64,000 bases of DNA from Nocardia farcinica (lineage in GTDB: Bacteria; Actinomycetota; Actinomycetes; Mycobacteriales; Mycobacteriaceae). Below, in pieces: positions 1 to 64,000 of this stretch (within the stretch, counting starts at the first letter, position 1; every line of letters starts with the position of its first letter). The notes below the pieces were generated by a model that was not told where the DNA came from, did not search any database, and saw only the letters and a program-made list of their open reading frames with translations. The stretch spans positions 2,232,001 through 2,296,000 of the forward strand of contig NZ_LN868939.1 of the NCBI RefSeq assembly GCF_001182745.1, in the 5' to 3' direction. A program made the translations under genes and the position numbers.

Positions 1-1038
1 GAACGCGCCGACGATGCCGTAGAGCGAGCCACCGGCGGTGACCGCGAGCAGCACCACCACCGCGTGCAGCTGCATGCTGCGGCTCTGCAGCACCGGTTGC
101 AGGATGTTGCCCTCCAGCTGCTGCACCGCGATGATGATCGCCAGCACGATCAGCGCCGTGGTCACGCCGTTGGCCACCAGGGCGACCAGCACGGCGAGCG
201 CGCCGGCCACGAACGCGCCGACGATCGGGATGAAGCCGCCGATGAAGGTCAACACCGCCAGCACCAGCGACAACGGGACACCGAGGATCACCAGGCCCGC
301 GCCGATCAGCACCGCGTCGATCAGGCTCACCAACGCCTGGGTGCGGATGAATCCGCCCAGGGTGACCCAGATCCGGTTGAGCACCTCCTCGAAGTGCCTG
401 CCCGCGCCCGCCCCGGTGACGCTGTGCAGCCAGGGCAGGAACTTCGGCCCGTCCTTGATGAAGAAGAACGCCAGCACCAGCACCAGGAACAGGGTGATCA
501 GGGCGGAGGTGGCGGTGGTGACGCCGCTGAAGACGCCGGTGGCGATCTGCTCGGCACTGGACTGCAGGCGGTTGCCGATGGTGTCCACGGCCTGGTCGAG
601 CTGTTCGTCGCGGATGCGCAGCGGCGGGCCGCGCAACCAGTCGCGCACCTTGTTGATGCCCTCGCTGGCCTTGTCGGCCAGGTCCGGCGCCTGATCGGCG
701 ACCGAGGGCACGATCAACGCGATCACTCCGGCCAGTATGCCGAGGAACCCGAGCACCGACAGCGTCGCCGCCAGCCCGGGCCGCACCCCGTGGTTGGTCA
801 GCCACCGCGTCGGCGGCCACAGCACGGTGGCCACCACCAGCGCCAGCGCCACCGGCAGCACGATCACCCACAGCAGCGCGATGGTCCAGCAGACCACCCA
901 CACCCCCGCCGCGACCGCGACGATGCACAGCGACCATTTGGCGAGCCAGAACAACCCCTGGCCGATGACGTCGCCCCGGTCCCGCGCTGTCCGGGCGCCC
1001 GTTCCGATCTCCTTCGTGGGCTTGCTCTCCTCGCTCAC
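1..1038 (-). CDS. AI-2E family transporter (partial, C-terminus beyond window)
   Basis: Membrane protein of the PerM/AI-2E exporter superfamily, whose members export small molecules or act in Na+/H+ exchange; the substrate here is unknown. Translation from the GTG at 1038 gives a short charged N-terminus, then hydrophobic spans and a family-typical stretch ending WPPTRWLTNHGVRPGLAA, followed by more membrane helices. The reading frame stays open to base 1, so at least 346 residues are present and the C-terminus is missing. It is divergent from the flavodoxin-like gene at 1158. The family call is confident from the helix pattern; the role is not. Confidence 0.8.
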   Translation of the reverse strand, partial: MSEESKPTKEIGTGARTARDRGDVIGQGLFWLAKWSLCIVAVAAGVWVVCWTIALLWVIVLPVALALVVATVLWPPTRWLTNHGVRPGLAATLSVLGFLGILAGVIALIVPSVADQAPDLADKASEGINKVRDWLRGPPLRIRDEQLDQAVDTIGNRLQSSAEQIATGVFSGVTTATSALITLFLVLVLAFFFIKDGPKFLPWLHSVTGAGAGRHFEEVLNRIWVTLGGFIRTQALVSLIDAVLIGAGLVILGVPLSLVLAVLTFIGGFIPIVGAFVAGALAVLVALVANGVTTALIVLAIIIAVQQLEGNILQPVLQSRSMQLHAVVVLLAVTAGGSLYGIVGAF

Positions 1039-1157
1039 CGGCCCAGTCTTACACGACACACCGGCGCGGGCCCGCCAACGACGAGCCCCGATTGCGTCAC
1101 TCGGCACCGGGTAAGGCTGCCGGTGAACGGACTTTCCGCGAGGGCAGGAGGCGAGGC

Positions 1158-1769
1158 ATGGTGGCACCGACGGCGTTGGCACTGGTGTGCACGTTGAAGA
1201 AGTCTTCGGCGCAGTCGAGTTCGGAACTGATCGCGCGACAGGTGCTCGACCGGCTGGGCGGGCACGGGGTGCGGGGAGAGCTGGTGCGGGTGGTCGACTA
1301 CGACGTCCGGCCCGGCGTCACCGCGGACGAAGGGGACGGCGACCAGTGGCCGCAGCTGCGGGAGCGGATCGCCGCGGCCGACATCCTGCTGGTGGCGACG
1401 CCGACGTGGGTGGGGCACATGTCGTCGGTGGCGCAGCGGGTGCTGGAACGACTCGACGCCGAACTGTCGACCACCGACGACCAGGGCAGGCCCGCCATGG
1501 TCGGCAAGGTCGGACTGGCCGCGGTGGTCGGCAACGAGGACGGTGCGCACAAGATCGTCGCCGATCTCTTCCAGGGGCTGAACGACATCGGCTTCACCAT
1601 CCCGGCGCAGGGCTGCACCTACTGGAACGGCAACGCCATGCAGACCACCGACTACATCGACCTGGACGAGACGCCCGAGACGGTGGCAAGCACCACCGCG
1701 GCGATGGCCCGCAACGCCGCCCACCTCGCCGGGCTGCTGCGCGAGCGGCCCTATCCCGCCTACGAGTAG
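1158..1769 (+). CDS. Flavodoxin-like NAD(P)H-dependent FMN reductase
   Basis: A 203-residue flavodoxin-fold protein, probably an FMN-binding NAD(P)H oxidoreductase of the cytosol. The N-terminus TALALVCTLKKSS forms the first beta strand and phosphate loop, the ADILLVATPTWVGHMSS segment is the second flavin loop, and the TYWNGNAMQTTDYID region follows the third. The ATG at 1158 is chosen over an in-frame upstream start because a GGAGG-type ribosome site sits about 8 nt before it. It stands alone, between the divergent AI-2E gene and a small basic protein. The physiological substrate cannot be told from sequence. Confidence 0.8.
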   Translation: MVAPTALALVCTLKKSSAQSSSELIARQVLDRLGGHGVRGELVRVVDYDVRPGVTADEGDGDQWPQLRERIAAADILLVATPTWVGHMSSVAQRVLERLDAELSTTDDQGRPAMVGKVGLAAVVGNEDGAHKIVADLFQGLNDIGFTIPAQGCTYWNGNAMQTTDYIDLDETPETVASTTAAMARNAAHLAGLLRERPYPAYE

Positions 1770-1823
1770 CCCCCGGTTGACCGCGGCCGGGCCGGGTATC
1801 CCGCGCCACAGAGGAGGTGTGTC

Positions 1824-2150
1824 ATGCCGAAGGAATGGACCGACAAACAGGAACGGCAGTACGAGCACATCAAGGACTCGGCGAAGGAGCGCGGCGCGGG
1901 CACCAAGCGCGCCAAGGAGATCGCCGCCCGCACCGTGAACAAGAACCGCGCGCAGGCCGGCCAGACCAAGACCGCCAGCCGCTCCTCCACCAAGGACCGC
2001 TCCCCGCAGCAGCGCGGCGGACAGCGTTCGCACAGCGGCTCGAAGGGCCCCACCCGCGACCAGCTCTACAACGAGGCCAAGAAGCGCGGCATCAAGGGCC
2101 GCTCGAGCATGAACAAGAGCCAGCTCGAGCGCGCACTCGGCCGCGGCTGA
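1824..2150 (+). CDS. Small basic protein with C-terminal Rho_N/SAP-like motif
   Basis: A 108-residue, very Lys/Arg/Gln/Ser-rich soluble protein, often annotated in actinobacteria as a plasmid-stabilisation-like protein. The N-terminal third (residues 1-45) is helical and charged, the middle (45-75) is a low-complexity Ser/Gln/Arg/Gly linker, and the last 30 residues (TRDQLYNEAKKRGIKGRSSM then an LERALGRG-type ending) resemble a Rho_N/SAP nucleic-acid-binding helix-extended-helix. The ATG follows a GAGGAGGTG ribosome site. A nucleic-acid-associated or stress role is inferred; no partner toxin is adjacent. Confidence 0.65.
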   Translation: MPKEWTDKQERQYEHIKDSAKERGAGTKRAKEIAARTVNKNRAQAGQTKTASRSSTKDRSPQQRGGQRSHSGSKGPTRDQLYNEAKKRGIKGRSSMNKSQLERALGRG

Positions 2151-2175
2151 ACCCGCCGCGGCACGCCCGCGCGGT

Positions 2176-3177
2176 TCAGCCCGCCGTCCGGCCCTCCGGC
2201 TGGTAGAACCACTCGTGCAGATCGAAGTCCTGGCGGATCTTGCCCTGGTTCACCAGGAACTCCTTGGTGCCGGTCAGCAGCCGCACCCCGGCCTCGTCGA
2301 ACAGGCCGGTGGGGATGTAGTCCGGGTGGGCGGTGGCGCGCACGACCGCTTCCGGCGCCTTGGACTGGGCGACCTCGTAGGCCACGTACTCCTCCCAGTG
2401 CGCGGCGGCGTAGGCGTTGGCCTCGGTCAGCGCCCGCTGCCAGGTCGGCCCGAACTCCGGGTGGGTGTCCAGGAACGGCTGGCTGCTGACCGCCGCGGTG
2501 GTGCCCGCCAGCTCGGGATGGTTCTCCCGCACCGAGTCCACCAGCCGGAATCCCTTGGCCAGGAAGGCCTGCAGGAAGGACGACGGGTTGACATCCGGCA
2601 GCGCGACCGCCGCCACGTCGCCGTTGGTCAGCGGGGCCTCCGCGTCGGCGGAGAGCAGGTGCACCAGCTCGGCCTCGATGCCCTCGGCGCGCAGCGCGCC
2701 CTGCAGATAGCGGTCGATGTAGGAGCCGGACTGCACGCCGATCTTCTTGCCCGCCAGGTCGCGCAGCGTGCGCAGCGCCGGATCGCGCACCACCACACCG
2801 GCGTTCAGTCCGACGGCGTTGACCGCCAGCAGCCGGGTGGGCAGGCCGCTGCCCTTGGCGACCAGGGCGGGGGTGTCGCCGTAGGTGGCGACGTCGAGCC
2901 TGCCGCCCACCAGGGCCTGGTTGAGATCGGGGCCGTTGGGGAAGCTGTAGACCTCGATGGCGTCGACGCCCAGCGGTTGCAGCGCAGGCAGCAGCGCGCC
3001 GCGCTGGTGGGCGAAGCCGAGCGTGCCGGTGAGCACGTTGCCGGTGCCGATCACGCCGACGCGCAGCGTCTGGATCTCGGCCCGGGTCGCCGACTCGTCG
3101 GAGCCCGCGCCGCAGCCGGTGAGCGCGACGAGGGCGGTGGACAGCAGGAGCGCGGCGGCCAGCCGCAGGGTACGCAT
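2176..3177 (-). CDS. ABC transporter substrate-binding lipoprotein (SsuA/TauA/NrtA type)
   Basis: The 333-residue solute receptor of the importer encoded upstream. It starts with a signal peptide ending in the lipobox LTGC (Cys about residue 23), so it should be a membrane-anchored lipoprotein. The mature part has the NMT1/SsuA-like fold: LRVGVIGTGNVLTG at the first strand, DVATYGDTPALVAKGSG in the hinge loop, and DLAGKKIGVQSGSYIDRYL in lobe two. Family ligands are sulfonates, nitrate, bicarbonate or pyrimidine precursors. It is the last gene of a five-gene operon, 28 nt after the ferredoxin. The ligand is unknown, but the redox genes in the operon suggest an oxidised sulfur compound. Confidence 0.85.
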   Translation of the reverse strand: MRTLRLAAALLLSTALVALTGCGAGSDESATRAEIQTLRVGVIGTGNVLTGTLGFAHQRGALLPALQPLGVDAIEVYSFPNGPDLNQALVGGRLDVATYGDTPALVAKGSGLPTRLLAVNAVGLNAGVVVRDPALRTLRDLAGKKIGVQSGSYIDRYLQGALRAEGIEAELVHLLSADAEAPLTNGDVAAVALPDVNPSSFLQAFLAKGFRLVDSVRENHPELAGTTAAVSSQPFLDTHPEFGPTWQRALTEANAYAAAHWEEYVAYEVAQSKAPEAVVRATAHPDYIPTGLFDEAGVRLLTGTKEFLVNQGKIRQDFDLHEWFYQPEGRTAG

Positions 3178-3205
3178 GGGATGGAGCTTCTTTCCGGTGG
3201 TGGGA

Positions 3206-3544
3206 TCAGGACCGCAGTCGCGGCGGTGGGGTGCCGTGCGGCAGCTCGGGGCCGAGTGCCACGAGGCTGCCCGGCCTGCGGCCGCGACCCCAGCCGAGCT
3301 TCTCGCGGTACCGGCCGATCTGGTCGGCGGGAATGGCGGTCGGGTCGGCCAGCGGGGTGTCCTGCGGGGCGACGTAGAGCGCGTCGGCCGGGCAGTAGGC
3401 CTCGCACATGAAGCACGTCTGGCAGTCACTCTGCCGGGCGATCACCGGGATGCCGCTCGCGGTCCGGTCGAAGACGTTGGTCGGGCAGGCGTCCACACAT
3501 TTGTCGCAGCCGATGCAGTCCTCGGTGCGCAGCAGTTCGATCAC
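3206..3544 (-). CDS. 2[4Fe-4S] ferredoxin (AprB-like electron carrier)
   Basis: A 112-residue ferredoxin with two classical binding motifs, CIGCDKCVDACP and CQTCFMCEAYCP, each supplying four cysteines, so two [4Fe-4S] clusters. The tail of about 50 residues after the second cluster (containing IPADQIGRYREKLGWGRG) is longer than in simple ferredoxins and resembles the C-terminal tail of adenylylsulfate reductase beta subunits. The GTG start overlaps the stop of the flavoprotein by 4 nt, implying coupled translation and a stoichiometric complex. It probably shuttles electrons to or from the FAD subunit. Confidence 0.88.
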   Translation of the reverse strand: MIELLRTEDCIGCDKCVDACPTNVFDRTASGIPVIARQSDCQTCFMCEAYCPADALYVAPQDTPLADPTAIPADQIGRYREKLGWGRGRRPGSLVALGPELPHGTPPPRLRS

Positions 3545-5151
3545 GACGCCACCGCCAGTCCGCTGTGGTGCGCGGGCCCGGTGTCCGTCCACACCCGGTC
3601 CAGGCCACCGGCCAGGATGTGGTGGTGCTGGGCCGGGTCCTGCTCGGGGTGATCGGCCCGCTTGTTCATGCCGCGTGTCTCCGGACGCGCCAGCGCCGAG
3701 CGGTACATCAGCCTGCCCACGGCGGTGATGGCGGCGGCCTGCCGGGCGCGCACCCGCTGTTCGCCGGTGTGCCCGCCCAGGCCGGACGCCGCCGCGGTCC
3801 ACAGCGCGTCGAGCTCGGACAGCGCCGGGCGCAACCGGTCGCCGTGGCGCAGGTAGTTCTTCTCGAACGGGATCAGCTCGCGCTGCGCGGCCGCCACCAC
3901 CTCGGCGGCGTCCACCGCGCCGGACCCGCTGGGCCGCAACCCGACCCGGCCCGCGCCCCGCAGCCGGGCGTCGGCCGGTCGCCCGGAGCGCAGCGCGAAC
4001 CGGGCCGCGCCGCGCCCGGCCCAGCTGCCCGAGGACATCGCCCACGCGGAGTTGTGGCTGCCGCCGCCGGTGAATCCGCCGCAGATGCGCTCCCGGGTGG
4101 CGGCGTCGCCTGCGGCGAACAGACCGGGCACGGTGGTGGCGCAGTCGTCGTCCACCACGTCGATGCCGCCGGTGCCGCGCACGGTGCCCTCGGCGAGCAT
4201 GTCGATCTCGAAACGCTGCCGGAACGGGTCGATGCCGCGCCGGTCGAACTGCAGGAAGAAGTTCGGCTGGCCCAGCCGCATCTGCGCCTGCACCCGGTCG
4301 TCGGCGCGATCGATCTGGGCGAAGACCCGCTCGTGCAGCAGCGCCCGGGCGATCACCGACCGGCCCTTCTGCGATCCCGCGCCCTCGAGCACCCGGCCGT
4401 CCTCGTGGAAGAAGGTGGCGTAGCCGTAGTAGGCGGTCTTGGTGATCGTGGAACCCTTGGGCACGATGGCGTAGGCGTTGGAGAACTCCATACCGGAGAA
4501 CCGGGCCCCGACCTCGGCGGCCATCAACGCGCCGTCGCCGGTGTCGACGTTGGTGCCCAGCGCGCGGGACAGGAACGCGCACCCGCCGGTGGCCAGCACC
4601 ACCGCGCCCGCGGTGATCCGGTAGTCGCGGCCGAGCTGGCGCTGATGGCCCGCCGCGCCGCGTACCACCCCGGCGTCGTCGACGAGCAGCTCCAGCGCGG
4701 GGGAGTGGTCGAGGATGCGCACGCCGATCCGCTTGAGCCAGGCGCGCATCCGGCGCATGTACTCCGGGCCCTGCACGCCGGTGCGGATCTGTTCGCCGGT
4801 GGCGGGGTCGACCGGGAAGGGATAGCGGCCCTCGACCGCGAGGCGGTGCATGTTGGTGTAGGTCTGATCCAGCACCCGGTCCATCCAGCGGTGGTCGGCC
4901 AGGTGTCCGCCCAGTGCCTCGCGGCTCGCCTTGGCCCTGGCGCGGGCGGCCGGCTCCGGCGCGACGTACCAGACGCCGGTACCCGCGGGTGCGGTCGCGC
5001 CGCTGGTACCGCAGTAGCCCTTGTCCACCAGCGTCACCTCGGCACCGGCTTCGGTGGCGTGCACGGCGGCCCAGGCCGCGGCCGGGCCACCGCCGATGAT
5101 CAGCACGTCGGTGCTGCTCTGCCAGGTTGCGTCGGCTCGGGTCTCGTTCAT
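3541..5151 (-). CDS. FAD-dependent oxidoreductase (fumarate reductase/AprA-like)
   Basis: A 536-residue flavoprotein of the succinate dehydrogenase/fumarate reductase/AprA superfamily. It opens with the dinucleotide motif [20 protein letters not shown], continues with a [18 protein letters not shown] segment, has [16 protein letters not shown] in the middle, and a late FAD motif [19 protein letters not shown]. It is embedded in an ABC importer operon: its ATG overlaps the ATPase stop by 4 nt and its stop overlaps the ferredoxin start by 4 nt. This arrangement predicts that the imported compound is the flavoprotein's substrate or is released by it. AprA-type sulfur chemistry is plausible but unproven. 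Confidence 0.85.
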
Positions 5152-5786
5152 GACTGCGCTCCTGTCGGTGCGTCGGGGTCCACGCCGAGAGCCAGCAGCA
5201 ACCTGCGGCGCAGCGCGGAGAATTCGGGATCGACCACCGCCGGCCGGTGCTGCTGCCACAGCCGCGCCACCAGCGCCTGGGCTTTGAGCCGGGTGAGCGC
5301 GTCCAGCGCGCCGAACGGTTCGTCGAGCAGCAGCAGGTCGGGGTGACGCACCAGCGCGCGGGCCAGTGCCACCCGCTGTGCTTCGCCGCCGGACAGCGTC
5401 GCCGGCCACGCGTCGGCCTCGGCCGACAGGCCGACCTCGTCGAGCGCGGTGCGGGCGCGCGCGGCCAGGTCCCGGCCGCGCACGCCGAGAACCACATTGC
5501 GCCACACCGAGATCCACGGGATCAGCCGGTGCTCCTGGAACACGATGGCCTTCGAGCGCGGCGCCTCCAGCGTGCCGGTGAAACCGCGGTCGAGGCCGCC
5601 GATGGCGCGCAGCAACGTGCTCTTGCCCGATCCGCTGGCGCCCAGCAGCGCGACGAATTCGCCGGGCGCGATGTCGAGGTCGACGCCGCGCAGCACCTGC
5701 CGCCCGGCGAAGGCGCGGCCCGCACCGCGCACTCGCACCGCGGCGGTCGTCGTGGTGGTCGTCGTCGTGGTGGTGGAGCCGGCCAT
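5148..5786 (-). CDS. ABC transporter ATP-binding protein lacking the H-loop
   Basis: A 212-residue SsuB/TauB-type nucleotide-binding subunit. Visible are Walker A (GASGSGKST), the Q-loop ([10 protein letters not shown]), the signature [15 protein letters not shown], Walker B ([12 protein letters not shown]) and the D-loop region. After [10 protein letters not shown] the chain jumps directly to [16 protein letters not shown], which matches the normal C-terminal end of the family; the intervening 40-50 residues with the switch histidine (usually LVTHD) are absent. The family is usually about 250 residues, so this looks like an in-frame deletion. The N-terminus carries ten consecutive threonines. 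The ATG overlaps the permease stop by 1 nt. Confidence 0.82.
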
Positions 5787-6640
5787 CACTGCCCCTCGAA
5801 TCCGGTGCGCCAGGCCAGGAACCGCCGCTCCAGCAGCCGCACCAGCAGGTCGCTGAGCAGCCCCAGCAGCGCGTAGACGACCAGCACCAGGAAGATCTGG
5901 TCGGTGCGCAGGAACTCCTTGGCGTCGTTCATCAGGAACCCGAGCCCGACCGGCGTGGTCTGCATCTCCGCGACCACCAGCGCGAGCCAGCCGATGCCGA
6001 GTGCCTGGCGCAGACCGACGAAGATCTGCGGCAGCGCGCCGGGCAGGATGATGCGGGTGGTCAGCTCGAAGCGGTTGAGGCCGAGCGATTCCCCGGCCTC
6101 CACCAGCCGCCGGTCCACCGAACGGATACCGGCGAAGACGTTGAGGTAGATCGGGAAGACCGGCGCGACGGCGATCAACGCGATCTTGAAGGAGTCGCCG
6201 ATGCCGAACCAGATGATGAACACCGGCAGCAGCGCGAGCGCAGGCATCATCCGCAGCGCCTGTACCGGTGCGTTCACCAGATCCTCGGCCAGCCGGAACA
6301 ATCCGGCCGCCACACCGAGGACCAGTCCGATCCCGATTCCGAGCGCCAACCCGGTGCCCACCCGGCGTGCGGACGCCGCCAGATGCCGCCACAGCTCCCC
6401 GGAGCTGATCAGATCCCAGCCCGCTGCCACCACCTCGGTGGGAGCGGGTGTGGTCGCGCCGAGCCAGCCGCGCGCGCCGAGCTGCCACAGGATCAGTACG
6501 AGCACCAATCCGGCGGATTTGCGCGCCAGGCCGGTCGCGCGCCGCCACGCGGCCGACAGTGGTGCAGTGGTGGCGGGGGTGGGCACCGGCACGGCCGTGG
6601 GCGGGGGTGCGGTGGCGACCGGATCCAGTTGGAGTGTCAT
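5786..6640 (-). CDS. ABC transporter permease (SsuC/TauC type)
   Basis: A 284-residue inner-membrane permease, first gene of the importer operon. A Pro/Ala/Thr-rich cytoplasmic N-terminus of about 40 residues is followed by five to six membrane segments. The EAA coupling loop is seen as [20 protein letters not shown] about two-thirds along, where it should contact the ATPase. The family imports sulfonates, taurine or nitrate. The ATG at 6640 is used; a weak promoter-like TAGGAC lies about 10 nt upstream. No regulator gene is attached to the operon. Confidence 0.88.
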
Positions 6641-6765
6641 CGGGCAACGGTCCTAACGCGAGGGAGTGCGTTGCCACGCTAGGGGCCGCCTGCGGGCCGG
6701 AACACGGTTGCGATCAGCGAGATTCGAGGGGCGGCACGACGGCGCCCGCGGCGAGGCCGGGCCGG

Positions 6766-7623
6766 TCAGCCGGGGGTGTCGCCGCAGTGCGCGGCGAACG
6801 CGGCGAGCGTGGGCGAGCAGCCCGCGTCCAGGCGCAGGGTGGCGAGGTCGTCGCCGCGGGTGGGTCCGCGGTTGACGATGACCACCGGGTGGCCGTTGCG
6901 AGCGGCGCGGCGCACGAAGCGCAGGCCGGACATCACGGTGAGCGAGGAGCCCGCGACGAGCAGGGCGTCGCAGGAGTCGACGAGGTCGTAGGCGGCGGCG
7001 ACGCGGTCCTTGGGGACGTTCTCGCCGAAATAGACGATGTCGGGTTTGAGCATGCCGCCGCAGTGCGCGCAGTCGACCATGCGGAAGTGCTCGGTGTCCT
7101 CGACCACCGCGTCGGCGTCCGGGGCGACCTCGATGCCGGTCGCGGTCGCGGCGTCGGCGAAGCCGGGATTGGCGGCCTCGAGCAGGTCGGCCAGCGTCAT
7201 CCGGGACATCAGCGCCCCGCAGCCGAGGCAGCGGACCCGGGCGTAGGTGCCGTGCAGGTCGATGACCCGGCGGCTGCCCGCCTTGGTGTGCAGCAGGTCG
7301 ACGTTCTGGGTGATCACCCCGCCGACCGCGCCGAGCCGTTCGAGCCGGGCCAGCGCGCGATGGCCGGGGTTGGGGCGGGCGGCGTCCATGCGCCGCCAGC
7401 CGATGTGATTGCGCGCCCAGTACCGGCGGCGGAACACCGGATCACCGACGAACTGCTGGTAGGTCATCGGATTGCGCGGCGGTGAGTCCGGCCCGCGGTA
7501 GTCGGGGATGCCGCTGTCGGTGGACAGGCCCGCCCCGGTGAGCACCGCGACGCGCAGGCCGGCGAGCAGATCGATCAGCCGGTCCACGCCGGTGCCGAGC
7601 GGCGACGGGGCGAGCTGCGTCAT
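6766..7623 (-). CDS. Sir2-family NAD-dependent protein deacylase
   Basis: A 285-residue sirtuin, probably class II (SIRT4-like). NAD-binding motifs are VAVLTGAGLSTDSGIPDYRG near residue 30 and ITQNVDLLHTKAG near 105, with the catalytic His in VIDLHGTYARV. The zinc module has CLGC and CAHCGG separated by a long insert. The second Rossmann motif is LLVAGSSLTVMSG, followed by VVIVNRGPTRGDD. It removes acyl groups from protein lysines, consuming NAD. No ribosome site is seen; a TACGCT -10 element lies 6 nt before the ATG, so the mRNA is probably leaderless. Confidence 0.9.
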   Translation of the reverse strand: MTQLAPSPLGTGVDRLIDLLAGLRVAVLTGAGLSTDSGIPDYRGPDSPPRNPMTYQQFVGDPVFRRRYWARNHIGWRRMDAARPNPGHRALARLERLGAVGGVITQNVDLLHTKAGSRRVIDLHGTYARVRCLGCGALMSRMTLADLLEAANPGFADAATATGIEVAPDADAVVEDTEHFRMVDCAHCGGMLKPDIVYFGENVPKDRVAAAYDLVDSCDALLVAGSSLTVMSGLRFVRRAARNGHPVVIVNRGPTRGDDLATLRLDAGCSPTLAAFAAHCGDTPG

Positions 7624-7629
7624 GAGACG

Positions 7630-7635
7630 AGCGTA
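7630..7635 (-). promoter_or_regulatory. -10 element of the sirtuin gene (leaderless start)
   Basis: On the minus strand TACGCT ends 6 nt before the ATG at 7623, so transcription should begin at or next to the start codon. No Shine-Dalgarno sequence is present. Confidence 0.55.
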
Positions 7636-7663
7636 CCGACCCGCTCGGCGGACCGGCGCCGCC

Positions 7664-8203
7664 TCAGTTGCGGATGAGCAGGACCACCCCGGCCACCACC
7701 AGGCCCAGGATCACGAACCCGAGGCCGGAGGCCAGGCGGGGGTAGCGCAGCGCGGGCACCGCCGCGTCGACGGAGATGCGGCCCGCGCCGGTGAAGGCGA
7801 GCGTGGTCGCGCCCAGCGCCAGCAGCAGCTCGTATTCGATGCCCTTGGGCGCCCAGAAGCCGCCGCCCCATTTGACCGAGATGGCGTTGACCATCGTGCC
7901 GAGGATCGCGGCGGCGGCCAGCGGGGTGAGCAGGCCCAGGGCCAGCGCCAAGCCGCCGAAGGTCTCGGTGACGGCGGTGATGACGGCGAAGATCTGCGGC
8001 GAGGGATAACCCATCGATGACAGCATGGCCTCGGTGCCGTCCAGGCCGGGGCCGTCGAACCAGCCGAGCAGCTTCTGCGACCCGTGCGCGGCCATGGTGA
8101 GGCCGACGGCCAAGCGCAGGATCAGCAGGCCGACGTCGACGCCGGGGTTGACCCGGGCCGGGGTGAGTGCGGTGGATGCGGTGTTGCCGGTCGTGGTCGT
8201 CAT
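7664..8203 (-). CDS. DoxX family membrane protein
   Basis: A 179-residue protein with four predicted membrane helices after a Thr-rich 25-residue N-terminus. Family features are LILRLAVGLTMAAHGSQKLL in helix one, the FGGLALALGLLTPLAAAAIL helix pair and a final LGFVILGLVVAGVVLLI span. DoxX proteins are linked to redox homeostasis and thiosulfate:quinone chemistry; in mycobacteria a DoxX works with a membrane oxidoreductase complex. An AAGGA ribosome site lies about 8 nt before the ATG. The function here is unassigned beyond family. Confidence 0.82.
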   Translation of the reverse strand: MTTTTGNTASTALTPARVNPGVDVGLLILRLAVGLTMAAHGSQKLLGWFDGPGLDGTEAMLSSMGYPSPQIFAVITAVTETFGGLALALGLLTPLAAAAILGTMVNAISVKWGGGFWAPKGIEYELLLALGATTLAFTGAGRISVDAAVPALRYPRLASGLGFVILGLVVAGVVLLIRN

Positions 8204-8262
8204 GCCGTGTCCTTACTGTCCGGGTTGTTCGGTGGGTATACGCCGGTGGACCGGGGTGCGGT

Positions 8263-9039
8263 TCAGCCGACCTGGATGGAGCGGCGGGCCATGCCGTACC
8301 AGTAGCCGTCGATGACCGTTCGTAACGTGTCCAGCTCATTCTCGCCCGCGCCGAGCGTGACGAACAGGGGTGCGAAGTGGTCCGCGCGCGGGTGCGCGAG
8401 CCGGGCCGCCGGCGCCTTGTGTTCGAAATCGAGCAGCGCGTCGAGGTCGCGGTCGGCCAGGGCGCGGGCGCCCCAATCGTCGAACTCGGCGGTGAAGCGA
8501 TGCACGTGGACGTCGTCCTCGGTCATGGCACGCAGGTTGTGGGTGAAGAATCCGCTGCCGACGACGAGCACGCCCTCCTCGCGCAGCGGGGCGAGCTTGC
8601 GCCCGATCCCGAACAGCGCCTCGGGGTCGAGGGTGGGCATGGACAGCTGCAGAACGGGCACGTCGGCGTCGGGGTACATCTGCGTCAGCGGCACGTAGGC
8701 GCCGTGGTCCAGGCCGCGGTCGGGGACCTCGGCGACACCTGCCCCGAGCAGGCCGCGGACCGTGCGCGCCAGGTCGGGCGCGCCCGGCGCGGGATAGCGC
8801 ACCTCGTAGTAGTGCTGAGGGAAGCCCCAGAAGTCGTAGACCAGCGGCACCGTGGTGGTGGCGCCGAGGGCGATGGGCGCGGCCTCCCAGTGCGCGGAGA
8901 CGATCAGGATCGCGGTGGGCCGCGGCAGCTCCGCGGCCCACGCCGCCAGCTCGGCGGGCCAGCGCTCGTGGTCGACCAGCGGCGGCGCGCCGTGCGAGAG
9001 GTACAGCACCGGCATGCGCTCGGTGGTGGTGCTCGCCAT
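8263..9039 (-). CDS. Class III extradiol dioxygenase (LigB/DODA family)
   Basis: A 258-residue member of the DODA/YgiD branch of LigB-type extradiol dioxygenases, which open catecholic rings using a metal held by His residues. The predicted metal ligands are in YLSHGAPPL near residue 16 and VSAHWEAAP near 50, with further His residues in the DHGAYVPLTQMYP and GSGFFTHNLRA segments. The ATG at 9039 follows a GGAGTG ribosome site. It is divergent from the MarR regulator at 9133 across an intergenic region carrying two identical palindromes, so it is the likely target of that regulator. The natural substrate is unknown. Confidence 0.88.
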   Translation of the reverse strand: MASTTTERMPVLYLSHGAPPLVDHERWPAELAAWAAELPRPTAILIVSAHWEAAPIALGATTTVPLVYDFWGFPQHYYEVRYPAPGAPDLARTVRGLLGAGVAEVPDRGLDHGAYVPLTQMYPDADVPVLQLSMPTLDPEALFGIGRKLAPLREEGVLVVGSGFFTHNLRAMTEDDVHVHRFTAEFDDWGARALADRDLDALLDFEHKAPAARLAHPRADHFAPLFVTLGAGENELDTLRTVIDGYWYGMARRSIQVG

Positions 9040-9065
9040 GACTCACTCCGTTCTCGGTCCAGATA

Positions 9066-9112
9066 GTTCAAATTTGAACGATGCCAGCATAGCGCCTAGT
9101 TCAAATTTGAAC
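9066..9112. promoter_or_regulatory. Twin perfect 14-bp palindromes, likely MarR operators
   Basis: GTTCAAATTTGAAC occurs at 9066-9079 and again, base for base, at 9099-9112, 33 bp apart (about three helical turns). The pair fills the divergent promoter region between the dioxygenase and the marR gene. The second copy lies just upstream of the marR -10 element, so binding would block both promoters and give autoregulation. MarR dimers typically recognise palindromes of this size. Confidence 0.85.
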
Positions 9113-9120
9113 AACATGGT

Positions 9121-9126
9121 TAGGGT
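9121..9126 (+). promoter_or_regulatory. -10 element of marR (leaderless start)
   Basis: TAGGGT ends 6 nt before the GTG at 9133, with no ribosome site in between. The upstream operator at 9099-9112 would overlap the -35 side. Confidence 0.6.
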
Positions 9127-9132
9127 GGTGGT

Positions 9133-9597
9133 GTGACCGAGACACGGTGGCTCGACGCCGACGAGATGCGCGCCTGGGAGGCATTCCTGGGTGCGGGGGC
9201 CCTTGTCAATCGGGAGATCGAACAGCATCTCAAGCGGGAGGGGTTGTCCCATCCCCAGTACGAGACGCTGGTCCGGTTGTCGGCGGCGCCGCAGGCGCGA
9301 CTACGGATGACCGAGCTGGCCGATGCGCTCTTCACCTCCAAGAGCGGGCTGAGCTATCAGATCGGCCAGCTGGAGAAGGCCGGGTACGTGCGGCGCGAAG
9401 CCGCCGACGCCGACGATCGCGGCGTGCTCGCGGTGCTGACGCCCGCGGGCCGGGAGCGGCTGGCCGAGGTGGCGCCGGGACACGTCGCGACGGTGCGGCG
9501 CGCCCTCATCGACGTGCTCACCGAACAGCAGCGGCGCGCGCTCGCCGACGGGCTCGGCACCGTGGTGGCGCGGCTGAGTACGCCGAAGGGCGGGTGA
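9133..9597 (+). CDS. MarR family transcriptional regulator
   Basis: A 154-residue winged-helix regulator. Residues about 30-110 carry the MarR fold: LSHPQYETLVRLSAAP, then the recognition helix region LADALFTSKSGLSYQIGQLE, then the wing AADADDRGVLAVLTPAGRE. Terminal helices for dimerisation surround this core. It faces the extradiol dioxygenase and should repress it and itself through the paired palindromes; MarR proteins usually release DNA on binding phenolic or lipophilic ligands, which fits a ring-cleaving target. The GTG is favoured because the -10 element places the transcript start at it. Confidence 0.9.
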   Translation: MTETRWLDADEMRAWEAFLGAGALVNREIEQHLKREGLSHPQYETLVRLSAAPQARLRMTELADALFTSKSGLSYQIGQLEKAGYVRREAADADDRGVLAVLTPAGRERLAEVAPGHVATVRRALIDVLTEQQRRALADGLGTVVARLSTPKGG

Positions 9598-9617
9598 GCC
9601 ACCGGCCCACCCGCCCT
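9587..9617. terminator. Bidirectional hairpin between marR and csbD-like gene
   Basis: AGGGCGGGTG (9587-9596) pairs perfectly with CACCCGCCCT (9608-9617) around an 11-nt loop. It overlaps the marR stop codon and sits between convergent genes; no U-tract follows. Confidence 0.6.
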
Positions 9618-9628
9618 CCGGGGTGTTC

Positions 9629-9877
9629 TTATCGGTTGTCGTCCTGGTGGGCGCGCTGGCGCGCCTCGTCCACGTCGGCCTCCGAACGCGCCTTCTCCGC
9701 AGCGGCCTCCTTCTCGGCGGCCTTGCGCTGGGATTCGGCCTTGTCCTGCTGGGCGCGGCCCTCCTGCTCGAGGTCGTCGTGGCCGGTGAGGACGCCGGCG
9801 GCTTCCTTCACCTTGCCCTTGGCGTCCTCGACGACGCCCTTGATTCCCTCGCGCGGACCACTCTCGTGCTGTGTCAT
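9629..9877 (-). CDS. CsbD family stress protein
   Basis: An 82-residue, highly charged, probably partly disordered protein. The N-terminal half has the CsbD pattern (GIKGVVEDAKGKVKEAAGVL then TGHDDLEQEGRAQQDKAE), and the rest is an Ala/Glu/Lys/Arg helix. CsbD homologues are induced by general stress through alternative sigma factors; the molecular role is unknown. It is convergent with marR and has a GGAGGTGTC ribosome site before the ATG. The promoter was not identified. Confidence 0.85.
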   Translation of the reverse strand: MTQHESGPREGIKGVVEDAKGKVKEAAGVLTGHDDLEQEGRAQQDKAESQRKAAEKEAAAEKARSEADVDEARQRAHQDDNR

Positions 9878-10054
9878 TCTGACACCTCCGAATTATCGGC
9901 TCGGTCGCTGACATCAGCCGCATACCCGGTCGAGCCGGCCTCAATCGTGGACTGTGACCGGCGCCGCGTCCCCCGGCCACCGAGCGGACGGGTGACGGCG
10001 GCCGGGAGAGCGGCGGATCCGCAGAATCCTTGTCGTGTCAGGGTTTTCGCCGGC

Positions 10055-10798
10055 TCAGGCGCGCCAGATCTGCTCGCCCGCGCGGGAGAGCACGATGTTG
10101 GGCACCACCGCGTTGCGAGACAGCCGGGTGATCGCCAGCACCATCTCGGCCACATCACCGGTGGTCAGCATCGCCGCGCGGTCGAGTTCGTCGCGCTTCC
10201 ACGCCGTCATGTCGGTGTCCACATAGCCGGGCGAGATGGCCGTGGCGCTCACCCCGCCCGCCGACTCCTCGAGCGACACCGTCTCGCACAGCGAGATCAG
10301 CGCCGCCTTGGTCGCGCCGTAGGCAGCCAGGCCCGCCTCCCCGGCGACGCCCGTGATCGAGGCCAGCGCAACGATTTTCGCACCGCGGGCGGCATCCTCG
10401 GCGGCACTCTTGCGCAGCAGCGGCAGCGCCGCCTGGATGAGGGTGATCGGCCCGCGGAAGTTGACGTCGAGCATCCGCTCGTAGGTCTTGGCGGGCATGT
10501 CGGCGACCGCGCCCGCCGTGCCGGTGCCCGCGCTGAGCACCAGCACGTTCATTCCGCCGAACGCCGCATCGTGCGCGGCGGCCAGCGCGCGCACCTGCTC
10601 GGGCTCGTTCATGCGCGCGACCACCGGCTGCACCCGCACGCCGTACTCCGCGCGCAACCGCTGGGCGGTCTGCTCGAGGGTGTCGGCGGTGCGGGCGGCG
10701 AGGGTGAGCTGGTAGCCCTCGGCGGCCAGCCGGGCGGCGATCTCGGCACCGATGCCCCGCGACCCGCCGGTGACCAGCGCCGATCGCGTGCCCGTCAT
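10055..10798 (-). CDS. Short-chain dehydrogenase/reductase
   Basis: A 247-residue classical SDR. The cofactor motif is ALVTGGSRGIGAEIA at residue 7 onward, the structural LVLSAGTGTAG motif follows near 88, the catalytic Ser lies in ALASITGVAGEAG, and the YGATK motif holds the catalytic Tyr and Lys. The ATG overlaps the thiolase stop by 4 nt (ATGA), so the two are co-translated. With the thiolase it may act in beta-oxidation or in degradation of a branched or cyclic acid. Substrate specificity is not visible. Confidence 0.87.
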   Translation of the reverse strand: MTGTRSALVTGGSRGIGAEIAARLAAEGYQLTLAARTADTLEQTAQRLRAEYGVRVQPVVARMNEPEQVRALAAAHDAAFGGMNVLVLSAGTGTAGAVADMPAKTYERMLDVNFRGPITLIQAALPLLRKSAAEDAARGAKIVALASITGVAGEAGLAAYGATKAALISLCETVSLEESAGGVSATAISPGYVDTDMTAWKRDELDRAAMLTTGDVAEMVLAITRLSRNAVVPNIVLSRAGEQIWRA

Positions 10799-11964
10799 CC
10801 GAGCCGCTCGATGATCGTGGCGTTGGCCAGCCCGCCCGCCTCGCACATGGTCTGCAGGCCGAACCGGCCGCCGCTCTGCTCGAGGTGGTTGACCAGGGTG
10901 GCCAGGATGCGGGTGCCCGACGCGCCGAGCGGATGGCCCAGCGCGATCGCGCCGCCGCGCGGGTTCAGCTTGGCCGGGTCGGCGGCCAGTTCGTGCTGCC
11001 ACACCAGCGGTACCGAGGCGAACGCCTCGTTGACCTCGTAGGCGTCGATGTCCTCGATGCCGAGGCCCGCGCGCTCGAGCACCTTGCGGGTGGCCGGGAC
11101 GACGGCGGTCAGCATCAGCAGCGGGTCGTCGCCGACCACGGCGAAGGAGTGGAACCGGGCCCGCGGGGTCAGCCCGAGTTTCGCGGCGGCCTCCTCGGTC
11201 ATGATCAGCGCGGCGGAGGCGCCGTCGGTGAGGGGGGAGGAGTTGCCGGGGGTGATCGACCAGTCGATCTCCGGGAAGCGGGCCTGATAGGCGTCGTCGG
11301 CGAAGGCGGGACGCAACCCGGCCAGCCCCTCCACCGTGGTTCCCGGACGGATGGTCTCGTCGGCGGTGAGTGCGCCCGCGGCGACCAGCTCGCGGTCGAA
11401 ACCGCCCGCGGCCGCGGTCGCGGCGGCCAGCCGGTGCGAGCGGGCGGCGAACTCGTCGAGCGCGGCGCGGTCGAACTTCCACCGGGCGGCGAGGATTTCG
11501 GCGGCGATGCCCTGCTGGATCAACCCGTCCGGGTAGCGGTGCGCGAGCGGGCCGCGGTTGGTGTCCTTGTCCTGGGCGTTGGAGAACATCGGCGCGCGGC
11601 TCATCATCTCCACGCCGCAGGCGATGGCGACGTCGTAGGCGCCGGAGATCACGCCCTGCGCGGCGAAGTGCGCGGCCTGCTGGCTCGAGCCGCACTGCCG
11701 GTCGACCGTGGTGGCGGGCACCGTCTCGGGGAAGCCGGCGGCCAGCACGGCGGTGCGGGTGATGTTGAGCGCCTGCTCGCCGCTCTGGGTGACGCAGCCG
11801 CCGATCACGTCGTCGACCACGGCGGGGTCGAGGTCGTTGCGCGCGACGAGTTCGGCGAGCACGCCCGCGAGCAGCGTCGCCGGGTGCACCTCCGCCAGGC
11901 CGCCCCCGGCCTTGCCCTTCCCGGACGGTGTGCGGACGACGTCCACGATGACGGCGGACCTCAT
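10795..11964 (-). CDS. Acetyl-CoA acyltransferase (thiolase)
   Basis: A 389-residue thiolase. The nucleophile is Cys91 in TTVDRQCGSSQQA; the C-terminal motifs GGAIALGHPLGASGTRIL and MCEAGGLANATIIERLG supply the catalytic His and second Cys. Such enzymes cleave 3-ketoacyl-CoA or condense two acyl-CoAs. It leads a two-gene operon with the SDR, which reads as a degradative module. The region upstream carries two direct TAAGTTAA repeats that could bind a repressor of TetR or FadR type. Confidence 0.9.
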   Translation of the reverse strand: MRSAVIVDVVRTPSGKGKAGGGLAEVHPATLLAGVLAELVARNDLDPAVVDDVIGGCVTQSGEQALNITRTAVLAAGFPETVPATTVDRQCGSSQQAAHFAAQGVISGAYDVAIACGVEMMSRAPMFSNAQDKDTNRGPLAHRYPDGLIQQGIAAEILAARWKFDRAALDEFAARSHRLAAATAAAGGFDRELVAAGALTADETIRPGTTVEGLAGLRPAFADDAYQARFPEIDWSITPGNSSPLTDGASAALIMTEEAAAKLGLTPRARFHSFAVVGDDPLLMLTAVVPATRKVLERAGLGIEDIDAYEVNEAFASVPLVWQHELAADPAKLNPRGGAIALGHPLGASGTRILATLVNHLEQSGGRFGLQTMCEAGGLANATIIERLG

Positions 11965-11984
11965 AGCTGGCTCCGATCGCTCCG

Positions 11985-12014
11985 TAAGTTAATACTCATT
12001 CGGAGTTAAGTTAA
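11985..12014. promoter_or_regulatory. Direct repeat TAAGTTAA x2, candidate operator
   Basis: TAAGTTAA occurs at 11985-11992 and 12007-12014, 22 bp apart (two helical turns), in an AT-rich island between the thiolase and the divergent phosphatase/kinase gene. CTCCG (11980-11984) and CGGAG (12001-12005) form an additional inverted pair. No cognate regulator is adjacent. Confidence 0.4.
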
Positions 12015-12101
12015 CACGGATTCGCCTGCGCTCGTCCAGTGTCCCCGGCGTCGCGCGGGCGGCCGGGACCGATGGCCCCTGGCGCGCATCGCAACTCGGG
12101 C

Positions 12102-12107
12102 TACCCT
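12102..12107 (+). promoter_or_regulatory. -10 element of the PAP2/lipid kinase gene (leaderless start)
   Basis: TACCCT ends 6 nt before the ATG at 12114 and there is no ribosome site. This is why the shorter start is preferred to an in-frame upstream one. Confidence 0.55.
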
Positions 12108-12113
12108 GGGCTG

Positions 12114-13610
12114 ATGCGATTCCAGCGGGTGCGCACGCGCCTCACCCGGCACACCGGCACGGCGAGCAGCCTCGACGTATGGCTGGTCGCCCGCAGCGCG
12201 CGGGTGCGGCCCACCCGCGCCGACCGCGCCCTGCGCCTGCTCAGCACCAGCGCGAACCACAACCGGCTGTGGCTGGGCTTCGGCGCGGCCATGCTGCTGC
12301 TCGGCGATCGCCCCACCCGGCGTGCGGGCGCGCGCGGACTGCTGGCCGTCGCGCTGGCCAGCGGCATCGCCAACGGCGTCGCCAAGCCGCTGTTCCCGCG
12401 CAGGCGGCCACCGGACGAATCGGTGCCGTTCGTGCGCAGGCTGGTCAAGCCGCCGGTCTCCTCGTCGTTCCCCTCCGGGCACGCGGCCTCGGCGGCCGCC
12501 TTCGTCACCGGGGTCGGGTTGGAGAGCCCGGCCGCCGCGGCGGTGGTCGCCCCGGTCGCGGCGGCCGTGGGATATTCGCGCGTGCACATCGGCGTGCACT
12601 GGCCCTCCGACGTGGTCGCCGGGGCGCTGCTGGGCGCCGGGGTGGCGCTCGGCACGCACCGGTGGTGGGCGGTGCGGGTCGACGAGCCCGCGCTGGTCGG
12701 CGTCGCCGAACAGGTCGATCCGCTGCCCCAGGGCCGCGGACTGCTGCTGGTGGCCAACACCCTCTCCGGCAGCGGAGCCGCCGAAGTGCACCTGGCGCAG
12801 GTGCGCGCCGGGTTGCCCGCCGCCCGCATCCTGGCCTTCGACCCGGACCGCGATCTCGACGAACAGGTCACCGACGCCGTGCGCGCGGGCGAGGTGACCG
12901 CTCTCGGCGTGCTCGGCGGGGACGGCACCGTCTCGGCCGTCGCCGAAATCGCTGTGCGCGAGAAGCTTCCACTGGCCGTGTTCGCCGGCGGCACGCTCAA
13001 CCACTTCGCCAGGGACGCCGGGGTGGACTCGGCCGAGGCGACGGTCGCGGCGCTGCGCACGGGGACGGTGGTGCGGGTCGACACCGCCCGCGTGGCCCTC
13101 GACGGCGACGGCTCGCGGGTGTTCGTCAACACCGCCAGCCTCGGCGGCTACCCCGACTTCGTGCGACTGCGCGAGCGCTGGGAGCACCGGATCGGCAAGT
13201 GGCCCGCCGCCGGTATCGCCATGGTGCGGGTGCTGCTGCGCGCCCAGCCACTGCACGCGCTGGTCGACGGTGTGCCGGTCGCGCTGTGGATGCTGTTCGT
13301 GGGCAACGGCCGCTACAGCCCCGCCGACCAGATCCCCATGTCGCGCCCCGAGCTGCATCGCGGCACCCTCGACGTGCGCTACCTGCGCGCCGACGTCGCC
13401 TTCTCCCGCACCCGGCTGATCTGGGCCACCCTCACCGGCACGCTCGCCCACTCCGCCACCTACGTGCGCCACGAGACCGACCGCCTCGAGGTCCGGGTCG
13501 GCGGCGGTGCGGTCTCCCTCGCCACCGACGGGGAAGTCGGTTACCGCGGAACCCATTTCGTGTTCGGCAGCGAGCCGGGCGCGCTGGCGCTCTTCCGCGC
13601 GGGGGACTGA
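12114..13610 (+). CDS. Bifunctional PAP2 phosphatase / diacylglycerol kinase-type lipid kinase
   Basis: A 498-residue two-domain protein. The N-terminal half (about 40-190) is a PAP2 acid phosphatase with the three motifs KPLFPRRRPP, SSFPSGHAAS and YSRVHIGVHWPSDVVAG, probably membrane embedded. The C-terminal half (about 200-490) is a DAGK/sphingosine-kinase catalytic domain with LGVLGGDGTVSAVAEIA and FAGGTLNHFARDAG. The domains have opposite chemistry, removing and adding a lipid phosphate, so the protein may remodel phosphatidate or another lipid. All core motifs look intact in both halves. It stands alone and is divergent from the thiolase. Confidence 0.87.
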   Translation: MRFQRVRTRLTRHTGTASSLDVWLVARSARVRPTRADRALRLLSTSANHNRLWLGFGAAMLLLGDRPTRRAGARGLLAVALASGIANGVAKPLFPRRRPPDESVPFVRRLVKPPVSSSFPSGHAASAAAFVTGVGLESPAAAAVVAPVAAAVGYSRVHIGVHWPSDVVAGALLGAGVALGTHRWWAVRVDEPALVGVAEQVDPLPQGRGLLLVANTLSGSGAAEVHLAQVRAGLPAARILAFDPDRDLDEQVTDAVRAGEVTALGVLGGDGTVSAVAEIAVREKLPLAVFAGGTLNHFARDAGVDSAEATVAALRTGTVVRVDTARVALDGDGSRVFVNTASLGGYPDFVRLRERWEHRIGKWPAAGIAMVRVLLRAQPLHALVDGVPVALWMLFVGNGRYSPADQIPMSRPELHRGTLDVRYLRADVAFSRTRLIWATLTGTLAHSATYVRHETDRLEVRVGGGAVSLATDGEVGYRGTHFVFGSEPGALALFRAGD

Positions 13611-13633
13611 GGCCGCGCGCACCGGCCGGGCTG

Positions 13634-14683
13634 TCAGGCCGGATAGACGTGGGTCTCGGTCGCCTTGACCGCCGCCCACAGCCGCGCGCCCGGCGTCAGG
13701 TCCAGTTCCGCGAGTGCGGCGGGCGTGACGTCGGCGAGGACGGGCGGGGCGCCGTCCAGCCGCACCCGCACGGTGTGGGCGTGCTGTTCGACGGCCGACA
13801 CCACCACCGGCCAGGTGTTGCGCGGGCTGCCCGCCGGGCGCTCGGGATGCAGGCCGACGGCGTTGGGCGGGAAGGCCAGGTGCACCGGGCCGGTGCCGGG
13901 TTCCACGGTGGTGAACGACCCGCCGCCGTCCACCGCGACGGCCGTGCCGTGCGCGGTGCCACGGTAGAGGTTGAGGCCGACGAGATGGGCGACGTAGTCC
14001 GAGCGCGGGCGACGGGCCACCTCGGCCGGGGGACCCTGCTGCACCATCCGGCCGTGCTCCAGGATGACCAGGCGGTCGGCGAGCACCATCGCGTCGAGCG
14101 GGTCGTGGGTGACCAGCACGGTGTGGCCGGGGTAGTCGCGCAGGTGGCCGCCCAGTTCCGCGCGCACCTGCGACCGGGTGGCCGCGTCCAACGCGGCCAG
14201 CGGCTCGTCGAGCAGCAGCAGGCTCGGTTCGGTGGCCAGCGCGCGGGCCAGCGCGACCCGCTGGGCCTGCCCGCCGGAGAGCGCGCGCGGTGACCGCGCG
14301 GCGAACTCGGCCAGCCCCACCCGGTCCAGCCAGCGCGCGGCGGCCGTGCGGGCGGCGTGGCGGGCGGTGCCGCGGGCGCGTAACCCGAAGGCCACGTTGT
14401 CCAGCACCGACAGGTGCGCGAAGAGCAGGTAGTCCTGGAACACCACGCCCACGTGCCGCCGCGGCGCGGGCACGAACACGGCCGGTGGCGCGTCCCAGGT
14501 GCGGTCACCGAGGCGGATGCGTCCACCGTCGAGCGCGGTCAGTCCGGCCAGCGCGCGCAGCGCCGTCGTCTTGCCCGCCCCGTTCGGCCCGAGCAGGGCC
14601 ACCACCTCGCCCGCGGCCACCTCCAGGTCCAGCTCCAGCGCGAAAGCCCCGCGCCGCACGCGTAATTCGGCCCGCAGCGTCAC
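13634..14683 (-). CDS. modC: Molybdate ABC transporter ATP-binding protein ModC
   Basis: A 349-residue ATPase of the molybdate/tungstate importer. It has Walker A (GPNGAGKTT), signature [15 protein letters not shown], Walker B (LLLLDEPLAALD) and the switch His in VLVTHDPLDAMVLAD. After about residue 230 comes a C-terminal mop/TOBE domain (ending near GARLWAAVKATETHVYP) that binds oxyanion and regulates transport. It is the last gene of the operon; its GTG overlaps the modB stop by 4 nt. Assignment to molybdate follows from the TOBE domain and the adjacent ModA. Confidence 0.92.
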   Translation of the reverse strand: MTLRAELRVRRGAFALELDLEVAAGEVVALLGPNGAGKTTALRALAGLTALDGGRIRLGDRTWDAPPAVFVPAPRRHVGVVFQDYLLFAHLSVLDNVAFGLRARGTARHAARTAAARWLDRVGLAEFAARSPRALSGGQAQRVALARALATEPSLLLLDEPLAALDAATRSQVRAELGGHLRDYPGHTVLVTHDPLDAMVLADRLVILEHGRMVQQGPPAEVARRPRSDYVAHLVGLNLYRGTAHGTAVAVDGGGSFTTVEPGTGPVHLAFPPNAVGLHPERPAGSPRNTWPVVVSAVEQHAHTVRVRLDGAPPVLADVTPAALAELDLTPGARLWAAVKATETHVYPA

Positions 14684-15492
14684 AGCGCGCCCCGCATCCA
14701 CCGCTCCCGCAACGCCACCAGCACCACCACCGAGACTGCCAGCAGCACCAGGCTGAGCACGATCGCCGCGTCGGGATCGGTTTCCAGCGCCAGATAGACC
14801 GCCAACGGCATGGTGGTGGTGCGCCCGGGGAAGTTGCCCGCGAAGGTGATGGTGGCGCCGAATTCCCCCAGTGCCCGTGCCCAACACAGCACCGCGCCCG
14901 CGAGCACACCGGGCAACACCGAGGGCAGTGTCACTCGGCGGAAGGTGTACCAGCGGGTCGCGCCGAGCGTGGCCGCGGCCTCCTCGAATCGCGGATCCGC
15001 CGCGCGCAGTGCGCCTTCCACCGAGATCACCAGGAACGGCATCGCCACGAACGCCTCCGCCAGCACCACCCCGGCGGTGGTGAACGGCAACGAGATGCCG
15101 AACCACTCGTGCAGGTGGCTGCCGATCAGCCCGCGCCTGCCCAGCACCAGCAGCAGCGCCACACCGCCGACGACCGGCGGCAGCACCAGCGGCACCGTCA
15201 CCAGCGCGCGGATCAGTCCCCGGCCCGGCACGTCACCGCGGGCGAGCAACCAGGCCAGCGGAATACCGAGCACCAGGCACAACCCGGTCGCCAGTGTCGC
15301 GCACACCAGCGAAAGGCGTAGGGCCTGGAGCACTTCCGGCTCGGCCACACGCTGCGGCATGGTCGCCCACGGCGCCCGGGCCACCAGGCCGAGCAGCGGC
15401 GCCACCAGGAACGCCAGCGCGAGCACGGCGGGGACCAGCAGGATCAGCGGCCGTCGCCCGTGTACCGCTCGCCGCCGCGCCACGGTGTTCAC
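14680..15492 (-). CDS. modB: Molybdate ABC transporter permease ModB
   Basis: A 270-residue permease with about five to six membrane helices. The coupling loop EEAAATLGATRWYTFRRVTL and the typical PSVLPGVLAGAVLCWARALG segment followed by EFGATITFAGNFPGRT are hallmarks of ModB. The GTG start at 15492 overlaps the modA stop by 4 nt, and its own stop overlaps modC by 4 nt. It forms the membrane channel for molybdate. Confidence 0.92.
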   Translation of the reverse strand: MNTVARRRAVHGRRPLILLVPAVLALAFLVAPLLGLVARAPWATMPQRVAEPEVLQALRLSLVCATLATGLCLVLGIPLAWLLARGDVPGRGLIRALVTVPLVLPPVVGGVALLLVLGRRGLIGSHLHEWFGISLPFTTAGVVLAEAFVAMPFLVISVEGALRAADPRFEEAAATLGATRWYTFRRVTLPSVLPGVLAGAVLCWARALGEFGATITFAGNFPGRTTTMPLAVYLALETDPDAAIVLSLVLLAVSVVVLVALRERWMRGAL

Positions 15493-16244
15493 GGCGCGGC
15501 GAACCCCGCGCGGTCGAAGATCTCCCGCGCCTGCGGTGACCGGACGAAGTCGACGAACGCCGCCGCGGTGGCGGGTTCGGGGGCGGCGGCCAGCGGCGCG
15601 ATCGGGTAGTCGTTGAGCACACGCTCGGATTCGGGGAAGTCGATGCCCTCCACCCGCTCGGCCGCGGCGGCCACATCGGTGCGGTAGACCAGTGCGGCGT
15701 CCACCTCGCCCAGGGTCACCTTGGTGAGCACCGCCTTGACGTCGGCTTCGCGGGTGTCCGGCTGGGCGGTGATGCCCGCCAGGTCGAATACCTTCCGCGC
15801 CGCGGCACCGCAGGGCACCTGCTCGGCGCACAGCGCGAGCACCGGTTCGGGCCTGCCGAAATCGGCCAGCCCGGTGATGCCCGCCGGGTTGCCGGCCGGC
15901 ACCGCGATCTGGAGCCGGTTGCGCACGAACGTGACCGGGGTCGCGGTGATCCGGCCCGCGGCCACGACCTGGCCCATGTTCTCCGGTGACGCGGCGGCGA
16001 AGACGTCGGCGGGCCCGCCCTGGCGCAGCTGCTCGGCCAGGGCGGAGCTGGCGCCGAAGCTGAACACCACCTCGGTGCCCGGGTTGGCGGCTTCGAAGCG
16101 GTCGCCGAGCTCGGTGAAGGTCTGGGTCAGCGAGGCCGCGGCGAACACCGTGATCGTGCGGGTGGCGTCCGGCTCGCTCGCGCAGCCGGTCGCGCAGGTG
16201 GCCAGGACGACGACGGCGGCGACTGCGCCGACCAGGCTTCTCAT
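15489..16244 (-). CDS. modA: Molybdate-binding lipoprotein ModA
   Basis: A 251-residue receptor with a signal peptide and lipobox ending in Cys21 (ATGC). The mature protein begins with TITVFAAASLTQTFTELG, the ModA signature with ligand-binding serine, and continues with VVFSFGASSALAEQLRQGG and a late ALVYRTDVAAA motif. It captures molybdate outside the membrane and passes it to ModB. The ATG overlaps the stop of the upstream HTH-TOBE gene by 4 nt. Confidence 0.92.
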   Translation of the reverse strand: MRSLVGAVAAVVVLATCATGCASEPDATRTITVFAAASLTQTFTELGDRFEAANPGTEVVFSFGASSALAEQLRQGGPADVFAAASPENMGQVVAAGRITATPVTFVRNRLQIAVPAGNPAGITGLADFGRPEPVLALCAEQVPCGAAARKVFDLAGITAQPDTREADVKAVLTKVTLGEVDAALVYRTDVAAAAERVEGIDFPESERVLNDYPIAPLAAAPEPATAAAFVDFVRSPQAREIFDRAGFAAP

Positions 16245-16648
16245 CCGCGGGTACCTTCCGGGATCTCGACCACGACGTGGGTGGACTTCACCGAGGCGAC
16301 CGCGACGCTGCCCACCTCGAGGCCGAGTTCGTCGACCGATTCCCGGCTCAGCAGCGACACCAGCCGGAACGGGCCGGCCTGCATCTCCACCTGCGCCATC
16401 ACCGTGTCCTTGACGATCCGGGTGACGATCCCGCGCATCCGGTTACGGGCCGACGCGGCCACGGTGACGCCGGGTTCCGGCGCCTCGGCGGTGCTGCGCA
16501 GGAATTCCGCGAGATCCTTGCCCGCCACCCCCTTGCGCCCGTTGTCCAGCTGGATGGCGGGCAGCTTCCCCTGATCCATCCAGCGCCGCACGGTGTCGTC
16601 GCTGACACCGAGCAGCGCGGCGGCCTCGCTGATCCGCAAACTCGTCAC
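16241..16648 (-). CDS. HTH-TOBE one-component molybdate regulator
   Basis: A 135-residue protein with a MerR/excisionase-type helix-turn-helix at residues 4-50 (LRISEAAALLGVSDDTVRRW then MDQGKLPAIQLDNGRKGV) and a single TOBE/mop domain from about 65 (RNRMRGIVTRIVKDTVMAQV). It is much smaller than E. coli ModE but should sense molybdate through the mop domain, and it is the first gene of the modABC operon, so autoregulation is likely. The GTG at 16648 is placed by a TATTGT -10 element 7 nt upstream; no ribosome site is seen. Confidence 0.85.
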   Translation of the reverse strand: MTSLRISEAAALLGVSDDTVRRWMDQGKLPAIQLDNGRKGVAGKDLAEFLRSTAEAPEPGVTVAASARNRMRGIVTRIVKDTVMAQVEMQAGPFRLVSLLSRESVDELGLEVGSVAVASVKSTHVVVEIPEGTRG

Positions 16649-16655
16649 GGATCGC

Positions 16656-16661
16656 ACAATA
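16656..16661 (-). promoter_or_regulatory. -10 element of the mod operon (leaderless start)
   Basis: On the minus strand TATTGT ends 7 nt before the GTG at 16648. A short AT-richer stretch (16656-16682) precedes it. No palindrome resembling an E. coli ModE box was found. Confidence 0.55.
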
Positions 16662-16952
16662 CAGGCGCATCTGCGGAATAAGCACCTGATCCGATCCTCA
16701 TCTGAGATCGAAGAGCGCTTTCTCGTGGAGGCCGGCGTAGCCGATCGGGTCACCATTGTGTGACGAGCGTCACGATTGCCGGTTTGGTGCCTGGTGAGCG
16801 GGTATGCGTTCGCCGGATGGTTGCGCCCCGGTGAGTTTGCCCCGTGCGGAACGTGGGTAACGGTTCTTTTCGTGCCCGGACCGAACGTAGCGGGACGGGT
16901 GCGCGAGAGGCAGAACCGGAGGTCTGCGGACGCGGGCCGGTGAGGAGGCGCA
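16662..16952. other. Intergenic region between divergent mod operon and MFS gene
   Basis: About 290 bases without a credible gene. It holds the upstream part of the mod promoter and presumably the MFS promoter. A GAGGAGG ribosome site lies just before 16953. No clear operator was recognised. Confidence 0.5.
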
Positions 16953-18278
16953 ATGACCGAGACGCAGAATCCCGGGCGGCTGCGACGATCGGTCGCCGCG
17001 TCGGCGATGGGCAACGCCACCGAGTGGTTCGACTACGGCGTCTACGCCGCGACGGCCACCTACCTCACCGACGCGTTCTTTCCCGGTGAACTCGGCACGC
17101 TGGGCACCATGCTCGGCTTCGCCATCTCGTTCGTGCTGCGCCCCCTCGGCGGCATGGTCTGGGGCCCGCTGGGTGACCGGCTCGGCCGCAAGCGGGTGCT
17201 GGCCAGCACGATCCTGTTGATGTCGGCGGCCACCGGCGCGATCGGCCTGCTGCCCACGCACGCCTCGGTCGGCGTGCTCGCGCCCATCCTGCTGATCCTG
17301 CTGCGCGTGCTGCAGGGCTTCTCCACCGGCGGCGAGTACGGCGGCGCGGCGACCTACCTCGCCGAATCCGCCAGCGACCGCCGTCGCGGCTTCTTCGGCA
17401 GCTTCCTCGAGTTCGGCACGCTCGCCGGATTCGTCGGCGGCTCGGCCGTGGTACTGGCCTGCCAGCTGGTGCTCGGCTCGGACGCCATGCACGACTGGGG
17501 CTGGCGCATCCCGTTCCTGATCGCGGTGCCGCTCGGCCTGACCGGCCTGTACCTGCGCTCGCGGTTGGACGAGTCGCCGGTGTTCAAGGAGGTGGCCCAG
17601 AACCCGCACCCGCCGACCGGCCTGCGCGAGCTGATCCTGCACTACCGCCGCGAGCTGCTCACCCTGGGCGGCCTGGTGATCGCGCTGAACGTGGTCAACT
17701 ACACGCTGCTGACCTACCAGCCGACCTACCTGCAGAAGACCATCGGCATGTCCGAGTCCGCCACCACCACGATGATGCTCATCGGGCAGGTGGTGATCAT
17801 GCTGGTGTTGCCGTTCTTCGGCGCGATCTCCGACCGGGTCGGCCGCCGACCGATGTGGTTGTTCTCGCTGGTCGGCCTGGCCGTGTGCGCGGTGCCGATG
17901 TACTGGCTGATGGGCCAGGGTCCGGTGTGGGCGGTTCTCGGCTTCGTGGTGCTCGGCCTGCTGTACGTGCCGCAGCTGTCCACCATCAGCGCCACCTTCC
18001 CGGCGATCTTCCCCACCCATGTCCGGTACGCGGGCTTCGCGCTGGCCTACAACGTCTCGACCGCGGCCTTCGGTGGCACCGCGCCGCTGGTGAACGAGGC
18101 TGTCATCGAGTCGACCGGTTGGGTGCTGTTCCCCGCCCTCTACATGGTGGGCGCCTCGTTGCTCGGCCTGGTCGCCTGGGCCTATCTGCGCGAGACCGCG
18201 GGCACGTCGCTGCGCGGTACCGAGGTTCCCGACGCCCAGCGGGCGGCCGTTCCGGTCGCCGCCGCGGCGGCGGGCTGA
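16953..18278 (+). CDS. MFS transporter, metabolite:H+ symporter (ProP-like) family
   Basis: A 441-residue, 12-helix permease of the MHS subfamily, whose members co-transport protons with betaine, proline, citrate, ketoglutarate or shikimate. Diagnostic features are MGNATEWFDYGVYAAT at the first helix, GDRLGRKRVL between helices 2 and 3, LQGFSTGGEYGGAATYLAE at helix 4 and RRGFFGSFLEFG after it; the repeated loop ISDRVGRRPMW lies in the second half. The ATG has a strong GAGGAGG site. A compatible-solute substrate is most likely, but specificity cannot be read. Confidence 0.88.
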   Translation: MTETQNPGRLRRSVAASAMGNATEWFDYGVYAATATYLTDAFFPGELGTLGTMLGFAISFVLRPLGGMVWGPLGDRLGRKRVLASTILLMSAATGAIGLLPTHASVGVLAPILLILLRVLQGFSTGGEYGGAATYLAESASDRRRGFFGSFLEFGTLAGFVGGSAVVLACQLVLGSDAMHDWGWRIPFLIAVPLGLTGLYLRSRLDESPVFKEVAQNPHPPTGLRELILHYRRELLTLGGLVIALNVVNYTLLTYQPTYLQKTIGMSESATTTMMLIGQVVIMLVLPFFGAISDRVGRRPMWLFSLVGLAVCAVPMYWLMGQGPVWAVLGFVVLGLLYVPQLSTISATFPAIFPTHVRYAGFALAYNVSTAAFGGTAPLVNEAVIESTGWVLFPALYMVGASLLGLVAWAYLRETAGTSLRGTEVPDAQRAAVPVAAAAAG

Positions 18279-18671
18279 CCGGCGGCGCCCACGGTCACGG
18301 TCCGGCGTCGGGGGTCGGGCCGGGTTCGGGGGTGCGGTCGCCGGGGCGGCGCCGTCGAGGGTGCGGGTGGATCACTCACTCGTCCTCGGCGGCGATCGCT
18401 TGCTGCGTGGTTGCCGAAAGCGCCGTGCCCCGGCCCGAGCGCGCATGGTGCGCGGAACATCGTGCGGCGCAGACCCTTTCGAGCGCGCAGCCTAGGTGAC
18501 CGTTGCCGGTGTGACAAGAGTGCGGTCGACTGTTTTATGTCACAACGGTTCCCGCTGGCGTGTAGGTGTCCGGTGAGTAACCTACTGTCGAGTAGCCCGT
18601 CATCGGGCCCGCCGGAGCGTGATGCGGCACAGTTCGTACAAAACGGGCACAGCACGAAAGCGTAAGGGACA
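18279..18671. other. Intergenic region upstream of the GNAT gene
   Basis: About 390 bases with no supported gene. TGTGACA (18510-18516) and TGTCACA (18538-18544) form an inverted pair 21 nt apart around an AT-richer segment, and CTACT-GTCG-AGTAG forms a small inverted repeat about 40 nt further on. Either could be a regulatory site, but no regulator is linked. Confidence 0.35.
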
Positions 18672-19307
18672 GTGGTGAACCAGCAGGCTCGTCCGGTCGT
18701 TCGCCGAGCCACCCACCGGGACGCGGACGACATCGTGCGAGTCATCGCACAGGCCTTCGAGACCGACGATCCGATCGAGGAGTACGTCTTCCCGTCGCTC
18801 GCGGAGCGGCGCAAGCGCACACCGGCGATGCTGCGGGTGATGCTCCGCCATCGTTTCCTGCCGATCGGCGGCGCCTCGGTCGCGCTGCTCGACGACCGCG
18901 TCGTCGGCGCCGCGCTGTACTACCCGCCGCGGCACCGCACACCGCTGTGGCACCAAGCGGTGGCCGGTCCGCAACTGATGCGGGCGATGGGGGCGGCGGG
19001 CACCCGCCGCGGCATGGCGGTCGACGCGGCGATGGCGCGGGTGGCGCCGAACCGACCGCACACCTTCCTGGTGTACCTGGGATGTGCGCCCGGCCTGCAG
19101 CGCCGCGGCGTGGGCAAGGCGCTGTGGGGCGCGCTGGCCGAGGCATCCGATGCCGCCGAGGCGAGTCTCGGCGGCATCTGCAAGGACGACAATGTCGCCT
19201 ACTATCGCGCGCTCGGCTGCGACGTGGTCGAGCGCGTCCGGGTCGGCCGGGACGGGCCGGAGATGAACATGGTGCTGCGCCCACCCGCGCGTCCCGCCCC
19301 GCGCTGA
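18672..19307 (+). CDS. GNAT family N-acetyltransferase
   Basis: A 211-residue acetyl-CoA-dependent N-acyltransferase. The fold is seen from VRRATHRDADDIVRVIAQAF at the N-terminus to the acetyl-CoA motif FLVYLGCAPGLQRRGVGKAL around residue 140, with CKDDNVAYYRALGCDVVERV near the end. Two GTG codons are adjacent at the start; an AAGGGACA ribosome site precedes them. It lies 63 nt upstream of the large PKS on the same strand and may share its transcript. If so, it could acylate the amine that the alpha-oxoamine synthase would create; that link is inference. Confidence 0.83.
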   Translation: MVNQQARPVVRRATHRDADDIVRVIAQAFETDDPIEEYVFPSLAERRKRTPAMLRVMLRHRFLPIGGASVALLDDRVVGAALYYPPRHRTPLWHQAVAGPQLMRAMGAAGTRRGMAVDAAMARVAPNRPHTFLVYLGCAPGLQRRGVGKALWGALAEASDAAEASLGGICKDDNVAYYRALGCDVVERVRVGRDGPEMNMVLRPPARPAPR

Positions 19308-19370
19308 TCAGCCCCCGGCGCCGGGTTGTTTCGAGTTCGCCGGGTCTTTCGAGTTCTACGAGGAGTCGTT

Positions 19371-22300
19371 GTGTCTGACATCGCCGTTGTCGGTATCGGT
19401 TGCCGGTACGCGGGCGGTATCGATTCGCCGGAATCGTTCTGGGACTTCCTGATCGACAAACGCGACGGCGTGGTCGACATCCCACCGCAGCGCTGGGACT
19501 ACCGGCGCTTCTACGACCCGGACAAGCGCACCCCGGGCCGCATGTACACCAAACGCGCCGCCTTCATGACCGGCGATCCGTGGGAATTCGACCCCGATTT
19601 CTTCGGTATCTCCCCGCGCGAAGCGGCCTCGATGGACCCGCAACAGCGCCTGATCCTCGAGGTGGCCTGGGAGGCGCTCGACGACGCGGGCATCGCGGGC
19701 CGGGTGGCGGGCAGGCCGGTCGGCGTCTACGTCGGTGCGTTCACCCTGGACCAGCTGGCGGTGTCGGTGGCCGGTGACGCGCTGCCGCACGTGGACATGC
19801 ACACCGCCGTCGGCGCCTCCTACACCATGCTGTCCAACCGGATCGCCTACGCGCTCAACCTGGTCGGGCCCGCCGTCACCGTCGACACGGCGTGCTCGTC
19901 CTCGCTGGTCGCCCTGCACCTGGCCTGTCAGGCGCTGGACAACGGCGACTGCGAGGTGGCGATGGCGGGCGGCGTCACCATGCTGCTGCAACCCGAACCG
20001 TTCGTGTCCATGTGCAAGGGCGGCTTCCTGGCCGCCGACGGCCGCAGCAAGCCGTTCGACGCCGCCGCCGACGGCTACGGCCGCGGCGAGGGCTCGGGCA
20101 TGGTCGTGCTCAAGAAACTCGCCGACGCCGAACGCGACGGCGACCGGATCTACGCGGTGATCAAGGCGACCGGGTCCAATCAGGACGGCCGCACCACCGC
20201 CATCACGGTGCCGAACGCCGATTTGCAGGAGGCACTGGCCAAGTCGGTCACCGAGCGGGCCGGTATCGCGCCGCACCAGGTGACCTACGTCGAGGCGCAC
20301 GGCACCGGCACCCCCGTGGGTGACCCGCTGGAGCTGCGGGCCATCGGCCGCGCCTACGGGCAGGTGCCCGGCCGCACCCGGCCGCTCGGGGTCGGTTCGG
20401 TGAAGGGGCAGCTCGGGCACACCGAGGCCGCCTCGGGCATCGCGAGCGTGATCAAGTCGGCGCTGGCCATCGCGCACCGCACGATCGCGCCGCAGGGCTG
20501 GCTGAACGAGCCGAACCCGGAGATCCCCTTCGACGAACTGGGGATCCGGCTCCAGCTCGAGGCCGAACCGGTCGGCCCCGAGGTGGAGCGGATGACCATC
20601 GCGGTCAACGGTTTCGGCTACGGCGGCACCAACGCGCACGCCATCCTCCAGGAGTACGTGGCGCCGCCGCGTCCGGCGCGGCCACCCCGCCATCACGGCG
20701 TGCTGCCGCTGTCGGGCCGCAGCGAACCGGCCGTGCGGGAGCTGGCCCGCGGCTTCGCCGAACAGATCGCCGCGGGCGGCGATCCGCAGCGCCTCGCCGA
20801 AGCCGCCTGGACCCGCCGCCAGCACCACCCCTACCGCACCGCGGTGCCCTTCGGCGACGAGGCCGACCTGGTGCGCGGCCTGGTCGAGCTGGCCGAGGGC
20901 AGCGCGCGGGGGGCGACCAAGGTGATCCCGCGCCGCGCCGCCGAGCCGGTGTTCGTGTTCACCGGTATGGGCCCGCAGTGGTGGGGGATGGGCAGGCAGC
21001 TGCTGACGGCCGACGGCGCCTTCGCCGCCGAGGCCCGCCGCATCGACGCGGTCTTCCGCGAGATCGCCGGCTGGTCCATCGTCGAGGAGCTGCTGCGCCC
21101 CGAGGACGACTCGCGGGTCACCAGCACCGCCATCGCGCAACCGGCCAATTTCCTCGTGCAGGTGTCGCTGGTCGCCGCGCTCGCCGAACTCGGCATCCGC
21201 CCCGCCGCGGTGGTCGGGCACAGCGTCGGTGAGGTGTCGGCGGCGTATGTCACCGGCATGCTGTCGCTGCACGACGCGCTGCTGGTGAGCTACCACCGGG
21301 CGCGCTTGCAGGCAGGCACGGCCGGCTCGGGCGGCATGCTCGCGGTCGGTCTCGCACCCGCCGCGGCCCGCGACCTCATCGACGGCGACACGCGGGTCGA
21401 TATCGCCGCGATCAACAGCCCCGGCGCGGTGACCCTCGCCGGGGCGGTGGACCGGCTCGACGAGATCGCCGAAAGCCTCACCGCCCAGGGCGTTTTCGCC
21501 AAGCGGTTGCACGTCGAGGTGCCCTACCACAGCTATCTGATGGAGCCGATCCTCGACGAGCTGCGGGGCGCGCTGGCCGACCTGAAGCTCACCGATCCGG
21601 TGCTGCCGCTGTATTCGACGGTGACCGGGCAGCGGGTCACCGCGGGTGACTGGGATGCCGAATACTGGTGCGGCAACGTGCGCAACCCGGTGCGCTTCGC
21701 CGACGCGGTGAGCGCCCTGGTGGCCGACGGCAGCCGGGTGTTCCTCGAGGTCGGCCCCCACCCGGTGCTCGGGGCCAACATCCGCGAGATCCTGATCGGC
21801 GCGGGCGAGACCGGCACCACCGTCGCCACCCTGCATCGCAAGCAGGACGATCACGACAGCCTCCGCCGCACGCTGGCCGGGCTGTACACCGCGGGCGTGC
21901 TCGACATCGACGCGCTCTTCGCCGACCTGCCCGCCACCCCGCACGCCGACCTGCCGCGTTACCCCTGGCAGCGCACGAAGCTGCGCGCGGACCTGCCCGC
22001 CTTCGAACAGCGCAGGCACGGCACACCCGGCGCCTACCCGATGCTCGGCGACCCGGATCTCGGTGATCCGCGCACCACCTGGACGGTGCAGCTGAGTGTG
22101 GGGGCGATGCCGTGGCTGGCCGACCACGTCGTCGGCGGCACCCGTATCCTGCCCGGCGCCGCCTACCTGGACGCGGCGTTGAGCGCGGCCGCGGTCCGCA
22201 CCGAGACCACCCGGGTCGCGGTGGAGGAGGTGCGTTTCGTCGCGCCGCTGGTCGTCGAGGACGGCGACGCGCCCGTGATGGAGCTGCGGGTGGCCGAGTC

Positions 22301-25300
22301 GACCGGGCAGTTCGTCCTCCGTTCGCGCGGCGCGGCGGCCGACGCGTGGACGGTCAACGCCACCGGCAGGCTCGTCGACGGCGTGTTCGCGCCCACCGAG
22401 GTGCGCCTGCCCGACACCGCGGGCATGCACGAGATCGCGCCCGAGGACTTCTACGGCGGGCTGGCCGAGCGCGGTCTGCAGTACGGTCCGGCCTTCCGCC
22501 GGGCCACCGCCGTGCGGGTGCGCGAGACCACCGTGTTGGCCACCCTGGACGCGACGATCGCCGCCGACTCGGGGCATCTGGCGCACCCGTGCGTCGTGGA
22601 CGCCGCGCTACAGAGCATCGCCGCCCTGCTGGTGGGCAGCGGCAACAGCCGGGACGGGGCGATGGTGCCGGTCGGTGTGGACTCGGTACGCGCCTTCGCG
22701 GCACTGCCCGAGCAGGTGACCGTGCTCGCGCGGCTCGACACCGTCGACGAGCCGCGCGCCGACATCGACCTGCTCGGCGCGGACGGGGCCGTGCTGATGC
22801 AGATCCGCGGCATGCGCTTCGGCTCCATCGCTCCCGGCCGTGGCGCACTGGCCAGGATGACCGACTTCTTCTACGAGAACCGGTGGGAGATGCGCGATCC
22901 GGTGGACCGCGGCGCGCTGCCGCCCGAGGACGCGGTGCACACGCTGGTGGTCGATCTGGCCGCCGAGCCGTCCGCGCGTGCCCGCCGCATCGCCGGGCTC
23001 GTCCCGCGCGGCGAACTGCTCACCGTCGGCGAGCCGGGCCGCGCGGATCTCGAGGACGAATTCGTCGCCCGGCTGCACGCCGCCGTCGCCGCGGCGGATG
23101 TGGACCGGGTGCACGTGGTGGTCGTCGCGGGCTCGGGCTACACCGACCTGGACAACCTGTGGACGCTGCGCAGGCTGGCCGTCGCGCTGGAGGGCTTCCT
23201 GGAGGTCCGCATCGACCAGCTCGGCATCGACATGCCGATGACCGGCGACGGCTCGATCCACGCCACGGTCGTCACCGAACAGGCCTACGCCCATCCCGAC
23301 GGCGACACCGCTCCCGACCCGGTGCACGCCGCCGTCGCCGGTGCGCGCCGGGTACTGCTCAACGAACAGCCCCGGCTGCGTTGGCGACTGGTCGACCTCG
23401 ACGCCGACACCGCCGACCCCGAACTGGCCGCGGAGCTGGCCGTGCCCGGCGCCTTCAGCTACGACCACGCCGACGAGGTGTTCCTGCGCCACGGCGTGCG
23501 GTGGGTCACCGTGGTGACCGCGAGCCTGCCCGAGCGGATCGAGGCCCTCGACCAGGCGGCGCCGCTCACCGATCCGGAGGCGAACTTCGCGCTGGAGATC
23601 CCCAAGTCGCGGGTGCTTTCCCGGCTGGCCTGGCGCGAATGCGGCCGCCGCGCACCGGGTCCGGGCGAGGTGGAGGTGCGGATGCGGGCCGTCGGCCTGA
23701 ACTACAAGGATCCGCTGAAGATCCTCGGCGTGCTCACCGAACGCGATCTGGCGCAGACCTTCTTCGGCGGCTCGCCGGGCATGGAGGGCATCGGCACGGT
23801 CGTCCGGGTGGGCGCGGGCGTCGACCACGTCGCGGTGGGTGACACGGTCAGTCTGGGCTGCAAGGACATGATCCGCCGCTACAACACCGCCGACGCCGAC
23901 CTGATCAGCCGGCTCGACCCGGACACCGAGCCGGGGCACTGCACCAACTCCACCGCCTTCGGCACCGCCGAATACGCGCTGCTGGAGCTGGCCCGGGTGC
24001 GGGCGGGCGAGACCGTGCTGGTGCACGGCGCGGCCGGTGGTGTGGGTTCGGCGGCGGTGCAGATCGCGAAACTGCACGGCGCCGTCGTGATCGGCACCGC
24101 GAGCACCGACGAGCGCCGCGCCTACGTGCGCACCCAGGGCGCCGACCACGTGCTGGACTCCCGGTCGCTGAACTTCGCCGAGGACGTGCACGCGCTGACC
24201 GACGGCCGGGGCGTGGACGTGGTGATCAGCACCGCCCCCGGTGACATCCTGCGGCGCAACTTCGTCGCCGTCGCGGAGTTCGGGCGCATCGTGGAGGTCG
24301 GGAAGGCCGACATCTACACCGGCGGCATGCTCGACATGCGCCACTTCGACAAGAACGTCTCCTACCACTCCCTCGATCTGGACCGGATGCTCGCCCGGCG
24401 GCGCGCCGAGACCGTGGCACTGCTGCGCGGTGTCAACGCCAAGCTCGCCGACGGCGTGTACCGGCCGCTGCCCTACGAGCTGTACGGCACCGCCGATGTG
24501 GCGAAGGCGTTCGAGGAGGTGGCCCGCTCGACGCGGATCGGCCGGGTGGCGCTGACCTTCGAGGAGCCGGCGCCGCTGGTGCGGCCGCGCATCCCGGAGG
24601 TCGAGATCGACCCGGCGGCACAATATCTGGTCACCGGCGGCTACGGCGCTTTCGGCCTGGCGGTCGGCCGGTGGCTGGTGCGCAAGGGCGCCACCCGGCT
24701 CGCCCTGCTCGGCCGTGCCGGCGCGAGCAGCGAGGCGGCGCGCAGGCAGCTGGCGGTCTGGCAGGAGATGGGCGTGGCGGTGACCGCCGCGCGCGGCGAC
24801 GTCACCGATCCGGCGGCGATGACCGAGATCCTGCGTGAGCTGCACACCGCCGAGCATCCGCTGCGCGGCATCTTCCACACCGCGGGTGTGCTGGACGACA
24901 AGCGCATCACCATGATGGACCGCGACAGCCTGGCCGCGGTCTACCGGCCGAAGGTGGACGGCACCCGGGCGCTGGTCGATGCGCTCGCGACCATCGGTGC
25001 CGAGTTGGACATGTTCGTGCTGTTCTCCTCCGGCAGCGCCATTTTCGGCGGCGTCGGCCAGTACTCCTACACCGCCGCCAACATCGCGTTGCAGGCCCAG
25101 GCCGATGCCGTCGTGCGCGCCGGCGGCACCGCGCTGGCCATCGGCTGGGGCCACATGTCCGGCGGCGGCATGGCCGAGCACGACGACAACATGGCCCGCT
25201 ACCTGCGCAACACCGGCTTCGACTCGATGCCGCTGGACGAGGGCACCGAGTACATGGAGAAGGCACTCGAACTCGGCCTGCACCACCACGCCGACATCAT

Positions 25301-25829
25301 CCCGATCGACTGGGGCAAGGTCGCCGCGTCGGGCCCGCACTTCGCCCAGACCGGGCGGGTGGCGGCACTCATCGCCGCCGCCGCGCAGGACGATTCGGAG
25401 ACCGCCCGGCTGGCGGCGGCGCTGCGGGAACTCGACGAGGGCAAGCGCGGCGAGGTGGTCGCCTACATGCTGGCCGAGCAGCTGGCCACCGTGATGGGCG
25501 TGGCCGCCGAATCCATCGACCTCACCGTGCCGGTGCCCGAACTCGGCCTCGACTCGCTGATGGCGGTCGAGTTCGGCGCGCTGGTGACCAAGACGCTCGG
25601 CATCGACATGTCCTCGTTGAGCATGGGCCGCACGTTCACCCTCGAGCAGGCCGGTGCCCGGATCGCCGAGCATCTGGTCGGCGGTTCGGGGGACGGCGGT
25701 GACGCCGGGGCCGGAGCGGCGGGGGCGGCAGCGCCAGGGCCGAACGGCGGGACAACCGATCCGGACGGCGCGGCGGTGGCGCCGAACGGTGCGGCGGACG
25801 CAGCGGCCCCCGCGGAGGTGCGGTCGTGA
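19371..25829 (+). CDS. Type I polyketide synthase, one fully reducing module (KS-AT-DH-ER-KR-ACP), no thioesterase
   Basis: A 2152-residue single-module PKS. Domains in order: KS (about 1-430; Cys175 in VDTACSSS, His in EAHGTGTPVGDP and KGQLGHTEAA), AT (about 530-840; Ser618 in GHSVGEVS, with VPYHSYLMEP of the malonyl-like type), DH (about 890-1160; His919 in WLADHVVGG), ER (about 1400-1730; HGAAGGVGSAAVQIAKLHGA), KR (about 1745-1960; YLVTGGYGAFG and the catalytic Tyr in SYTAAN) and ACP (Ser2062 in LGLDSLMAVEF). All catalytic motifs look intact, so it should make saturated chains, probably iteratively. There is no thioesterase; an Ala/Gly/Pro-rich tail follows the ACP. The GTG at 19371 has a GAGGAG site. 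The stop overlaps the alpha-oxoamine synthase start by 4 nt. Confidence 0.93.
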   Translation: MSDIAVVGIGCRYAGGIDSPESFWDFLIDKRDGVVDIPPQRWDYRRFYDPDKRTPGRMYTKRAAFMTGDPWEFDPDFFGISPREAASMDPQQRLILEVAWEALDDAGIAGRVAGRPVGVYVGAFTLDQLAVSVAGDALPHVDMHTAVGASYTMLSNRIAYALNLVGPAVTVDTACSSSLVALHLACQALDNGDCEVAMAGGVTMLLQPEPFVSMCKGGFLAADGRSKPFDAAADGYGRGEGSGMVVLKKLADAERDGDRIYAVIKATGSNQDGRTTAITVPNADLQEALAKSVTERAGIAPHQVTYVEAHGTGTPVGDPLELRAIGRAYGQVPGRTRPLGVGSVKGQLGHTEAASGIASVIKSALAIAHRTIAPQGWLNEPNPEIPFDELGIRLQLEAEPVGPEVERMTIAVNGFGYGGTNAHAILQEYVAPPRPARPPRHHGVLPLSGRSEPAVRELARGFAEQIAAGGDPQRLAEAAWTRRQHHPYRTAVPFGDEADLVRGLVELAEGSARGATKVIPRRAAEPVFVFTGMGPQWWGMGRQLLTADGAFAAEARRIDAVFREIAGWSIVEELLRPEDDSRVTSTAIAQPANFLVQVSLVAALAELGIRPAAVVGHSVGEVSAAYVTGMLSLHDALLVSYHRARLQAGTAGSGGMLAVGLAPAAARDLIDGDTRVDIAAINSPGAVTLAGAVDRLDEIAESLTAQGVFAKRLHVEVPYHSYLMEPILDELRGALADLKLTDPVLPLYSTVTGQRVTAGDWDAEYWCGNVRNPVRFADAVSALVADGSRVFLEVGPHPVLGANIREILIGAGETGTTVATLHRKQDDHDSLRRTLAGLYTAGVLDIDALFADLPATPHADLPRYPWQRTKLRADLPAFEQRRHGTPGAYPMLGDPDLGDPRTTWTVQLSVGAMPWLADHVVGGTRILPGAAYLDAALSAAAVRTETTRVAVEEVRFVAPLVVEDGDAPVMELRVAESTGQFVLRSRGAAADAWTVNATGRLVDGVFAPTEVRLPDTAGMHEIAPEDFYGGLAERGLQYGPAFRRATAVRVRETTVLATLDATIAADSGHLAHPCVVDAALQSIAALLVGSGNSRDGAMVPVGVDSVRAFAALPEQVTVLARLDTVDEPRADIDLLGADGAVLMQIRGMRFGSIAPGRGALARMTDFFYENRWEMRDPVDRGALPPEDAVHTLVVDLAAEPSARARRIAGLVPRGELLTVGEPGRADLEDEFVARLHAAVAAADVDRVHVVVVAGSGYTDLDNLWTLRRLAVALEGFLEVRIDQLGIDMPMTGDGSIHATVVTEQAYAHPDGDTAPDPVHAAVAGARRVLLNEQPRLRWRLVDLDADTADPELAAELAVPGAFSYDHADEVFLRHGVRWVTVVTASLPERIEALDQAAPLTDPEANFALEIPKSRVLSRLAWRECGRRAPGPGEVEVRMRAVGLNYKDPLKILGVLTERDLAQTFFGGSPGMEGIGTVVRVGAGVDHVAVGDTVSLGCKDMIRRYNTADADLISRLDPDTEPGHCTNSTAFGTAEYALLELARVRAGETVLVHGAAGGVGSAAVQIAKLHGAVVIGTASTDERRAYVRTQGADHVLDSRSLNFAEDVHALTDGRGVDVVISTAPGDILRRNFVAVAEFGRIVEVGKADIYTGGMLDMRHFDKNVSYHSLDLDRMLARRRAETVALLRGVNAKLADGVYRPLPYELYGTADVAKAFEEVARSTRIGRVALTFEEPAPLVRPRIPEVEIDPAAQYLVTGGYGAFGLAVGRWLVRKGATRLALLGRAGASSEAARRQLAVWQEMGVAVTAARGDVTDPAAMTEILRELHTAEHPLRGIFHTAGVLDDKRITMMDRDSLAAVYRPKVDGTRALVDALATIGAELDMFVLFSSGSAIFGGVGQYSYTAANIALQAQADAVVRAGGTALAIGWGHMSGGGMAEHDDNMARYLRNTGFDSMPLDEGTEYMEKALELGLHHHADIIPIDWGKVAASGPHFAQTGRVAALIAAAAQDDSETARLAAALRELDEGKRGEVVAYMLAEQLATVMGVAAESIDLTVPVPELGLDSLMAVEFGALVTKTLGIDMSSLSMGRTFTLEQAGARIAEHLVGGSGDGGDAGAGAAGAAAPGPNGGTTDPDGAAVAPNGAADAAAPAEVRS

Positions 25830-27247
25830 GCGAGTCCGCCCGCGAGTTGGCGCGCAAGTTGTTGTCCGCCGGCGGCGCCGCCGCGGGAGCGCCCCCCACC
25901 GGCGGGCCGGGCAGGCCGGGGTCGGGCGTGCCCGCCGCGGCCCCCGCGCGCCCCGCCACCAGTCCGGGACGGCCGGGCGGCACGGCGGCCCGTCCCCGCC
26001 GCGGCCCCGGCAAGCAGTTCGCCGACCACCCCGAGGTGGCCGCGACGGTGGCCAAGCAGGCCGCGATCGACAAGCTCTACGGCGACAGCGACATGCCCAA
26101 TCCGCTGTTCCTGGTGCGGTCGGGCCCCAACGACGCCACGATCCGTGCCGACGATCGCGACCTGATCAACTTCAGCGCCTACAACTACCTCGGCCTGGCC
26201 AACCATCCCCGGGTGGTGCGCGGCGCGAAGGAGGCGCTCGACCGCTACGGCGCGTCCGCCTCGGCCAGCCGCATCATCGCCGGGGAGATCCCGCTCTACC
26301 GTGAGCTGGAGGCCAGGCTGGCCGCACTCTACGGTGTCGGCGACGCCATGATCACCACCAGCGGCTACCTCACCAACGCGGGCGCGCTCGGCTTCCTGCT
26401 GCGCGAGGGCGACGTGGCGGTGTGCGATGCGCTGATCCACGGCAGCGTGGTCTCGGGGACGCAATGGTCGGGGTGCCGCCGGATCACCTTCCGGCACAAC
26501 GATCCCGACGCGCTGCGCGCCGTCCTGCGGATGTCGCGCGCGGGCTTCGACCGCGCCCTGGTGGTGCTGGAGGGGCATTACAGCATGGACGGCACGGTCG
26601 GCCGGGTCGACGAACTGGCCGCCGTGGCACGGGAATACGACTGTGCCGTGATGGTCGACGAGGCGCACTCGTTCGGCGTGTTCGGCGACCGTGGCCACGG
26701 CATCCGCGAGCACTACCGGATGCCCGCCGACGCGGTGGACATCTGGATGGGCACGCTGTCGAAGGCGCTGGGCAGTTGCGGCGGGTTCCTGGCCGCCGAC
26801 GCCGACCTCATCCGCGCGATGAAGGCCGCGGCACCGGGCATCGCGATGCTGACCGGCGGGCCCGCACCGGCCGCGGTCGGCGCCGCGCTGGCCGCGCTCG
26901 ACGTGCTCGCGGACGAACCCGAGCGCCTGACCCGCCTGTGGGCCAACGCGAAACAGTTCACCGCGCTGCTCACCGAACGCGGCCTCGACCTGGGCAGCTC
27001 GGAGGGCACGCCGATCTGCCCGGTGATCGTGCCCGGTGAGGTGCGCTCCGGATTCGTCTCCTCCTACCTGCTGCAGCGCGGGGTGTACGCGGGCAACATC
27101 TCCGCGCCCGCGGTGCCCGCCGGTCAGGAGCGGCTGCGGTTCTTCCTCACCAGCGAACACACCGACGAGCAGCTGGTCACCGCGGCGGATCTGCTCGCCG
27201 AGGCCATCGGTCACGCGCGGCACCTGCCCGACCCGACCGTGCAGTAG
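25826..27247 (+). CDS. PLP-dependent alpha-oxoamine synthase (AONS/SPT-like)
   Basis: A 473-residue enzyme of the family of 8-amino-7-oxononanoate synthase, serine palmitoyltransferase and 5-aminolevulinate synthase. These condense an acyl thioester with an amino acid and lose CO2. Visible are INFSAYNYLGLANHP, the substrate loop ASASRIIAGEIPLYRELE, VMVDEAHSFGVFG for the PLP ring, and GTLSKALGSCGG with the Schiff-base Lys313. The family usually has about 390-400 residues. The extra N-terminus has a short helix (SARELARKLLSAGG) and a Pro/Ala/Gly-rich linker, perhaps docking to the PKS. GTG start overlaps the PKS stop, so it is the likely chain-releasing enzyme. A biotin role is unlikely, as no bio genes are near. 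Confidence 0.9.
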   Translation: MSESARELARKLLSAGGAAAGAPPTGGPGRPGSGVPAAAPARPATSPGRPGGTAARPRRGPGKQFADHPEVAATVAKQAAIDKLYGDSDMPNPLFLVRSGPNDATIRADDRDLINFSAYNYLGLANHPRVVRGAKEALDRYGASASASRIIAGEIPLYRELEARLAALYGVGDAMITTSGYLTNAGALGFLLREGDVAVCDALIHGSVVSGTQWSGCRRITFRHNDPDALRAVLRMSRAGFDRALVVLEGHYSMDGTVGRVDELAAVAREYDCAVMVDEAHSFGVFGDRGHGIREHYRMPADAVDIWMGTLSKALGSCGGFLAADADLIRAMKAAAPGIAMLTGGPAPAAVGAALAALDVLADEPERLTRLWANAKQFTALLTERGLDLGSSEGTPICPVIVPGEVRSGFVSSYLLQRGVYAGNISAPAVPAGQERLRFFLTSEHTDEQLVTAADLLAEAIGHARHLPDPTVQ

Positions 27248-27253
27248 TGCGAG

Positions 27254-27303
27254 AGCCCGGCCGGGCCCTGTTCCCCCCTCCTGGATCAGGGACCGGCCGG
27301 GCT
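27254..27303 (+). terminator. Long hairpin after the PKS operon
   Basis: Arms 27254-27270 and 27287-27303 pair over 17 positions with one mismatch (core AGCCCGGCCGG / CCGGCCGGGCT) around a 16-nt loop. It begins 7 nt after the stop of the synthase gene. No U-tract follows, as is common for actinobacterial terminators. Confidence 0.75.
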
Positions 27304-27370
27304 GGAACAAACCATCCCTCGGGGGTCTTGACAGGGGCTTACAGAGCCCTTAATGGCCCGGTCGTGGCGC

Positions 27371-28120
27371 TCAGCCGAGGCGCCGCACCACCGCGTCGGG
27401 CAGGCGCGGCAGCACCGGGTCGAGCAACCGCCACGGCCAGCCGGGCACGCACGCGCGGCGGCGTTCCCGCTCGATGGCGTCCACCATCGCCGCCACGCCC
27501 TTGTCCAGGGGTGCGACCAGCTGCGCGTCCCCCGCCTTGGCCGCCATGTCGGTGGCGATGAAACCGGGCAGCAGCGTCGTCACCGCGATGGGCGAATCCG
27601 CGAACTCGGTGGCCAGCGCCTCGCCCAGCGCGGCGAGCCCGGCCTTGCTCGCCGAATAGGCGGCCTTCTTTCCGGGCAGCCCGCGCACGGCGCTCATCGA
27701 GGAGACCAGCACCAGGTGTCCGCCGTCCTGGCCGCGGAAGATCTCGAGCGCGGCCTCGGCCTGGGCCAGCGCGCTGACGAAATTCGTGGTGGCGGTGGCG
27801 AGATTGGCGTCGGCGCGGCCGGTGCCCAGCCGGGCGCCCTTGCCGATACCGGCGTTGACGATCACCCGGTCCAGGCCGCCGAGTTCGGCACGCAGCTCGG
27901 CGAAGACGCGCGGGACGGCGGCGTGGTCGTCCACATCGAGCGCCCGCACGGCGACGGTGATGTCCGGGTGGGCGGTGGTGAGTTCGCTCCGCAACTCCTC
28001 GAGCAGCTCCAGCCGCCGCGCGCACAGCGCCAGATCGCGCCCCTTGCGCGCGAACTCGCGTGCCATGCCCGCGCCGAGCCCGGAGCTCGCGCCGGTGATC
28101 AAGATCCTGGTCCTCGTCAT
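27371..28120 (-). CDS. Short-chain dehydrogenase/reductase, possible 3-keto reductase partner
   Basis: A 249-residue SDR with ILITGASSGLGAGMAREFAR at the N-terminus, the VIVNAGIGKG motif, catalytic Ser in VLVSSMSAVRG and the YSASKAG motif with Tyr and Lys. The C-terminal 40 residues (around CVPGWPWRLLDPVLPRLP) include a hydrophobic, membrane-associating stretch as seen in lipid-acting SDRs. It is convergent with the PKS-synthase pair. Reduction of an alpha-amino ketone, as by 3-ketodihydrosphingosine reductase, is an attractive but unproven role. Confidence 0.83.
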   Translation of the reverse strand: MTRTRILITGASSGLGAGMAREFARKGRDLALCARRLELLEELRSELTTAHPDITVAVRALDVDDHAAVPRVFAELRAELGGLDRVIVNAGIGKGARLGTGRADANLATATTNFVSALAQAEAALEIFRGQDGGHLVLVSSMSAVRGLPGKKAAYSASKAGLAALGEALATEFADSPIAVTTLLPGFIATDMAAKAGDAQLVAPLDKGVAAMVDAIERERRRACVPGWPWRLLDPVLPRLPDAVVRRLG

Positions 28121-28385
28121 GGGCCGACCCTAGCCGCGGACCGGGGCCGGGTCACTGCCCGCGGAACCGCTCACCCCCGCGGAATCGGCGGCCGGGAAAC
28201 TCGACAAAGAGATACACGTCACAACGCTCGCGTTCGCGCATGAATTGCGGTCGGGGTGTGGCGGCGGTAACAGTTCGGCAACTGGGGGTTGTCTGGGTGA
28301 TGCTGGCGTTGCCAGAGTGAAGCGTTGGGTTTGGTGTTGCCAATGGGAAGGGAGGGGTGCTCCGTTCCGGGGCACCGACCGAAAC

Positions 28386-29711
28386 ATGAAGCCGACCGTC
28401 ATCACCGCCGCCTGCGCCCTCGCACTGGCCGTCGTGGGAACCGGGCCCGCGGTCGCCGAACCGGTGTCCCCGGAGATGGCCACCAAGCTGGCCGGCCGCA
28501 CCGTCTTCCTGGACCCCGGGCACCAGGGACCGAACCACTCCGAAGACCTGTCCCGCCAAGTCGACAACGGCCGCGGCGGTACCAAGGACTGCCAGACCAC
28601 CGGCATGACCACCGTCAACGGGGTCGCCGAACACACCATCAACTGGAACGTCGCCCAGCTGGTGAAGGCGTCGTTGGAGAGCCTCGGCGCGCGGGTCGTG
28701 CTGAGCCGGCAGGACGACAGCGGCTGGGGCGGCTGCGTGGACGAACGCGCCCGCGCCGCCAACGAGTCCGGCGCCGCCGTCGCGGTCAGCATCCACGCCG
28801 ACAGCGCACCCGCGAGCGAGCGTGGCTTCCACCTGATCGTCCCGCAGTTGCCGGTCCCCGATCCCGAGGTCGATCGGGTGCAGTCCGGACCCGGACTGGC
28901 GGTGTCGAAGGCCGTGCGGGACGCCTACGTGCAGGCCGGTTTCCCGGCCGCCACCTACGCCGGCGTCCGGGAGGGCCTGCAGTCGCGCGCCGATGTCGCC
29001 GGGCCCGCGCTGACCGCGGTGCCGAACGTCTTCGTGGAGATGGGCAACGGCGCCAACCCCGAGGACGCCGCCGTACTCGAATCCGGCGACGGACAACTGA
29101 AACACGCCATCGCCATCACCACCGGCGTGGTGAGCTACCTGCTCAACGCCCCCGTCGACCCGGGCTCCGGCTCGGCCGACCTGCCCGCGGGCGCGGCCCC
29201 CGCCCGCACCGAGCCGAGCGACCCGCTGCCCGCCGCCCCGGAGAACGCCGCCCCGGAGAACGCGCCCACCTCGCCGTCGCCCACGACGCCAGGCTTCACC
29301 GCACCGACCGCCACCGCACCCGCACCGGGTGGGGCACCGGCACCCGCGCCCGGCGCGACCGCACCCGCTCCCGGCACGGCGACCACTCCGGGTGGCGCGA
29401 CTGCTCCGGGCGTCGCGCCGTCACCTGCCCCCGGTGCCGCACCGACACCCGCGCCCGGCGCCGCCCCCACGCCGGGCACCACCGCCACACCCGCGCCGGG
29501 CGCGCGCACGACGCCCGCACCGGCCGGTACCGGCACACCCGCCACCCCGACCTCATCGGCCGCCCCCGCGGTCACCGGCCCGGCGGGCAAGGCACTGGAG
29601 CTGCTCATGCCCCTGGCCCGCGCGCTGGGCATGGACCAGGAGGCCGTCACCGCCGAACTGATCAACCTCGCCTACACCCTGGCCGCCACCCTGTTCCCGC
29701 CCACCAGGTAG
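28386..29711 (+). CDS. Exported zinc N-acetylmuramoyl-L-alanine amidase (Rv3717/Ami1-like)
   Basis: A 441-residue cell-wall hydrolase. A signal peptide (residues 1-24, cut after AVAE-like sites) leads into an Amidase_3 domain (about 35-255). Zinc ligands are His in VFLDPGHQG, Glu in NGVAEHTINWN and His in VSIHADSAP; the catalytic Glu is in VFVEMGNGANPEDA. Residues about 260-400 form a Pro/Ala/Thr/Gly-rich repeat region typical of wall-spanning linkers, followed by a short helical C-terminus (KALELLMPLARALG). It cleaves the stem peptide from muramic acid. The ATG at 28386 is chosen by the signal peptide. No cyclic-di-AMP riboswitch was recognised in the 265 nt upstream. Confidence 0.88.
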   Translation: MKPTVITAACALALAVVGTGPAVAEPVSPEMATKLAGRTVFLDPGHQGPNHSEDLSRQVDNGRGGTKDCQTTGMTTVNGVAEHTINWNVAQLVKASLESLGARVVLSRQDDSGWGGCVDERARAANESGAAVAVSIHADSAPASERGFHLIVPQLPVPDPEVDRVQSGPGLAVSKAVRDAYVQAGFPAATYAGVREGLQSRADVAGPALTAVPNVFVEMGNGANPEDAAVLESGDGQLKHAIAITTGVVSYLLNAPVDPGSGSADLPAGAAPARTEPSDPLPAAPENAAPENAPTSPSPTTPGFTAPTATAPAPGGAPAPAPGATAPAPGTATTPGGATAPGVAPSPAPGAAPTPAPGAAPTPGTTATPAPGARTTPAPAGTGTPATPTSSAAPAVTGPAGKALELLMPLARALGMDQEAVTAELINLAYTLAATLFPPTR

Positions 29712-29980
29712 GAAACCTGCCCGACCACCGGGCTCCGCTCAGGCACGCACGCTCGGCCGGCCCGAGCGAGGTGAACGCCGACCGTCTCCACCTCCGGTCC
29801 GGATCCCGCCGCGGTGATCCGGACCGGCGAGCAACGGGTTCCACGGACCCGAATCCTGGGGTTCTCGGCGGCGAGGGTGTCGGACGGCGGCCTCCTGGTC
29901 GCTCGCCTCGGCCGGTGCGGCGCGGGCAGCGCCCGCGACCGCTCGCTCACACCTGCGGCGGGCGGCCCGGTGGCGGCGCC

Positions 29981-29986
29981 TAGGGT
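29981..29986 (+). promoter_or_regulatory. -10 element of the cobW-like gene (leaderless start)
   Basis: TAGGGT ends 7 nt before the GTG at 29994; no ribosome site lies between. This favours the short start over an in-frame GTG 180 nt upstream. Confidence 0.6.
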
Positions 29987-29993
29987 GGTCGGG

Positions 29994-31019
29994 GTGAGCG
30001 AGCGGATTCCTGTGCTGATCGTGGCCGGCTTTCTCGGCGCCGGGAAGACCACCATGCTCAACCACCTGCTGCGTGACGACAGCGGCACGCGGATCGGTGT
30101 GGTGGTCAACGACTTCGGCGCCGTCAACATCGACGCGATGCTGGTCGCCGGGCAGGTCGACGCGATGGTCTCGCTCGGCAACGGCTGTGTGTGCTGCGCG
30201 ATCGACGTGAGCGAACTGGACGAGATGTTCGAGCGGCTGACCCAGCCGCAGGCCCTCATCGACGTCATCGTGGTGGAAGCCAGCGGCCTGGCCGAGCCGG
30301 GCAATCTGATCCGGATGGTGCTGGGCAGCGAGAACCCGCGCATCCGCTACGGCGGGCTGATCGAGGTGGTCGACGCCGAGCAGTTCCCGGACAGCCGGGC
30401 CCGCCACCCCGAGCTGGCCGGTCACCTGCGCATGGCCGATCTGGTGGTGCTCAACAAGGCCGATCGGGTCGAGCCCGGCGTGCTCGACCGGCTGCGAGCC
30501 GAGATCGCCGAGCACGCCCGCGGTGTCCCGGTGTACGCGACCGCGCACGGCCGCATCGATCCGGCCCTGCTGTTCGACCCGCCCGCGCGCGAGCGAACAC
30601 CGGTGGCCGAGCAGCTCAGCTTCGACGAGTTGTGGCGCGAGCACGACCACGGCGACCCCGGGCACCGGCATCTGCACGACGACTACACGAGCGTGTCGTT
30701 CACCAGCGACCGAGATCTGCACCCGCGCAGGCTGATCGGCGTCCTGGAGGATCCGCCGCCCGGGCTGTTCCGCGCCAAGGGCGTGCTCGCGTTCGCCGGT
30801 GACCACCGCAAGTTCACCCTGCACGTGGTGGGCAGGCACATCCGCCTCGAACCGCAGTCCTGGCGGCGCGACGAGGCACGCGCGAGCTCCCTCGTGCTCA
30901 TCGGCGCGGGCCTGCCCGCGGACACGGCGCTGGCCCGGTTGCGCGACACCGTGCACGCCGAGCCCGAGCCGCCGGACGAACAGGCCATGCTCGGCGTGTG
31001 GCGGTACGTGCCGCACTGA
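29994..31019 (+). CDS. CobW/YjiA-family G3E GTPase metallochaperone
   Basis: A 341-residue GTPase. The P-loop is FLGAGKTTMLNHLL, the metal-binding motif is GNGCVCCAI (CxCC), the Walker B/switch region is IVVEASGLAEPG, and NKAD gives guanine specificity. A His/Asp-rich stretch (REHDHGDPGHRHLHDDY) lies between the GTPase and the CobW C-terminal domain, which ends near residue 330. Such proteins deliver zinc, cobalt or other metals to apoenzymes. It ends 4 nt before the convergent moaE stop, so a molybdenum-cofactor link is possible, but zinc handling is the more common role. Confidence 0.87.
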   Translation: MSERIPVLIVAGFLGAGKTTMLNHLLRDDSGTRIGVVVNDFGAVNIDAMLVAGQVDAMVSLGNGCVCCAIDVSELDEMFERLTQPQALIDVIVVEASGLAEPGNLIRMVLGSENPRIRYGGLIEVVDAEQFPDSRARHPELAGHLRMADLVVLNKADRVEPGVLDRLRAEIAEHARGVPVYATAHGRIDPALLFDPPARERTPVAEQLSFDELWREHDHGDPGHRHLHDDYTSVSFTSDRDLHPRRLIGVLEDPPPGLFRAKGVLAFAGDHRKFTLHVVGRHIRLEPQSWRRDEARASSLVLIGAGLPADTALARLRDTVHAEPEPPDEQAMLGVWRYVPH

Positions 31020-31023
31020 CCGC

Positions 31024-31461
31024 TCAGGTGCAGGCGTTCACCCATTCGGAGAGGCCGTCGGCGAAGAGTTGACGCTTCCAGATCGGCACCTCGTGCTTGA
31101 TCCGGTCGACCAGTTCGGCGCAGGCGGTGAAGGCCTCGGCCCGGTGCGGTGCGGCCACCGCCACCACGATGGCCGGATCGCCGATCCCGAGCGCCCCGAC
31201 GCGGTGCTCGGCCGCGACCGGCAGGCCGCTGCTCGTCGCGATCGCCGCGCAACATTCGCGCAGGAAGCGCTCGGCCCGCGGGTGGGCGGAGTACTCCAGC
31301 GCCGCCACCGCCTGCCCGCCGTCGTGGTTGCGGACCTTGCCGGTGAACACCACCACCGCCCCGTGTTCGGGGCCGGTGACGGCTGCTTCGGCCCTCGTTG
31401 GGTCGAGCGGCTGGTCGCTGATGCGGGCCAGCCGCACCCCGGTCGTCGTCTCACTGGTCAT
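31024..31461 (-). CDS. moaE: Molybdopterin synthase catalytic subunit MoaE
   Basis: A 145-residue large subunit of molybdopterin synthase, which inserts two sulfurs into precursor Z using MoaD thiocarboxylate. Recognised by VVVFTGKVRNHDGGQAVAAL, YSAHPRAERFLRE, HRVGALGIGDPAIVVAVAAP and the catalytic-lysine segment DRIKHEVPIWKRQ. The ATG at 31461 is used; an in-frame GTG 6 nt upstream is also possible. Either start lies inside the end of moaC-mog, giving an 11-17 nt overlap and coupled translation. Confidence 0.93.
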   Translation of the reverse strand: MTSETTTGVRLARISDQPLDPTRAEAAVTGPEHGAVVVFTGKVRNHDGGQAVAALEYSAHPRAERFLRECCAAIATSSGLPVAAEHRVGALGIGDPAIVVAVAAPHRAEAFTACAELVDRIKHEVPIWKRQLFADGLSEWVNACT

Positions 31462-32500
31462 GGGCACCGCCTCCGGCTACTTGCGCGAGCAGATGGTCGA
31501 GCAGCGGCTCGAGCACCGACATACCGTCCTTCACCCCGCCCGGGGAACCCGGCAGGTTCACGATCACGGACCGGCCGGCCAGCCCGGCGACCCCGCGGCT
31601 CAGCGCGGCCAGCGGGAACTTCGCCGCGCCCTTGGCCCGGATGGCCTCGGCGACCCCGGGCAGTTCGCGGTCCAGCACGGCCAGCGTCGCCTCCGGTGTC
31701 GCGTCGGAGGGTGCCGCGCCCGTGCCGCCGGTGGTGATCACCAGGTCGGGGCCCGAGCACAGCGCGTCGGCGAGCCCGACGGCGATCTCGGCGTCGGCAC
31801 AGACCAGCGGGCCGCGCACCTCGAAACCGAGCCCGGCCAACCAGGCCGCCAGCGCCGGGCCGGTGGTGTCCTCGCGGGTGCCCACCGCCGCACCGGTGGA
31901 GGCGACCAGGACCACCGCGGAGCGCACCGGCCCGGCGGCGCTACCGGCTGCCGTGCCTTCGGTGACCGCACCGGCCGCGCGGTCCTGCGCGGCGGTGCCG
32001 TGCCGGTGATCCTCCGCTCGGGCGGGTTCGCCGGGCCGCTCCCAATGCCCGTGTTTCCCACCGTCTTTGGTGAGCAGCCGGACGTTGTGCAGGCTGGCGG
32101 CCGGATCGACGGCCTTGACCATGTCGTGCAGCGTCAGCCCCGCCACCGCCACCGCGGTGAGCGCCTCCATCTCGACGCCGGTGGGGCCCTTGGTCTTCGC
32201 GGTGGCCTCGATGGTGACGGCGCTGTCGGTGAAGCCGAATTCGACCGTCACCGAGGACAGCGCGAGCTGATGGCACAGCGGGATCAGTTCGGAGGTCTTC
32301 TTGGCGCCGCCGATACCGGCCAATCGCGCGGTGGACAGCACATCGGCCTTGGGCAGATCGTCGGCGCGCACCAGGGCCACCACTTCGGGCGTGGTGCGCA
32401 ACTCGCCCGCGGCGACCGCGACGCGCGCGGTGTCGGCCTTGGCGCTCACGTCCACCATCCGGGCACGGCCCTCGGCGTCGACATGGGACAGCTCGCTCAT
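31451..32500 (-). CDS. MoaC-MogA/MoaB fusion
   Basis: A 349-residue fusion of two molybdenum cofactor enzymes. Residues 1-165 are MoaC (SELSHVDAEGRARMVDVSAK, KKTSELIPLCHQL, GPTGVEMEALTAVAVAGLTL and KAVDPAASLHNVRLLTKDGG), which forms cyclic pyranopterin monophosphate with MoaA. After a 40-residue Ala/Glu/Arg linker, residues about 205-345 are the MogA/MoaB adenylyltransferase domain (LVITTGGTGAAPSDATPEAT and VIVNLPGSPGGVKDGMSVLE). The two steps are not consecutive, so the fusion may ensure co-expression or scaffold the pathway. It sits between moeA and moaE on the minus strand. Confidence 0.92.
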   Translation of the reverse strand: MSELSHVDAEGRARMVDVSAKADTARVAVAAGELRTTPEVVALVRADDLPKADVLSTARLAGIGGAKKTSELIPLCHQLALSSVTVEFGFTDSAVTIEATAKTKGPTGVEMEALTAVAVAGLTLHDMVKAVDPAASLHNVRLLTKDGGKHGHWERPGEPARAEDHRHGTAAQDRAAGAVTEGTAAGSAAGPVRSAVVLVASTGAAVGTREDTTGPALAAWLAGLGFEVRGPLVCADAEIAVGLADALCSGPDLVITTGGTGAAPSDATPEATLAVLDRELPGVAEAIRAKGAAKFPLAALSRGVAGLAGRSVIVNLPGSPGGVKDGMSVLEPLLDHLLAQVAGGGAHDQ

Positions 32501-32546
32501 GAACTCCAGCCTGGCACAGTCGCCGCCGCGGTCGCCGCGCCGGATC

Positions 32547-33749
32547 TCACAGTTCCCGCACCCACACCGGGGCGCCCGCGGCCAGTTCGGTGGCCTCGGC
32601 GGGCACGTCGATGAGCACATCGGCCCGCGCCATGCCCGCGATCAGGTGCGACCCCGGCCCGGACACGGTCTCGACACCGTCGTCGGTGAGCCGCCCGCGC
32701 AGGAACTGGCGCTTGCCCGCGGGGGAGCGCACCGCCTCGCGCAACGTCGTCTCGAAGCCGCGCAGAGGCGGCAGGCCGGACAGCCTGCGCAGCACCGGCC
32801 GGGCCAGCACCTCGAACGAGACCAGCGTGCTCACCGGATTGCCGGGGAAACTCAGCACCGGCGTGCCGTCGACTACGCTCAGCCCCTGCGGCCCACCCGG
32901 TTGCATGGCCACCGCACCGAACGCCCCGCGCGGCCCGAGCACCTCCTTGACCACCTCGAAATCGCCCTGGGACACCCCGCCGGAGGTGAACACCACGTCG
33001 GCGGATTCGGTTGCGGCGGTGAGCAACCGGCGGAAGGCCGCGGGATCGTCGGTGCTGTGCTCGACCGAGACCACCCGCACCCGGTCGGCGGTGAGCGCGG
33101 CGGCGAGTGCGATGCCGTTGGAGTTGTAGATCTGTCCGGGCCGCAGGGTGCTGCCCGCGGGCACGAGTTCGTCGCCGGTGGTGATCACCGCGGCGCGCAC
33201 CGGCTCGAACACCCGCACCCGCGCCACCCCGACCGCGGCCAACGCGGCGATGTGGCGCGGAGTGAGCCCGGTGCCCGCCGCGACGAGCAACGCGCCCGCG
33301 CGCACATCGGTACCCGGCTCGCGGATGAAATCGCCTGCCGCACGGCCACGTTCGACGACGACCCGATCTCCCTCGGCGCGCGCGTCCTCGACCGGCACCA
33401 CACAGTCCGCGCCCGGCGGCACCGGGGCGCCGGTCATCACCTTCCACGCGCCGCCCTCGGGCAACGGCGTGTCGCCCGCCTCGCCCGCGGCGACGACCCC
33501 GGCCAGCCGGAGCGTCACCGGCGCGTCCGCCACCGAGGCCGCGCGCACGGCGTAGCCGTCCATGGACGAGTTGCGGAACACCGGCAGGTCGACCGGCGAG
33601 TGCACGTCCTCGGCGAGCAGGCGGCCCAGCGCCGCGGGCACCGGCACCGTCTCCAGCCGGCGCGCCGCCAGTGGCCGCAGGACCTGCTCGATGGTGTCGC
33701 GGTACTCGTCGACGGTTCTGGCGGCACCGTCCGCGGCCCGTGCGTTCAT
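32547..33749 (-). CDS. moeA: Molybdopterin molybdenumtransferase MoeA
   Basis: A 400-residue enzyme that inserts molybdenum into adenylylated molybdopterin. Motifs: LPVFRNSSMDGYAVRAASV at the N-terminus, KVMTGAPVPPGADCVVPVED, ITTGDELVPAGSTLRPGQIY, FTSGGVSQGDFEVVKEVL and SFPGNPVSTLVSFEVL, covering all four MoeA domains. It is the first gene of the minus-strand moeA / moaC-mog / moaE run. A TAGGCT -10 element 7 nt before the ATG indicates a leaderless mRNA. Confidence 0.93.
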   Translation of the reverse strand: MNARAADGAARTVDEYRDTIEQVLRPLAARRLETVPVPAALGRLLAEDVHSPVDLPVFRNSSMDGYAVRAASVADAPVTLRLAGVVAAGEAGDTPLPEGGAWKVMTGAPVPPGADCVVPVEDARAEGDRVVVERGRAAGDFIREPGTDVRAGALLVAAGTGLTPRHIAALAAVGVARVRVFEPVRAAVITTGDELVPAGSTLRPGQIYNSNGIALAAALTADRVRVVSVEHSTDDPAAFRRLLTAATESADVVFTSGGVSQGDFEVVKEVLGPRGAFGAVAMQPGGPQGLSVVDGTPVLSFPGNPVSTLVSFEVLARPVLRRLSGLPPLRGFETTLREAVRSPAGKRQFLRGRLTDDGVETVSGPGSHLIAGMARADVLIDVPAEATELAAGAPVWVREL

Positions 33750-33756
33750 GGCGGTC

Positions 33757-33762
33757 AGCCTA
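33757..33762 (-). promoter_or_regulatory. -10 element of moeA (leaderless start)
   Basis: On the minus strand TAGGCT ends 7 nt before the ATG at 33749. The divergent moaA promoter is about 100 bp away, so a shared regulator could act here. Confidence 0.55.
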
Positions 33763-33860
33763 TCGCGACACCCCGATCTCACGGCCTGACGTGGTGATTT
33801 GTGAGAGCCCCAGGTCGAACGGGTTCTCCCGTCGGGCCTGCCCGTGTCGGGGGCAGCGGT

Positions 33861-33866
33861 CATAAT
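33861..33866 (+). promoter_or_regulatory. -10 element of moaA (leaderless start)
   Basis: CATAAT (5 of 6 to TATAAT) ends 6 nt before the GTG at 33873. The GGAG in the 6-nt gap is too close to act as a normal ribosome site. Confidence 0.6.
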
Positions 33867-33872
33867 GGAGCG

Positions 33873-34931
33873 GTGACGTTGGTCGATATGGGCATCCCCG
33901 CCGTGCGATCCGGGCGGCCCTCGCTCGACGGACGGCCCGATACGCCCGTGCTCATCGACCGCTTCGGCCGGGTCGCCCGCGACCTGCGCGTGTCCATCAC
34001 CGAGAAGTGCTCGCTGCGCTGTACCTACTGCATGCCCGAGGAGGGCCTGCCGCCCATCCCGGCCGAGGAACTGCTGACCGTGGACGAGATCGTCCGCCTG
34101 GTCGCCCTGGCGGTGGAGGAACTGGGGGTGCGGGAGGTCCGGTTCACCGGCGGTGAGCCGCTGCTGCGGCGTGACCTGGAGCGGATCATCGCGGGCTGCC
34201 ATGCGCGGGTGCCGCAGACGCCGCTGGCCATGACCACCAACGGTGTCGGCCTCGCGCACCGGGCGCGGGGGCTGGCCGCCGCCGGGTTGCACCGGGTGAA
34301 CGTCTCGCTCGACACCGTCGACCGGCTCGGCTTCGCCCGCCTCACCCGCCGCGACCGCCTCGACTCGGTGCTCGCCGGCATCCGCGCCGCGCGGGCGGCA
34401 GGCCTGGCCCCGGTCAAGGTGAACGCCGTGCTGATGCGCCAAACCCTCGCCGACGCACCGGATCTGCTGCGATGGTGTCTGGACGAGGAGTGCGAGTTGC
34501 GGTTCATCGAGGAGATGCCGCTGGACGCCGACCACGAGTGGGCGCGCGCCAACATGGTCACCGCCGCCGAACTGCTCGACGTGCTCGGCACCCGCTTCGC
34601 GCTCACCGAGGCCGGTCGCGCCGACCCGTCCGCGCCCGCGGAGAAGTGGCTCGTCGACGGCGGCCCGGCGACCGTGGGCATCATCGCGACGGTCACCCGC
34701 AAGTTCTGCGACACCTGCGACCGCACCCGGCTCACCGCCGACGGCATGCTGCGCTCCTGCCTGTTCAGCGATCAGGAGTTCGACGTGCGCCAGGCCATGC
34801 GGGCGGGCGCCGACGACGCCGAGATCGCGGCCATCTGGCGCGGCGCCATGTGGCAGAAGTGGGCCGGGCACGGCATCGAATCGGAGAACTTCGTCCCGCC
34901 CGAACGCACGATGGGAGCCATCGGTGGTTGA
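33873..34931 (+). CDS. moaA: GTP 3',8-cyclase MoaA (radical SAM)
   Basis: A 352-residue radical SAM enzyme starting molybdopterin synthesis from GTP together with MoaC. The SAM-binding cluster is CSLRCTYC at about residue 50; [17 protein letters not shown] follows. The second, GTP-binding cluster is formed by CDTC and a Cys 14 residues later in DGMLRSCLF. The protein ends in the Gly-Gly tail (MGAIGG) needed by MoaA. It overlaps moaD by 8 nt. Confidence 0.94.
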
Positions 34932-35166
34932 GATCCGCTATTTCGCCGCCATCGCCGACGCGGTCGGCAAGGAGACCGAACAGCTCGACCTGCCACCCGG
35001 CGCCACCGTCGCCGACCTGCGCACCACCCTCGCCGACGCCTACGGTCCCGACCTGGACAAGATGCTGGGCGTGTGCGCCTACCTGATCGGCGACGAGCTC
35101 ACCCGCGACCCGGCCGCCGCGCTCGGCCGCCAGGTCGACGTGCTGCCCCCCTTCGCAGGCGGCTGA
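34924..35166 (+). CDS. moaD: Molybdopterin synthase sulfur carrier MoaD
   Basis: An 80-residue ubiquitin-fold protein ending in the Gly-Gly (PPFAGG) that is adenylylated and thiocarboxylated. The N-terminus [20 protein letters not shown] and the middle [16 protein letters not shown] fit MoaD. It donates sulfur to precursor Z in complex with the MoaE encoded 3.9 kb away on the other strand. GTG start overlaps moaA by 8 nt. Confidence 0.92.
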
Positions 35167-35272
35167 CACCGCCGCAAGAACTTCTCGCGCGGATGTAGAA
35201 GAAGCCCGATCCCGATCGTCGTCCTCATAGCCGGGGGTAACCGCTCCCGCCGAATCGAGAAAGGATGACGCC

Positions 35273-35986
35273 ATGCACTACCTGGTGACACTCGCCGGAC
35301 CCGAGGACGGGCCGGTCTACCAGCCGGGCACGCCCGAGTTCGAGGCCGAGGTGGCGCAGTTCGCCGAGTTCGAGCGGCGCTCGGGGCACGCGATCGCCGG
35401 CGGTGCCGCGCTGCACCCGTCCGAGACGGCGCTGACGATCCGCCGCGGTGAGGGGCGCACACTGGTGACCGACGGCCCGTTCGCCGAGCAGGCCGAGGTG
35501 GTGGGAGGCTTCTACGTCTTCGACGCACCCGACCTGGACGCGGCCATCGAACTCGCCGAACAGTTGCCGATGTCGGAGACCGGCTGCTTCGAGGTGCGGC
35601 CGATGGTCATGTGGAACCCGCACGAGGAGCCGGGACCGGACTGGTGGCTCGCGCTGCTCTGGGAGGCTCCCGACGCCGTGCTCGCGCCCGGCACCCCGGC
35701 GTGGGACGCCGCGGTCGAGGAGCATCGCCGGTTCGGCGAGAAATACGCCGAGGCGATCCGCGGCGGCGGGGCGCTGCATCCGCCCGCGACCGCGACCACC
35801 CTGCGCAAGCGCGACGGCCGGGTGCTGCTCACCGACGGCCCGTTCGTCGAATCCGCGGAGGTCGTCGACGGCCTCTACCTGTTCACCGCCCCGGACCGGG
35901 CCACCGCCGCCGAGATCGCCGCGCAGATCCCGCTCGGCGAGCGCGGACACACCGAGGTGCGCCCGATCGTCCACCTGGGGCAGTGA
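35273..35986 (+). CDS. Tandem YCII/DGPF-domain protein, ECF42 sigma-factor partner
   Basis: A 237-residue protein made of two YCII domains in tandem. Each has the LVTDGPFAEQAEVVGGFYVF / LLTDGPFVESAEVVDGLYLF signature, giving the DGPF motif near residues 64 and 187. DGPF proteins co-occur with ECF42 sigma factors; their biochemical role is unresolved. Most DGPF proteins have one domain (about 120 residues), so this is a duplication or fusion. A GAAAGGA site precedes the ATG, and the sigma-factor gene follows after 1 nt. Confidence 0.87.
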   Translation: MHYLVTLAGPEDGPVYQPGTPEFEAEVAQFAEFERRSGHAIAGGAALHPSETALTIRRGEGRTLVTDGPFAEQAEVVGGFYVFDAPDLDAAIELAEQLPMSETGCFEVRPMVMWNPHEEPGPDWWLALLWEAPDAVLAPGTPAWDAAVEEHRRFGEKYAEAIRGGGALHPPATATTLRKRDGRVLLTDGPFVESAEVVDGLYLFTAPDRATAAEIAAQIPLGERGHTEVRPIVHLGQ

Positions 35987-35987
35987 G

Positions 35988-37220
35988 GTGGCGGGCCCGG
36001 CCGTCGACGCGGTCTACCGCGCCGAGTTCGGGCGGGCCCTGGCCACCGTCGCCCGGCTGGTGGGCGATATCGCCGCCGCCGAGGACGCCGTACAGGAGGC
36101 CTTCGCCGAGGCGTTGCGCACCTGGCCCGCCCGCGGCACACCCGCCAACCCGGGCGCCTGGATCACGACCGTCGCCCGCAACCGGGCGCTGGACCGGTTG
36201 CGGCGCGAGGCCACCCGCGCCGACCGGGAGGTCGAAGCGGCGCGGGTGCGTCCGCCGGACGAACCGCAGGAGGTGACCCCGGTGCCCGACGACCAGTTGC
36301 GGATGATCTTCACCTGCTGCCACCCGGCGCTGTCGAGCGAATCCCAGGTGGCCCTCACCCTGCGCCTGGTCTGCGGGCTGCGCACGAGCGAGATCGCGCG
36401 CGCCTTCCTGCAACCGGAACACACCGTGGCCCAACGGCTCTCCCGGGCCAAGGCGAAGATCCGCCGGGCCGCCATCCCGTTGCGCGTGCCGCCGCCACAC
36501 CTGCTGCCCGAGCGGCTGCCCGGCGTGCTGGCCTGCGTCTACCTGGTCTTCACCGAGGGCTACTCGGCCACCGGCGGCCCGGCGGCGGTGCGGGCGGAGC
36601 TCTGCGACGAGGCGATCCGGCTGGGCAGGCTGTTGTGCGCCCTGCTGCCCGCCGAGCCGGAAGCCCACGCCCTGCTCGCGCTCATGCTGCTGCACGACAG
36701 CAGGCGCGGGCAGCGCCGCGGCCCGGACGGCGCGGCCGTGCCGCTGGAGGAACAGGACCGCGGGGGCTGGAACCGCGCGGCCATCGCCGAGGGCCGGGCG
36801 CTGCTGGCCGACCTCGCCGACGCGCGCGGGCCCTATCTCGCGCAGGCGCGCATCGCCGCCGCGCACGCGAGCGCCCCGGACTGGTCCACAACCGACTGGG
36901 CGCGGGTGGTGGCGGGCTACGACGAACTGCTGCGGTACTCCGCGTCCCCGGTGGTGCGGCTCAACCGCGCGGTCGCCCTCGGTTTCCTGGCCGGGTTCGA
37001 CGCCGGGCTGGCCGCGATCGACGAGATCGCCGGGCATCCCCGGCTCGCGGCCACGCACATGGTCGCCGCGAGCCGCGCCGACCTGCTGCGCCGGGCCGGA
37101 CGGCCACGGGAGGCCGCCGAGCAGTACCGGATCGCGCTCGACCGCGCGGGCAACGACGAGACCCGCGCGTTCCTGGCCCGCCGGCTACGGGAGGTGCAGA
37201 CCGCGCTCAGCGGCGGGTGA
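35988..37220 (+). CDS. ECF42-type RNA polymerase sigma factor with C-terminal extension
   Basis: A 410-residue sigma factor. Region 2 lies at about 10-75 (AVYRAEFGRALATVARLVGD and NPGAWITTVARNRALDRLRR) and region 4 at about 110-165 (LRLVCGLRTSEIARAFLQPE, VAQRLSRAKAKIR). Residues about 175-405 are the long helical, TPR-like extension characteristic of ECF42 (GVLACVYLVFTEGYSATGG, LALMLLHDSRR, VVRLNRAVALGF). No anti-sigma gene is present; the extension replaces it in this group. GTG start one base after the YCII stop. Its targets are likely to include the YCII gene. Confidence 0.9.
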   Translation: MAGPAVDAVYRAEFGRALATVARLVGDIAAAEDAVQEAFAEALRTWPARGTPANPGAWITTVARNRALDRLRREATRADREVEAARVRPPDEPQEVTPVPDDQLRMIFTCCHPALSSESQVALTLRLVCGLRTSEIARAFLQPEHTVAQRLSRAKAKIRRAAIPLRVPPPHLLPERLPGVLACVYLVFTEGYSATGGPAAVRAELCDEAIRLGRLLCALLPAEPEAHALLALMLLHDSRRGQRRGPDGAAVPLEEQDRGGWNRAAIAEGRALLADLADARGPYLAQARIAAAHASAPDWSTTDWARVVAGYDELLRYSASPVVRLNRAVALGFLAGFDAGLAAIDEIAGHPRLAATHMVAASRADLLRRAGRPREAAEQYRIALDRAGNDETRAFLARRLREVQTALSGG

Positions 37221-37232
37221 CGCCGCTGTGGT

Positions 37233-38057
37233 TCAGCGCCACCAGGAATCGAGCGGCGACACGGGCACGGTGCGCTTGTGCCGAGTGGCGGTGTAGAGCT
37301 GCTCGACCCGTGCGGCCACCGCCTCGGTGACCTCCTTGCCCTCGAGGTAGTCGTCGATCTCGCTGTAGCGCAGTCCCAGCGCCTCCTCGTCGGGCAGCGC
37401 GGGCCGGTCGTCCTCGAGGTCGGCGGTGGGCACCTTGGACCAGGTGCTCGGCGGTGCGCCGAGTTCCTGCAGCAGCGCGGCGCCCTGCCGCTTGGTCAGT
37501 CCGGTCAGCGGCGTCAGGTCGACACCGCCGTCGCCGTACTTGGTGAAGAACCCGGTCACCGCCTCGGCCGCGTGATCGGTGCCGACCACCAGCAGGTTCT
37601 CCTGCCCGGCGATCGCGTACTGGATGATCATCCGTTCCCTGGCCTTGATGTTGCCGCGCACGAAATCGCGCAGCGCGTCGAGGCCGAGGCCCTCGGCGAC
37701 CGCCCCGGCCGTCGCGTCGACCCCGGGCTTGACGTTCACCGTCACCGCCCGATCGGGGCGGATGAACTCCATCGCCACCGCCGCGTCGTGCTCGTCGGCC
37801 TGCACCCCGTAGGGCAGCCGGACCGCGACGAAGGTCGCCTCGCCGCCCTCGGCCCTGACCTCCTCGGCGGCCAGCTGGCACAGCCTGCCGGTCAGCGTGC
37901 TGTCCTGCCCGCCGCTGATGCCGAGCACGAAACCCTGTGCGGGCGTGGACCGCAGGTAGTCCTTGAGGAAGTCGACCCGGCGGCGCACCTCGGTCTTCGG
38001 TTCGATGACCGGCTGGACGCCCAATTCGGTGATGATCTGTTCGCGCAGGCTCGCCAT
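37233..38057 (-). CDS. nadE: Ammonia-dependent NAD+ synthetase NadE
   Basis: A 274-residue enzyme making NAD from nicotinate adenine dinucleotide, ATP and ammonia. The PP-loop is [17 protein letters not shown] near residue 43; later motifs are [38 protein letters not shown] and [16 protein letters not shown]. Its length and the lack of a glutaminase domain match the E. coli NadE type, unlike the large glutamine-dependent enzyme of mycobacteria, so a second NAD synthetase may exist elsewhere. A TAGAGT -10 element lies 6 nt before the ATG. Confidence 0.93.
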
Positions 38058-38061
38058 GGCC

Positions 38062-38736
38062 TCACTCTACTGGCGCGACGACCCCGGCCACCCGTCGAAC
38101 GAAAGCTTCCCAGTTGTCGCCGATCTGCGTGCGGCTGTAACCGAGCACGTCGAGCTGGTGCATCACCAGCGGCGCGCTGAGCAACGCGAGCAGGCCGTCG
38201 GCGAGCAGATCGGGCTCGCCCGCGGTGCGCGCCTCCCGCAGCAACATCCGGACATGGGCCTTGAGCAGGCTGTACGGCGCGCCCACGTACCGTTCGCCCG
38301 CCTCGCCCACCTCGGCGGCGCGATACAGCTCGCCCTCCACCTCGATGTCGAGCAGCCGGGCGCGGCCGAGCGCGACGAGCCGGTCGAGCGGCGGCGCGCC
38401 GGGGCCGAGCGGGGGCGGGCCGAACATGAAGCCGTGCTGGAACTTTCGTTCCGAGTGGTCGAGCAGCGCGCGCAGCAGGCCCGAGCGGTTGCCGAACCGC
38501 CGGAAGACCGTGCCCTTGCCGACACCGGCCCGGCGGGCCAGCGCGTCCATCGTGAGGCTGTCGACGCCGTGCTCGCGGACCAGCTGCTGGGCGGCGTCGA
38601 GCAGCAGCTGGCGGTTGCGCGCGGCGTCGGCGCGCTCGCCCGGCTCGCCGGTACCGGGCAGTGGAGCGCCGACGCGCGGCAGCGAACGGTGCGCGCCGTT
38701 CGGCGCGGGTGTGATGGAGCCCACGTCTGTGTGCAC
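38062..38736 (-). CDS. TetR family transcriptional regulator
   Basis: A 224-residue repressor. After a 30-residue Pro/Gly-rich lead, the HTH domain occupies about 32-85 ([60 protein letters not shown]), followed by a helical ligand domain. GTG at 38736 has a GGGAGG site. It is divergent from an FMN reductase gene across a region with a 6-2-6 palindrome and is the likely repressor of that gene. Its inducer is unknown; a quinone or similar oxidant would fit the target. Confidence 0.87.
38064..38069 (-). promoter_or_regulatory. -10 element of nadE (leaderless start)
   Basis: On the minus strand TAGAGT ends 6 nt before the ATG at 38057; it overlaps the last codons of the upstream tetR gene. Confidence 0.55.
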
Positions 38737-38754
38737 CCCTCCCGGGAATGTAAT

Positions 38755-38785
38755 CGGACCGTGGTCCGGTTGAGTCGGTTGAGTC
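38755..38785. promoter_or_regulatory. Palindrome and tandem repeat, candidate TetR operator
   Basis: CGGACC-GT-GGTCCG (38755-38768) is an inverted repeat. It runs into two adjacent copies of GGTTGAGTC (38768-38776 and 38777-38785). The block lies midway between the divergent tetR and FMN reductase genes. Confidence 0.55.
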
Positions 38786-38832
38786 AGACGACCGCAACGG
38801 AAACCACCACCATCAGTACACCAGGAGTTGTG

Positions 38833-39399
38833 ATGAGCCAGACCCGAATCCTCGCCCTCTCCGGCAGCCTGCGCAGCGCCTCCATCACGCGTCAGCTCGC
38901 CGAGGCGGCGGCGCAGACCGCGCCCGAGGGCGTCGAGGTCACCGTCTACGACGGCCTCGGTGAGATCCCCTTCTACAACGAGGACATCGACGTCGAGGGT
39001 GCGGTGCCCGCGCCCGCCCAGCGGTTGCGCGACGCGGTGGCCGACGCCGACGGCGTCCTGCTGGTCACTCCCGAGTACAACGGCACCCTGTCGGCCGTGC
39101 TGAAGAACGCCATCGACTGGATCTCGCGCCCCTACGGCGCCGGCGCGCTCAAGGGCAAGCCGGTCGCGGTGCTCAGCGCCTCCATCAGCCCCAACGCCGC
39201 CCGGTGGGCCCACGGCGACGCGGTGAAGGCCGTCGGCATCGCCGGTGGCACCGTCGTCGAGGCCGCGCACGCCCACTTCGGCACCATCGGCGAGCGGTTC
39301 GGCGCCGCCCATCCGCGCGAGGACGCCGAGGCGCTCACCGAACTCGGCGCCAGCGTGCACGAGCTGGCCGAGGCCGCGCGCAAGCTCGTCTCCGCCTGA
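38833..39399 (+). CDS. NADPH-dependent FMN reductase
   Basis: A 188-residue flavodoxin-fold reductase of the azoreductase/chromate reductase type. The phosphate-binding loop is ILALSGSLRSASITRQLAEA, the flavin ring contact is LLVTPEYNGTLSAVLKNAID, and WISRPYGAGALKGKPVAVLS follows. It reduces FMN, quinones, azo dyes or metals using NADPH. A CAGGAG ribosome site lies before the ATG at 38833. It is divergent from the TetR gene and followed by a strong hairpin. Confidence 0.88.
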   Translation: MSQTRILALSGSLRSASITRQLAEAAAQTAPEGVEVTVYDGLGEIPFYNEDIDVEGAVPAPAQRLRDAVADADGVLLVTPEYNGTLSAVLKNAIDWISRPYGAGALKGKPVAVLSASISPNAARWAHGDAVKAVGIAGGTVVEAAHAHFGTIGERFGAAHPREDAEALTELGASVHELAEAARKLVSA

Positions 39400-39445
39400 C
39401 CCGACCCGCCGGAACCGACCCGCCGGATCCACCACGCGCGACACG

Positions 39446-39477
39446 CAGGGGCCGCTCCCGTCCGGGAGCGGCCCCTG
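39446..39477 (+). terminator. Perfect 15-bp hairpin after the FMN reductase
   Basis: Arms 39446-39460 (CAGGGGCCGCTCCCG) and 39463-39477 are exact complements with a 2-nt gap, 47 nt after the stop. No U-tract. Confidence 0.8.
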
Positions 39478-39657
39478 CCGCTGTTTCGCCGGTCTACCGG
39501 AGGGAATGCCGGGGTCGATGCGGCTGGTGTGACCAGCGTGGCGGGAGGGTTTGCTGGGAGGGCGCTGCGCGACGAAATTGTGATGTCGGCCACCGCCGTG
39601 TCGGGTTGCGAATCGCGTGTCCTGGGGCTTACGCCGCCGAAATTTCATCTTTGTTGT

Positions 39658-39705
39658 TCGCAACATGTCGTGTTGTAGAGAACTGTCGGCCACTAGGTGT
39701 AGTGT
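39658..39705 (+). promoter_or_regulatory. Paired NrdR boxes upstream of nrdHIE
   Basis: TCGCAACATGTCGTGT (39658-39673) and CCACTAGGTGTAGTGT (39690-39705) are spaced 32 bp start to start, like the better-conserved pair before nrdF. The second ends in TAGTGT, a plausible -10 element. NrdR represses ribonucleotide reductase genes when dATP is high. About 170 nt separate this promoter from nrdH, giving a long untranslated leader without a recognised riboswitch. Confidence 0.65.
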
Positions 39706-39880
39706 CTTCCCTGCTGGAACACGGGGTGAGGCCCCAGGCGCTCGGCGACACCGCAGGTGGTGTGAGCAGGGTCTTCTGCACCGGATCCAGGAGTTTGCGC
39801 AGCGTACGTCGATCAAGGCCGATCAAGGCACTGCACATGGATCACCGGCTGTGGATCAGGCATAGGAGAGAGGGACTGTC

Positions 39881-40114
39881 ATGACCGTCACTGTGTACAC
39901 CAAGCCCGCTTGCGTTCAGTGCAATGCCACCTACAAGGCGCTCGACAAGGCCGGGGTGGACTACGAGGTCGTCGACATCACCGAGAACCCCGAGGCGCGT
40001 GACTACGTCATGGCGCTGGGCTACCTGCAGGCGCCGGTCGTCGTCGCGGGCGAGGACCACTGGTCCGGCTTCCGCCCCGACCGCATCAAGGCACTGGCGA
40101 CCGTCGCGGCCTGA
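39881..40114 (+). CDS. nrdH: NrdH glutaredoxin-like redoxin
   Basis: A 77-residue thioredoxin-fold protein that reduces class Ib ribonucleotide reductase. The active site is [15 protein letters not shown] with CVQC; the C-terminal WSGFRPD is the NrdH signature for docking on NrdE and thioredoxin reductase. AGGAGAGAGGGA gives a strong ribosome site. First gene of nrdHIE. Confidence 0.94.
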
Positions 40115-40159
40115 CCGGCCGCCGCGCTGCCGGTTCATCCGAGGAGAGGGCAGGTGGGC

Positions 40160-40663
40160 ATGGCTGTGTCACCCGAGGGCGTCGCGTCGCGCGGCACCGA
40201 GGCGTTCGGCGACACCGCGCTCGTCTACTTCTCCAGCGCATCGGAGAACACGCACCGCTTCGTCGAGAAGCTGGGACTCCCGGCGACTCGCATACCGCTG
40301 CACACCGCCGACTCGCTGCGCGTCGGCGAACCCTACGTGCTGATCGTCCCCACCTACGGGGGCGGTCGGCACGTGCTCGGTGGGGCCAGGTCCGACAAGG
40401 AGTTCGTGCCGCGCCAGGTCGCCAAGTTCCTCAACGATCCGCACAACCGGTCGCTGCTGCGCGGCGTCATCGCGGCGGGCAACACGAACTTCGGCGACAC
40501 CTATTGCTATGCGGGCGAGGTCATCTCGCGGAAATGCGGGGTGCCGTACCTGTACCGCTTCGAACTGATGGGAACCGCGCAGGACGTCGAGCGCGTCCGA
40601 GAGGGATTGGGATTGTTTTGGCAACAGCAACGACAGCGCCGGCCGGAAAGTCGGCCCGCCTAG
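40160..40663 (+). CDS. nrdI: NrdI flavodoxin-like maturation factor
   Basis: A 167-residue FMN protein that supplies oxidant for assembly of the manganese-tyrosyl radical in NrdF. The FMN loop is [18 protein letters not shown], the second loop is [13 protein letters not shown] and the 80s loop is [22 protein letters not shown] 40160 is preferred to the GTG two codons upstream for spacing to GAGGAGAGGG. The end overlaps nrdE by 46 nt. Confidence 0.92.
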
Positions 40664-42810
40664 AGCAGCCCGCGGCGCGTACCGCCGACACCGCGGGCGA
40701 GGTACTCGACTACCACGCTCTCAACGCGATGCTGAACCTGTACGGCCCCGACGGCAAGATCCAGTTCGACAAGGATCGCGAGGCGGCGCGCCAGTACTTC
40801 CTGCAGCACGTCAACCAGAACACGGTCTTCTTCCACAATCTCGACGAGAAGCTGGACTACCTGGTCGAGGAGAACTACTACGAGCCCGAGGTGCTCGACC
40901 GGTACAGCCGCGCGTTCGTCAAGAGCCTGTTCCAGCAGGCCTACGACAAGAAGTTCCGGTTCCCCACCTTCCTCGGCGCGTTCAAGTACTACACCTCGTA
41001 CACGCTCAAGACCTTCGACGGCAAGCGCTACCTGGAGCGCTTCGAGGACCGCGTGTGCATGGTGGCGCTGACGCTGGCCGCCGGTGACGAGGAGCTGGCC
41101 CGCAAGCTCGTCGACGAGATCATCGACGGTCGCTTCCAGCCTGCCACGCCCACCTTCCTCAACTCGGGCAAGAAGCAGCGCGGCGAGCCGGTGTCGTGCT
41201 TCCTGCTGCGCATCGAGGACAACATGGAGTCCATCGGGCGCTCCATCAACTCCGCCCTGCAGCTGTCCAAGCGCGGCGGCGGTGTGGCACTGCTGCTGAG
41301 CAACATCCGCGAGCACGGCGCGCCGATCAAGAAGATCGAGAACCAGTCCTCCGGCGTCATCCCCATCATGAAGCTGCTCGAGGACTCCTTCTCCTACGCC
41401 AACCAGCTCGGCGCGCGGCAGGGCGCGGGCGCGGTGTACCTGCACGCGCACCACCCCGACATCTACCGCTTCCTGGACACCAAGCGGGAGAACGCCGACG
41501 AGAAGATCCGCATCAAGACCCTCTCGCTGGGCGTGGTGATCCCCGACATCACGTTCGAACTGGCGAAGAAGAACGAGGACATGTACCTGTTCTCGCCGTA
41601 CGACGTGGAGCGGATCTACGGCAAGCCGTTCGCCGACATCGACGTCACCGAGAAGTACTACGAGATGGTCGACGACAAGCGCATCCGCAAGTCGAAGATC
41701 AAGGCGCGCGAGTTCTTCCAGACCATCGCCGAGCTGCAGTTCGAGTCGGGCTACCCGTACATCATGTTCGAGGACACGGTGAACCGGGCCAACCCGATCG
41801 CGGGCAAGATCACCCACTCCAACCTGTGCTCGGAGATCCTGCAGGTCTCCACGCCCTCGGAGTTCAACGACGATCTGTCCTACGCCAAGGTCGGCAAGGA
41901 CATCTCCTGCAATCTGGGCTCGCTCAACATCGCCAAGGCGATGGACTCGCCGGATTTCGCGCAGACCATCGAGGTCGCGATCCGGGCGCTGACCGCGGTG
42001 TCGGACCAGACCCACATCACCTCGGTGCCCTCCATCGAGCAGGGCAACCAGCAGTCGCACGCCATCGGCCTCGGCCAGATGAACCTGCACGGCTACCTGG
42101 CCCGCGAGCGCATCCACTACGGCTCGGACGAGGGCATCGACTTCACCAACATGTACTTCTACACCGTGGTGTATCACGCGCTGCGGGCGTCGAACCGGCT
42201 CGCGATCGAGCGCGGCACCTACTTCGGCGGATTCCCCGAGTCCAAGTACGCCAGCGGCGAGTACTTCGACAAGTACACCGAGCAGGTGTGGGAGCCCAAG
42301 ACCGAGCGGGTGCGGCAGCTGTTCGCCGACGCGGGTGTGCGCATCCCCACCCAGGACGACTGGCGTGAGCTGAAGGCCTCGGTGATGGAGCACGGCATCT
42401 ACAACCAGAACCTGCAGGCCGTGCCGCCGACCGGCTCGATCTCCTACATCAACCACTCCACCAGTTCGATCCACCCGGTGGCGTCGAAGATCGAGATCCG
42501 CAAGGAAGGCAAGATCGGGCGCGTCTACTACCCGGCGCCCTACATGACCAACGACAACCTGGAGTACTACCAGGACGCCTACGAGATCGGCTACGAGAAG
42601 ATCATCGACACCTACGCCGCGGCCACCCAGCACGTGGACCAGGGCCTGTCGCTGACGCTGTTCTTCAAGGACACCGCCACCACCCGCGACCTGAACAAGG
42701 CCCAGATCTACGCCTGGCGCAAGGGCATCAAGACCCTGTACTACATCCGCCTGCGGCAGATGGCGCTGGAGGGCACCGAAGTCGAGGGTTGCGTGAGCTG
42801 CATGCTCTGA
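40618..42810 (+). CDS. nrdE: Ribonucleoside-diphosphate reductase class Ib alpha subunit NrdE
   Basis: A 730-residue catalytic subunit. From about residue 31 the sequence is closely mycobacterial-like ([20 protein letters not shown]). Catalytic features include [12 protein letters not shown] with one active-site Cys, [11 protein letters not shown] with another, the [20 protein letters not shown] loop and the redox-active C-terminus EGCVSCML recognised by NrdH. There is no ATG near the start; the TTG at 40618, inside nrdI, fits best and gives an N-terminus about the length of the M. tuberculosis protein. The overlap implies coupling to nrdI. Confidence 0.93.
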
Positions 42811-42829
42811 TCCGCGGTTCGCGCCGAAC

Positions 42830-42866
42830 GGGCCCGGGAGCTTCCGTCGCGGAAGCTCCCGGGCCC
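42830..42866. terminator. Perfect 16-bp bidirectional hairpin after nrdE
   Basis: GGGCCCGGGAGCTTCC (42830-42845) pairs with 42851-42866 around a 5-nt loop. It separates convergent nrdE and the F420-type oxidoreductase, 20 nt after the nrdE stop. Confidence 0.85.
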
Positions 42867-42875
42867 GTGGCCGTT

Positions 42876-43859
42876 TCAGCGCAGGGCGGGGATCACCTCG
42901 CGTTCGAAGAGTTCGATGCCCGAGGTGTCGTAGGCGGATTCGGGGAAGTTGAGGATGGCGTAGCCCAGGCCGACCTTGCTCATGTTCTCGGCGACCTGCT
43001 CGGGGGTGCCGACGGCGAGGCTGGTGCCGAAGAGGCGATCGACCCATCCGTCGGCGACCTCGGCGGTGACCGCTCCGGTGAGGCGGGCGCGCAGGGCGGC
43101 GAGGCGGTCCGCCACCTCGGCCCGGTCGGCGCCGATGATCGCGTTGTAGTTGGCCGAGCGCACGATGGCGTCGAAATCGGTGCCGACCTCGGCGCAATGC
43201 CCGCGCAGGATCTCCGATTTGCGGGCGAATTCGTCGGGCTCACCGGCGAAGTTGGTGTAGTTCGCGTACTTCGCGGCGATCCGCAGCGTCTTCTGTTCGC
43301 CGCCGCCGGCGATCCACACCGGGATGCCGCCGTCCTGCAGCGGGAGCGGTCGCACGATCGCGCCGTCGACCTGATAGTGCTTGCCCGACAGGTGCACCTC
43401 GCCGGTGGTCCACGCCTGCCGGAAGATCTGCACGCCCTCGTCGAGCCGGGCCAGCCGCTCACCCGCGGACGGGAAGCCGTAGCCGTAGGCCCGCCACTCG
43501 TGCTCGTACCAGCCGCCGCCGATGCCCATCTCCACCCGGCCACCGGAGACGATGTCCACGGTGGCCGCCACCTTCGCCAGATAGACGGGGTTGCGGTAGC
43601 TCATCGCGGTACACATCTGTCCCAGCCGCACCCGCTCGGTGCTCGCCGCGAACGCCGACATCAGCGTCCACGCCTCGTGCGTGGCCTCCTGAGTCGGCTC
43701 CGGCACGGTGTGGAAGTGATCGTAGACCCAGATCGACTCCCACTCCGCGTGCTCGTCGGCCCGCCGGGCCAGCCCCCGCATCACGTCCCAGTGCCGTTCG
43801 ACCTCGATCCCCACCAGATCCAGCCGCCATCCCTGCGGGACGAACAATCCGAAACGCAC
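42876..43859 (-). CDS. LLM class F420-dependent oxidoreductase
   Basis: A 327-residue TIM-barrel flavin/F420 oxidoreductase of the luciferase-like family. Indicators are VRFGLFVPQGWRLDLVG at the N-terminus, ESIWVYDHFHTVPEP, VRLGQMCTAMSYRNPVYLAK, the GGRVEMGIGGGWYEHEWRAY glycine-rich motif and a late VGTPEQVAENM. The motif pattern fits F420 users common in Nocardia and mycobacteria, but FMN use cannot be excluded. GTG at 43859 follows an AAGGAGAA site. Substrate unknown. Confidence 0.87.
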   Translation of the reverse strand: MRFGLFVPQGWRLDLVGIEVERHWDVMRGLARRADEHAEWESIWVYDHFHTVPEPTQEATHEAWTLMSAFAASTERVRLGQMCTAMSYRNPVYLAKVAATVDIVSGGRVEMGIGGGWYEHEWRAYGYGFPSAGERLARLDEGVQIFRQAWTTGEVHLSGKHYQVDGAIVRPLPLQDGGIPVWIAGGGEQKTLRIAAKYANYTNFAGEPDEFARKSEILRGHCAEVGTDFDAIVRSANYNAIIGADRAEVADRLAALRARLTGAVTAEVADGWVDRLFGTSLAVGTPEQVAENMSKVGLGYAILNFPESAYDTSGIELFEREVIPALR

Positions 43860-43988
43860 CCGAGTTCTCCTTGTCTCGACCAGTCGGCGGTCCACCCGCC
43901 GTCGTCACTCTCAACCGTCGGCATACCCCAGGCAATCCTTCCACGCGCGCCGGTTCGAAAGGGGGCGGCAGCTGGAGGCGGTGGCCGC

Positions 43989-44603
43989 TCAGCCGACGTC
44001 GTAGCGGAGGTGGGTGGCGGTCGAGGTCGGGGTGACGCTGCGTTGCCGCAGGGTGCGGGGTGGACCGTCGGTGAACAGCGGGGTTCCGGCGCCGAGCAGG
44101 ACCGGGGCGAGGTGCAGGGACAGCACGTCCACCAGACCCGCGGCGAGCGCGGACCCGATGAGGGTGCCGCCGCCCATGAGCACGACGTCGAGGTCCTCGC
44201 CGCGTTCGGCCGAGGCCGCCGTCGCGCGGGCGCGCGCGGCGGCGACCGCGTCGGACAGGCCGGTGGTGACGAAGGTCCAGTCGAGGTGCGCCAGCCGCAC
44301 CGAGGTCGGCGGTGCGCTGGTCACGACCACGAACGCGGGCGTGCCGACCTCGGCCGCGCCGTAGCCGACCTCGTCGTTCCAGCCGCCGGGCGCGTCCACC
44401 ACGTCGAACAGGTTGCGGCCGAGGACGACGGCCCCGGAGCGGGCCGTCCCCTCGCTGAGCATGCGGCGGTCCTCGGGGTCGTCGGAGAACGCCCAGGTGT
44501 GTAGCGGCTCGCCGCCGGTACCGAGGCCGTTGTCCGGGCCTGGGTCGGGGCCGGTGACGAAGCCGTCGAGGGACATCGAGATGTCGGCGACGATACGAGT
44601 CAT
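43989..44603 (-). CDS. Dihydrofolate reductase-like (RibD C-terminal) family protein
   Basis: A 204-residue protein with a DHFR/RibD reductase fold: MTRIVADISMSLDGFVTGPD at the N-terminus, RSGAVVLGRNLFDVVDAPGG, a LDVVLMGGGTLIGSALAAGL NADPH-binding glycine motif and LHLAPVLLGAGTPLFTDGPP. The family is widespread and mostly uncharacterised; true folate reduction is unlikely. It follows a truncated MerR gene and an alpha/beta hydrolase on the same strand, probably as one operon. Confidence 0.85.
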   Translation of the reverse strand: MTRIVADISMSLDGFVTGPDPGPDNGLGTGGEPLHTWAFSDDPEDRRMLSEGTARSGAVVLGRNLFDVVDAPGGWNDEVGYGAAEVGTPAFVVVTSAPPTSVRLAHLDWTFVTTGLSDAVAAARARATAASAERGEDLDVVLMGGGTLIGSALAAGLVDVLSLHLAPVLLGAGTPLFTDGPPRTLRQRSVTPTSTATHLRYDVG

Positions 44604-44633
44604 AACCGTTCAGACCGGATTCGCCGCGCGAAC

Positions 44634-44810
44634 TCATCGGTGGCCGGCGAGGGTTCGGATCCTGATCAGCTCCACCACCGCGGCGGCCGGGTACCGCCGA
44701 TACCCGGAGTGGTCCCGCTCGGGTTCGGCCAGCAAACCCTTGGCGTGGTAGTGGCGCACCGCGCGCACCGTGACTCCGGCGTGGGCGGCCAGCTCACCGA
44801 TGGTCAGCAT
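44634..44810 (-). CDS. Truncated MerR-family HTH protein (58 aa)
   Basis: A short reading frame whose product starts LTIGELAAHAGVTVRAVRHY, a near-perfect MerR recognition helix, continues with HAKGLLAEPERDHSGYRRYP for the wing, and stops at residue 58, just after IRIRTLAGHR. Full MerR regulators have at least 100 residues with a dimerisation helix, which is missing. The stop may be a recent truncation, or this may be a minimal DNA-binding protein. ATG lies inside the 3' end of the hydrolase gene (17-nt overlap), which suggests translation still occurs. Confidence 0.7.
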   Translation of the reverse strand: MLTIGELAAHAGVTVRAVRHYHAKGLLAEPERDHSGYRRYPAAAVVELIRIRTLAGHR

Positions 44811-45591
44811 GGGACCGGTCTCCCGGCCCTCGGCGGCAGCGATGAATCTCGGCCCGGGTGTGCACCAGGTCGTGACCGGCCGTCAGCCACCGGGTGCGGA
44901 TGTGCGGGTGTTCGCGGACCAGGCGCTCGATCCCGGCCCGCCAGTTCCGAATTCGCCGTCGGGCGCGGTCGTCGCCGTCGTCACCGGCCATCGCGGTCGA
45001 CATGACCATCCGGACCGGGCACTCGATCCGCGCGAAGCGGGGCAGGATCGCCGCGCGCATCGCGTCGACCTCCCGATTGACGGCGAGGATGTCCGCGGCG
45101 GTGAGCAGTACCCGGTGCGGTGTGTCCGCGACGCTCGCGGTCCAGGCCGCCACGTCCTCGAACATCGCACGGAACTCGGGCAGGTCGTCGTCGGTGACGA
45201 ACGGCTCGGGGACCGGATTCGCCCCGTCCAGCAACACCAGTTCGGCGGCGGCGCCGGGATGATCGGACGCATAGTGCACCACCAGGTCGGCCCCGAGCGA
45301 GTACCCGACGAGCACCGGCGCCACCGCCGAGCGGCCGCGCACCCGCGTGAGCACGGCGGTGACATCGGCCAGGAACCCGGCGACGGTGTACCGGTCGGCG
45401 GCACCGGAGACGCCGTGCCCGCGCAGGTCGAAGGAGTAGACCTCGTGGTCGCGCCGCAGCACGCCGATCAGCGCGGACAGCCCGGCCCGCGTGGTACACA
45501 GGCCCGGGCACAGGACCAGTGGTCGTCCGCGACCGGCGCGGACGACGGGGATGGTGGCGCCGTCGACCCGGACGGTGAACTCGTCGCTCAT
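44794..45591 (-). CDS. Alpha/beta hydrolase
   Basis: A 265-residue hydrolase. The oxyanion region is LVLCPGLCTTRAGLSALIGV, the strand-5 DLRGHGVSGAADRYTVAGF follows, the nucleophile elbow is VLVGYSLGADLVVHYA (Ser in GYSLG) and the late His is in LTAGHDLVHTRAE. The long segment between lid and His is Arg/Asp rich. Substrate unknown; possibly a lactone or ester. The downstream MerR and reductase genes appear co-transcribed. The ATG at 45591 is the only good start; no ribosome site is obvious. Confidence 0.83.
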   Translation of the reverse strand: MSDEFTVRVDGATIPVVRAGRGRPLVLCPGLCTTRAGLSALIGVLRRDHEVYSFDLRGHGVSGAADRYTVAGFLADVTAVLTRVRGRSAVAPVLVGYSLGADLVVHYASDHPGAAAELVLLDGANPVPEPFVTDDDLPEFRAMFEDVAAWTASVADTPHRVLLTAADILAVNREVDAMRAAILPRFARIECPVRMVMSTAMAGDDGDDRARRRIRNWRAGIERLVREHPHIRTRWLTAGHDLVHTRAEIHRCRRGPGDRSHADHR

Positions 45592-45719
45592 GCCGATCAC
45601 GCTGCGAGGGTGACCCTGCGCCAGGGTCAAGCGCAGACAAGCCCGGGCACGCCCGAGATGTCCGTTCTCCGGGAGGTGGCGGCTTACCATTTCGCATACG
45701 GGGTCCAGTGGAGGTGGGT

Positions 45720-45935
45720 ATGGCGCGGGTGACGATCGAGGTCGACGAGGCAGCGCTGGCAATGGTCGGCGCGCTGCTGGGCACCGCGGGCCGGACGGAG
45801 GAGACGGTGAACGCGGCGCTGCACGAGGTGCTCGCGCAGCGCAAGCGCATGGCCGTGCTCGAGCGGATGATGGTGCGGGCGGGGGAGCGGGTGGTGCCGG
45901 CCGATCCGTGGCGGAAAACGCCCGCTTGGCCGTAG
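45720..45935 (+). CDS. VapB-like ribbon-helix-helix antitoxin without adjacent toxin
   Basis: A 71-residue protein. ARVTIEVDEAALAMVGALLG is the beta-strand and first helix of a VapB-type ribbon-helix-helix, followed by GRTEETVNAALHEVLAQRKR (second helix). The C-terminal RAGERVVPADPWRKTPAW is a toxin-binding type tail. VapB normally precedes a PIN-domain VapC ribonuclease by a few bases, but the next 290 bases hold only the CRISPR leader. It is therefore orphaned. A GTGGAGGTGG site precedes the ATG. Confidence 0.78.
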   Translation: MARVTIEVDEAALAMVGALLGTAGRTEETVNAALHEVLAQRKRMAVLERMMVRAGERVVPADPWRKTPAWP

Positions 45936-46225
45936 CGGTCGACTGCGGCGAGGTGCTGAGTGCGTCCCGGGGGGTGCATGCGGTACACGTCCAGGGTCGC
46001 GAGAGCGGAAACGAGGCTACGAGCTTCAACGGGCTCGTTGTGGGGGCTGTTGGAGCTCGCGGGGCCTCCCTTCCGGTGTTGTAGGCGTAGGTTGTGGGAA
46101 CCTGTGCGGAGGCTCACGCGGGACGACGGAGGTGTGATGTATCAGGAGGTGGATTGCGGCGCGTGAGTTGGGTGAAAGTGAATGAAAACTGGGGTGGTGG
46201 GCTGAGAACATGCAGGTCAGGAAGT
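45936..46225 (+). other. CRISPR leader region
   Basis: About 290 bases with no gene. The last 60 bases before the first repeat include the A-richer GTGAAAGTGAATGAAAACT and end in CAGGTCAGGAAG. Position on the 5' side of a canonically oriented array, opposite the end with degenerate repeats, makes this the leader with promoter and adaptation signals. Confidence 0.7.
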
Positions 46226-47528
46226 GCGCTCCCCGCGCATGCGGGGATGAGCCCCCGCTCCCCCTATCCGGCTGGTAACCGGATTCGCGCTCCCCGCGCA
46301 TGCGGGGATGAGCCTCCGAGCCCGACCAACCCCAGGTCAGAGGCACAGCGCTCCCCGCGCATGCGGGGATGAGCCCGCATGGACCCCGGCCACATGCGCG
46401 GCTTCATAGCGCTCCCCGCGCATGCGGGGATGAGCCCTAGGCGGTCACCGTGTTGCTGGGTTTGAATCGGCGCTCCCCGCGCATGCGGGGATGAGCCCCG
46501 AATTGGGTATCGAAATGGTTTGCCACGTCAGCGCTCCCCGCGCATGCGGGGATGAGCCCGCGGTCAGGCTGGTGTTGATCTCGCTGATCTGGCGCTCCCC
46601 GCGCATGCGGGGATGAGCCCGCCTGCCTAGGGAGTCCGCCGAACATGACAACGCGCTCCCCGCGCATGCGGGGATGAGCCCGCCAAACCCACCACCACCA
46701 CCGCGGCGACGCGCTCCCCGCGCATGCGGGGATGAGCCCGCCGACTCCTTGGACTCGACGTAGTTCTTCAGATGCTCCCCGCGCATGCGGGGATGAGCCG
46801 CCGAGGTCGATTCCGCGGGCGTCGGCGTAGGCATGCTCCCCGCGCATGCGGGGATGAGCCCTGCTCGACACCGCTTCGCGTGAGGCACCAGGCATGCTCC
46901 CCGCGCATGCGGGGATGAGCCCTTCCGCTTCTGACGAGCCGAACGCCGCTCGGTATGCTCCCCGCGCATGCGGGGATGAGCCCCCTTCGACCGGTCGGGC
47001 GTCGTCCTCGAGGACATGCTCCCCGCGCATGCGGGGATGAGCCCGGGTTCACGGGCTGGGCGACCGGGAAGCGGTTATGCTCCCCGCGCATGCGGGGATG
47101 AGCCCACCGCGCCCCAGACGGACGCCCACACCCAGGAGTGCTCCCCGCGCATGCGGGGATGAGCCTCACCCGGTCACCGTCCGCCACTCGGTGACGTAGT
47201 GCTCCCCGCGCACGCGGGGATGAGCCCTCGCCAGCGTGCCCGCGAAGGTGGCCGATGCGGTGCTCCCCGCGCATGCGGGGATGAGCCCGACGTCGAGAAG
47301 GCGCAGGCCCAGGTCAACTTGTGCTCCCCGCGCATGCGGGGATGAGCCCGCGAACGGGCGCCGCCGTCGTCGGGGAAGAGGTGCTCCCCGCGCATGCGGG
47401 GATGAGCCCCCGGTACCGCCGCCGCCACCCCCCCGCCCCCGCCGTGCTCCCCGCGCACGCGGGGATGAGTCCGACGACAACAACCTATGGGTGCTGTGCG
47501 ACAGGTGCTCCCGCACGGGGATAAGCCC
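46226..47528 (+). CRISPR. Type I-E CRISPR array, 22 repeats, no cas genes in window
   Basis: Twenty-one 29-bp repeats begin at 46226, 46287, 46348, 46409, 46470, 46531, 46592, 46653, 46711, 46772, 46833, 46894, 46955, 47016, 47077, 47138, 47199, 47260, 47321, 47381 and 47444; a 24-bp truncated copy is at 47505-47528. The core is CTCCCCGCGCATGCGGGG then ATGAGCCC, a 6-bp hairpin typical of type I-E, giving an ATGAGCCC 5' handle on + strand transcripts. Spacers are mostly 32 bp (29, 31, 32 and 34 also occur). The first bases fall in blocks: GCGC in repeats 1-9, ATGC in 10-15, GTGC in 16-22. The last two repeats are degenerate, marking the trailer end. Confidence 0.97.
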
Positions 47529-47823
47529 GCGACTTGGTCGCGTTCGGGCTGGGCGAGGTCGTACCCCCGCGCACGCGGAGCCGCCTTCTTCGGTCGGGGC
47601 AGCAAGCAACCGCACCAGCCGCCCGCTGGGCTCCGGTCGAATCCGCCGGTCCCACCAGCGGCCCGCGTCCTCGACCCTCGGGTGCGCACCTGGTGTCCGA
47701 AAACGGCTGGGGTGGCCTGGATCACCTCGCCGGGGTCGTTGTGCGGTCGGTGGGGGCTCGCCGTGAAAGTTCCCGGCGAAAGAGGTATCCTGCCGGAGGA
47801 CGCATTCGCGTTCGGTCAGAATT
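47529..47823. other. Trailer side of the CRISPR array, no gene
   Basis: About 295 bases with no credible coding sequence. A further weak repeat remnant (CCCCCGCGCACGCGGAG near 47563-47579) continues the decay of the array. Nothing else was recognised. Confidence 0.5.
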
Positions 47824-47878
47824 GTGTTCGAACACGTCGTGTTCGGGCATATTGGATTCGAGCACACGCTGTGTTCGA
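47824..47878. promoter_or_regulatory. Cluster of GTGTTCG/CGAACAC half-sites
   Basis: A perfect 12-bp palindrome GTGTTCGAACAC (47824-47835) overlaps CGAACAC-GTC-GTGTTCG (47829-47845). A second site, TCGAGCACA-CGC-TGTGTTCGA (47858-47878, one mismatch), has its centre 31 bp from that of the second element. The spacing differs from the actinobacterial LexA box. The block lies upstream of a short leader ORF and mgtE, so it may control them. Confidence 0.6.
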
Positions 47879-47967
47879 GCAATGTGAAGGTTCCCCGGAA
47901 CGAAACGCGGGGACGAACGGCGCGCGCGATCGGCAGGATCGCCGCCTAGGACGAGGAGGTGGGTCGC

Positions 47968-48024
47968 ATGCGCAGTGAACCTCCCAGTCGAAGGCCGCGC
48001 GGCGCCGCCCCTTCGCATTCCTAG
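47968..48024 (+). CDS. Candidate 18-aa leader peptide upstream of mgtE
   Basis: An ATG at 47968 lies 7 nt after GAGGAGGT, one of the strongest ribosome sites in the window, yet the frame ends after 18 codons at TAG 48022-48024. The peptide is MRSEPPSRRPRGAAPSHS, with four Pro and four Arg. Pro-rich leaders such as MgtL in enterobacteria sense low Mg2+ or poor Pro charging and control Mg2+ transporter expression. A similar role here for MgtE, 163 nt downstream, is inferred from position and composition only. Confidence 0.5.
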   Translation: MRSEPPSRRPRGAAPSHS

Positions 48025-48187
48025 ACGTCGTTCGACGTTCTGCGTCGCCGGGGCAGGCGCCACGCGGTGTGAATCTCGCGCTCATTCACCCACGGTGAGC
48101 GGTGCCCCTGTGCTCGCGCGGGGCGCCCGCCGTGGTCACGCTCCGCTGCCGCCTTCGGGCGCCGACCACTCGAGCTGAGGACTCCCC

Positions 48188-49552
48188 ATGTCGCAGATCG
48201 ATCTCATCGAAGCACGCCCGGTTCCGGCCGAATCGCTGCCGGAATTCGTCGCCGACCACCGCGTCGATGCCGCACTGGACTGGCTGGACAACCATCCGCC
48301 GCACCTGATCGCCGACCAACTCGCCCGCATGGACGCCGTCCAGGCAGGCGTGGCGTTCCGGCTGCTGGACAAGGATCAGGCGCTGGCGGTGTTCGAGGAA
48401 CTCGAACCGGTCGACCAGCAGCAGATCCTGCAGGGCTTGCGGGATCAGAGTTTCCGCGAGCTGGTGGAAGGGATGGCGCCCGACGACCGCGCCCGCATGC
48501 TGCGCGAGGCGCCGGCCAAGGTCGCCAAGAAGGTGCTGGCCGGGCTCAGCCCGCGGGAACGGCGGATGACGGCGAGTTTGCTGGGGTACCCGGAAGGTTC
48601 GGCCGGGCAGTACATGACTCCCGAGGTGGTCGCGCTGCCCAGCGATCTCACCGTCGCCGAGGCGCTGGCGACCGTGCGGGCCAAGGGCGCGCACGCCGAG
48701 ACCGTGTACACGCTGCCGGTGGTCGACTCGGGCCGGCGGCTGACCGGCATCGTGGAGCTGCGGGAACTCGTGCTGGCCCGGCCGGAGACGATGGTGTCCG
48801 AACTCGTCGTCACCGAACCGGCGTTCGCGCGCGCCACCGACTCCGCCGAGAAGGCGGCGCGGTTGATGCGCGAGACCAACGACATCAACCTGCCGGTGGT
48901 GGACAGCGAGAACCGCCTGGTCGGCCTGCTCACCATCGACGACGCGGTCGAGGTGATCGAGGCCGCCGACAGTGAAGACGTTGCGCGGCAAGCGGGTTCG
49001 GCGCCGTGGGAGGGTCATTACATGGCCGCCGGGGTGTTCCAGCTGGCCCGTTATCGTGCGCTGTGGTTGATGCTGCTGCTGTTCGCGGCGACGTTGACGG
49101 TGAGCGTCACCGACTTCTTCCAGGCCACCCTGGAACAGGCCGCCCACCTGGCGCTGTTCATCCCGCTGCTGATCGGCGCGGGCGGCAACGCGGGCGCGCA
49201 GGCGGCGACGGCCTGTGTGCGCGCGCTGGCGGTGGGCGAGGTCCGGGTGTCTGATCTGTTCAAGGTGATCTGGCGGGAGTGCCGGGTCGGGTTGGTGCTG
49301 GGGTCACTGCTGGCCTCGGCAGGCCTGGCGATCGCGGCCCTGTTCGTCGGCCCGCGCATCGCCGTGGTCGTCGCGATCACGCTGGTGCTGATCTGCGGCT
49401 GGGCGGCCACCATCGGCGGCACCATGCCGCTGCTGGCCAAGAAGCTCCGCATCGACCCCGCCGTCGTCTCGGCCCCGATGGTGACCACCCTGGTCGACGC
49501 GACCGGCCTGGTCATCTACTTCACCACCGCCAAACTGGTACTGGGGATCTGA
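48188..49552 (+). CDS. mgtE: Magnesium transporter MgtE
   Basis: A 454-residue Mg2+ channel. The N-domain (about 20-125) has the superhelical DNHPPHLIADQLARM and ELVEGMAPDDRARMLRE repeats, followed by two CBS domains (about 135-255; SAGQYMTPEVVALPSDLTVA and NDINLPVVDSENRLVGLLTI) that sense intracellular Mg2+. The C-terminal pore domain has five helices with the selectivity segment LIGAGGNAGAQAATACVRAL. Length matches the family. The ribosome site is weak (TGAGGA, 7 nt). It is preceded by a possible leader peptide and operator cluster. Confidence 0.92.
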   Translation: MSQIDLIEARPVPAESLPEFVADHRVDAALDWLDNHPPHLIADQLARMDAVQAGVAFRLLDKDQALAVFEELEPVDQQQILQGLRDQSFRELVEGMAPDDRARMLREAPAKVAKKVLAGLSPRERRMTASLLGYPEGSAGQYMTPEVVALPSDLTVAEALATVRAKGAHAETVYTLPVVDSGRRLTGIVELRELVLARPETMVSELVVTEPAFARATDSAEKAARLMRETNDINLPVVDSENRLVGLLTIDDAVEVIEAADSEDVARQAGSAPWEGHYMAAGVFQLARYRALWLMLLLFAATLTVSVTDFFQATLEQAAHLALFIPLLIGAGGNAGAQAATACVRALAVGEVRVSDLFKVIWRECRVGLVLGSLLASAGLAIAALFVGPRIAVVVAITLVLICGWAATIGGTMPLLAKKLRIDPAVVSAPMVTTLVDATGLVIYFTTAKLVLGI

Positions 49553-49636
49553 GGTCGGGGGAACATCGAAAGCGCCGCCGCCCTCACCTCGTTCGCCATC
49601 GCCTCGTTCGCCAACTCCGCGGTGCGGAGTGGCGGG

Positions 49637-51445
49637 TCAGGCCGGGGGACGCGGTCCCTCGCCGGGTGGGATCGGGGTGGTGTTGTCGCGGCAGGGTTGG
49701 CGCAGCGTCGTCGCGCACGACGGGAGCGCCGGTGCGTGCGGGTACGGCGTGTAGCCGAGGACGACGCTGGACGGGTGGGCGGCATCGAGCAGGACGGTGT
49801 TCACCGCCTCGGTGGTGATCCGGTCGAACTCCCAGAAACCGGTCTGTGCGGGGGCGTCGATGGTGATCCGGATGCTGGAGCCGGGCCGGAAGGTGTGCGC
49901 GAACTTGGGAAGTTCGACGCGGAGCAGGGCCGGTTCGCCCGGGGTGAGTGGCTCGGCGGCGCCGGGGCCGAAGTCGCCCCAGGGGCGCAGTTCGGTGGAC
50001 AGTGCGGGGTCCAGTCGTCGTTCGGAGGCGCGCAGCCAACCGCGTTGGACGAACATCTCCTTGCCGTCGGGCCGCACCTCCGACAGGGTCACCTGCACGT
50101 CGGTGTCGGGCGCGGTCGAACTCAGCCACAGGTCGACCGAGCCCGCGCCGAGGAAGCTCAGCGCCTGCGGCAGCGCGGCCGTGGTGAAGGCGCGCCTGCC
50201 GTCCGGGGCGGTGTCCGGCGACCAGCCCTCGGCCGGCGGATCGTTCACCACGCTGCCCGAGACGGGATACCGGTATTCGGCACCGGGCGTGTCCGGGGCC
50301 GGGGGTGCCTGCGTGAGCGTGTCGTCCGGACCGAACCACAGGCGCAGCGGTGTGACCGGCACCGGCAGGCCGAATTCGGCGACCGCGGTCGGCGTGGTCG
50401 TCTGTTCCTCGCCCGAGCCGGCGACCTGCATCTCCTGGAGCACACGCACGCGGGGCTCGCGCTCGAACCCGTTGTCCTCGTCCTTGACGTAGCGGGCCAG
50501 GAAGCGGCGCATGAGTTCCCGGATGTCGGCGGAGGTCAGGTCGGTGTGGTGGTCGCCGTTGGAACTCACCGTCCACAGCAGGTCCGGGCGCACCGTCTCC
50601 TCGACGTAGCCCATCCGGGTGCCGACCTGTTCGTCCTGCCAGGACTGGGTGGCCAGCACCGGTACGTCGATGCGGTCGGTGCGCGACCGGGCGCTCTTGT
50701 CGACGTAGAAGCCCTCGTGCTCGGTGGTTTCGGTGATGCGGCGGCCGAAGTCGAACTCCGGGCGCTGCGCCTTGGCGATGTTGTCGGCCACAGTGGCCGC
50801 GCAGTCGGTGTCGCCGTCGAGTTCGGCGGCCCGCTGGGCCGCCGACCGCCAGATCTCCGGGAACTCGCCCCACCACGCGGTCGGGAACCCCGAGTTGCGG
50901 ATGCCGCCCGGGTAGGCGACATCCCGATAGGGATCACCGACGTTCTTGCTCGGGGTGATGGCAGTGAGCCCGCGCGGCCGCTCGGCGGCGGTCCAGAGCT
51001 GGTTGTAGCCGGAGTAGGAGTAACCGATCATGCCGACCCGCCCGGTGGACCAGGGCTGCTGTGCCGCCCATTCCACGGCGAAGGCGCCCGCGGCCCCGAT
51101 CTCCGCGCCGAACATGTGGTTGTCACCGGTGGAGCAGCCGGTACCGGGCACATTCAGCCCGACGACGGCGTAACCCTCACGCACCCAGGGCATGCCGATC
51201 GAGGGCTCGGTTCCCGCGCCGTAGCCGTCGTATTCCACCAGTACCGGGAACTGCCCGCTCGCCTCGGGGAGCACCACCGAGTACCGCATGCGTTCGCCCG
51301 TCGGCAGGGTGAGGTAGCCCCATTGCCGCACCGGCTCGTTCGAGGCCGGCGCCTCGGCCGTCGCGCAGGCCGTGGCGGCGACGGCGACCGCCGCCAGCAC
51401 GGCCGCGACGCGGCGGCGGCGCGAAACCCGTGTCGCACTGTTCAT
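49637..51445 (-). CDS. CocE/NonD family exported hydrolase (X-Pro dipeptidyl-peptidase-like)
   Basis: A 602-residue secreted or lipid-anchored hydrolase. An Arg-rich signal peptide ends at an ATAC lipobox-like site near residue 27. The alpha/beta hydrolase domain has the nucleophile in MIGYSYSGYNQLW and the His in SSNGDHHTDL; a C-terminal jelly-roll PepX_C domain (about 350-575; LWLSSTAPDTDVQVTLSEVR, LRVELPKFAHTFRPGSSIRI) completes the CocE architecture. Family members cleave acyl esters, glutaryl-beta-lactams or Xaa-Pro peptides. ATG 51445 is used; an in-frame GTG lies three codons upstream. Confidence 0.87.
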   Translation of the reverse strand: MNSATRVSRRRRVAAVLAAVAVAATACATAEAPASNEPVRQWGYLTLPTGERMRYSVVLPEASGQFPVLVEYDGYGAGTEPSIGMPWVREGYAVVGLNVPGTGCSTGDNHMFGAEIGAAGAFAVEWAAQQPWSTGRVGMIGYSYSGYNQLWTAAERPRGLTAITPSKNVGDPYRDVAYPGGIRNSGFPTAWWGEFPEIWRSAAQRAAELDGDTDCAATVADNIAKAQRPEFDFGRRITETTEHEGFYVDKSARSRTDRIDVPVLATQSWQDEQVGTRMGYVEETVRPDLLWTVSSNGDHHTDLTSADIRELMRRFLARYVKDEDNGFEREPRVRVLQEMQVAGSGEEQTTTPTAVAEFGLPVPVTPLRLWFGPDDTLTQAPPAPDTPGAEYRYPVSGSVVNDPPAEGWSPDTAPDGRRAFTTAALPQALSFLGAGSVDLWLSSTAPDTDVQVTLSEVRPDGKEMFVQRGWLRASERRLDPALSTELRPWGDFGPGAAEPLTPGEPALLRVELPKFAHTFRPGSSIRITIDAPAQTGFWEFDRITTEAVNTVLLDAAHPSSVVLGYTPYPHAPALPSCATTLRQPCRDNTTPIPPGEGPRPPA

Positions 51446-51611
51446 ACCGGTCACCGTGCCCGGTGCGGTGGCGCGCGCGCATCGTCCGGCGGGGCGATCT
51501 TTCCCGGAGTGGCGGTGCCCTCCCCATCGTTCTCGGGGATGACGCGCACCCTGAGAATCCGTGGGCGGCGAAGCCGACCGCAGGCCGATTCCGCGGCAGG
51601 ACGTGCCCGCC

Positions 51612-51617
51612 TAGTGT
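51612..51617 (+). promoter_or_regulatory. -10 element of the PAF-AH-like gene (leaderless start)
   Basis: TAGTGT ends 7 nt before the ATG at 51625; no ribosome site. Confidence 0.55.
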
Positions 51618-51624
51618 CGGAACG

Positions 51625-52797
51625 ATGATCGAACTGCGTCGCCTCGTCGCCGCCGCGCTGGCGGTGGCGGTCCTTCCGCTGGGAGCCGCCACCGCCGCCC
51701 CGGTGACCGCCGCACCGGTCGCGGTGGCCCCGGTGTCCGCGCCCGAACTGCCCATGCCGACCGGCGTTTTCGCGGTCGGCCGCGATACCTGGCATGTCGT
51801 GGACGACTCCCGCCGGGACCCCTGGGTGCCGAGCGAGCCCCGCGAACTGATGGTCGGCCTGTTCTATCCCGCACTACCGGGCGTCGGCGCCGTGGCGCCG
51901 TATGCCACGCCGGCCGAGGCGCGCCTGCTCGTCACCCGCGACGGCGCCCGGTCGAGTGACGCGGGGGAAGCGGTGCGCGCCACCGGAACCCACAGCGTCA
52001 CCGGCGCCACACCGCAACCGGGTTCGTTCCCGCTCGTCGTGCTCTCCCCGGGCTTCGGGATGCCGCGCTACACCCTGACCTCGCTGGCCGAGGAGCTCGC
52101 CTCGCGCGGATACGTCGTGGCCGCGGTCGATCACGCGAACGAGGCGATGGGCGTCGAATTCCCGGACGGGCGGATGTCGACCTGCCGCGCCTGCGAAACA
52201 CTGGAGGACCAGGGCGCTTTCGCCCTCCTCGTGGAGACGCGCGCCCGGGACGTGTCGGTGCTGCTGGACCGCCTCGCCGCCGCCGACGCGCCGTCGGTGG
52301 CCCGGTCGGTCGACTTCACCCGCATCGGGATGGCGGGCCATTCGATCGGCGGGGCGAGCGCCGCCGCGGCCATGACGCGCGACGGCCGGGTGCGTGCCGG
52401 GGTGAACATGGACGGGGCGTTCTTCAGCCTGCCGCCCGCCGACGATCAGGCCGGGCGCGCGTTCCTGTTGCTCGGCACCGACGACGAGGTGCACCGGCCC
52501 GGCGGTTCGGATCCGACGTGGACGCTGACCTGGCCCGCGCTGGGCATGTGGAAGCGCTGGGTGACCTTCGCCGGGGCCGACCACTACTCCTTCACCGACA
52601 TCCCGGTGCTCGCGGAGCAACTGGACGGGAGCGAACTCGGATTGCCGCCCGGCGGCACGCTGTCCGGGCAGCGTGCCGTGGCGCTCACCCGCGCCTACGT
52701 CGGCGCGTTCTTCGATCAGCGGCTGCGCGGGATCCCGCAGCCGCTGCTGGACGGCCCAACCCCGGGGCGCCCCGAGGCGCGATTCCACATGCTCTGA
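51625..52797 (+). CDS. Exported alpha/beta hydrolase, platelet-activating factor acetylhydrolase-like
   Basis: A 390-residue hydrolase with a signal peptide (LVAAALAVAVLPLGAATA) and an Ala/Pro/Val-rich spacer. The catalytic domain shows FPLVVLSPGFGMPRYTLTSL, AVDHANEAM, the nucleophile elbow GMAGHSIGGASAAAAM, and the His in GADHYSFTD near residue 320. These fit plasma-type PAF acetylhydrolase or related lipases acting on oxidised phospholipids. The start is set by the signal peptide and the -10 element. It is divergent from the CocE gene. Confidence 0.85.
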   Translation: MIELRRLVAAALAVAVLPLGAATAAPVTAAPVAVAPVSAPELPMPTGVFAVGRDTWHVVDDSRRDPWVPSEPRELMVGLFYPALPGVGAVAPYATPAEARLLVTRDGARSSDAGEAVRATGTHSVTGATPQPGSFPLVVLSPGFGMPRYTLTSLAEELASRGYVVAAVDHANEAMGVEFPDGRMSTCRACETLEDQGAFALLVETRARDVSVLLDRLAAADAPSVARSVDFTRIGMAGHSIGGASAAAAMTRDGRVRAGVNMDGAFFSLPPADDQAGRAFLLLGTDDEVHRPGGSDPTWTLTWPALGMWKRWVTFAGADHYSFTDIPVLAEQLDGSELGLPPGGTLSGQRAVALTRAYVGAFFDQRLRGIPQPLLDGPTPGRPEARFHML

Positions 52798-52980
52798 GCA
52801 GCCCGCGGCCCGTCGGGATCGCGGTTCGGGCAGGTCGGCGAGCCGCCGAGCAAACCATCGGCGACCGATCCGCGGGGTCGGCTCGGACCCGGTGCGGCCC
52901 GCGGGATCGGGTGGCGCACAATAGGGGCCGCGCGTTGCCGGTCCGCGGCGGATCGACCGCCGGTGTCGCAACTGCGGGCA

Positions 52981-53028
52981 ACACAACACCTTGTGTTGCG
53001 TGGAGTTGTCGGACACAACGAGTAGTGT
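52981..53028 (+). promoter_or_regulatory. Paired NrdR boxes upstream of nrdF
   Basis: ACACAACACCTTGTGT (52981-52996) and ACACAACGAGTAGTGT (53013-53028) both fit the ACAC-N8-GTGT pattern and lie 32 bp apart, three helical turns. The second includes a TAGTGT -10 element. Repression by NrdR under high dATP is expected. The rest of the 52798-53104 intergenic region shows nothing else clear. Confidence 0.82.
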
Positions 53029-53032
53029 CTGA

Positions 53033-54067
<1,035 letters not shown>

Positions 54068-54080
54068 GTCCGTAGGCACC

Positions 54081-54115
54081 GCCCCGCACCCCGCGGGACA
54101 CGCGGGGTGCGGGGC
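54081..54115. terminator. Perfect 15-bp bidirectional hairpin after nrdF
   Basis: GCCCCGCACCCCGCG (54081-54095) pairs with 54101-54115 around GGACA, between convergent nrdF and the intradiol dioxygenase gene. Confidence 0.85.
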
Positions 54116-54118
54116 GGG

Positions 54119-55009
54119 TCAGCGGCCGCGCGGCGGCGCGCCACCGGGCGCCATCGGGTTCCGCGGGGTGTTCTGCGCGCGCTCGGCGACGCCGATCGTC
54201 AGCGAGACCAGCATCCGGTCCGCCGGGCTGCCGGTGACGGTGGCCAGTTCGGCATCCCAGCCGTCACCGAAGACGTTGTCGGAGTCCAGCGACACCCGCG
54301 ACAGGTTGGTCACGCTGCGGGCATAGCCGGAATCGTGCGCGAACACCTGCTCGCAGGACTGCTGTGGCAGCGCGATCTGCGAGGTCAGCCGGGCGTTCTC
54401 GCCCGAGAGCGCCGAAGCAGGCGAGTCGTAGACCTCGAAATGGATGTGCGGCCAGCGGCCGGAATAGCACGCCGGGAAGATCGAGGTGAACGTGACGGTG
54501 CCGGAATCGTCGGCCACCTGGACACCGCGCAGATAGTTCTCACCGGTGACGTTCGCGCCGTAGAGCGAGTACTCGCCGTCGCGATCGCAGTGCCACACGT
54601 ACACGGCCATGCCGGTGCCCGCCGCGCCGCCGTTCGCGAGATCTCGCAGCGACAGCGACAGCGTCATCGGCACCCCCTCGGCCACGCCGGTCGCGCCGCC
54701 GAAACTGCGCGTGATGTCGGACCGGAGCACGCCCGACTGGACGAGGACGTTCGGCCCGTTGGTCCCGTCGCCCGGATAGGGGCCCGCGGTCTCCTGCGGC
54801 GCCGCCGCGACCGCGCCGGCCGAGGTGGATGTCGCGCCGCCCGTCGTCGTGCCGCCCGTCGTCGCGGTGATGTCGTCGGCGGACGCGCAGCCCGCCGCCA
54901 CCGCCGCGGTGCCCGCCGCGCCCAGGAAGAACAACGCCCGCCGCCGCGACATCACCGCCATGTCGTAGCCGAGCCCGCGGTCGTGCTCGTGTCGATCGTC
55001 TCCGCCCAT
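54119..55009 (-). CDS. Exported intradiol ring-cleavage dioxygenase-like protein
   Basis: A 296-residue protein. After a 20-residue His/Asp/Gly-rich start comes SRRRALFFLGAAGTAAVAAG with a Cys soon after, a Tat signal with lipobox, so it is probably an exported lipoprotein. The catalytic domain resembles the protocatechuate 3,4-dioxygenase fold: ETAGPYPGDGTNGPNVLVQ, MAVYVWHCDRDGEYSLYG, and FPACYSGRWPHIHFEVYDSP, where Tyr and His residues would bind Fe(III). Family members outside the cell are poorly known; lignin-derived catechols or siderophore catechols are possible substrates. ATG has an AGGAGG site. Confidence 0.85.
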   Translation of the reverse strand: MGGDDRHEHDRGLGYDMAVMSRRRALFFLGAAGTAAVAAGCASADDITATTGGTTTGGATSTSAGAVAAAPQETAGPYPGDGTNGPNVLVQSGVLRSDITRSFGGATGVAEGVPMTLSLSLRDLANGGAAGTGMAVYVWHCDRDGEYSLYGANVTGENYLRGVQVADDSGTVTFTSIFPACYSGRWPHIHFEVYDSPASALSGENARLTSQIALPQQSCEQVFAHDSGYARSVTNLSRVSLDSDNVFGDGWDAELATVTGSPADRMLVSLTIGVAERAQNTPRNPMAPGGAPPRGR

Positions 55010-55119
55010 CCCTGCCTCCTTCAGCCGTGTCCGTGCCGACGGTAGGAAGCGCCGCTGCCATCCGGCTGGGGGACCGCTGGGAGATCGCTGGGAGCGGGTC
55101 GAAGCTGCCGCCGGGCCGC

Positions 55120-56187
55120 TCAGTCGGTGACGAATCCGTTGAGGGTGTTGCGGAGGTCGGTGAGCAGTGCGCGGGCCGCGGTGAGGCCGCCGCCGTGCCA
55201 GACGCTGTCCTCCACGGCGAAGACGCGATGGTCGGACACCGCGCCCAGGTCTTTCCACTCCCGGCCGCGCATCACCGACTCGCCGTACTCCTTGCCCTGC
55301 TCACCGGCCAGGATCACATAGATCAGGTCGCCTTCGACCTGCTCCTGGTACCGGCCGGCGGCCACGTCGAAGGAGGCGCCGCGCTGGGCGGCCGGGCGCT
55401 GCACCCCCGCGTCGGCGAGTACGCCGCCCGCGAAGCTGTCGGCACCCTGCACCCGCATGGTGTCGGCGGTGAACCGGACGACCGAGGCCTGGCTCTCGGT
55501 GGCCGCGATCGCGGTGCCCGTCTCGCGGGCTTCGTCACGGTAGCTCCGCAACGCCGCCGCCGCGGCCTGCTCGCGACCCAGTCCCGCCGCGAAGGCGGCG
55601 AATTCGGCCTGCCAGCCGGTGGGGGAACCGACCAGCACCGTGGGGGCGATGGCCCGCAACGCGTCGAAAGTAGCCGCGCCCGAGGGGGTTTCGCCGATGA
55701 TCACATCCGGTCGCAGCCCGGCGATGGCGGCGAGATCCGGCTCGGCGGCACTGCCGACCACCGGAATCTCCAGCACGCCGGTGCCCAGATACTGCGGCTG
55801 CGGACGCGGCCCGTCCACCGCGACCGCGCCGACCACGCGCTCCCACAGGCCGAGCGCGCAGGTGGCGTCCAGGGCCGAGGTGGTGAGCACGACGATGCGC
55901 TGCGGGTCGGCGGGCACCTCCGACACGCCCGCCGCATGGGTCACCGAGCGGGTACCCGACGCCTGGTCGGGGGCGCTGGGCAGCGGGCAGGCGTGCGTGG
56001 TGTCGCGTTCCAGGCCGACCACGCCCGCACCGGCGATGTTGGTGGTGGTGCGCACGATCGAACTGGCGTCGTCGGCGCGATCACCGCATCCGGTGAGGGC
56101 GGCCGCGCACAGCGCCGCCACGGCCGCGACGGCGAATCGGGTGGCCACGGTGCGGTTTCGGGTGCGGACGAGGGCGCTCACCGGCAT
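55120..56187 (-). CDS. Fe3+-siderophore-type ABC substrate-binding lipoprotein
   Basis: A 355-residue binding protein of the FecB/FepB type. The lipobox is LTGC near residue 34. Domain motifs are SEVPADPQRIVVLTTSALDA, ERVVGAVAVDGPRPQPQYLG, IAGLRPDVIIGETPSGAATF and a late GREWKDLGAVSDHRVFAVED. It should capture a ferric siderophore, heme or cobalamin-type ligand outside the membrane. No permease or ATPase is adjacent, so it must use a transporter encoded elsewhere. TACCCT 7 nt before the ATG suggests a leaderless mRNA. Confidence 0.86.
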   Translation of the reverse strand: MPVSALVRTRNRTVATRFAVAAVAALCAAALTGCGDRADDASSIVRTTTNIAGAGVVGLERDTTHACPLPSAPDQASGTRSVTHAAGVSEVPADPQRIVVLTTSALDATCALGLWERVVGAVAVDGPRPQPQYLGTGVLEIPVVGSAAEPDLAAIAGLRPDVIIGETPSGAATFDALRAIAPTVLVGSPTGWQAEFAAFAAGLGREQAAAAALRSYRDEARETGTAIAATESQASVVRFTADTMRVQGADSFAGGVLADAGVQRPAAQRGASFDVAAGRYQEQVEGDLIYVILAGEQGKEYGESVMRGREWKDLGAVSDHRVFAVEDSVWHGGGLTAARALLTDLRNTLNGFVTD

Positions 56188-56194
56188 GCCGGAG

Positions 56195-56200
56195 AGGGTA
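56195..56200 (-). promoter_or_regulatory. -10 element of the siderophore-binding protein gene (leaderless start)
   Basis: On the minus strand TACCCT ends 7 nt before the ATG at 56187. No iron-regulator palindrome (IdeR/DtxR type) was recognised nearby. Confidence 0.5.
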
Positions 56201-56232
56201 CAGGCGAGCGCCCCCTGGCGATGGTGCCGGGC

Positions 56233-57030
56233 TCAGGATCCGGGCACGTCCCCGCCGACGCAGAAGCGCGCACCGGTCGGATCGGCCAGCACCGCCATCC
56301 GCCCGTACGGGCTGTCCTCGGCCGGGTGCAGCACGCGTCCACCCAGGTCCACCGCCTTCGCCACGGTGGCGTCCACGTCCTCGGCGCCGAAGTACACCGT
56401 CCAGCCCGACATCCGCTGGGCCGGATCCACCACGGCGGCGTCCATGACGCCGCCGAGCATCGGACTCGTCGAGTGGATCGTGGTGTAGCGGAAGTCCGGC
56501 GCGCCGGGCATCTCGAAGGTGTCCGCCCAGCCGAACACGTCGCGGTAGAAGGCCAGCGCCTTCTCGTACTCGGTGGTGTGCAGCTCGAACCAGGACGGCG
56601 CGCCCGCGTGGTCGCGCCACCGCCCGCCCTCGACCATCGCGCTGGTCTCGATGCCCGGGAAGGTGCCCGCCTGCCATACGCCGACCCCGGCCCCACCGGG
56701 ATCGCCGAGCACCACCATGGTGCCGAGATCGCCCACGTCGATGGCGGGCACGACGACCGTGCCGCCGTGCGTGGCGGCCGCCGCCGCGGTGGCGCGGGCA
56801 TCGGCGGCGGACAGGTAGATCGTCCACTGGTCGGGGGCGTCGGCGTCGGCCTCGGTCTTGCCCATGCCGCCCGCGACGGCCTTGCCGTCCTTGCGGAAGG
56901 TGAGATAGCCGCCGAACTCCTCGGCGCGGTCGGCCGTCCAGCCGAACAGCCCGCCGTAGAAGGCGACGGCGCCCTCGGGATCGGAGGTGAACAGGTCGAC
57001 CCAGACGGGATCGCCCGGCTTGGTGGTCAT
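56233..57030 (-). CDS. Tandem VOC (glyoxalase-like) protein
   Basis: A 265-residue protein with two vicinal-oxygen-chelate domains. The first (about 5-125) begins PVWVDLFTSDPEGAVAFYGG and the second (about 140-262) WFELHTTEYEKALAFYRDVF, both with the FYxxxFGW helix-strand signature and ending in related ADPTGARF / GDPGGAGV motifs. Such proteins act in antibiotic resistance, dioxygenation or as co-regulated stress proteins; the substrate is unknown. GGAGA ribosome site before the ATG. It is divergent from ctaD. Confidence 0.85.
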   Translation of the reverse strand: MTTKPGDPVWVDLFTSDPEGAVAFYGGLFGWTADRAEEFGGYLTFRKDGKAVAGGMGKTEADADAPDQWTIYLSAADARATAAAAATHGGTVVVPAIDVGDLGTMVVLGDPGGAGVGVWQAGTFPGIETSAMVEGGRWRDHAGAPSWFELHTTEYEKALAFYRDVFGWADTFEMPGAPDFRYTTIHSTSPMLGGVMDAAVVDPAQRMSGWTVYFGAEDVDATVAKAVDLGGRVLHPAEDSPYGRMAVLADPTGARFCVGGDVPGS

Positions 57031-57301
57031 GATGGTCTCCTCGGGGGTCGGGAACAGTGGCCGTGTGCTGCTGTCACCCCTTCAGACGTGCGGCGTCGGT
57101 GGAATTCATCGGCCCGGCGGGAGGTTCGCGCGCGGGACCGCCGCCGGGAAATACGACGCAGAGTAGGACCACCTGCCGTGTGGCACGGGCGCACGGTTTA
57201 CGATCTGTGGAGCGCAAGCGAACTGTCCGCTGTTCCGGTAACGGGATGTGTGCGAGCAGCGGAGCCTGCGGAGCGACCTAAAGGCACCTTCAGGAGGATC
57301 A

Positions 57302-59047
57302 GTGACTGCGGTAGAGCCCAGACCAGTCCCTCAGTTGGAAGCGACTCGACCGTATCCGGCACGGACCGGACCCAAGGGTTCTTTCCTCTACAAGATGGTC
57401 ACCACGACCGACCCGAAGGTGCTCGGCACCATGTACCTGGTGACCGCCATGAGCTTCTTCATGATCGGCGGTCTGATGGCCCTGCTGATGCGTGGTGAGC
57501 TGGCGCGCCCGGGTCTGCAGTTCCTCTCGCCCGAGCAGTTCAACCAGCTGTTCACCATGCACGGCACGATCATGCTGCTGTTCTACGCGACCGCGATCGT
57601 GTTCGGCTTCGCCAACATCATCCTGCCGCTGCAGATCGGCGCCCCCGACGTCGCCTTCCCGCGCCTGAACGCCTTCAGCTACTGGCTCTACGCGTTCGGC
57701 GCCACCATGGCCACCGCGGGCTTCATCACCCCCGGCGGCGCGGCCGACTTCGGCTGGACCGCCTACGTGCCGCTGACCGACATCCTGCACTCGCCCGGTG
57801 TCGGCACCGACCTGTGGATCCTCGGCCTCGCCGTCTCCGGTCTGGGCACCATCCTGGGCGGCGTGAACATGCTGACCACCGTCGTCTGCTTGCGCGCCCC
57901 CGGCATGACCATGTTCCGGATGCCGATCTTCACCTGGAACATCGCCGTCACCAGCGTGCTGGTGCTGCTGGCCTTCCCGCTGCTCACCGCGGCCCTGTTC
58001 GGCCTGGCCTACGACCGCCACCTGGGCGGGCACATCTACGACCCGGCCACCGGCGGCATCCTGCTCTACCAGCACCTGTTCTGGTTCTTCGGCCACCCCG
58101 AGGTCTACATCATCGCGCTGCCGTTCTTCGGCATCGTCTCCGAGATCTTCCCGGTGTTCAGCCGCAAGCCGATCTTCGGCTACACCACCCTGGTGTACGC
58201 GACCCTGGGCATCGCCGCGCTGTCCATCGCCGTGTGGGCGCACCACATGTACGCCACCGGCGCGGTGCTGCTGCCGTACTTCTCGTTCATGACCTTCCTC
58301 ATCGCGGTCCCGACCGGCGTGAAGTTCTTCAACTGGATCGGCACCATGTGGCGGGGTCAGCTGACCTTCGAATCGCCGATGCTGTGGTCGCTGGGCTTCC
58401 TGGTGACCTTCCTCTTCGGTGGTCTGTCCGGCGTCATCCTGGCCAGCCCGCCGCTGGACTTCCACGTCACCGACTCCTACTTCGTGGTCGCCCACTTCCA
58501 CTACGTGCTCTTCGGCACCATCGTGTTCGCCACCTTCGCCGGCATCTACTTCTGGTTCCCGAAGATCACCGGCCGCATGGTGGACGAGCGCCTGGCCAAG
58601 TGGCACTTCTGGGCCACCTTCGTCGGCTTCCACACCACCTTCCTGGTGCAGCACTGGCTGGGTGCGGAGGGCATGCCGCGCCGCTACGCCGACTACCTGC
58701 CCTCGGACGGCTTCACCACGCTGAACACGATCTCCACGATCGGCGCGTTCGTGCTCGGCGCCTCGATGCTGCCGTTCATCTGGAACATCTTCAAGAGCTA
58801 CCGCTACGGTGAGGTCGTCACCGTGGACGACCCGTGGGGTTACGGCAACTCGCTGGAGTGGGCCACCACCTGCCCGCCGCCGCGGCACAACTTCTACGAG
58901 CTGCCGCGCATCCGGTCCGAGCGTCCGGCCTTCGAGCTGCACTACCCGCACATGATCGAGCGCATGCGCGCCGAGGCGCACGTGGGCTGGGGCTCGGGCA
59001 AGCACGGGACCCCGCAGGACGACGACGCGTTGCTGGCGAAGAAGTAA
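57302..59047 (+). CDS. ctaD: Cytochrome c oxidase subunit I (aa3-type) CtaD
   Basis: A 581-residue, 12-helix core subunit of the terminal oxidase reducing O2 at the cytoplasmic membrane. Heme and copper ligands are present: His in [16 protein letters not shown] (low-spin heme a), [13 protein letters not shown] with the cross-linked His-Tyr pair of Cu[10 protein letters not shown] with two CuB His, and [11 protein letters not shown] with the heme a3 and heme a His. The C-terminus ([12 protein letters not shown]) is short and charged. GTG follows AGGAGGATCA. The other subunits are not in the window. Confidence 0.95.
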
Positions 59048-60346
<1,299 letters not shown>

Positions 60347-60362
60347 GCGGGCCGCGGGCCGC

Positions 60363-60380
60363 CGCCGGGAATGCCCGGCG
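60363..60380 (+). terminator. Small hairpin after serB
   Basis: CGCCGGG-AATG-CCCGGCG, a perfect 7-bp stem 16 nt after the stop, without a U-tract. Confidence 0.45.
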
Positions 60381-60450
60381 CCGCCCGCGCCTTGCACACG
60401 CCAGGCATCCGCACGCACCGGATGCACCGTGACGCCCGAAGGGGGAGCGC

Positions 60451-61239
60451 ATGACCGACCCGGACAGCGGCGGCGACATCCGGTTCGTCGACGAAATCCC
60501 GGACACACCGGCGGCTTTCCGTGCCAGGCATGCCGTGTTGGCCCGCGGTTACGGCGGCGCCGACGATCCGGCGGACCCGGATCGCGTACAGGCCATGCAG
60601 ATGGTGCTGCACCTGCCCAAGGTGGATCCACCCGCGCGCAGCGCCCTGCTCGCCGCCGCCGCGTCGGCGGTGGTGGCGCTGTGCCTCGACCCGCGGGTCG
60701 GCCACGGCGGGCCGTGGGAACAGCGGTTCCTGGCCTGGACCGGCGCGCGTATCCGCAAGGTGGCCCGGCGGGCGCGCGGCGCGCAGTGGCAGGCCGCGAC
60801 CGAGGTCGACGGGGTGACCGTCGAGGTCGACGGCGCCGCGGCGCGGGCCTATGTGCCCGGCCCGGTCGGGGAGGTGGACCCGCGGATCAGGAAGCTGCAG
60901 ATCGGCGGCACCGACCTCGCCCACGACGAGCCGGGCCCGCCCGACCCGGATCTGCCCGTGCTGTGGGTGAATTCGGCCCTGGGCATGTCGCTGGGCAAAT
61001 CCGCGGCACAGGTGGGACACGCGAGCATGCTGCTGGCGGGCGCGATGAGCGCCGAGCACGCGTTGCGCTGGGCCGGAGCGGGTTTCCGCTGTTCGGTGCG
61101 CGAGGCCGACCCGGACCGCTGGCGTGCGCTGACCGCGCTGGTGGACGCCGGCGCGGCGATCGCCGTGCGGGACGCCGGATTCACCGAGATCGCGCCCGGT
61201 TCGCTGACCGTGATCGGGGTGCCCGCCGACACCTGGTGA
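60451..61239 (+). CDS. PTH2-like peptidyl-tRNA hydrolase domain protein
   Basis: A 262-residue protein whose C-terminal 115 residues match PTH2-type peptidyl-tRNA hydrolases: LPVLWVNSALGMSLGKSAAQ, VGHASMLLAGAM and VRDAGFTEIAPGSLTVIGVP. The N-terminal 140 residues are an actinobacterial extension with no recognised domain. PTH2 enzymes release tRNA from stalled peptidyl-tRNA; bacteria mainly use the unrelated Pth, so this may be a backup or have shifted function. GGGGGAG ribosome site. Followed by an ABC ATPase gene after 36 nt. Confidence 0.78.
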   Translation: MTDPDSGGDIRFVDEIPDTPAAFRARHAVLARGYGGADDPADPDRVQAMQMVLHLPKVDPPARSALLAAAASAVVALCLDPRVGHGGPWEQRFLAWTGARIRKVARRARGAQWQAATEVDGVTVEVDGAAARAYVPGPVGEVDPRIRKLQIGGTDLAHDEPGPPDPDLPVLWVNSALGMSLGKSAAQVGHASMLLAGAMSAEHALRWAGAGFRCSVREADPDRWRALTALVDAGAAIAVRDAGFTEIAPGSLTVIGVPADTW

Positions 61240-61275
61240 GGGCCGGTCCGACACCGCCGCGGGATCTGAGCCAAG

Positions 61276-62109
61276 ATGGAGCGCGTGCCGCAACCGGATC
61301 CCGATCTGCTCATCGACTTCACCGACGTGACCATCCGACGCTCGGGGCACACCCTCGTCGGCCCGGTCACCTGGCAGGTCGAGCTCGACGAACGCTGGGT
61401 CGTGCTCGGACCCAACGGCGCGGGCAAGACCTCCCTGCTCCGTATCGCCGCCGCCGAGACCCACCCCACCTCGGGCACGGCCAACCTGCTCGGCGAAACC
61501 CTCGGCCGGGTGGACGTCAGCGAACTGCGCCCGCGCATCGGCCTGTCCTCGGCCGCGCTGGCCGGGCGCGTGCCCCGCGACGAGAAGGTGCTCGATCTGG
61601 TGGTCTCCGCGGGCTACGCGGTGCTCGGCCGCTGGCGCGAGCGCTACGACGACATGGACACCGACCGGGCCGTGGACATGCTGGAAAGCCTCGGCGCCGA
61701 ACACCTTTCCGACCGCACCTACGGCACCCTGTCCGAGGGTGAGCGCAAACGGGTGCTGATCGCCCGCGCGCTGATGACCGATCCCGAACTGCTGCTGCTC
61801 GACGAACCCGCCGCCGGGCTCGACCTGGGCGGGCGCGAGGAGCTCGTCGAGCGACTGGGCGACCTGGCCGCCGACCCGGACGCGCCCGCCATCGTGCTGG
61901 TGACCCATCACGTGGAGGAGATCCCGCCCGGGTTCACCCACGCCCTGCTGCTCAACGAGGGCGAGGTGGTGGCCCAGGGCCTGCTCGACGACGTGTTGAC
62001 CTCCGAGAACCTCAGCGAGGCATTCCGCCAGGCCATCGCCCTCGACCGGATCGAAGGCCGCTGGTTCGCGCGGCGGGCGCGCCGGGCGGGCAGGCACCGC
62101 TCGCGCTGA
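61276..62109 (+). CDS. ABC transporter ATP-binding protein (stand-alone)
   Basis: A 277-residue ATPase with Walker A (GPNGAGKTS), signature LSEGERKRVLIARAL, Walker B (LLLLDEPAAGLD) and the switch His in IVLVTHHVEEIPPGF. The LSEGE signature and the absence of a membrane partner resemble YlmA/ModF-type proteins, whose function is unclear. No permease gene is adjacent. ATG 61276 is used; GTG three codons later is an alternative. Confidence 0.85.
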   Translation: MERVPQPDPDLLIDFTDVTIRRSGHTLVGPVTWQVELDERWVVLGPNGAGKTSLLRIAAAETHPTSGTANLLGETLGRVDVSELRPRIGLSSAALAGRVPRDEKVLDLVVSAGYAVLGRWRERYDDMDTDRAVDMLESLGAEHLSDRTYGTLSEGERKRVLIARALMTDPELLLLDEPAAGLDLGGREELVERLGDLAADPDAPAIVLVTHHVEEIPPGFTHALLLNEGEVVAQGLLDDVLTSENLSEAFRQAIALDRIEGRWFARRARRAGRHRSR

Positions 62110-62127
62110 CGCCACAGTGACGCGGGT

Positions 62128-62133
62128 TATGGT
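62128..62133 (+). promoter_or_regulatory. -10 element of the NUDIX gene (leaderless start)
   Basis: TATGGT ends 6 nt before the GTG at 62140; no ribosome site. Confidence 0.6.
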
Positions 62134-62139
62134 GCTGGG

Positions 62140-62979
62140 GTGAGTGAGACCAATTCGGCGGGCGCCCCGGCGTCGCAGGCGCCCCAGCCCAAGGACGCCT
62201 CGACGGTGATGCTGGTGCGCGACAGCGCACGCGGACCCGAGGTGTTCCTGCAGCGCCGCGTCGGCGGGATGGCCTTCGCGGCGGGCATGACGGTGTTCCC
62301 CGGCGGCGGGGTCGACCCCTCCGACGCCACCGCCGACATCGCCTGGGCCGGTCCCGAACCGGCCTGGTGGGCACGCCGTTTCGACACCACCGAGCCACGG
62401 GTCAAGGCCCTGGTCTGCGCGGCGGTGCGGGAGACGTTCGAGGAATGCGGGGTGCTGCTGGCCGGGCCGACCGCCGACACCGTCGTGGGCGACACGGCCG
62501 CCTACCGCGAAGCACGCGGGAAGCTGGAGCGGCGCGAACTCTCGCTGGCCGCCTTCCTCGCCGAGGAGAAGCTCGTCCTGCGCGCGGATCTGCTGCGGCC
62601 GTGGGCGAATTGGATCACCCCGGTGATCGAGCCGCGCCGCTACGACACCCGGTTCTTCGTCGCCGTGCTGCCCTCGGGCCAGCGCGCCGACGGCGCCACC
62701 TCCGAGGCCGCCGAGGTGCACTGGCGCACCCCCGCCGAGGAACTGGACCGCTGGCGCGAGGGCGTCGACATCCTGCTGCCGCCCACCTGGGCCCAGCTGG
62801 ACGCGCTCGCGGCCTTCGACTCGACTGCCGAGATCCTGGCCGCCGAACCGGTGATCGAGCCGATCATGCCGGTGTTGGCCCCCGCCGGCGGCGCACAGAA
62901 GCTGACGTTCCCCGACGGCGCCCGCTACTTCGCCGACCTGCCGGAGGCGGGCAAGCTGCGCGGTTCGGCGCGCAGCTGA
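62140..62979 (+). CDS. NUDIX hydrolase
   Basis: A 279-residue hydrolase of nucleoside diphosphate-linked compounds. TVMLVRDSARGPEVFLQRRV starts the fold, and the Nudix box is extended, from GMTVFPGGGVDPSD to VRETFEECGVLLAG with about 35 inserted residues between the Gly and REtfEECG parts. The REXXEE catalytic core is intact. The C-terminal half (RPWANWITPVIEPRRYDTRF) suggests the CoA-diphosphatase-like NUDT19/RpP1 group. The next gene, an enoyl-CoA hydratase paralogue, would fit acyl-CoA metabolism. Substrate unproven. Confidence 0.86.
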   Translation: MSETNSAGAPASQAPQPKDASTVMLVRDSARGPEVFLQRRVGGMAFAAGMTVFPGGGVDPSDATADIAWAGPEPAWWARRFDTTEPRVKALVCAAVRETFEECGVLLAGPTADTVVGDTAAYREARGKLERRELSLAAFLAEEKLVLRADLLRPWANWITPVIEPRRYDTRFFVAVLPSGQRADGATSEAAEVHWRTPAEELDRWREGVDILLPPTWAQLDALAAFDSTAEILAAEPVIEPIMPVLAPAGGAQKLTFPDGARYFADLPEAGKLRGSARS

Positions 62980-63016
62980 GCGCCGGGCATCGCGCGGGCG
63001 CGGGTGCGCCGGGCGG

Positions 63017-63022
63017 TAGGTT
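63017..63022 (+). promoter_or_regulatory. -10 element of the enoyl-CoA hydratase gene (leaderless start)
   Basis: TAGGTT ends 7 nt before the ATG at 63030; no ribosome site. Confidence 0.55.
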
Positions 63023-63029
63023 GCCTGGT

Positions 63030-63797
63030 ATGGCCGAATTCGTGACCCTGGGGCAGCCGGACGAGGACGGGGTCGCCGTCCTGCGCATCGCCCGCCCGCC
63101 GATGAATCAGATCAACATCCAGGTGGCACGCGAGGTGGCCGAGGCCGCGGCGCGGGTGGCCGCCGATCCGGCGGTGGCGGCGCTCATCGTCTACGGCGAC
63201 GAGCGGGTGTTCTGCGCGGGGGACGACATGGCCGAACTCGCCGGGCTCGACCGCGACGGCGCCGCGGCACGGGCCGCCGATCTGCAGGACGCGCTGGGAT
63301 GTCTGGCCAGGGTGCCGCAGCCGACGGTCGCCGCGATCTGCGGGTACGCCCTGGGCGCCGGGTTGGAACTCGCGCTCGGCGCCGACCGCAGGATCATCGG
63401 CGACAACGTCAAACTCGGTCTGCCGCAGATCCGTGCCGGGTTGATCCCGCTCGCGGGCATCCGGCGGCTGGCGCTGTCGATCGGCCCGTCCGCGGCCAAG
63501 GATCTGGTGTACTCCGGCCGCTTCGTCGCGGCCGACGAGGCGCGGACGCTGGGTCTGGTGGACGAGGTGGTCGCTCCCGACGACGTGTTCGCGGCGGCTC
63601 GGCGCTGGGCCGGGCAGTTCACCGGCGGTCCGGCGCGGGCGCTGGCCGCCGCCAAGGCCGTGTTCGAGGCCGGGCCGCACGGTCTCGACCGTGCCCGCAC
63701 CGAATGGGCCGCCCTGTTCGACACCGCGGACCGGCGCATCGGCACCAGCTCCTACGTCGCCGAAGGGCCGGGCTCGGCGGTGTTCACCGGGCGGTGA
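63030..63797 (+). CDS. Enoyl-CoA hydratase/isomerase family protein with Glu-to-Gln change
   Basis: A 255-residue crotonase-fold protein. VFCAGDDMAELAGLD forms the first oxyanion loop and CGYALGAGLELALGADRRI holds Glu113, the first catalytic acid. The second catalytic position, 20 residues later, reads LGLPQIRAGLIPLAG: Gln133 replaces the usual Glu (PEI). True hydratases need both acids, so this protein may be an isomerase, thioesterase or other crotonase, or have lost activity. It has the size and neighbourhood style of mycobacterial echA1, but equivalence is not proven. Confidence 0.88.
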   Translation: MAEFVTLGQPDEDGVAVLRIARPPMNQINIQVAREVAEAAARVAADPAVAALIVYGDERVFCAGDDMAELAGLDRDGAAARAADLQDALGCLARVPQPTVAAICGYALGAGLELALGADRRIIGDNVKLGLPQIRAGLIPLAGIRRLALSIGPSAAKDLVYSGRFVAADEARTLGLVDEVVAPDDVFAAARRWAGQFTGGPARALAAAKAVFEAGPHGLDRARTEWAALFDTADRRIGTSSYVAEGPGSAVFTGR

Positions 63798-63941
63798 CGG
63801 ACCCCGAAGGCAGCCCGAGCGACCGACTCGGGCGGGGTGTGCGGCACGATTGCGCTGATAGGAACAGGTTCTAGTTCCGGCGGCTCTCGGTCACCTGTCC
63901 GAATGACCGGCCCGCGCACCGTACCGCCGGGTAGATCTGGG

Positions 63942-63947
63942 TAGGCT
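63942..63947 (+). promoter_or_regulatory. -10 element of the last gene (leaderless start)
   Basis: TAGGCT ends 8 nt before the ATG at 63956. The preceding 63798-63941 shows no other clear signal. Confidence 0.5.
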
Positions 63948-63955
63948 TGGCGACC

Positions 63956-64000
63956 ATGACGGTACGTCCCTCCGACCCCGCGCCGAACCCCCACGCCACC
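63956..64000 (+). CDS. Start of a further gene, cut by window end
   Basis: Only 15 codons are inside the window: MTVRPSDPAPNPHAT. The ATG follows a TAGGCT -10 element, which supports a real start. The short Pro-rich N-terminus does not identify a family with confidence; a methyltransferase would be one guess from typical neighbourhoods, but nothing visible proves it. Confidence 0.5.
   Translation, partial: MTVRPSDPAPNPHAT

Follow-up and report, generated by a model that had tools for sequence, protein, structure and literature searches.

Gene content of the locus

We analyzed a 64,000-nucleotide stretch of the Nocardia farcinica genome (the window, whose numbering is used throughout), in which three forward-strand genes encode a GNAT acetyltransferase, a type I polyketide synthase (PKS) and a PLP-dependent alpha-oxoamine synthase, and face a convergent SDR gene. 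The features of the locus are as follows:

18672..19307, + strand: GNAT acetyltransferase, puromycin-N-acetyltransferase-like, first cassette gene
19371..25829, + strand: single-module type I PKS, KS-AT-DH-ER-KR-ACP, without thioesterase (TE)
19374..20660, + strand: KS domain (PF00109/PF02801)
20949..21896, + strand: AT domain, GHSVGE and VPYH (PF00698 and motif table)
22062..22832, + strand: DH domain (PF21089/PF14765)
23658..24554, + strand: ER domain (PF08240/PF00107/PF13602)
24618..25160, + strand: KR domain (PF08659)
25470..25616, + strand: ACP domain, DSL serine (PF00550)
25826..27247, + strand: PLP-dependent alpha-oxoamine synthase of the PKS-partner clade
25826..25864, + strand: putative docking helix, the conserved synthase N-terminal stretch before a variable linker
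26762..26764, + strand: codon of the PLP lysine, Lys313
27254..27303, + strand: 21-nt inverted repeat (8-nt loop), a hairpin without a T-run, 3' of the synthase
27371..28120, - strand: convergent SDR, judged to lie outside the cassette

An earlier, sequence-only reading of this DNA had named an upstream GNAT and an SDR at 27371-28120 and had noted that the PKS stop overlaps the synthase start. Both genes were present, and frames, coordinates and a 4-base overlap (GTGA, 25826-25829) were confirmed, with the proviso that its term 'fused' is loose, the products being two separate proteins. A sequence scan of 18250-28600 yielded no Sigma-70-like promoters or T-run terminators above chance, and the inverted repeat was not called by the terminator scan. 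No capsule genes were called at the Nocardia locus; the GNAT, synthase and SDR all lacked a match in an anti-phage library, and viral contigs scanned with the PKS AT contained no relatives.

A complete PKS resembling mycocerosic acid synthase

Pfam models fell along the PKS in the order KS, AT, DH (two models), ER (ADH models), KR and PP-binding, with no thioesterase among the 16 Pfam families found. By eye, all of the motifs that we take to be those named DTACSSS, HGTGT, GHSVGE, HxxxGxxxxP, TGGxGxxG, YxxxN and DSL were present, so that both approaches bear out the earlier description of a complete set of domains with intact motifs and no thioesterase. The nearest solved protein was mycocerosic acid synthase (MAS; PDB 9d2y, 880 bits), and the PKS matches the layout of the MAS family, including its missing TE. 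The same genome encodes a 63% identical paralogue whose neighbors are an esterase, an MFS protein and a condensation-domain protein. Moreover, PMC4035055 places Nocardia PKSs of similar size and domain order under 'mycocerosic acid', in its clusters #13 and #30.

These observations would suit a mycocerosic-acid-type synthase that makes (methyl-branched) fatty acids for envelope lipids, with the oxoamine synthase supplying or tailoring something else. We consider this unlikely, since the PKS reached 1035 of 2400 bits against the Pks2 model, its gene overlaps that of the synthase, and its AT reads VPYH/GHSVGE, unlike the YASH/GHSQGE that a different AT encoded in this genome (L075) carries, a comparison of which MAS's own AT motif was not part. 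We take these motif pairs to be signs of AT extender specificity, YASH/GHSQGE being the methylmalonyl signature. In the KS tree, which omits L071 (the same gene as L077) and L038, the Nocardia type A sequences (the type of the window), type B and M. gordonae formed a single clade (100/100), in agreement with the synthase tree; within Nocardia, the type A and type B groups were identical in both trees.

The oxoamine synthase belongs to a PKS-partner clade

The PLP lysine singled out by the earlier reading, Lys313 in GTLSKALG, is present and, together with His205, Asp278, His281 and Arg438, is identical in 49/49 aligned family members. In a 49-row tree, from which L008 (a near-copy), L011, L015, L019, L023 and a set of short loci were omitted, the window enzyme fell with RkpG-type enzymes into a 38-row PKS-partner clade (support 100/99), apart from BioF, KBL and SPT; SgaB is not among the rows. 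A PKS was found near the synthase or in the same protein at 36 of the 38 loci in this clade, and none was seen at L017 and L018. Residue 119 is Tyr or Phe in all 38 PKS-partner rows versus Asn in all 11 others, and Phe439-Phe440 occurs in 38/38 versus 0/11. The clade also holds a Nocardia type C, in which an oxoamine synthase is fused to KS-AT, as a clade separate from that of the window.

Assignment of the window synthase to BioF, the outcome against which the sequence-only reading had staked its proposal, was rejected. The synthase scored 307.6 bits, below the curated equivalog cut-off of 426, the tree separates it from BioF, and the genome encodes a separate BioF-like protein (34% identical to the window synthase) that pairs with E. 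coli BioF away from it (98/91; both long branches). Curated SPT scores were likewise not reached by the window synthase. The PKS-partner clade and the separation from BioF thus support the proposal that the PKS and synthase are a likely decarboxylative off-loading pair. Residues 3-6 and 8-13 of the synthase are identical in 9/9 type A proteins compared and precede a variable linker (22-44 residues), and the predicted model draws a helix at residues 5-14, with pLDDT mostly below 50; judged from sequence, this N-terminal stretch may be a PKS docking element.

The enzyme's family includes the autoinducer synthase CqsA, chain length is not readable from sequence, and a GNAT-capped amino-ketone could serve as a signal. 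The pair might accordingly run through few PKS cycles and make, in place of a membrane lipid, a pyrazine precursor or a small amino-ketone that diffuses as a signal, but we find this rather improbable given that PKSs of the MAS type produce long chains. C24-C28 sphinganines are also what the PKS-AOS system known from experiment yields (PMC12134224).

The GNAT co-occurs with the synthase; the SDR is not restricted to its carriers

Across 24 same-genus genomes, the GNAT was found in all carriers of the type A synthase (11/11) and in none of the non-carriers (0/13), and in 10 of the 11 carriers both genes lay on one contig, ~7 kb apart. The earlier suggestion to seek the gene pair in other genomes was borne out: the order GNAT-PKS-synthase recurred at 14/14 type A loci with upstream DNA covered, window included, a count that omits L011 (no upstream DNA), L023 (a synthase fragment with no PKS) and L038 (on a contig equal in length to that of L008, and with the GNAT outside the covered stretch). 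This recurrence indicates that the arrangement is not due to chance, and the shared distribution over the same 11 of 24 genomes upholds the GNAT as a pathway partner. The M. gordonae locus (L010), which lies outside the 14-locus count, has the PKS and synthase and no GNAT match. By full-length sequence match and by fold match of its predicted model the GNAT is puromycin-N-acetyltransferase-like, and thus resembles amine acetyltransferases; we predict that it caps the new amine. GNATs from PKS loci of Paraburkholderia (E 0.88) and Pseudomonas (no match) were rejected as homologs of the window GNAT.

The window SDR belongs to the PRK08251 family. SDRs from PKS-synthase clusters fell into two groups, one of RkpH, Shinella and type B (38-51% identical) and one of Pseudomonas, Caballeronia and Paraburkholderia (40-63%). 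The window SDR is in neither, so that no KDSR/RkpH-like or Pseudomonas-type reductase was found in the cluster; it is 26-35% identical to all of these proteins, which leaves it no nearer to them than to an unrelated SDR encoded at 10055-10798 (33%). When its own genome was compared with the RkpH-like type B SDR, the window SDR ranked 40th among 73 matches, the best of which reached 5.3e-21. It was found in 16 of the 24 genomes (9/11 type A carriers and 7/13 others, at E 1e-70, each genome contributing 68 scored candidates); the matches in G016 and G020 are at only 53-55%, and the one in G012 has a stop. Of nine carriers of both genes, only the window genome has it on the contig of the type A synthase. 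Since it also lies on the opposite strand with the inverted repeat in between, the SDR is probably a neighbor and not a pathway gene.

That this SDR reduces the amino-ketone to a sphinganine-like amino alcohol, as the sequence-only reading had supposed, is therefore very unlikely, even though four observations favor it. It adjoins the synthase here and at N. higoensis L006 (~4.7 kb off in L004). SDRs occur in type B Nocardia, in five Gram-negative capsule-type loci and, as a KDSR-like protein, in the Pseudomonas sphingolipid cluster (PMC12134224). With the SDRs of Paraburkholderia and Pseudomonas the window SDR shares 32-35% identity (2e-20 and 3.8e-17), on par with RkpH's match to both, and the Pseudomonas SDR scores 135 bits, below the cut-off of 253, against the PRK08251 model. 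As the SDR is not supported as the ketone reductase, the cassette by itself does not account for a saturated amino-alcohol, and an amino-ketone, probably N-acylated, fits better.

A predicted pathway to an N-acylated amino-ketone

We propose, with a probability of roughly 0.6, that the GNAT, PKS and oxoamine synthase make an N-acylated long-chain alpha-amino ketone, sphingoid-like, whose ketone the cassette probably leaves unreduced. The PKS would act iteratively, most likely with malonyl-CoA, and assemble a saturated, ACP-bound acyl chain; the conserved N-terminal stretch of the synthase may serve for docking. A PLP-bound amino acid on the synthase would then attack the acyl-ACP with loss of CO2; serine is most likely by analogy with SgaB, and glycine or alanine is possible. 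Finally, the GNAT would acylate the amine so formed. Acetyl is the likeliest group, and such a cap would also keep the amino-ketone from dimerising.

A bolder version, which we hold tentatively and at somewhat less than even odds, is that 3-keto sphingoid bases with an N-acetyl group are a new class of lipid made by Nocardia. Their actinobacterial route to sphingoid lipids would be built on a PKS and need no SPT: a PLP oxoamine synthase would take the chain off a MAS-like PKS whose paralogue relies on a PapA-like enzyme for this step, and acylation would replace ketone reduction. SgaA/SgaB-like logic in Nocardia, with an envelope-lipid-type PKS and a GNAT in place of the reductase, would by analogy predict an undescribed lipid. 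The genus includes opportunistic pathogens, and the three genes give a handle for testing this lipid; the same-genome paralogue with its condensation-domain protein makes exchange of off-loading enzymes on one PKS scaffold directly testable.

Comparison with known systems

Our literature search returned nothing on Nocardia, oxoamine synthase and polyketide synthase together. Supplements aside, neither PMC7413640 nor PMC12153302 contains 'oxoamine' or 'sphing' in its main text, and 'aminotransferase' and 'oxononanoate' are absent from PMC4035055. At the N. cyriacigeorgica loci, a common 357-aa protein without a Pfam or PDB match was considered as a conserved downstream enzyme and rejected, as it was not found in the part of the window's neighborhood that was covered.

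The sequence-only reading knew of no product to match the pair, and had thereby overlooked two precedents, one of them rhizobial, in genes that we take to be rkpA/rkpG. At the S. meliloti pSymB locus (L059, presumably RkpA-RkpG-RkpH) the PKS likewise overlaps the synthase, which is 43% identical to ours; unlike the Nocardia locus, clusters of this type are linked to an SDR and capsule genes. An rkpA/wcbR class of capsule-linked genes has been described (PMC3908369, available in part). The second precedent is SgaA/SgaB of Pseudomonas fluorescens MYb115, which make sphinganines through a PKS and an oxoamine synthase: SgaB joins acyl-CoA to L-serine, deletion of sgaA or sgaB abolishes sphinganines, the system further includes a KDSR-like SDR, SgaC, and phosphoglycerol sphingolipids have been reported from it. 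This 2025 demonstration of PKS-derived sphingolipids in one strain is, to its authors' knowledge, the 'first example' (PMC12134224, in the part available). As in SgaA/SgaB, an iterative single-module type I PKS would be relieved of its chain by an oxoamine synthase that releases it onto an amino acid; unlike SgaABC, the cassette in Nocardia includes a GNAT and lacks a KDSR-like SDR. Both its PKS and its synthase stand in Nocardia clades separate from the Gram-negative relatives compared, SgaA and SgaB themselves not being in the trees.

The likeness to MAS lies in the KS-AT-DH-ER-KR-ACP order, the missing TE and a separate release enzyme. MAS is off-loaded by a PapA-type enzyme, an O-acyltransferase, whereas the PLP synthase would form a C-C bond, and the Nocardia AT lacks the motif pair that we take as the methylmalonyl signature. 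Oxoamine synthases also release the chain in fungal sphinganine-analogue (fumonisin, sphingofungin) and saxitoxin pathways, which are eukaryotic or cyanobacterial, have other accessory genes and are likened here by description and not by sequence; FUM13 and SphF are named in PMC12134224. The A-CP-KS-AT-AOS fusion of Streptomyces griseoviridis is presumably prodiginine/RedL-linked. Its AOS is joined to KS-AT as in Nocardia type C, and it has no reductive domains, unlike the window PKS (PMC3870968). The cassette would thus be of a known kind, the PKS plus oxoamine synthase route to sphinganines, and what its sequence suggests to be new is a Nocardia version with a GNAT and a predicted product of its own.

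A GNAT-PKS-synthase cassette, probably without a dedicated reductase

The cassette, from a genome of 6.46 Mb, comprises three open frames, and a minus-strand SDR gene (27371-28120) converges on it:

18672-19307, plus strand: GNAT (open frame, Pfam)
19371-25829, plus strand: PKS of 2152 residues (open frame)
25826-27247, plus strand: PLP oxoamine synthase of 473 residues (open frame)

Pfam identified KS, AT, DH, ER, KR and ACP domains in the PKS and no thioesterase, and the synthase retains His205, Asp278, His281, Lys313 and Arg438, each invariant in 49 of 49 aligned rows, confirming the sequence-only reading of a thioesterase-less PKS beside an intact PLP enzyme. The two had also been described as fused by overlap; the genes do share GTGA at their stop and start, and are better called overlapping. 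The nearest relatives of the cassette are in Nocardia, the synthase being 87% identical to its N. arizonensis counterpart. At 16241-16648 lies a gene for a protein with a molybdenum-binding domain and an excisionase-like HTH; it and the MFS gene upstream of the cassette are on opposite strands.

Residues 1-13 of the synthase hardly vary among all nine proteins of the window's locus kind (type A) read from the overlap start, with 10 of the 11 positions from 3 to 13 identical, and precede a variable linker of 22-44 residues. Because this stretch is conserved, it is reasonable to regard it as a putative PKS docking helix; the structural model has a helix at residues 5-14, with pLDDT mostly below 50 and low confidence through residue 59.

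PKS-synthase loci in Nocardia and beyond

Among the candidates scored in 24 same-genus genomes (40 first-look candidates in several of these), type A synthases (the window's or 61-82% identical to it) occurred in 11, type B (49-51%) in six and type C (40-42%) in six, two kinds coexisting in some genomes. Gene order was read in 8/11, 5/6 and 3/6 of these, respectively, the remainder being typed by identity only. Type A loci are ordered GNAT-PKS-synthase. In type B, PKS and synthase are followed, at the one annotated locus (L043:3672-18593; other clusters are L044-L047), by FG-GAP/UnbV-ASPIC, NQR2/RnfD-like membrane (a weak match), flavin reductase, DUF1702 and SDR proteins. The UnbV/ASPIC-like, NQR2/RnfD-like and DUF1702 proteins are of kinds that accompany enediyne clusters; no enediyne-type role for type B is obvious. 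Fused proteins of the A-CP-KS-AT-AOS kind are linked to prodigiosin clusters. At the annotated type C locus (L050), genes for an acyl ligase and an ACP accompany a fused KS-AT-ACP-synthase; this resembles the A-CP-KS-AT-AOS arrangement tabulated for S. griseoviridis (PMC3870968), and a prodigiosin cluster has been reported from Nocardia (PMC12153302).

Outside Nocardia, PKS-synthase pairs are found with an SDR and capsule/polysaccharide genes on plasmids of Pseudomonas, Caballeronia, Paraburkholderia, S. meliloti and Shinella, three of these five loci also carrying LTA-synthase genes, and the pair is fused as one protein in Planktothrix and Streptomyces. PKS (KS) and synthase trees agree on the Nocardia A/B grouping. 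They differ on the fused proteins of Streptomyces and Streptacidiphilus, which group with type C by synthase and stand apart by KS.

Several individual loci were also noted. The synthase is broken across two frames at G013:C8:30764-32067, and N. arthritidis NBRC 100137 (L023) has a synthase fragment only, reflecting cassette decay or assembly errors. In N. cyriacigeorgica (L005:11422-12492, L008, L009), a protein of 357 residues, unmatched in Pfam and PDB, is encoded directly downstream of the synthase. A Burkholderia glumae plasmid (L061) carries a synthase outside the PKS-partner clade, clustered with bioB, carbamoyltransferase and PKS genes.

A MAS-like PKS with a paralogue in the same genome

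The closest solved relative of the window PKS is MAS (880 bits), and the protein falls far under the NCBIfam Pks2 cut-off (1035 of 2400 bits); Nocardia PKSs of the same size and domain order are listed as 'mycocerosic acid' clusters by Komaki et al. (PMC4035055). Its AT carries GHSVGE and VPYH, motifs shared by the paralogue L077 and by the remaining type A and B ATs compared (GHSMGE and VPYH in M. gordonae), whereas the AT of L075, from the same genome, carries YASH and GHSQGE, so a malonyl extender appears likelier than methylmalonyl.

The paralogue, a second MAS-like PKS locus (L077:7656-17000; G000:C1:1043655-1052999), is 63% identical to the window PKS over its full length. Its neighbours are a putative esterase upstream, an overlapping MFS gene and then a condensation-domain (PapA-like) protein; the two loci thus share a PKS scaffold but differ in the neighbouring enzyme. 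In the KS tree, L077 falls within the Nocardia clade (100/100) and with type A and M. gordonae (100/99), type B lying outside, although its position relative to M. gordonae is weak (85/52). The least-change reading, from this one paralogue, starts from an ancestor with a synthase, which the L077 copy would have swapped for a PapA-like enzyme.

The convergent SDR is probably a bystander

The sequence-only reading had cast the convergent SDR as a possible ketone reductase of the pathway. By score (383 bits against a cut-off of 253) it is a PRK08251-family SDR, and an orthologue was found in 16/24 genomes, comprising 9/11 type A carriers and 7/13 others; as the search (E 1e-70) scored 68 candidates per genome, absences are less certain, matches in two genomes (G016, G020) are only 53-55% identical, and the G012 copy has a stop. 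Among named loci, it adjoins the cassette in L006, lies 4.7 kb off in L004, and was not found in the locus DNA examined at L003, L005, L007, L008 and L009. A 21-nt inverted repeat without a T-run separates it from the synthase in the window.

Cluster SDRs form two groups, one of RkpH (the S. meliloti capsule-linked SDR), Shinella and type B (38-51% identity; L043 against the presumed RkpH of S. meliloti, 38%, 2.5e-54) and one of Pseudomonas, Caballeronia and Paraburkholderia (40-63%). The window SDR shares 26-35% identity with every one of them, which is no closer than its match to an unrelated window SDR (33%), and a genome search with a type B SDR query, whose best match was 5.3e-21, ranked it 40th of 73. 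That it matches the Paraburkholderia (2e-20) and Pseudomonas (3.8e-17) cluster SDRs as well as RkpH does, and that the Pseudomonas SDR scores 135 of 253 bits on the PRK08251 model, would speak for the reductase role. Yet the SDR lies outside both groups and shares a contig with the type A synthase in only 1/9 carriers of both, the window genome, and we consider that role improbable and the gene probably a bystander. A reductase might be encoded elsewhere in the genome.

The unrelated SDR, on the minus strand at 10055-10798 and ~8 kb upstream of the cassette, resembles the RkpH-like SDR of S. meliloti (32%, 8e-25) more closely than the convergent SDR does. In M. gordonae, a zinc ADH partly similar to threonine dehydrogenase directly follows the synthase (L010:11343-12365), an arrangement reminiscent of the Tdh-Kbl pairing, and could be an amino-ketone reductase. 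Orthologues of the window SDR lie ~11-13 kb from the type B cluster in 3/6 type B genomes (G007:C77, G008:C13, G022:C1); types A and B may therefore occupy a common region of the chromosome.

Comparison with known systems

Strains of P. fluorescens MYb115 deleted for sgaA (PKS) or sgaB (synthase) no longer make C24-C28 sphinganines. SgaB joins acyl-CoA to L-serine, with alanine and glycine hardly used, and the proposed reductase is a KDSR-like SDR; 6,101 homologous clusters were counted, and the main text of that report does not name Nocardia (PMC12134224). By analogy, the Nocardia cassette most likely follows the SgaA/SgaB route as far as the amino-ketone, which would then be N-acylated. In Caulobacter, 3-keto-sphinganine is proposed to be acylated first and reduced afterwards (PMC11087976), and an N-acylated ketone therefore has a parallel. 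Because the reductase feature of the SgaABC pathway was tested and not found, we place the cassette outside that pathway, as a variant of PKS-oxoamine-synthase release.
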